IMG/VR virus record: IMGVR_UViG_3300033571_010419
Location: 1 to 22,831 of that record
From: a virus
DNA length: 22,831 nucleotides
Direction: 5' to 3' (one strand)
Positions within the stretch are counted from its first letter, which is position 1; every line of letters starts with the position of its first letter. The notes beneath the pieces were generated by a model that was not told where the DNA came from, searched no databases, and worked only from the letters and a program-made list of their open reading frames with translations. The translations under genes were made by a program, and so were the position numbers. Below are positions 1 through 22,831 of the stretch, piece by piece.

Positions 1-315
1 AGTCATCGCGTAGCTCACGTTAACTGGACGCAGCTTCTTTGTGTATGTCTCGACCATCAGAGTGTCTTCCCCCTTCTTGCCGCCGGGGGCGTGAACGTAC
101 TCGACCTCGTAGTGCATCGATCCGTCGTAGGTCTGGTGACATGAGATCGAAGTAACGTGACACTCCTTGAGCATCGCGAGCAGATCGTTCTGCACGGCGA
201 GCGGCTTCGGCAGTGCCTTGCCAGTCGCGACCTCCGCACCCGTCGGCAGCTTCAAGCCGCTGGAGATCGCCGTCGTCACCGCCATCAGCGAACCAAGAAA
301 GCCTCTACGATCCAT
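1..315 (-). CDS. Unknown protein with Tat-like N-terminal leader, C-terminus cut by the window edge
   Basis: The reading frame starts at ATG 315-313 and stays open for 105 codons to base 1, so the C-terminus lies outside the window. The N-terminus reads MDRRGFLGSLMAVTTAISSG. That is a twin-arginine pair, the RRxFL core of a Tat motif and a short hydrophobic segment, as in exported proteins. No protein family is recognised in the rest, which has a Lys/Gly-rich stretch (GGKKGED) near residue 80. The start overlaps the last 11 bases of the upstream BPSL0761-like gene, so both probably share one transcript. Export is inferred from the leader only; a chance RR at the start of a cytoplasmic phage protein is possible. 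The frame has no stop, which supports coding, but its function is unknown. Confidence 0.7.
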   Translation of the reverse strand, partial: MDRRGFLGSLMAVTTAISSGLKLPTGAEVATGKALPKPLAVQNDLLAMLKECHVTSISCHQTYDGSMHYEVEYVHAPGGKKGEDTLMVETYTKKLRPVNVSYAMT

Positions 316-535
316 CGCGTTCCTCCATGACCTTGTCCGCCTCTTCGGCAGAGAACGAATCCTTCGCGTACTTTAGATCGACGACGCTGGGATAGTGCCG
401 CAAGAGTCGCCTCGCCTCGTCGCGAACCGCCGTCGGGATTCGCTTGATGCCGTTCTCGATGTACGGCGTCGACAGACGGAAGAGAAACTCTCTCGCGTTG
501 ATGACGGCACGAGTGCGTTCGTATGGGAGGGTCAT
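305..535 (-). CDS. BPSL0761-like small phage protein
   Basis: This 76-residue protein begins MTLPYERTRAVINAREFL and contains EARRLLRHYPS near residue 45. From memory, this pair of motifs is typical of the small BPSL0761 family seen in phages and prophages. Its biochemical role is unknown. The start is placed at ATG 535-533 because it overlaps the upstream TGA as ATGA, the join used repeatedly in this operon; a longer reading to base 610 would run deep into the upstream zinc-ribbon gene. The downstream Tat-leader gene overlaps its 3' end by 11 bases. The family call rests on recognised motifs only. Confidence 0.75.
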   Translation of the reverse strand: MTLPYERTRAVINAREFLFRLSTPYIENGIKRIPTAVRDEARRLLRHYPSVVDLKYAKDSFSAEEADKVMEERDGS

Positions 536-891
536 TTTCGGCACCCATCGCACAGGGTTGAAATCCAGCCGCTCTTGTTCGCCGTGCCCGGCTGGCCGCA
601 ACCCTCGCACGTCTTGGCACTCTTGGTCTCTGCCTCTCCGATCACACGTGACGTGTACTCGTCACCGCCAGAGTAGTAGAGCCTGAGAGTGCCCCACTTC
701 TCTTTGACTTGAACGAAGAGAAACGGTTGCTCGCACGTGTGGGCGGCGATCTTCTCGCAAGCCTCTCGCAGGATCGCGTGCCAGCCGTCGCCGTGTTCGC
801 AGCCGAAGACCATTGGGCTTTGCCGATATTCGCGATTCGCGAATAGCAGAGGAAAGTCGCCGTACAGCTTCTCTTCGAGTTCTGGGCTCAC
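532..891 (-). CDS. Phage protein with C-terminal zinc-ribbon
   Basis: This 119-residue protein starts at GTG 891-889, overlapping the upstream stop as GTGA. The N-terminal part (LEEKLYGDFPLLF, then GCEHGDGWHAILREACEKI) and the segment QVKEKWGTLRLYY match a common group of phage hypothetical proteins. The C-terminus has two cysteine pairs, CEGC near residue 95 and CDGC at the end, as in a small treble-clef or zinc-ribbon fold. Zinc binding is inferred from the cysteine spacing. No enzyme motif is visible. Similar proteins usually sit among small accessory genes of tailed phages, which fits this position between a coiled-coil gene and a BPSL0761-like gene. Confidence 0.75.
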   Translation of the reverse strand: MSPELEEKLYGDFPLLFANREYRQSPMVFGCEHGDGWHAILREACEKIAAHTCEQPFLFVQVKEKWGTLRLYYSGGDEYTSRVIGEAETKSAKTCEGCGQPGTANKSGWISTLCDGCRK

Positions 892-1091
892 TTGTCTTTC
901 TCCATCGCAATCAGCCGCTCATCGAGAGACTTGTTCACGTCACGCAACGCCTCAATCAGCACTCGTTGCTGCTGGTTCTCTTTCGTAAGCATATGAATGC
1001 GTGTCTCGCGTTCGACATACGAGGCACGACGACGCTGCACCTCGGCGCGAAGCTCGCGAAGCTCGCGGCGATTGAAGAGCCAGTCAAGCAT
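888..1091 (-). CDS. Small coiled-coil protein
   Basis: This 67-residue protein (MLDWLFNRRELRELRAEV...) is almost entirely charged heptad-like sequence with Leu, Ile and Val at regular spacing, from about residue 8 to the end. It is probably a single long helix or coiled coil. The short hydrophobic N-terminus MLDWLF is reminiscent of the anchor region of phage Rz-like or LysB-like proteins, but no transmembrane segment is present. The start at ATG 1091 overlaps the MazG-like gene by 8 bases and its TGA overlaps the GTG of the zinc-ribbon gene. No function is assigned. Confidence 0.6.
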   Translation of the reverse strand: MLDWLFNRRELRELRAEVQRRRASYVERETRIHMLTKENQQQRVLIEALRDVNKSLDERLIAMEKDK

Positions 1092-1533
1092 CTTTGACGA
1101 ATACCCCTTCCGTCGTCAGCGTGCCGCGACGGTCTTTGATCGTGTTGTAGGCCGACTCCAGACAGTCCTCGATGTCGAGGTTCTGTAAGGCGGCGTAGAG
1201 GATCAACGTCACAAGGACGTCGCCAACGCCGTCGACGATCTCGGGCACGTCACTCTTCAGGGTGGCGTCGGCAAGCTCGCCCATCTCGCTCATCGACTTC
1301 AGTAGCTGAGCCTGCGGCGTGCTGTTCGGGATGATGCAGCGATCGCGACCCCACTGCTCGACCTTGCCAATCAAGTCTTTGATGCTGCCAAGCCGCTCGA
1401 TCTCGTCGGCGGCACGCACGAGTGCAGCCGCCTGAGTCTTCTGCACCTCGTCGGCGGCTTTCAGCCTGTCGTGCAGGTCTCCGCCAGACTTGTAGCACGC
1501 GATCACACGCAGTTCTTCAGACAGACTTGGCAT
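1084..1533 (-). CDS. MazG-like nucleoside triphosphate pyrophosphohydrolase
   Basis: The second half of this 149-residue protein carries the MazG signature. It has SEMGELADA near residue 83, the first acidic metal-binding helix, and EIVDGVGDVLVTL about 15 residues later, the second metal-binding helix with its E..D pattern. MazG-type enzymes hydrolyse (d)NTPs to (d)NMP plus pyrophosphate. In phages they are thought to tune nucleotide pools or lower host alarmones. The N-terminal 55 residues are predicted helical and belong to no family I recognise. The start at ATG 1533 is supported by AAGGAGAAGAG just upstream. The gene overlaps its neighbours on both sides and belongs to the leftward small-gene operon. 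Confidence 0.8.
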   Translation of the reverse strand: MPSLSEELRVIACYKSGGDLHDRLKAADEVQKTQAAALVRAADEIERLGSIKDLIGKVEQWGRDRCIIPNSTPQAQLLKSMSEMGELADATLKSDVPEIVDGVGDVLVTLILYAALQNLDIEDCLESAYNTIKDRRGTLTTEGVFVKDA

Positions 1534-1717
1534 TGCTCTTCTCCTTGAGCCACTTGCTCGCCTTGATAAGCCACTGACCGTAACGCTTCAAGTCGTCAGC
1601 CGTCGTCGCGTCGTCGAACAGGTCGATTGACGTGTCGACGGTTCGCTCGCCGTCCTCCGAAACGACGCACTCGGCACGCACAACGAACACGTCAGACTTG
1701 AATGCACGTGGTTTCAT
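1517..1717 (-). CDS. Small hypothetical phage protein
   Basis: This 66-residue protein begins MKPRAFKSDVFVVRAECVV. It shows an alternating strand-like N-terminal half followed by a helix rich in Lys and Trp near residues 44-60 (KRYGQWLIKASKWLKEK). The start at ATG 1717-1715 overlaps the upstream stop as ATGA; a longer open frame to 1885 is out of phase with the gene there and is rejected. Its 3' end overlaps the MazG-like gene by 17 bases. No family is recognised; a fold of strands plus one helix is all that can be proposed. Confidence 0.6.
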   Translation of the reverse strand: MKPRAFKSDVFVVRAECVVSEDGERTVDTSIDLFDDATTADDLKRYGQWLIKASKWLKEKSNAKSV

Positions 1718-1923
1718 TTGATTGCTCTCTTCAGGGCACCGACAGGGAAAAATTGGAGACCGGCGATCTTCAGGAAGACGACCATCCCAAGAGACTCGGC
1801 GAGCGTGATCTGCTTCATGCCGAAGATCGACGGCAACGCGAGGTTCCAGCCGATAGAGAAGAGGAACGTCTCCAACGCGAAGCACGCGATCACGATGGCG
1901 GTGGCGACTGCGGTGTCACGCAT
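1714..1923 (-). CDS. Small membrane protein with two hydrophobic segments
   Basis: This 69-residue protein has two hydrophobic stretches, about residues 4-28 (AVATAIVIACFALETFLF) and 43-60 (LGMVVFLKIAGLQFFPVG), separated by a short polar loop. It is therefore probably an inner-membrane protein with two passes. The start is placed at ATG 1923 because GGAGGAAGAG lies directly before it; the open frame continues to 1959 without a good ribosome site. Small membrane proteins in phage early regions may act in superinfection control or lysis, but there is nothing specific here. It overlaps the DUF3310 gene upstream by 34 bases. Confidence 0.6.
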   Translation of the reverse strand: MRDTAVATAIVIACFALETFLFSIGWNLALPSIFGMKQITLAESLGMVVFLKIAGLQFFPVGALKRAIK

Positions 1924-2126
1924 CTCTTCCTCCGTTCGATTTCTCGATCGAGATACCATCGAGCCTTCTCAAGGTCTTCGATGTCGTTCCCCTTCCTCCC
2001 CGCGCGCCACAGGTACTTGAGCGCGTTCCCGATCGAGAAGCCGGGGCAAAGCCCCAGCGACTCGATCACGTCGATGCACTCGTACTCGGACGACTGGTAG
2101 TGGTCCGGGTGGTCGACGTTGCTCAT
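1890..2126 (-). CDS. DUF3310 family protein
   Basis: This 78-residue protein carries the DUF3310 pattern: VDHPDHYQ near the start, YECIDVIESLGL, then NALKYLWRAGRKGN and EDLEKARWYLDREI. DUF3310 proteins are small nucleotide kinase-like or unknown proteins common in tailed phages; no reaction is firmly established. The start at ATG 2126 matches the family N-terminus. A GTG at 2165 would add 13 residues and would abut the upstream stop, so it remains possible. The 3' end overlaps the next gene. A copy of the ATCCGTAC motif lies just upstream at 2133-2140. Confidence 0.85.
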   Translation of the reverse strand: MSNVDHPDHYQSSEYECIDVIESLGLCPGFSIGNALKYLWRAGRKGNDIEDLEKARWYLDREIERRKRCVTPQSPPPS

Positions 2127-2165
2127 ATTCGCATCCGTACTATTGCGAGCAGGGAGAGGCAGCAC

Positions 2166-2645
2166 TCACTTGCTGCCGGGGCGTGATCTTAGCGTCGACT
2201 TCTTGGCACGCAAGGGGCTTTTCTTTCTGATCACTCGCGGCGATCGACTGATGCCTGTCTGGCGAGGCTGGCCGCGACGTCCGGGGTTGGCGAGGTAGTC
2301 CTTCCACTCCTCCTCGGCAGACCGCCGGTCGACAGCCCACGCCCTGCCGTTCAGCTTGAAGCCCTTGATCCGTCCAGACCGGAGGTCTCGCATCACCATC
2401 GCGTCCGTCTTGTGGACGATGTCGCAGGCGTCTGGGACGGCGATGTACCGCTGGCAGAGCTTGCGGAACTCAGGCTCTGAGAATTTCTTCCCGTGGCATT
2501 GCTCGTAGGATAGCATCATGCCCCTGCCGCTGAGGGGGATCGCGACAAGTCTCTCAGAGGAGATTGCCTTCACGACCCCGCTCTTGGTCAGCCCCATTGC
2601 TTCCGCTGCTTCCTGAATCGAAATCGGCCTGTGGAAATTAGCCAT
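2166..2645 (-). CDS. DNA-binding protein with two helix-turn-helix motifs and a basic tail
   Basis: This 159-residue protein has an N-terminal helix-turn-helix (ISIQEAAEAMGLTKSGVVKA, about residues 8-27). A second MerR or excisionase-like helix-turn-helix follows (AMVMRDLRSGRIKGFKLNGR, about residues 83-102, ending in AWAVDRR). The last 40 residues are strongly basic (RKKSPLRAKKSTLRSRPGSK). The start at ATG 2645 is chosen because GGAGGGACAG precedes it; the open frame upstream to 3062 crosses the att region and another gene and is not credible. It is the first gene of the leftward operon and divergent from the integrase side. Plausible roles are a lysogeny regulator or an excisionase-like directionality factor; the sequence does not decide between them. 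Confidence 0.65.
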   Translation of the reverse strand: MANFHRPISIQEAAEAMGLTKSGVVKAISSERLVAIPLSGRGMMLSYEQCHGKKFSEPEFRKLCQRYIAVPDACDIVHKTDAMVMRDLRSGRIKGFKLNGRAWAVDRRSAEEEWKDYLANPGRRGQPRQTGISRSPRVIRKKSPLRAKKSTLRSRPGSK

Positions 2646-2655
2646 CTGTCCCTCC

Positions 2656-2669
2656 ATGTATCCGTACAT
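2656..2669. promoter_or_regulatory. Operator-like inverted repeat in the divergent region
   Basis: ATGTA-TCCG-TACAT is a perfect 5-base inverted repeat around a 4-base centre. It lies 11 bases upstream of the start of the two-HTH protein gene. Related copies sharing the TCCG centre occur at 2132-2141, 5173-5184, 3091-3104 and 5611-5624. Position and symmetry suggest a repressor site, possibly for autoregulation. This is inference, and the palindrome is short. Confidence 0.4.
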
Positions 2670-2675
2670 TGCCCT

Positions 2676-2709
2676 AAAAAACAGCGGGTTTCGACGAGAA
2701 ACCCGCTGT
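2676..2709 (-). terminator. Rho-independent terminator-like hairpin reading leftward
   Basis: ACAGCGGGTTT at 2681-2691 pairs perfectly with AAACCCGCTGT at 2699-2709 across a 7-base loop. On the minus strand the stem is followed directly by six T residues (2681-2676). This is a classical intrinsic terminator for leftward transcription. It stands only about 36 bases upstream of the start of the leftward HTH gene, so it may block read-through from the right or act as an attenuator for the left operon. Confidence 0.7.
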
Positions 2710-2717
2710 ACGGTTGA

Positions 2718-2741
2718 CAAAAAGTGGCGGGGACAGGATTC
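2718..2741 (-). other. Candidate attP: tRNA 3'-end identity segment
   Basis: On the minus strand, bases 2741-2725 read GAATCCTGTCCCCGCCA. This fits tRNA positions 57-73 exactly: the end of the T-loop (GAAT), the 3' half of the T-stem (CCTGT), a 7-base acceptor strand (CCCCGCC) and discriminator A. A T-rich run follows (CTTTTTG). The bases before it (GGTCA) do not continue the T-loop consensus, so only the 3' end of a tRNA is present. Tyrosine integrases commonly use this part of tRNA genes, and the integrase gene begins 437 bases away. The isoacceptor cannot be named. Confidence 0.6.
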
Positions 2742-2802
2742 TGACCGTGGGCCTGAAGGGTGTTCCGGAAGGCTGATAAGAGGCACCACGGAGGAGAGAG
2801 AC

Positions 2803-3033
2803 ATGGCAACGAAGGAAGCCCCCAAGTCTGTGCAGTCGATCCGAAAAACGATCCGCAAGAGTTTTCTTCGAGGGGTCGACAAGAAGGCCGACGTGATCGT
2901 CGACCAGATTGTCGTCTGGCTCATCGACGACATTTTTGCGGGACGTGTGAAGACTCGCCGAGAAGCGGCGGAGATTCTCGCGGACGGTCTGGCAGACGTG
3001 TTTGGAAAAGCTTGCCGAATATCCGATCTGTGA
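2803..3033 (+). CDS. Small helical protein upstream of the integrase
   Basis: This 76-residue plus-strand protein begins MATKEAPKSVQSIRKTIRKS. GGAGGAGAGAG lies a few bases before ATG 2803, which fixes the start; the longer frame to 2656 would translate the att segment and is rejected. The sequence is basic at the N-terminus (residues 4-28), then amphipathic and helical (DVIVDQIVVWLIDDIFAG, then RREAAEILADGLADVF). No family is recognised. It shares the integrase direction but a hairpin followed by T residues lies between them. A role in integration or excision control is guessed only from its position between the attP candidate and the integrase. Confidence 0.6.
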   Translation: MATKEAPKSVQSIRKTIRKSFLRGVDKKADVIVDQIVVWLIDDIFAGRVKTRREAAEILADGLADVFGKACRISDL

Positions 3034-3050
3034 CTTACAAGAAGTGAGTC

Positions 3051-3091
3051 TTGCCCCCCCAAATAAGGTACGCATGGGGGTCAACTTTTTT
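3051..3091 (+). terminator. Terminator-like hairpin after the small plus-strand gene
   Basis: TTG plus a C-run (3051-3060) can pair with GGGGGTCAA (3076-3084) around a loop of about 15 bases, with one bulged base. Six T residues follow at 3086-3091. This would end transcription of the 76-residue gene before the integrase. The large loop and bulge make it weaker than the other hairpins here. Confidence 0.45.
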
Positions 3092-3177
3092 GCACGGATG
3101 TGTACTCTGCCACCCATATTGAGGACGCTCGTTAGGAGTACTTCAATGCGGTGGCACCAGAAGGAGGACACACCACC

Positions 3178-4053
3178 ATGATTTCGCTACTTGAGTTTTT
3201 TGAGACGATCTATGCCCCGCTGAAGCTTCGTGGGAAATCCGAAAACACCACGAGGCTTTATCACTGCACCCTTCGCTCTTTTGCGAAGTGGCTCGAACGT
3301 CAGCCGACGCTCGATGACTTGGAAGACCTGACGCTGGCACGCTTCCTCGCGAAGCGTGCCAGCGAACGGTCTGCGTTCACTGCCGAAAAGGAGAGGACTC
3401 AGCTACTGAGTCTCGCTCGCTTCGCCTGTGACCGTGGCCTCTTAAAGACTCGACCGTGCGTCCCACCAGCAACGCTGCCCGAACGGATACCGACGGCGTG
3501 GACGATCGATCAGATTCGATCGTTGATCCGTGCGACCGACAAGGAGGTCGGCACTGTCGATGGAGTTCCGACGAGTCTCTATTTTCGGGCACTCGTGAGT
3601 GTTCTTTGGGAGACTGCTGAGCGTGTCGGCGCGATCATGGGGACGCAAGTCCTCGACTATCAACAAGGTCAACTGCTCGTCAGGAGCGAGTATCGAAAGG
3701 GACGGAAGAGAGACAAACTCTATTCCCTCTCCCTTGAGACTCAGCACCTCGTCGATCAGTTGTGCCGTGGCAAGAAGCAGGGTCAGGCAATCTTCAGTTG
3801 GGACAAGTTCAAGAACATGCTCTGGCATTCGTTTGGAAGGATCGTCAAGCGTGCTGGCCTCGACGGCGGACGCAAGACGAAATTTCACATGATTAGACGC
3901 AGCGCAGCGACTCACTACGCTGCTCGTGGCGGTGATGCAACGGCGATGCTTGATCATTCATCGCCCAGAATCGCCAAAGCGTATTATGTCGATCCTCGTT
4001 TCATTGAAACGGGACCGAAGCCTTGCGACGTGCTGCCAAGGATCAGTGAATGA
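3178..4053 (+). CDS. int: Tyrosine recombinase (phage integrase)
   Basis: This 291-residue protein has the two-domain layout of a tyrosine integrase. Residues 1-85 form the core-binding SAM-like domain (LEFFETIYAPLKL, LRSFAKWLE). Residues from about 105 form the catalytic domain. The catalytic set is visible: Arg149 in ETAERVGAI, a Lys in YRKGRKRDK near 174-180, His237 and Arg240 in FHMIRRSA, His260 in MLDHSS and the nucleophile Tyr269 or Tyr270 in AKAYY. It would catalyse attP x attB recombination. The start at ATG 3178 is supported by AAGGAGGA at 3161-3168; a GTG at 3151 is less likely. It is shorter than lambda Int and lacks an obvious arm-binding N-domain. It is convergent with the deaminase gene. 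Confidence 0.93.
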   Translation: MISLLEFFETIYAPLKLRGKSENTTRLYHCTLRSFAKWLERQPTLDDLEDLTLARFLAKRASERSAFTAEKERTQLLSLARFACDRGLLKTRPCVPPATLPERIPTAWTIDQIRSLIRATDKEVGTVDGVPTSLYFRALVSVLWETAERVGAIMGTQVLDYQQGQLLVRSEYRKGRKRDKLYSLSLETQHLVDQLCRGKKQGQAIFSWDKFKNMLWHSFGRIVKRAGLDGGRKTKFHMIRRSAATHYAARGGDATAMLDHSSPRIAKAYYVDPRFIETGPKPCDVLPRISE

Positions 4054-4059
4054 GGTTGC

Positions 4060-4115
4060 CTGCCGGGGGCGGCGTGACGGGGTAGGCTGGGCGTCACGCC
4101 GCCCTCCCTCGGCAG
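4060..4115. terminator. Long two-part hairpin between convergent genes
   Basis: GGGCGGCGTGACG (4067-4079) pairs perfectly with CGTCACGCCGCCC (4092-4104) around a 12-base loop. An outer stem CTGCCG (4060-4065) / CGGCAG (4110-4115) extends it. It sits exactly between the integrase stop and the deaminase stop, so it could serve as a bidirectional terminator. There is no T-run on either side, so termination may be weak or Rho-assisted. Confidence 0.6.
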
Positions 4116-4118
4116 GAC

Positions 4119-4604
4119 TTAGACTGAGATGTCTCGATCGTCGAATCGAATCGACTCACCAACTGTTCCAGCAAGCCAGCGAGTGGCGACACCGGCCTCT
4201 TGCATCATCTGCTCCGCCATCGCGATGTCGCGTTCCCATCGCTCAGGCGTTGCCGCTCGAAGCGACGCAAGGCCGACGACCTCTGCGATTCCGGCACAGA
4301 TGATCCCTCTTGCACAGTCTGCACATGAGAACCACGGGGCGTAAAGAGTCGCCTCGTGCGTGCAGATGCCAGCCGCAGCAGCCGCGTAGATCGCGTTCCT
4401 CTCGGCGTGTTCCATGTACTTGTACTTGCGTGGCGGCTCCAGTCGCGAGAGCGTGCGAAACACTCCCGGCGGGAGTTGATTCGCAGCGTAGATCGGGACG
4501 CCACGCTTCGACACGAGGATCGCACCGACGTGCGTGCGAGGGTCGTGCGACTCTTGTCTGGCGATCCGGCAGGCTTGCTTCAGGTAGTCAAGTTCTGGCG
4601 TCAT
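4119..4604 (-). CDS. Deoxycytidylate (dCMP) deaminase-like protein
   Basis: This 161-residue protein has the zinc cytidine/deoxycytidylate deaminase motifs. EHAERNAIY near residue 65 supplies the zinc His and catalytic Glu (HAE), and SCADCARGII near residue 93 supplies the two zinc Cys (CxxC). The position before the first Cys is Ser instead of the usual Pro of PCxxC. dCMP deaminases make dUMP for dTTP synthesis; a role on another cytosine nucleotide cannot be excluded. The ATG at 4604 overlaps the upstream diphosphohydrolase-like gene by 17 bases, so the two are probably coupled. It is the last gene of the leftward late operon before the convergent integrase. Confidence 0.85.
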   Translation of the reverse strand: MTPELDYLKQACRIARQESHDPRTHVGAILVSKRGVPIYAANQLPPGVFRTLSRLEPPRKYKYMEHAERNAIYAAAAAGICTHEATLYAPWFSCADCARGIICAGIAEVVGLASLRAATPERWERDIAMAEQMMQEAGVATRWLAGTVGESIRFDDRDISV

Positions 4605-5196
4605 AGTGCGTCGGAGACTTGTCGGAGTGCAACTCTCGCAGCCGCTTCACGTGAGGCGTGAGCGAGTCGATCAGCTTGCGGTGACCGCCGGGAAACTGAC
4701 GATCGTCCTTGAGCTTCCCGGCAGCTTGGCAGTCGACGATGATCGCGAGGCAGGCGAGAGCCGCCGACAGGTGGGGCACGCCTTCCTCGTCTTCGTTCTC
4801 GCCCTCGAACCACGCCGCCAGATGCCTCTGGCACGCGTCCACGTAGACGCTGGAGCGGACTCCGGTGTGTCGCCAGTTGCTGCGGCCATACTTCAGGGCA
4901 CCGTTCAGGAGAGCGATACAGCCCATTGCTGACGCCGTCGTCGGCCAGAGGTGCAGCGGCAGCTTGTCGGTGCCGACGACGTCCTTGGGGTTGTCAGGCT
5001 CTGGAGAGGCCTGTCGCGACGCGTAGACCGCCGCCGAGGTCTCGGTCATGGTCTTCCAAGCTTCGATGACGCCGCTGCTCACAGAGAACACGCCCGGCAG
5101 CGGAGTCGCGCAGTCCATGTCGACCGACGCTTCGAGGTCGTCGGCGATCTCGTCGTCGTCATCACTGGCAATAGTATCCGTACTTTCGTTGATCAC
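4588..5196 (-). CDS. dATP/dGTP diphosphohydrolase-like protein (DUF5664 type)
   Basis: This 202-residue protein starts at GTG 5196, with AGGAGGAATCTCA before it and a GTGA overlap with the upstream stop. The first 75 residues are acidic and low in complexity (SDDDDEIADD). The family core follows: NPKDVVGTDKLPLHLWPTTA, ALKYGRSNWR, SSVYVDACQRHLAAWFEGE, then EEGVPHLSAALACLAIIVD. These match the phage family whose characterised members (MazZ type) hydrolyse dATP and dGTP to monophosphates, in some phages as part of 2-aminoadenine DNA synthesis. Many members occur in ordinary phages. Metal ligands are probably the Glu/Asp/His residues of the last three motifs. It is coupled with the dCMP deaminase-like gene. 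Confidence 0.75.
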   Translation of the reverse strand: MINESTDTIASDDDDEIADDLEASVDMDCATPLPGVFSVSSGVIEAWKTMTETSAAVYASRQASPEPDNPKDVVGTDKLPLHLWPTTASAMGCIALLNGALKYGRSNWRHTGVRSSVYVDACQRHLAAWFEGENEDEEGVPHLSAALACLAIIVDCQAAGKLKDDRQFPGGHRKLIDSLTPHVKRLRELHSDKSPTHYDART

Positions 5197-5468
5197 TGAG
5201 ATTCCTCCTGAATCCTGTACCCGAGACTCCAAAGAATCTTAGCCAGATCGCGGCCAGTCTGCGTGACAGACTCCTCCGAGATCGTGGGGCCAAGGGCGGC
5301 GTGGAGTCCCTCGTGCAACTCGATTTCGAGTCTCTTTCTACCCTCAAGCTTGGAATGGATCAACACTTTTCTCTTGTCGAACTCAGTCCAGCCGTCTGCC
5401 GTGCCCTTGAGCGGCGAATAACGCCAGAGCCATTTCTGGCTGTCGATTTGGAAGTGGTGGTCGCTCAA
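5193..5468 (-). CDS. HExxH putative zinc metallopeptidase-like phage protein
   Basis: This 91-residue protein contains ELHEGLHAAL, an HExxH zinc-peptidase motif (HEGLH), followed by ESVTQTGRDLAKILWSLGYR. This combination is frequent in a group of small SprT-like phage proteins whose activity is not established. The start is set at TTG 5468-5466. That TTG overlaps the giant gene's TGA as TTGA, AAGGGA precedes it, and the resulting N-terminus (SDHHFQIDSQKWLWRY) matches the expected size. A GTG at 5540 would give 115 residues but would overlap the giant gene by 76 bases with no ribosome site. Whether it cleaves proteins is unknown. Confidence 0.7.
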   Translation of the reverse strand: MSDHHFQIDSQKWLWRYSPLKGTADGWTEFDKRKVLIHSKLEGRKRLEIELHEGLHAALGPTISEESVTQTGRDLAKILWSLGYRIQEESQ

Positions 5469-8400
5469 GTCGTGTCCCTTTTGCCACAGACGTCCATTGA
5501 CCCACTGTTTCCATAGTTGTTCGAGAACAAGTCGCTCCACTTAATAACTTGCGAAGAAACTGACAAGCTTCGATCACAGTCGCCGCTGACTGAAACTGAA
5601 GGCGGGCTAGAGTACGGACGTGTATTCAGATGACCTGACTCAATCCATCTGTTGCAAGTTAAGTTTGTGACCTCAGATAGTCGCCCAAATGTGTCGGAAT
5701 TAGTTTCACCACCCCAAGAAAGCACAAAGTTTACGTCCTGTCGCCGGGTAGGCGGCGAGTATTCCGTCTGGTATGAATCCCACTTGATTGGGTATTGCGT
5801 TGCATTCCACTGGGTAAATGATTCCGCTAGTCCGCTCCTGAATGCCAACCCAACGACAGACTCAGAGAAGTAACCGGAAGTCTCGTAAACCAGAACCAAA
5901 GGAGGGCGAGACGATGAGTATCCAGACCCGCCGCTGATTACCGAAATACTTTGAACTACTCCACCGGAGCATACCGCTGTAGCTAAAGCACCTTCCCCGT
6001 ATCCGTCGTGGATGATGACCGCCGGAGAGATGTAGCCACTGCCGCCGCCTGATATGGCGACCGACGTCACTCTTCCGCTTTCAGAAACAATGCAGGACGC
6101 AACGCATGGCACGTGCCTTAGAATCCCACCCGAGACGTCAATCTTTGTTCCTCGGACGTTGTAGCCGCTCGCTGCGTTTGTTATTGAAACTGACTGCACA
6201 GCACCTGAGCCGTCGAGAGCGGCGGACGCCGTCATGCCAACGCCAGACTCGCTGTTGAAAATGACCTCTGGGAACCTGCCCTGCTCAAATCGAAGACCAG
6301 ACCAACCGAATCTGTTTGATCCAGAGAGTGGATCAGTCCAGCTAACGATCAGGTTGTTCGTTAGCCGTGGGCTTAGGCCTGAGTAGCCAAAATCTCCGAA
6401 CGTGGTTGCGGCCGGGAGCGTCTTGACCTCGCGAGTTCCGACAGACGTTTTAGTGGCCTGCTTGAATTCTTGAACATCGACGTCCAGCGAGTTTGAAAAA
6501 ATAACCTTGGGCTTCTGGAAGAACTTCTCCGTCGGCATTACCAGAGGCTGGGATATTGGACCGCCGGGATAGCTAGTAGGTGCGTTAAATTTGACGCCTA
6601 CTCGCCTGTTGCCGACAATATGCGCCACTGAAGGCACGCAAGTGATGTCCACTTTGACAGCGGGCAATCCGTAGCCGACCTCCTCGAAATTGCTTGAATA
6701 GAAATTGCCGGGATTGATGATGTCGAAGCGTGAAATCGCCCCCTCGATGCGAGACTGGATTCTCCCGAAGGCGTCTTTCACGAGATCGTTTCGCTCATCA
6801 GAAGAGATCAGTCCGTCCCTGAACTTCGACTCCGCCTCAGCGGCGTCTGCATTGCCTCCCCCGGAGATAGAGACCTTGGGCGAAAACTGATATCCGCTGC
6901 CGGAGCTTTTGACTTTCGCGTAAAGGATGGAGGCATTGAGGCGACACGACGCAGAAGCTCCAGAGCCGGACTTTTCAACACTTGCAGACGCCGTCGCGCC
7001 GCTCCCCCCGCCGCCGACGAAAACAACGGTCGGCGGGTAGTCGACGTCATACCCTCTGCCCACGGACGTCACCACAACTCCAGTAATGACGCCGCTCTTG
7101 CTGATTCTGCAAACCCCACTGCCGCCGTCGCCAAGCCCTCTACTGTCGACGACAACCACTCGTGGAGGTGTTTTATATCCACTCCCCCCCGAGTTTAGGG
7201 AAATTGACTGCAACGTCCCCGTTGGCTCGAAGGAAATTGAAGGCGGCGATCTGTATTGCCCCGGCAATGAAAGCTCTACCTTGTCAACGCTCATGGAAAG
7301 CATCGCGAAAACTTTAGCCTGCGAGTTGCTCTGCCCGGTCAGCACAACACCCGGAGCGGACGTGTAGCTGCCGCCTTGGCTCTGGAGAATCACCGACGAG
7401 ACATACTGATCCATGACAGCAGACGCAGACACAGAGGCCACCTCGCCGTCTTCGTAGGTCTCCTCAGCAACTCTCACATCCGGCTCGCCGCTGTATCCCT
7501 CCCCCTTGTAGTTAACTCGTATCGAAGAAACGTAATATCGATCGAGCGATTCGATGTACTGGCAGATCGCCTCTGCTTCCGCAGTCTCTGTCGCGCCGCC
7601 GCCGACAAAGGAAACTGCGGGCGGGGATGTAAACAAGCCTGATCGTCCTGTGATTCTTATGAAAGCAACTCTCTTCAGCATCACTGCTTCGGCAGTTGCT
7701 CCCGAGCCGCCTCCTCCAGTAATCAAAACAGAAGGCTTGCCTTGGTAGCCGTCGCCGCCATCTGCGAGAACGAGCGACGAAACAAACCCAGAGGCAGTAG
7801 CCGTCGCAGAAGCTCGCGATCCCCTGTTTTCAAAAACAACCTTGGGTGCAGCTTTGTATCCCCCCCCACCGCCGTTCAGAGAGATATCTTTGATTGGCCC
7901 CGAAACTATTGCCTCGGCCTCCGCCCCGCTGCCGCCACCGCCCGACAGGGTTAGCACGGGCGCGGATGTGTACCCGTGGCCCGGATCGTCGACGCCGAGA
8001 GACACAAGCTTCCCATCTATGACGGCGTCAACCACGGCGACGTCTGGCGAGGGCTGCTGGGTCTTTACTAGGGGCCAGAGCGTGTAGTTGCTTCCGGGGT
8101 CTTCTATCGCGTATTCGACGTTCTGTACAGCAATCGGCTTGTGCAGATTAGTGTTGTTTACAGCATGGCCGAGGAAGTAGGCGTCGCCGCTTTGCGTAAG
8201 GCCCATATTGCACTCTGCCTTACTAAACCCGTGAGCGTAGCCTGCCGGGGTTGCGGCCAGAGGATTGTCGTAGCTTCGGAGCGAGCCGTCCGTGGTGATT
8301 CCATAATGAATCGAACAGTCCCTGAGTGCAACGTCTAGGTTCTTCAATCCATCATTCAGGCGGTACGGACGCCACATGAGGTCAAAGTTATAAGTGCCTT

Positions 8401-11400
8401 GGAATCCGGAAGAGGGATGTGACGCCGGTAGAAGAACCGCCTTAGCTCCTGATCCAGAACCACCAGATATGACTACTTCAGGAATGCTAGTGAAAAAAGG
8501 AAGAGTCATTATGTTCGGGTTCATAACGCGATCCACAAGCACAGTGTTAGGAATGGCAACACTGTCATCCATGTAGATGCCACCACCGCGTATGCAAATT
8601 TGCCTGAACTGCGGCCACGTCTCCAAGTTGAAGTCAGGCTGCGTGCTGTGCTGAACTGTAAATCCATCTGTGAGGCGTGCAGAGAGTGAGCTTGTGTATG
8701 TCGCGGAACTGTCTCGCGTTGAGAATTCTGGATCGACGAGGCTACCCCAACTTGTTGTATACAAAGGCTTCGCGTAAGGCTTATTCGATAGCGTGATGGT
8801 TCGCGACTGGTTTGAATCTAAAGCACCATACCCCGGACCTAGTATAATCGATGACGTTCTGTTGAATGGGTGAAATGGACTTGTCGAACTAACGACAGGT
8901 TCCTTTACGGAAATCGTCTTGGTTTCGTGAGTCGTGTACGAAAAGACTGGGCTTTGCCTTACGATCGAAACAAATCCTGCGTTTCGTAGTGTAAAGGTAA
9001 TTCCATCAGTGTCTTTATAGCCCTGTCCGGGGTCGGTAATTACGATCTTGTACGAAGTGGCGGGATACACGGAAGCCGCGTCGTCATATTCTTGATTGAT
9101 CGTCACGTCCTCTTCTGGCGGAAGAAGATAGGTGTGCTGATACGAACCAATAGAAAATACTTCCGACGTGGGATTTCCTAGCAAGCCAGAGTTACTTGCC
9201 ATAATCGTGACTTCTGCTTCGTCGGTTTCCCAACTCCAAGTCACGTCGCATTCGGCTTTCCACGCCTTGATCGTGACTTTGTCTTGCTCGCTTAAAGCTG
9301 CCCCTGCTGGGTGCGTAAGTGGAGATGATCCGACGGCAGAGAGCCGCCATAGGTCGTTTTCATTTGAGATGCCGTGAAGAAGCCCCTGATAGTAGAAGAG
9401 CTTTCTAAAAGACGAAGGCGCGTCGAGAAGTGCCTTCCGACCGCCGCCGATGTCACCCAACGATCTCGTGTAGCAAGCTCCAGATGGGATGAAACTGCCC
9501 GAGAATGCCCTGTCGGCTCCTTTTGACTTTTGCCTGACAGGAGAAAGTAAGTCTCGACTGTATTCAAATGGGACGAAGACTTGATAGCCATTTACGAAAA
9601 ACTGGCCCATTGAATCGAAGAACAGTTTGTCTCGGACGGCTTGCGGAATTGATAAATGGTTGAGGGTGTAAATGCCTCTTGTCATGCCGAAATGATTTGA
9701 CCAGATGGCCTCTCTGAATCTATTGGTGCGAGGGCTTGCAATCTCGTAAGAAGGAAACGTAAGGGCAGCGGATAGCGACAGAGCTTCACGAGCGGTGGGG
9801 AAGAAGGCGTAGATGAGGTAATCCACTGTCGAATAAAAATAATCTGACGATGTTGAAAAGAAATAGCCACCTTGATTCGCAATGTCTGCCCTGTTAAATG
9901 CGCCGAACGTGTGAGGCTTGAGCATCGAGCTAGTGCTACTGATCTCGCCATAGAGTCGCTTTGAGTTATCAAACCGAGATTCGTCTGAAGAGTCGACTAT
10001 TGTTAACCCGAACCCGACAGGAGCAGGGGGGGTGCGGGCGGGTTGCAGAGAGCCGCTGTCTGATGACTGAAGACCCCAAGTGTAAGGCCAGCCTCCGGCT
10101 ATGCCGCTGGACTGACCTTCTTTGCAGCATACATCAGTCCAGTCGCTTCTGTCTCCGACGCGGCGCGGGGTAAGTATTTCATCACTTATAAAGACTGATG
10201 GCTCGTATGTGTAACCCGCACCGCCTTCCATTACAGTGCAGGAAAGCTGATAAGTGTCCTGTGAATAGCTGGAACTCTTGTACGACCAACTGGTTGACAA
10301 CTCTAGTCCGCCGCCTCCGACATTGTTGCTGTAACAAAGAACAGCAAGCGGCGGTGGGGACTCTGGCCTGTGATGTTCGGTAACTAACGGGCTTATCCAC
10401 TGCGTTTGCTCAGGAACAGTTCTTGAGAACAGGTACTCAGGCGCATAGAAATCTGCACCCAACCCGCCAATGCCGGTCTTCTCGTCGACTGAGCCCCTGA
10501 GTGTGCCAAAAGAAATGCTTTTTGTGAGCGGTCGAAGTGGCGGGCCAGACTGGTAGACACCCCAAGGCGTGTACGGCTTGTCCTTATAGATGCTGTTATT
10601 CAGCAAAGGATCGTTGGCGTAGTCGACATAATTCTCAAGAGTTGGGGAGTTGCAAACAAACGCCGCCCCCCCCGCGAATCGGTCAACTTCAGTCCATCTC
10701 CCAGACGGCTCATACGGGCTTGGAACTCCGTCGAGGTATACGTATGGGGAATCCACTGTGCGAGGTGACTTGCTTGCCTGCGAAGGAGCGACTATTGCAA
10801 AGTTCGGCCTAAAGGGAGCGACTTGTGGGTATGTGTAAGAAGGCCAAGTGACCTGAATAACGCCCGGCGACTTTCTTACGGGGGGTGTGTCTGGAAAAAG
10901 TATTGTCCAGTCACCATTGCGTGAATTGAATGGCTCAACCAAGAGCGGCAGATCGTCATCCTCGTGGCTTACTAATTTGACGGACGGCCTGATCGTTGAA
11001 TAATCGATGTCGCCAAGGATCGATCTGTTGTCGCCCCCTGAATACGGAACAGAGTTCGAGTACAGGTAAGAGCAAGTCGTTGCCCCCGCGTGCATTTTGC
11101 CGTTGCCTACAGTAATGGTGTCTAAGCCGAGGTCGTCAATCCTTGAAACGGACGACGGCGATAGATTCACAATCGCTGCTGTAAGGTCTGTCTTGTAGGG
11201 CAACGAAATGACCACCCGTGCGGGTGAATTAACTCGGTGGCTGTATCCAGAGCCGCCATTTACGACCTTCATGTCAACCTGCGTTGAAATAACACCAAAC
11301 CTAATGTTCTGCGAAAACGCGGCTCCGCCCGTTAGGGTTCCGGATAGCACCACAGAGGGGAGGTACATGTACTCTCCACCAAAAGTGCAGGAGACCGAGG

Positions 11401-12208
11401 CAATCACGCCCCCCTCGCCTAGCGTGACCTCAAACGTGGCCGCTTTCGAGTTTGTGTCTCTGGCGTCGGCGGTCACAATGACGGAGGGTGGGGAAGAAAA
11501 GGACGGGGCCGGATATATGTAGCGGTATAGCTGGGCGTTGTCGTTAAAAGTTAAGCTATACAATATTGAGCAGGAAACTGACGCGCCTTGCCCGTAGTAG
11601 TCTCTCTGAACAGTCACAGACGAAGGCTGTATCGAAGTGACTAGGCCAAGGTAGATCAAATAAAAATCGTATTCCACAGTGAAGTCGAGTACATCCAGTG
11701 ACTCAACACTGGAGTTCAGAACGGCACGAGGCGTTCTGCTACCGAAATCGGCTTCGTCGAACCCTGTGTTGACTCCCCAAGTCCAGACGGTTCCGTCTCG
11801 CTTCAGTGCCACCGCATGCCCACCGCTCGCAGAAACCTTCTTCCAAGGCCCGGAAGAAATCTTCTTCGGAAATATGCTCGAATTGAGAGTTCCGTCTCCA
11901 AGAGGGCCGTCCCCCCATCCCCAAAGGCTTCCGTCAGCAAGTATGCCGTAACCCCTTGCGTCTGCTTGGCTCAGGCTCACCCAGTCGCCTTGGCGTGGTA
12001 TCGTTGTGCCACCAGTTCCAAGCAGAGGCGGGTTCAGGGGGTACTGAACTGCATACTTGCCGCGACCGAGTGCTGCCGACTTTATGTCGCTCCGGTTTAT
12101 GTAATCCAACCGGTAGAAGCCGTTGCTTGTGCTATACACAGACAGCGACAAGGCGTAGCTCGACCATGAATACGCTAGATTCGTTGGGCAGCAGCATCTC
12201 ATAGTCAC
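5465..12208 (-). CDS. Giant tail-tip/fibre protein with RCC1-like and GGSGY repeats
   Basis: This single 2247-residue frame starts at GTG 12208, overlapping the previous stop as GTGA; ATG 12202 is an alternative. The N-terminus has three consecutive Cys (RCCCPTN). Residues about 74-165 carry two clear RCC1-type propeller repeats (YGILADGSLWGWG and HAVALKRDGTVWTWG). Weaker RCC1-like pieces appear near residues 503, 690, 945 and 1305. About 18 Gly-rich units of the type GGSGY..PP.V.ISGGGGSGA.A.A are scattered from residue 320 and dense from about 1370 to 1790 and 1990 to 2110. The gene lies at the distal end of the tail module, so a receptor-binding fibre or tail-tip role is likely. No peptidase, lyase or hydrolase motif was seen. 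Its DNA appears more AT-rich than the neighbouring genes. Confidence 0.85.
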   Translation of the reverse strand: MTMRCCCPTNLAYSWSSYALSLSVYSTSNGFYRLDYINRSDIKSAALGRGKYAVQYPLNPPLLGTGGTTIPRQGDWVSLSQADARGYGILADGSLWGWGDGPLGDGTLNSSIFPKKISSGPWKKVSASGGHAVALKRDGTVWTWGVNTGFDEADFGSRTPRAVLNSSVESLDVLDFTVEYDFYLIYLGLVTSIQPSSVTVQRDYYGQGASVSCSILYSLTFNDNAQLYRYIYPAPSFSSPPSVIVTADARDTNSKAATFEVTLGEGGVIASVSCTFGGEYMYLPSVVLSGTLTGGAAFSQNIRFGVISTQVDMKVVNGGSGYSHRVNSPARVVISLPYKTDLTAAIVNLSPSSVSRIDDLGLDTITVGNGKMHAGATTCSYLYSNSVPYSGGDNRSILGDIDYSTIRPSVKLVSHEDDDLPLLVEPFNSRNGDWTILFPDTPPVRKSPGVIQVTWPSYTYPQVAPFRPNFAIVAPSQASKSPRTVDSPYVYLDGVPSPYEPSGRWTEVDRFAGGAAFVCNSPTLENYVDYANDPLLNNSIYKDKPYTPWGVYQSGPPLRPLTKSISFGTLRGSVDEKTGIGGLGADFYAPEYLFSRTVPEQTQWISPLVTEHHRPESPPPLAVLCYSNNVGGGGLELSTSWSYKSSSYSQDTYQLSCTVMEGGAGYTYEPSVFISDEILTPRRVGDRSDWTDVCCKEGQSSGIAGGWPYTWGLQSSDSGSLQPARTPPAPVGFGLTIVDSSDESRFDNSKRLYGEISSTSSMLKPHTFGAFNRADIANQGGYFFSTSSDYFYSTVDYLIYAFFPTAREALSLSAALTFPSYEIASPRTNRFREAIWSNHFGMTRGIYTLNHLSIPQAVRDKLFFDSMGQFFVNGYQVFVPFEYSRDLLSPVRQKSKGADRAFSGSFIPSGACYTRSLGDIGGGRKALLDAPSSFRKLFYYQGLLHGISNENDLWRLSAVGSSPLTHPAGAALSEQDKVTIKAWKAECDVTWSWETDEAEVTIMASNSGLLGNPTSEVFSIGSYQHTYLLPPEEDVTINQEYDDAASVYPATSYKIVITDPGQGYKDTDGITFTLRNAGFVSIVRQSPVFSYTTHETKTISVKEPVVSSTSPFHPFNRTSSIILGPGYGALDSNQSRTITLSNKPYAKPLYTTSWGSLVDPEFSTRDSSATYTSSLSARLTDGFTVQHSTQPDFNLETWPQFRQICIRGGGIYMDDSVAIPNTVLVDRVMNPNIMTLPFFTSIPEVVISGGSGSGAKAVLLPASHPSSGFQGTYNFDLMWRPYRLNDGLKNLDVALRDCSIHYGITTDGSLRSYDNPLAATPAGYAHGFSKAECNMGLTQSGDAYFLGHAVNNTNLHKPIAVQNVEYAIEDPGSNYTLWPLVKTQQPSPDVAVVDAVIDGKLVSLGVDDPGHGYTSAPVLTLSGGGGSGAEAEAIVSGPIKDISLNGGGGGYKAAPKVVFENRGSRASATATASGFVSSLVLADGGDGYQGKPSVLITGGGGSGATAEAVMLKRVAFIRITGRSGLFTSPPAVSFVGGGATETAEAEAICQYIESLDRYYVSSIRVNYKGEGYSGEPDVRVAEETYEDGEVASVSASAVMDQYVSSVILQSQGGSYTSAPGVVLTGQSNSQAKVFAMLSMSVDKVELSLPGQYRSPPSISFEPTGTLQSISLNSGGSGYKTPPRVVVVDSRGLGDGGSGVCRISKSGVITGVVVTSVGRGYDVDYPPTVVFVGGGGSGATASASVEKSGSGASASCRLNASILYAKVKSSGSGYQFSPKVSISGGGNADAAEAESKFRDGLISSDERNDLVKDAFGRIQSRIEGAISRFDIINPGNFYSSNFEEVGYGLPAVKVDITCVPSVAHIVGNRRVGVKFNAPTSYPGGPISQPLVMPTEKFFQKPKVIFSNSLDVDVQEFKQATKTSVGTREVKTLPAATTFGDFGYSGLSPRLTNNLIVSWTDPLSGSNRFGWSGLRFEQGRFPEVIFNSESGVGMTASAALDGSGAVQSVSITNAASGYNVRGTKIDVSGGILRHVPCVASCIVSESGRVTSVAISGGGSGYISPAVIIHDGYGEGALATAVCSGGVVQSISVISGGSGYSSSRPPLVLVYETSGYFSESVVGLAFRSGLAESFTQWNATQYPIKWDSYQTEYSPPTRRQDVNFVLSWGGETNSDTFGRLSEVTNLTCNRWIESGHLNTRPYSSPPSVSVSGDCDRSLSVSSQVIKWSDLFSNNYGNSGSMDVCGKRDTT
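5890..6240 (-). repeat. C-terminal block of GGSGY protein repeats
   Basis: Three units lie near the C-terminus of the giant protein: NAASGYNVRGTKIDVSGG, AISGGGSGYISPAVIIHDG and SVISGGSGYSSSRPPLVLV. They alternate with short Ala/Ser strands (GALATAVCSGG, ASCIVSESGRV). They are diverged at DNA level, so this is an old protein repeat and not a recent DNA repeat. Confidence 0.7.
6850..8110 (-). repeat. Dense array of GGSGY protein repeats
   Basis: Within the giant gene about a dozen units follow each other at 30-45 residue intervals, for example DDPGHGYTSAPVLTLSGGGG, ADGGDGYQGKPSVLITGGGG and NSGGSGYKTPPRVVVV. Each has a Gly-rich turn with an aromatic residue, a Pro-containing strand, then GGGGSGA and an Ala-rich strand. 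The pattern suggests a long beta-rich shaft or lattice built from repeated strands. Confidence 0.8.
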
Positions 12209-12564
12209 TCACAGGCAGACGTTAGCAGCACGTAGTTTCCATCGAGCATTGTCACGAAACACAGTCGCGTGTTTCCGGAATAGAGAATGTCGGAGCTAAT
12301 GTTTTTCACTTCGGCGGTGGTGCCAGAAACAGAGAGAGTCTTGAAAGAACCTTTCAGCCAGTTCCCCGCGAAGGTCGCAGTAGCGATCGCCCCGCCTCCT
12401 CCCCCCGCCGCCCTCGGCAGCGTCGATCCCTTCCGCCCTCGCCGTGCCCCCTCGACCGTGCCGACGACGTTCGCAATACGCTGGGCGTCAGCCAGCTTGA
12501 ACTGAACAGGCTGCTCGCCAGAGTTGCCAGCACCACGGTCTTGCCTCGACGGGCCATAGCCCAT
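12205..12564 (-). CDS. Small distal tail protein, unknown
   Basis: This 119-residue protein starts at ATG 12564 with GAGGTGA upstream. It has a polar N-terminus, a helix-like segment (FKLADAQRIANVVGTVEGAR), a basic linker, five consecutive Gly near residue 55 and a strand-rich C-terminus (LCFVTMLDGNYVLLTSACE). The final ...DGNYVLLTSACE pattern resembles short proteins found next to fibre genes in other phages, but I cannot name a family. Its stop overlaps the start of the giant fibre-like gene, so it may be an adaptor or assembly partner of that protein; this is inferred from position only. Confidence 0.7.
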   Translation of the reverse strand: MGYGPSRQDRGAGNSGEQPVQFKLADAQRIANVVGTVEGARRGRKGSTLPRAAGGGGGAIATATFAGNWLKGSFKTLSVSGTTAEVKNISSDILYSGNTRLCFVTMLDGNYVLLTSACE

Positions 12565-12572
12565 AACTCACC

Positions 12573-13430
12573 TCACGATGGCAGGATCGGGAACGTGCCG
12601 GTGAACGGCAGCATCCGATAGATGCGAAACGACAGAAGGTCTGGGGGCTGGCCGGGAGTCTTGGCACGACCGGCACTCAATGCAGCCGGTTCGCTGACAG
12701 GCTCAGAGCCAGCCATGATCTTCTTGCGTGCCCCGCCGACGATCTCATTAAAGCCGACGTCCCACGTTTGCAAGTCCCAGCCCGTGCCCCGGTACGCGAG
12801 AGTGGTGCTGGTCTCCCAGTACAAATACTTCGTCTCGTTGACTTCCTCGATCTTCCGGTTGCCCGTGATCGACATACACTTCCACGTCTTCGGGGCACCT
12901 CCGCTCCACGTGTCAGAATTGATCGCGCCGACATACGCCTGAGCCTTTGCGTAGTTGAAAGGCGGAGGAGTGTTGATCGTGATCGACACCGTGAACTCAC
13001 CCTCGTCCCGGTCGAGACCTCCGATCGGGTCTCCCGCCGTGTTGATGATGATCCGCTTCGTGTTGTTGTCATTGCTGTTTGGGTAGTACCAGAACGCCGG
13101 AGCCGACGCGAGACCCCCGCTGAACGAGAACTGAGCCGGGCGGTCGAGCGGGTTCTCGTCAAGGTCTTCAGCAGCCTTGTACGTGAACGTGAGCTTGTAA
13201 TGAAACGGCGAGTCGCCGTCCTGCTGGATGTTCGAGTCAATGAGGAGCGCGTTCGCGTCCTCTGGGTGCGGGTCTAGCCAGTTGATGCCCGGCTGAGCAG
13301 AGATCGCCTGAAGGTCTGTATTCGGATCATCGACACGTACAAGAAAGATGCGAGTGAATACAGGCACGTCGCCGTAGGTTGTCTGGCGACCTCGGCCACG
13401 GAACATCTCTCTGGAATCTACTACTGCCAT
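12573..13430 (-). CDS. Distal tail / baseplate-type structural protein, unknown family
   Basis: This 285-residue protein lies directly after the tape measure gene, where siphoviruses encode distal tail proteins. The sequence is strand-rich with few charged helices. It includes FHYKLTFTYKAAEDL, GEFTVSITINTPPPF, a Trp-rich region (YLYWETSTTLAYRGTGWDLQ) and DVGFNEIVGG, and ends with a short hydrophobic tail (MLPFTGTFPILPS). The segment TWDVGFNEIVGG recalls minor tail proteins seen in other environmental phages, but no named family could be assigned. The ATG at 13430 is 2 bases from the tape measure stop. A structural role is likely; the exact part is not known. Confidence 0.7.
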   Translation of the reverse strand: MAVVDSREMFRGRGRQTTYGDVPVFTRIFLVRVDDPNTDLQAISAQPGINWLDPHPEDANALLIDSNIQQDGDSPFHYKLTFTYKAAEDLDENPLDRPAQFSFSGGLASAPAFWYYPNSNDNNTKRIIINTAGDPIGGLDRDEGEFTVSITINTPPPFNYAKAQAYVGAINSDTWSGGAPKTWKCMSITGNRKIEEVNETKYLYWETSTTLAYRGTGWDLQTWDVGFNEIVGGARKKIMAGSEPVSEPAALSAGRAKTPGQPPDLLSFRIYRMLPFTGTFPILPS

Positions 13431-13432
13431 GA

Positions 13433-16400
13433 TTACCGTGGTGCTGAGAGTTGGGCGATGACTGGGGCAGCGTCCTTGTTCTTGGACGCCTCGGCGAGAA
13501 TCTTCGTATTGCGTGCGACTTCAAGCTGAGCCTTGAGGGACGGGTTGTCGTTGCCGCGAAGTATGCGGAAGAACGTGTCGATGCCCCCCTTGCTGCGAGA
13601 GTCAGAGGCATCGACGCCTCTACGGTCCTGCTTCGTTGAGTCGAGTGCTGGCTTCAAGTCCTCTTGGAGTTGGGCTTGGAGGTTTTTCTTGCCCTGCTCG
13701 AACTCTGGGGTGCCCTCGCCGAAAGCGGACTTCAGCTTTTCGAGGTCTTCTTGGAACTTCTGGACTGGGCTTTGCTGCTCAGCACCGGGGATCGACTCGT
13801 TGAGCTTCCGCATGGCGGACTTGAACTTCTCCGGGTCGCTCGCGCCGCCCTTGCCGTATGCTTCTTCGATCTTTGCCCTCTGCTCTTTAATCTTGCCGCC
13901 GAAGTCGCTGGCACTCTCACCGCCGAGAGCCTCGTCTCGCTTGCGTCTTGCGTTAGCCCTCGCCTGATCTGCCTGATCTTTCGTGATCCTCTTCTCGGGA
14001 TCAGTCGAGTTTGCAGCTTCTTCGATCTTCTTCATCTGCTCTTGGAAGACTTGCTGAGGAGTCTTCTCAATGCCGAGAGACGAGAGGAGATTGTCGCGAG
14101 CCGTCTTGACTGCACGGTCGAATAGGGCAAGCTGATCAGCATTGCCCTTGAGCTTCTCTCGCACCGCGTCGAGAGGCTGGCCTGCCATGTCGAACTGGTC
14201 TGCAATGTTGTCGATTGCACCGGAAAACTCCTCGAACGGAGTCTTGGCGACGCCAAGCGACGACATAAAGTCGTCTCGAAGCTTTCTGGCCGCAGAGCCA
14301 GCCTGCTCCTGAGAGATGACGTTCTCGCCTACGGCGTCGGCAAGCTTGTCTTGAGCCTCTTGCAACTTCACGATCGAAGGCTTTTGAACACCAAGCGACT
14401 CCTCGATGGCGGTCTTGCTCTTCTTGATCGCCTCCTGATACTCCCTGAACGCATCCGGCGACAGCGACGCCTGAATCTCAGCCATCGACTTGCCCGTCAC
14501 GCCAAACGCGTCGTTGACCTTGTCGACACCAGCCTTCAACGCCTGAGCGGGCGTTGCGTCGAGACCGGCGGCGGATCGCCTGTCCATGTCGAGCTTATTC
14601 TGTGCCACTGCGAGCTTGGCCGGGTCTTTGCCGCCGCCGAAAGCCTCGTCGATCTTCGCCTGACGTTCACGTAGCTGACCTCCGACGTCGGCACCGGCAC
14701 CGAGAGCCTCGTCTCGCTTTCGCGTGGCGACGGTCTTCGCCCGATCGGCCTGCTCTTGCGTGATCCTCTTGTTGGGGTCCGTGGCGTTCACCGCGTCGTC
14801 GATTTTCCTAATCTGTTCGTCAAACACTTCCTGCGGAGTCTTCTCGATGCCAAGAGAGGCAAGAAGGTTGTCACGAGACTCCTTCACCGCCCGGTCGAAC
14901 GCCGCAAGTTGCTCGGCGTTGCCCTTGAGCTTCTCACGAACGACGTCGATCGGCTGGCCTGCGAAGCCGAACTGCTTTGCGATATTGTCGAGCGACGACG
15001 AGAACGTCTCGAAAGGAGTCTTACTTACGCCGACGGCAGAAGCGAAGTCCTCTGCGGCCTTCTTGAGTTCCGCATTCATCTCGTCGGTGTTTATCAGGCC
15101 AGACTCGGCAGCTTTCTGGACGTCACGGCTCCGCTCCTGAAGCTGAGACTGAGCAGATTTTCCGACGAGGGTCTCGCGGGTTTTCTTGCTGAGGTCCGCC
15201 CTCGCTAGAATCTTCTCGGAATCGGTCAGCGACTTATTATTGTTGATCTTCTCCAGTTCCTTCTCGAACTTCTGAACTGGACTCAAGAATGCGTCGTCGA
15301 GTGCCTTGCGAATTCCCTCTGCGAATGAAGTATCAAGCTCGATTTCGATCTTGTTCTTGCGATCGAACTCCCTCTTAACCTCCTCAGCCGCGATGGACGC
15401 CTGCTCTTGAGCGTTGGTCGAGTCGAGTTCCAGCTTGACTGTCTCGAATTGGTCTCTTGAGATCAGGTTCGCGTCGAAATCTGACTGATTCTTCTCCTTC
15501 TTTTGCTTAATCTCCGTAGCGAAAAAACCTTCCTGCTGCTTCTTTTTGATCTCTTCAAGAGCCTTTATGTACTCAGACTTGTACTCAGCAGCCTTGGCCT
15601 TGATCGCGTCAGAGGTTGGAAAGAACTTGTCGTCGATGACAGTTCCGGCACCGATGTCTCTGGTTGATTTCGTTGCAGCTTTCGCCGCGTCGTCGAGTTG
15701 CTTGTAGAGTTCGAGATTCTTCTTCAGAGCGATTGCTGGACTGTCGTCCTTGTATGACTTCAGGTTTTCTCTAAGGTTCTCGGAGTTTTTCTTGGTTTGT
15801 TCGTTGAAATCTTCGAGCGTTATCCGTCCCTCTGACAGTTTCTTCTGAAGTTCCCCGAAGCCCTCCTGAGCAGCCTTCGCCGCAGCCGCACCCTCTGATC
15901 CATACCTTGCAGATTCAATAATAAGTCCGTTGATCTCTTCCCTTGCTTCTGTTACCGACTCCTTAATCTCCTCAAACGCAGGAGCCTTCGCGCCTTTGAA
16001 CTCGGCGGCAGCACGCGAAGCCTCGGCAAGCTCTTCTACCGATGCACGGGCTGAGTCGATCGATTCCGGTGCGTCTTTGAACCCAAGGAAAGACTTCGCC
16101 AGTCCGTATGCCCACTTGCCAGCCCTGACGAGTACCGTCGCCAAGTACGTGATCGCCGCGCCAACAACAGCGAGCACCCCGACAGCGATGGCGATCGGAC
16201 CCAACGCCGCAGCCCACGCTCTTGCAAAATTAACAGCGGCTATCAGCGAAGTCGCACTGGCTAGCGAAATCGCAGACGTATAGACTCCCCACGCGGCGGC
16301 ACCTGCCGCGACATAGATTACAAGCTGTGCGAGTCCTGCCAGAACATAGCCAACTGCCGCCCCGAAACCCCGGACTGCAACACCGGACAGGCTCAAGAGT

Positions 16401-18697
16401 CCAGTAAATTCTTCCGCTGGTCGCATAGCCGCCGCGAGGCCTGACGCGAGACTCGCTGCGCCCGCGATAAAATCCTCAAGCGGCTTCATCGCCGCGTCGA
16501 AGCCAGCCTTGATGCTATCAAAGATAGCAGCGAACAAAGCAAATGCCTGTACGGCAGCGGCAACCTGAATGACCACCGCGACCATGCGGAGGAAGATGTT
16601 GATCACTCTTCCAACCATCTCAATGATGATCGCAAGCGGCTTGCTGACGTCGGCGAGCATACTCGCAAGAGGTGCCAAGGCAGAAGAAACGCCGCCCTTC
16701 ACATCTGCTGCGAAGTTGTTGAACGCCTTCTGTAGCTCTACGAACGGAATGAGAAGAGTCCTTTTGAGGCTCTTTCCTGCAAACGCCAGCCTGTCGAACG
16801 AGGCCTCGACGTCGAGCAGCCTCTGAGTATCAAGGGAGTTCAAGGCTCCGCCAATTCTCGCGAAGTCCTGCTCGATCTCTTCAAGCTCCTTCAAGGCTGG
16901 AAGGATCATTCCTCCTGTTCGCCCGAACAAGTCCATCGCGATCGATGTTCGTTTCGCTGCGTCTTCGACCTTAGACAACTCTTCGGCAACAAGTCGGAAT
17001 GCCTCGTCAGGTCTTTTTTCCTTGATCTCTTCCGCCGATATTCCAAGCTTGTCAAACGCGATCTTTGCTTCTCGGACGCTCTCCGTGTTGAACTGTCCGG
17101 ACTTAATCTTGCTCAGGTTCTGATAGAAAGACTGCTGAGCCTTGCCGAGCATTCTCATGCTCACCTGAGTATTGTCGGCGGCGAGCTTTAGCTTCTCCAT
17201 CTCCTGAGTCGTCGTCCCGAACCGCTCAGCCATCTGGTCGAGAGACTGAGTGGCAACGCTAAGATGCTCAAGTTCGTGGAAGAACTTCCCAGTCGCGACC
17301 GCTGCTGCCATCGCACCGACGGCGGCGAGCGGGAACGTAGCCGCGAGACCAGCGATCGCCGTGGACGCTCCGCCTGTCACTCCTGCTGCAACGGCAGTCC
17401 CGGCGGCATAAGCCCTCACGCCGCCAGCAAGCGCGCCGAACATCACTGAGGTTACAGCAACGCGGGCCGCGAGTGCTGCAAAGCCGACGCCTGTCGTTTT
17501 CTCATTTGAAGCTGCGGTAACCAAACTGAGAACGGTCTGAATTCGCGTAAGCCTGTCAATCAAGCTGGCAGAATTTGAGACGATCGAAGTGATGCCTTGG
17601 CCGAGCCCCTGAAGCACCATCTGGAAGAACTGCGTGGCAGTTGATGAGCTATACAATGCTCCTGCAACAAGCCTGTAGGCCGACGTCGTGGCCGTCGCAC
17701 CTGCGGCAACACCGGCAAGAGCCCCTACGTATTCAGCCCCTCTTTCAACATAAGCCTGAGCCTCTTCGCTCATTCCGGAGGAGGCAACCTTCGCCGCAGT
17801 CACAACGGCAGCGTATACGCCGATCGAGGTTGCCGCCGATGCGAAAGCACTCGCGAGGCTCCCTACCGTTACGGCAGTAGCCGCCGCGCTGCCTCCTGCG
17901 GCGCGGGAGAGCGTGCCGATGCCCCCAAGCTGAGTAACGAACGCCCGGAAGCCAGCAACTGACGCCGACGCTGCGGCAGGAAGAGATTCTCTATACGTTT
18001 TAACGAGAGTCTCGGCAGCGTCATACGATCTGCCGACGGCAACAACTGTTGCCTCCGCCGCGTTCGAGATTCCCTTAAACCCATCCTGACCAGCCTTTGA
18101 TATCGCGGTTGCGGCGTCGCCTATCGCATTCACCGCGTTAGCGGTCTGGTTTGACGCGCTCTTGATTTCGGCATATGCCTTCGTCACGCCGCCAACCATT
18201 GCGGAGGCGGAAGAGCGAAACTGATCGAAACGCTCAGCACCTTCGACAACTTCCTCGCCGGAGCGAGAGAACAACTCCCTAGAGGTGCTTGCGAACTGCT
18301 TCACTACGCCAGTCGCCGTAGAGAGGTCCGTGGTGTCGGCCTTTACCTCAATCTCGGCAGGCTTGTCTTTAGAAATCTCTTCGACGGCTGATGATACGGC
18401 AGACGTGTCTGCCGTGAATGACACCGAGGCGAGCTTGTCTGCCTCGTCAATCGCCGTCTTCAAGTCGGTCACGTCTGCGTCGATGCGTATCGACTTCTCG
18501 ACGTCAAGCTTGTTGAGAGCCGCGTTAGCTACAGCAACCTGCGCGGACAGGACTGAGTTGAACTGCCTTATGTCTTCAGTCGCCCCAGTAATCTGCTCAC
18601 GAAGGCTCTGGAAGAAGCTGATCGCATCTTCCACGCCCTTCTGGAGACCGCCCGTGTCGGCAGTGAACTGGGCGACAATGCTGCCAACAGTTGCCAT
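13433..18697 (-). CDS. Tail tape measure protein
   Basis: This 1754-residue protein has the classic tape measure composition: long Ala/Glu/Lys-rich helices with central hydrophobic segments. The N-terminus begins MATVGSIVAQFTADTGGLQK with helical coiled coils to about residue 160. Hydrophobic stretches follow at about 250-480, 686-733 (VINIFLRMVAVVIQVAAAVQ) and 773-870. The C-terminal third (about 1200-1690) contains duplicated modules starting GVSKTPFETF and GVAKTPFEEF. Such proteins set tail length and help DNA entry. At 0.15 nm per residue this would predict a tail of about 260 nm. It follows the chaperone pair by 3 bases, the standard order. No lysozyme or peptidase domain motif was noticed. 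Confidence 0.93.
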   Translation of the reverse strand: MATVGSIVAQFTADTGGLQKGVEDAISFFQSLREQITGATEDIRQFNSVLSAQVAVANAALNKLDVEKSIRIDADVTDLKTAIDEADKLASVSFTADTSAVSSAVEEISKDKPAEIEVKADTTDLSTATGVVKQFASTSRELFSRSGEEVVEGAERFDQFRSSASAMVGGVTKAYAEIKSASNQTANAVNAIGDAATAISKAGQDGFKGISNAAEATVVAVGRSYDAAETLVKTYRESLPAAASASVAGFRAFVTQLGGIGTLSRAAGGSAAATAVTVGSLASAFASAATSIGVYAAVVTAAKVASSGMSEEAQAYVERGAEYVGALAGVAAGATATTSAYRLVAGALYSSSTATQFFQMVLQGLGQGITSIVSNSASLIDRLTRIQTVLSLVTAASNEKTTGVGFAALAARVAVTSVMFGALAGGVRAYAAGTAVAAGVTGGASTAIAGLAATFPLAAVGAMAAAVATGKFFHELEHLSVATQSLDQMAERFGTTTQEMEKLKLAADNTQVSMRMLGKAQQSFYQNLSKIKSGQFNTESVREAKIAFDKLGISAEEIKEKRPDEAFRLVAEELSKVEDAAKRTSIAMDLFGRTGGMILPALKELEEIEQDFARIGGALNSLDTQRLLDVEASFDRLAFAGKSLKRTLLIPFVELQKAFNNFAADVKGGVSSALAPLASMLADVSKPLAIIIEMVGRVINIFLRMVAVVIQVAAAVQAFALFAAIFDSIKAGFDAAMKPLEDFIAGAASLASGLAAAMRPAEEFTGLLSLSGVAVRGFGAAVGYVLAGLAQLVIYVAAGAAAWGVYTSAISLASATSLIAAVNFARAWAAALGPIAIAVGVLAVVGAAITYLATVLVRAGKWAYGLAKSFLGFKDAPESIDSARASVEELAEASRAAAEFKGAKAPAFEEIKESVTEAREEINGLIIESARYGSEGAAAAKAAQEGFGELQKKLSEGRITLEDFNEQTKKNSENLRENLKSYKDDSPAIALKKNLELYKQLDDAAKAATKSTRDIGAGTVIDDKFFPTSDAIKAKAAEYKSEYIKALEEIKKKQQEGFFATEIKQKKEKNQSDFDANLISRDQFETVKLELDSTNAQEQASIAAEEVKREFDRKNKIEIELDTSFAEGIRKALDDAFLSPVQKFEKELEKINNNKSLTDSEKILARADLSKKTRETLVGKSAQSQLQERSRDVQKAAESGLINTDEMNAELKKAAEDFASAVGVSKTPFETFSSSLDNIAKQFGFAGQPIDVVREKLKGNAEQLAAFDRAVKESRDNLLASLGIEKTPQEVFDEQIRKIDDAVNATDPNKRITQEQADRAKTVATRKRDEALGAGADVGGQLRERQAKIDEAFGGGKDPAKLAVAQNKLDMDRRSAAGLDATPAQALKAGVDKVNDAFGVTGKSMAEIQASLSPDAFREYQEAIKKSKTAIEESLGVQKPSIVKLQEAQDKLADAVGENVISQEQAGSAARKLRDDFMSSLGVAKTPFEEFSGAIDNIADQFDMAGQPLDAVREKLKGNADQLALFDRAVKTARDNLLSSLGIEKTPQQVFQEQMKKIEEAANSTDPEKRITKDQADQARANARRKRDEALGGESASDFGGKIKEQRAKIEEAYGKGGASDPEKFKSAMRKLNESIPGAEQQSPVQKFQEDLEKLKSAFGEGTPEFEQGKKNLQAQLQEDLKPALDSTKQDRRGVDASDSRSKGGIDTFFRILRGNDNPSLKAQLEVARNTKILAEASKNKDAAPVIAQLSAPR
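13823..15048 (-). repeat. Internal tandem duplication in the tape measure gene
   Basis: Two modules of about 150 residues repeat at a period of 777 bases (259 codons), measured at the shared stretch encoding REKLKGNA. Copy A spans about 15048-14600 and copy B about 14271-13823. Shared segments include DVVREKLKGNAEQLAAFDRA versus DAVREKLKGNADQLALFDRA, and SRDNLLASLGIEKTPQEVF versus ARDNLLSSLGIEKTPQQVF. A weaker third version lies between them (ATPAQALKAGVDKVNDAFGV). Confidence 0.85.
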
Positions 18698-18700
18698 CGC

Positions 18701-19329
18701 TTAGCCCCTCAACTTCATGAGTTCGCCAAGCATCTGCCCTGAGGTCTGCTGTGGCTTCCGGCTCGACGGCATGATCATCTCCTCTTCGAGGTTCTTACTG
18801 CCCCATGCCGTGCAAAGAGCCGTGGCAAGTCGAGCGGTCTGTCGCCACTCATCTCCCCACGGCTCTATGAGCCAAAAGCTCTCCCATTCCGCCAACTCTT
18901 CGGCGTCGCAAGACTCCAAGAGTTGCCTGTGCGTCATCCCGAGGGCCAGTGCCAGTCGAAACTCGAAACGCCGCCTCGGACGGCTTAGGAGTTTCCCGCC
19001 ATCTCCTCGACGTCGTCCTTCGTGAACCGATTCAATTTCATGCAAGCCGTGAAGAGCTTGTCGAGGACAGCCGCCGACTTCTCGCCAAGCTGAGGAATCT
19101 CAGCCTCAGTGAAAAGACGATTGCCTTCCTCGTCACACAAGCACTTAGCCACGAGCTTCGCGCGGACCATATCGACCGACTTGTTGCCGCCGACGAACTC
19201 TGCCTCGAAACGGTCACGCTCGGTGCCGCTCATCACCCTGATCTTCACGGAGCCGCTCCACTCAGGAACTTCCATGTCGATCATCTTCTTGTCGTCCGCC
19301 GCCAGAATCGCTGCCTTGCTGAGAGCCAT
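18701..19329 (-). CDS. Tail assembly chaperone fusion made by -1 frameshift (lambda gpGT-like)
   Basis: The second chaperone frame (18701-18991) has no start of its own where its domain begins. A -1 shift at GGGAAAC (18997-18991) joins it to the upstream gene, giving about 209 residues: 113 from the first frame, then LLSRPRRRFEFRLALALGMT and the rest. The downstream part (EFRLALALGMTHRQLLES, AEELAEWESFWLIEPWGDEW) resembles the T domain of lambda GT and the related DUF4035 proteins. In lambda, G and GT coat the tape measure protein and recruit tube subunits; the same is expected here. The fused frame ends 3 bases before the tape measure start. Confidence 0.8.
18970..18997 (-). promoter_or_regulatory. 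-1 programmed ribosomal frameshift signal
   Basis: The minus strand reads G GGA AAC in the phase of the first chaperone frame, a canonical X XXY YYZ slippery heptamer at 18997-18991. The 0-frame stop TAA lies at 18987-18985. After a 6-base spacer, GCCGTC-CGA-GGCGGC (18984-18970) can form a 6-base-pair hairpin, at the distance usual for a stimulatory structure. All three elements are read directly in the sequence. Confidence 0.85.
18985..19329 (-). CDS. Tail assembly chaperone (lambda gpG-like)
   Basis: This 114-residue protein starts at ATG 19329 with AAGGAG upstream. It has a short strand-rich N-terminal part (VPEWSGSVKIRVMSGTERDR), helical middle segments, and the C-terminus FTKDDVEEMAGNS that is typical of siphovirus chaperones ahead of the frameshift site. 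It would bind the tape measure protein during tail assembly, in excess over the frameshift product. Its position between the tube and tape measure genes supports the call. The last residues overlap the slippery heptamer. Confidence 0.85.
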   Translation of the reverse strand: MALSKAAILAADDKKMIDMEVPEWSGSVKIRVMSGTERDRFEAEFVGGNKSVDMVRAKLVAKCLCDEEGNRLFTEAEIPQLGEKSAAVLDKLFTACMKLNRFTKDDVEEMAGNS

Positions 19330-19331
19330 GC

Positions 19332-19760
19332 CTACTCCTTGTATCCAGACAATTTAAACGTGACACTTCCCCTCACGTATTCACCGACGCTCGCATCGAG
19401 ATCGACCCTAGTCAGAATAGCCTGATACGAGACAAGCACATCCCCAGTATCTCTTCCGCTGAAGTCTCTCTCTCGAACAGTTAACAACTTTTTCAAGCCG
19501 ATCGCGTCTGGCAGTGCGTGCATCTGCCTGCTGATCGCGAAGAACTCAATGGTGAGTTCTCCGGGGTCAGCGACGCATGAATCCACCTCCCTCCAGATCA
19601 TCTTCCGGTCCGTGTTTTCCGGATCGGAAGTGAACTGCGAGTCCATGCTCGTCAAATCGACCTCGACAGCAGACGAAGCACTCCTCTTAAGGCTAGTCAC
19701 AGCGAAGGCGTTGCTGCCCCAGCTAATACTTAGGCAATGAGAAGAGAATGGCTCTGCCAT
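19332..19760 (-). CDS. Tail tube-like protein, second copy
   Basis: This 142-residue protein is a paralogue of the next gene upstream. Both share an SxxWG/SxxFG N-terminal strand, a V/I-D-L/V-TS-M/L-D/E-S segment, an EL..EF strand (GELTIEFFAI versus DQLNVEFIGL), and a C-terminal pattern VGEYVRGSVTFKLSG versus VGELIKGSMSLRLTQ. This is the strand layout of siphovirus tail tube proteins. The ATG at 19760 follows the upstream stop by 4 bases with a weak ribosome site, in contrast to the strong site of the first copy, so it may be made in lower amounts. It could be a minor tube or tube-terminating protein. Confidence 0.75.
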   Translation of the reverse strand: MAEPFSSHCLSISWGSNAFAVTSLKRSASSAVEVDLTSMDSQFTSDPENTDRKMIWREVDSCVADPGELTIEFFAISRQMHALPDAIGLKKLLTVRERDFSGRDTGDVLVSYQAILTRVDLDASVGEYVRGSVTFKLSGYKE

Positions 19761-19764
19761 TTCA

Positions 19765-20136
19765 CTAGTTCTGAGTCAGACGCAGCGACATGGAACCCTT
19801 GATCAACTCGCCGACCTGAGCCGTCACGTCCGCAGAGGTGCAGAGAGCGGCGGTAGGCAGGCCAGCCGTGAAAGCCGCGTTACTGCCAGTGCCGTCGATC
19901 GACCACGTAATCGAAGCCGTGGAGGTCATGTTGGGCAGAGTCAGGCCGATGAATTCGACATTCAACTGATCTCCGTCGCGGATCGAGCCGAGGCGGTACG
20001 AACGGAACGAACCGTGGGCACTCTCAAGCGACGTGACGTCGATTTCGGGAGTCGCCTTTTGCACAGCGATCTGGGTCGCGGTGAACTTGGTGCCGCCAAA
20101 CGAGAAACCAATACCCTGCGAAGATTCAAATGGCAT
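19765..20136 (-). CDS. Major tail tube-like protein, first copy
   Basis: This 123-residue protein begins MPFESSQGIGFSFGGTKF and is strand-rich, with SIRDGDQLNVEFIGL, SITWSIDGTGSNAAF and the C-terminus VGELIKGSMSLRLTQN. Order and pattern match siphovirus major tail proteins. ATG 20136 is preceded by AAGGAGGGACGA, the strongest ribosome site of the tail module, as expected for an abundant structural protein. No sheath gene is present, which supports a long non-contractile tail. It is followed by a paralogue, and either could be the main tube subunit; the strong start favours this one. Confidence 0.75.
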   Translation of the reverse strand: MPFESSQGIGFSFGGTKFTATQIAVQKATPEIDVTSLESAHGSFRSYRLGSIRDGDQLNVEFIGLTLPNMTSTASITWSIDGTGSNAAFTAGLPTAALCTSADVTAQVGELIKGSMSLRLTQN

Positions 20137-20157
20137 TTTATCGTCCCTCCTTGGACG

Positions 20158-20553
20158 TCAGACAGTTTCGGTGAAACGGACCTCGTAGACCTGATCAACC
20201 CTGTACAGTGGTTTGGCCTGTCCATCGAACGGACGTTCCATGTTGTCCTGCTCGGAGACGAGGGCCGTCGTGACTATTTTCACGCCCTGAGAGTCGCCCG
20301 TAAAGTTGTCGCAAGCGATGCGAATCGAGTCGGCGATGTCTTTTGCTTGGCTATAAGTCTCTGACACGATTGCGACAGAGAACGTCGCAATTGGGACTCC
20401 AAAATTCCCGGTCAGTCCACGCTCACGGCGGGTGCCGGTTCGCCTGTAGACGACAAGAGGGAAGGGGGCATTCTGGACGGCCAGCACCGGATAGATGCCA
20501 GCCGTCGTCGCCGAGTCGAGCCTCTCCCGAAGCCACTTTTCAGGTGCCGCCAT
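20158..20553 (-). CDS. Tail terminator-like protein (DUF3168 type)
   Basis: This 131-residue protein begins MAAPEKWLRERLDSATTAG, followed by the family-like segment IYPVLAVQNAPFPLVVYRRT. A central strand block (ATFSVAIVSETYSQAKDIAD) and a C-terminal strand (VYEVRFTET) complete the pattern of DUF3168 / tail completion proteins, which cap the tail tube for joining to the head. ATG 20553 is preferred because a GGAG lies upstream and longer versions overlap the gp10-like gene in another frame. Position just before the tube genes supports the assignment. Confidence 0.75.
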   Translation of the reverse strand: MAAPEKWLRERLDSATTAGIYPVLAVQNAPFPLVVYRRTGTRRERGLTGNFGVPIATFSVAIVSETYSQAKDIADSIRIACDNFTGDSQGVKIVTTALVSEQDNMERPFDGQAKPLYRVDQVYEVRFTETV

Positions 20554-20944
20554 TGATCTGCTCCGCGAGCCGCTCTTCCATGAACAAAACGCCTTCCGAC
20601 GCGTAGGCGTCGAAGGTCTCTTCGAGGACCGCCTCAAGCTCTTCTTCGGAGACCCACCTCAGGACGCTGCGGCCTCGCGTCCGGGGGCGGATCACACTGT
20701 CGAGGGCTGGGTTGCCAGCGGTCTCGACCTCCTGCTCGTAGCCGACAGAAGCAACGTCTTCGGATGACTCGTATATCACCGAATCCTTCAGCTTTCCGCT
20801 GTAGCCGAGAGGCGTAGCTGCCCTGAGCCGGGCTGCGAAGACTTCTGCCGCCTCGTCGAGGACGAGGGCACGATCGATCGACGAGGAGAGCTTTTTTATC
20901 TCCGCGATAACCTCGCTCAGTCCAGTTACCTTCACTCCATTCAC
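20540..20944 (-). CDS. HK97 gp10-like tail/neck protein
   Basis: This 134-residue protein starts at GTG 20944, overlapping the upstream stop as GTGA, with AGGAG upstream. It begins MNGVKVTGLSEVIAEIKKLS. The sequence RLRAATPLGYSGKLKDSVIYE is the characteristic gp10 block (the 'TP..TG.L..S' region). A long C-terminal helix (SEEELEAVLEETFDAYASEG) ends the protein. gp10-like proteins take part in head-tail joining or tail completion. The order connector, closure, gp10-like, terminator is standard for HK97-type siphoviruses. Confidence 0.8.
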   Translation of the reverse strand: MNGVKVTGLSEVIAEIKKLSSSIDRALVLDEAAEVFAARLRAATPLGYSGKLKDSVIYESSEDVASVGYEQEVETAGNPALDSVIRPRTRGRSVLRWVSEEELEAVLEETFDAYASEGVLFMEERLAEQINGGT

Positions 20945-21279
20945 GTCGTCACCCGCTCCTTGCACACGAGTGAGTGTTCCTCGCGATTGTTCTTCTCCGT
21001 GACCGAGACGATGTCGAGCGTGCGGGCGGGGCTGCGGCTCGTCCACAGGACACGCATTCCAGACGTCAGGCCGGGAACGTATCGGAATCGCACCGTATGA
21101 GTCGCGATCGTGGCAAGCTCTTGGCTGAGCATCGCTTCGCTCGCCGTCAGTCCCTCGACGGCGGCTCGTCGCGTGGCGAAAGAGGCCCACGTGGCAGTCG
21201 ACTCGCCGTAGGCGTTTGTCGCTTGAGTCGCGACCTGAATGGTCACAGCCTCTCGCAAGTCTCCTGCCCGGAGCGTCAT
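20941..21279 (-). CDS. Head closure / head-tail adaptor (SPP1 gp16-like)
   Basis: This 112-residue protein begins MTLRAGDLREAVTIQVATQA. It contains WASFATRRAAVEGLTASEAM and THTVRFRYVPGLTSGMRVLW, ending with a strand-rich tail. This is the pattern of the phage head-tail joining family related to SPP1 gp16. Such proteins form the ring that closes the portal and docks the tail. ATG 21279 overlaps the upstream stop as ATGA; a longer frame to 21684 runs out of phase with the connector gene and is rejected. Confidence 0.85.
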   Translation of the reverse strand: MTLRAGDLREAVTIQVATQATNAYGESTATWASFATRRAAVEGLTASEAMLSQELATIATHTVRFRYVPGLTSGMRVLWTSRSPARTLDIVSVTEKNNREEHSLVCKERVTT

Positions 21280-21902
21280 CGGTACTGCCCCCAGTTGATC
21301 GAGCCGAGGAGCATATCCACGGCCATCGGGACCGGGTTCAACGCGCCCTGAACGATCGACTCGCGATTTGCGTACCATCCGCCGACAAGCAGGAGAATCG
21401 CGTGACGTGCCGGTGGTGGCACTGAGCGTCCACTGTCGCCGTACCCCGCCCAGTAGGTGATCGTGACGTCGTTCTCCGCACCACGGCACGGGGGCCACGT
21501 CCTGTTCCACTGGGGACGGATCACGGCAGGCGTCGAGTCCCTGTCCTGACGGAAGTCGGTGAAAGGCACAGGAGAGTAGACGCCGTCGCTGGGAACGTAT
21601 GTCACGACAATGTCGCCAGTCGTGATCGGAGGGCGGGGAAGCTCGATGTCCCAGCTTGGGAACGCGTCCAGCTTGATCTGCCACTGCGAACGAATAAGCG
21701 TCCTGTCCGACACGGTCTCGACGTGATACCTCGCCGCAGAGATTAGCCCCACTATGTACAGATCGTCGGCGTCGAAGTCCGGGTCGATGCGAAGGTGAGA
21801 CTTGGCTTCGGCCAACGAGACAGGCTCGACGACCGGCTCCGTGATTCTGCGGATGGACCGGTATCGGAGACTCCTACGCTGGACTAGCTCGTAGTATTTC
21901 AC
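21276..21902 (-). CDS. Head-tail connector protein (gp6-like)
   Basis: This 208-residue protein starts at GTG 21902, overlapping the upstream stop as GTGA. The N-terminal region carries the connector signature VSLAEAKSHLRIDPDFDADD, followed by IVGLISAARYHVETVSDRTL. The middle is strand-rich with Pro (IELPRPPITTGDIVVTY). Near the C-terminus PPPARHAILLLVGGWYANRE is a recognisable second signature. It would form the connector ring below the portal. It is longer than the minimal gp6 (about 110 residues), in line with the phiE125 gp8-like subgroup. Confidence 0.87.
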   Translation of the reverse strand: MKYYELVQRRSLRYRSIRRITEPVVEPVSLAEAKSHLRIDPDFDADDLYIVGLISAARYHVETVSDRTLIRSQWQIKLDAFPSWDIELPRPPITTGDIVVTYVPSDGVYSPVPFTDFRQDRDSTPAVIRPQWNRTWPPCRGAENDVTITYWAGYGDSGRSVPPPARHAILLLVGGWYANRESIVQGALNPVPMAVDMLLGSINWGQYR

Positions 21903-22081
21903 GGCTTCGCTTTCCGCCTTTCGACAGTCATCGTCGCCTGCTCGACCTTGATCGACCTCGACTCTTCAGTGATGGGCTTGGCAATGCCGTCGGAAATCCA
22001 ACCCTTAGCAGTGACGTCGAAGATTTCGACGACGTCGCCCTCCTTGTGCCAGCCCCAGTCCTTCAGCATCTTGATCTTCAT
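21899..22081 (-). CDS. Small unknown protein with SH3-like strand pattern
   Basis: This 60-residue protein begins MKIKMLKDWGWHKEGDVVEI and continues as short strands (FDVTAKGWISDGIAKPI) before a charged tail. Small proteins with this 'K.L.DWG..K.GDVVE' opening are frequent between capsid or packaging genes and connector genes in tailed phages; their role is not established. ATG 22081 overlaps the upstream TGA as ATGA. A start at 22117 would extend into the glycosyltransferase frame and is not needed. Confidence 0.7.
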   Translation of the reverse strand: MKIKMLKDWGWHKEGDVVEIFDVTAKGWISDGIAKPITEESRSIKVEQATMTVERRKAKP

Positions 22082-22831
22082 TTCGATGACCTCTCTGCGT
22101 GTTCCTGCGATCCCCATGCCTCCGGTGGTCGCCGTCCGTCGTTATTCCAAAAGTGCGTCGGATACTGATGAATTGCCTTGAGCCGCTGGTCAGGCCACGT
22201 GATCACGAGTTCCGCGTGACCGATTGCGACTTGAGGGCAGACCGCCAGCTTGTTGCCGCACTCTCGGAACTTGTGCCAGAAGAAGATGTCAGGGTCTTGC
22301 CGGTCGGCACCCCAGTCGCCGTCCTCGCCGGGGACGCCAAGGAACCACGGCTTCGCCATCCTGCGAAGAGCCGCCGTCCGAATAAGAGTCAGACCGAAGT
22401 GAGCCGTATCGACGATCTGAGCAGGCTTCTCCCACCAGTCGGCTGGCATCGTGACAGTCTGCTCGCCCTTGCCGCCGAGGCCTTCGGGCGTAAACATGAG
22501 TTGCTTATCGTCTCGCTTCATTTGAAGCGGAGCGATCGCGTCGACGCCTGAGATCAGGATCGCCGACAACAGACGGGGCAGGCACTCAGGCTCGAAGACG
22601 CTGTCGTAGTCAAGAGTGCAGATGAACTCGTTGCCAGTCTCTTCCTTAGACAGGTCCGTGAGAATCCGGGTCATTGTCTGATCCCAGAAAGCCCCAGTCC
22701 CTTTCACGACCTGAATGCCATAAGGGGCAAACGTGCTGGTGACCGTGAAGAAGTTGTCTGTAAAAGCAAGTCGCGGCATGCTTAAGCACGCCGCGACTTT
22801 TACATCATGTTCCACGTTGCCGACGAGAATC
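22078..22831 (-). CDS. GT-A glycosyltransferase-like protein, 5' end open at window edge
   Basis: The frame stays open to the window edge. A GTG at 22815 would give 245 residues, but it has no ribosome site and the preceding codons (ILVGN) read like coding sequence, so the true start may lie outside. The protein has features of a GT-A fold: an N-terminal strand (VKVAACLSMPRL), a CTLDYDSVF segment with a DxD metal/nucleotide-sugar motif (D69-Y-D71 from the GTG), an acceptor-side segment HFGLTLIRTAALRRM, and a late DPDIFFWHKFRECG region with a conserved His (IGHAEL). It would transfer a sugar from a nucleotide sugar; the target is unknown. It stands among head-tail genes, so virion glycosylation is possible. 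Confidence 0.8.
   Translation of the reverse strand, partial: ILVGNVEHDVKVAACLSMPRLAFTDNFFTVTSTFAPYGIQVVKGTGAFWDQTMTRILTDLSKEETGNEFICTLDYDSVFEPECLPRLLSAILISGVDAIAPLQMKRDDKQLMFTPEGLGGKGEQTVTMPADWWEKPAQIVDTAHFGLTLIRTAALRRMAKPWFLGVPGEDGDWGADRQDPDIFFWHKFRECGNKLAVCPQVAIGHAELVITWPDQRLKAIHQYPTHFWNNDGRRPPEAWGSQEHAERSSK
22768..22799 (-). other. Strong hairpin inside the glycosyltransferase-like gene
   Basis: AAGTCGCGGCATGC (22768-22781) and GCACGCCGCGACTT (22786-22799) flank a TTAA loop. In the minus-strand transcript the 14-base stem is complete with one G-U pair. GC then TTTT (22766-22763) follows, so it looks like an intrinsic terminator although it lies in coding sequence. Its role is uncertain. 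Confidence 0.55.

Follow-up and report, generated by a model that had tools for sequence, protein, structure and literature searches.

A very probable lambda-type programmed -1 frameshift in the tail assembly chaperone genes of an uncultured phage and its relatives

The slippery heptamer of phage lambda is GGGAAAG. The lambda proteins gpG and gpGT are reportedly connected by a -1 frameshift, which is said to have been described by Levin in 1993 and by Xu, Hendrix and Duda in 2004. The lambda gpG/gpGT frameshift has been reviewed (PMC5009743), and chaperone frameshifts at GGGAAAC have been predicted for gp18/gp19 of Burkholderia phage KL1 (PMC3483164) and for Caulobacter phage Colossus (PMC3556154). 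The same heptamer has been published for this gene pair in HCTV-1 (PMC5009743), while AAAAAAC is used in the relatives of phiCbK (PMC3556154). The work on PRFect counted 2397 tail-chaperone frameshifts annotated in SEA-PHAGES genomes (PMC10885494). The class of signal, the heptamer and the arrangement presented here are already known, and no new mechanism is added to them.

The DNA studied here (hereafter the window) comprises the 22,831 nucleotides of IMG/VR record IMGVR_UViG_3300033571_010419. As judged from its sequence, the window very probably carries a G/T gene pair expressed by programmed -1 ribosomal frameshifting of the lambda gpG/gpGT type. The order of genes is head-tail connectors, two small genes, G, T and the tape measure gene, with a tail terminator and a neck/completion protein upstream of the G region. 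The G gene occupies positions 18985 to 19329 of the minus strand in the zero frame and encodes a gpG-like tail assembly chaperone of 114 residues. It matches PHROG_344 (tail assembly chaperone, 2.7e-30) and, weakly and under the cut-off, Pfam TAC_13; its homologues in Rhodococcus and Streptomyces phages are annotated as tail assembly chaperones. The T domain lies in the -1 frame of the same strand (18701 to 18991, LLSRPRRRFEFRLALALG..., stop TAA at 18703-18701) and matches PF06223 (Phage_tail_T, Minor tail protein T) at 29.1 bits, above the cut-off of 25.9, and PHROG_337 at 5.2e-9. The tape measure gene (13433 to 18697, minus strand, 1754 residues; PHROG_9483, tail length tape measure protein, 1.5e-10) starts 3 nt past the T stop. 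An earlier note, made from the letters of the window, had described a -1 frameshift cassette in tail chaperone genes with a T-domain-like second frame; the cassette joining G and T is seen in the sequence, and the matches to PHROG_344 and PF06223 agree with that description. Searches of solved structures with G and with T returned nothing meaningful, and tblastn of T against named phages gave no match. The two small genes between the neck/terminator genes and G (19332-19760 and 19765-20136) had no significant match in the family search, and from its position the major tail protein is probably encoded by one of them.

Several other genes of the window were also recognised. A protein of 2247 residues (5465-12208, minus strand), with RCC1-like repeats and many GGGGSGA-type repeats, is a probable tail or adhesion protein. 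A tyrosine integrase (3151-4053, plus strand; PF00589, 6.6e-12) lies on the strand opposite to the tail genes and suggests a temperate phage. Nucleotide-pool genes with dCMP deaminase, dATP/dGTP diphosphohydrolase and MazG domains are present on the minus strand at 4119-5232 and 1084-1533, and a weak, below-cut-off match to glycosyltransferase family 2 (22078-22815, minus strand) adjoins the head-tail connector genes. The window contains no tRNA genes, and no prophage relatives were found in genome contigs in searches with G alone or with the T alignment.

On the minus strand, G ends in ...GAG GAG ATG GCG GGA AAC TCC TAA and is followed by GCCGTCCGAGGCGGC G.... The heptamer G_GGA_AAC (18997-18991) has the phase that a -1 slip requires, and it is separated from a downstream hairpin by the 6-nt spacer TCCTAA (18990-18985), which includes the G stop TAA (18987-18985). 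After the slip, the reading is CTC CTA AGC CGT..., translated as LLSRPRRRFEF..., and continues for 96 residues until TAA, so that the predicted fusion has 113+96 = 209 residues. In these points (phase, spacer and product length) the earlier note was accurate. The bare heptamer was observed three times in the window versus 2.5 expected, and the string therefore says little by itself. In-phase X_XXY_YYZ, however, occurs at 12 of 5747 codons in the genes of the window, and all of the 56 sequences analysed for this carry an in-phase heptamer at this codon of G and at no other codon in G. As read from the sequences, the placement of the heptamer at the G stop, the open T frame past it and its conservation are beyond chance.

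Scans of viral contigs yielded 59 distinct sequences, the window counted, in which G and T are both present. The T frame is at -1 relative to G in all relatives, and a slippery heptamer is kept at the junction in 58 of the 59: GGGAAAC in 32, AAAAAAC in 25 and GGGAAAA in one (L040). The sole sequence without a canonical heptamer is the distant L114, in which G runs beyond the T start. More relatives, with 46-57% identity in G, mostly retain GGGAAAC or AAAAAAC, and the G-T region of IMGVR_UViG_3300032313_000342 is the same as that of the window. The heptamer is consequently not specific to this phage, as had been supposed, being present in 32 of the 59 sequences and also in phiSASD1, Dubu, KL1, Colossus and HCTV-1. 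A change from GGG to AAA replaces the three X bases at once with slipperiness kept; no intermediates were seen, and at least three changes of heptamer type (GGGAAAA included) are needed on the G tree and four on the T tree. Shine-Dalgarno-like 4-mers within 18 nt upstream of the heptamer are present in 28 of the 32 GGGAAAC members and in only 5 of the 25 AAAAAAC members, and on the latter count a dnaX-like upstream stimulator does not qualify as general. L008 appears to be a mosaic with its junction near the slip site; its G groups with that of the window (support 95) and the T data reject the same grouping (p-AU 1.3e-7). For L029, a recombination between G and T is not claimed, the G data being compatible with the window's group (p-AU 0.45).

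The window derives from one metagenomic record of a virus, and the frame break might be attributed to an error of sequencing or assembly or to decay of the gene. The relatives refute this, the same arrangement being found in 58 of the 59 distinct sequences and in named phages, and the columns of T change synonymously while their amino acids are retained; the likelihood of such an artefact is negligible. Slippage of RNA polymerase on a run of A, with GT made from the altered mRNA, could be considered for the 25 of 59 distinct sequences with A6 (AAAAAAC) at the site. GGGAAAC, carried by the window and 31 others, contains no long enough run, however, and the constraint matches the tandem-codon pattern X_XXY_YYZ, leaving transcriptional slippage extremely improbable as the source of GT.

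It is also necessary to consider whether T could be a separate gene with a start of its own inside or after G. Codons that might serve are present in the T frame of the window (e.g., ATG 18937-18935 and TTG 19045), and a separate downstream ORF is annotated in the records of REQ1, Madraxi, Shagrat, Yara and P1312. However, in seven relatives (L023, L032, L035, L038, L086, L088, and L104) ATG, GTG and TTG are all absent from the T-frame upstream stop to +120 nt, and only frameshifting fits in these, since their T frame has no such codon before or near the domain. Moreover, in three others (L007, L031, and L102) a stop codon interrupts the T frame a few bases before the heptamer is reached. The ATG at 18937-18935, the first T-frame ATG after the slip in the window, would drop the near-invariant motif FEFRLALALG, and likewise the start annotated in REQ1 falls past FYFRLAETLG, a stretch matching this motif of T. 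The case named in the earlier note as contrary to frameshifting, a broken heptamer with an intact T frame having its own start, was sought among the 59 sequences and was not found. A separate T gene is accordingly very unlikely.

The nearest approach to a T with its own start is seen in distant Rhodococcus phages (e.g., REQ1 and Madraxi), where T is annotated separately and X_XXY_YYZ was not found in the REQ1 and Madraxi junctions; Jflix2, related to the REQ1-type phages, is annotated as joined. No canonical heptamer is present in L115, L119, L122, and L123 (REQ1, P1312, Shagrat, and Madraxi) and L114, which have N_NNT_TTC near the G end in common (e.g., G_GAT_TTC and G_TCT_TTC), and Jflix2 and L192 have G_GGT_TTC at the equivalent place. 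In the REQ1-type phages and L114, N_NNT_TTC could possibly be a relaxed slip site with T_TTC.

The sequence downstream of the spacer (18984-18970, minus strand) folds as ((((((...)))))), with GCCGUC paired to GGCGGC in 6 bp, one of them U-G, around a CGA loop of 3 nt (-7.7 kcal/mol), in agreement with the short GC hairpin noted earlier. In wider folding windows of 48-86 nt the hairpin is not exceptional (z about 0), nor is it so against synonymous recoding (z -0.65); the 118-nt fold has a z of -2.18, shorter windows being unexceptional. The support for the hairpin is therefore comparative. The T tree used for the comparison was built without the hairpin codons, and it places the window in a clade (SH-aLRT support 98) whose 15 members all have the stem. 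Within this clade only two synonymous changes in total occurred over the five hairpin codons, whereas the 33 remaining four- or six-fold columns average 3.06 changes each (P=0.0004), and the hairpin codons rank lowest among all contiguous runs. Both changes are in L029, one of them turning U-G into C-G and the other altering a loop base. Two-sided compensatory changes were not seen among the relatives compared, and the case for the hairpin therefore rests on synonymous constraint. The hairpin had been thought specific to this phage; it is instead common to a clade of relatives, in which it is probably functional as a stimulator, and it is not family-wide.

The hairpin may, on the other hand, be an incidental by-product of the stretch coding for RPRRR, with the frameshift itself real. 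Of 58 sequences, 21 have a stem of 6 bp or more following a 4-9 nt spacer, and the hairpin is absent from many relatives that retain the heptamer, most AAAAAAC members among them. When SRPRRRFEF is recoded synonymously, 5.9% of the recodings form some stem of 6 bp or longer, which, like the unexceptional folds in wider windows, would be expected of an incidental structure. However, the exact 6-bp stem with a 3-nt loop at the 6-nt spacer arises in just 0.45% of recodings of the same residues, and the synonymous suppression in the T clade would not be anticipated; the same arginine and proline columns are free to vary in relatives without the hairpin. The distant L112 and L113 also share this design, 6 bp with a 3-nt loop, and its 6-nt spacer. 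An incidental origin is therefore regarded as unlikely, although less so than the other alternatives, and a functional hairpin in the window's clade is preferred. Since many relatives keep the heptamer without the hairpin, the conserved unit, as far as the sequences indicate, is the heptamer with the T frame and not the complete cassette; of the two elements whose conservation had been raised earlier, the heptamer is conserved and the hairpin is not beyond its clade. In L195-L197 and L200, GGGAAAC is directly followed by a strong stem unrelated to this hairpin, GCCTGGGAATCCCAGGC, with 7 bp and a 3-nt loop; T has extra residues there, and the stem is possibly a stimulator of independent origin.

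The anatomy of the locus, its family membership, the conservation of the heptamer, the seven start-less T frames and the synonymous constraint on the hairpin are directly supported; the slippage itself, how efficient it is and what G and GT do, which we infer, can be pictured as follows. The majority of ribosomes would translate G and stop at TAA, yielding the protein of 114 residues. In a minority, tRNA-Gly on GGA and tRNA-Asn on AAC would shift back by one base to pair with GGG and AAA, and these ribosomes would continue in the T frame to give GT of 209 residues. In the window's clade, slippage is probably made more frequent by the short GC hairpin, which lies 6 nt downstream and would cause the ribosome to pause. 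If the proteins act as in lambda, G would coat the tape measure protein, and the tail tube subunit would be recruited by the T portion of GT. The heptamer and the hairpin could tentatively be regarded as exchangeable parts in this phage group, the ratio of G to GT being held by trading their strengths, although the odds are rather against it; the reading is drawn from the GGGAAAC members of one T clade, whose hairpin would be under selection, the many AAAAAAC members without one and L029, with both AAAAAAC and the hairpin. Against the frameshift reading stands that A_AAA_AAC is less slippery than A_AAA_AAG in E. coli (PMC5009743), which may not be the host of this phage. The results allow correct annotation of the G and GT genes in a widespread group of uncultured phages, and the natural series of signals, with two heptamers and with or without the hairpin in homologous genes, is useful for tests of the chaperone ratio.

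Compared with the described systems, the window resembles lambda in that the gene pair precedes the tape measure gene, a heptamer lies in phase near the G end and T is joined by a -1 fusion; it differs in its heptamer, GGGAAAC, and in the short downstream hairpin of its clade. Streptomyces phages phiSASD1 (gp35/35.1) and Dubu (gp13/14) have a homologous G with 42% identity, GGGAAAC before the G stop, and genes annotated as joined. However, their stop (TGA) comes immediately after the heptamer and no comparable strong stem is present. KL1 and Colossus, together with the phiCbK relatives, show the same pair of heptamers, GGGAAAC and AAAAAAC, as the relatives of the window, and are likened to it by heptamer and gene pair.
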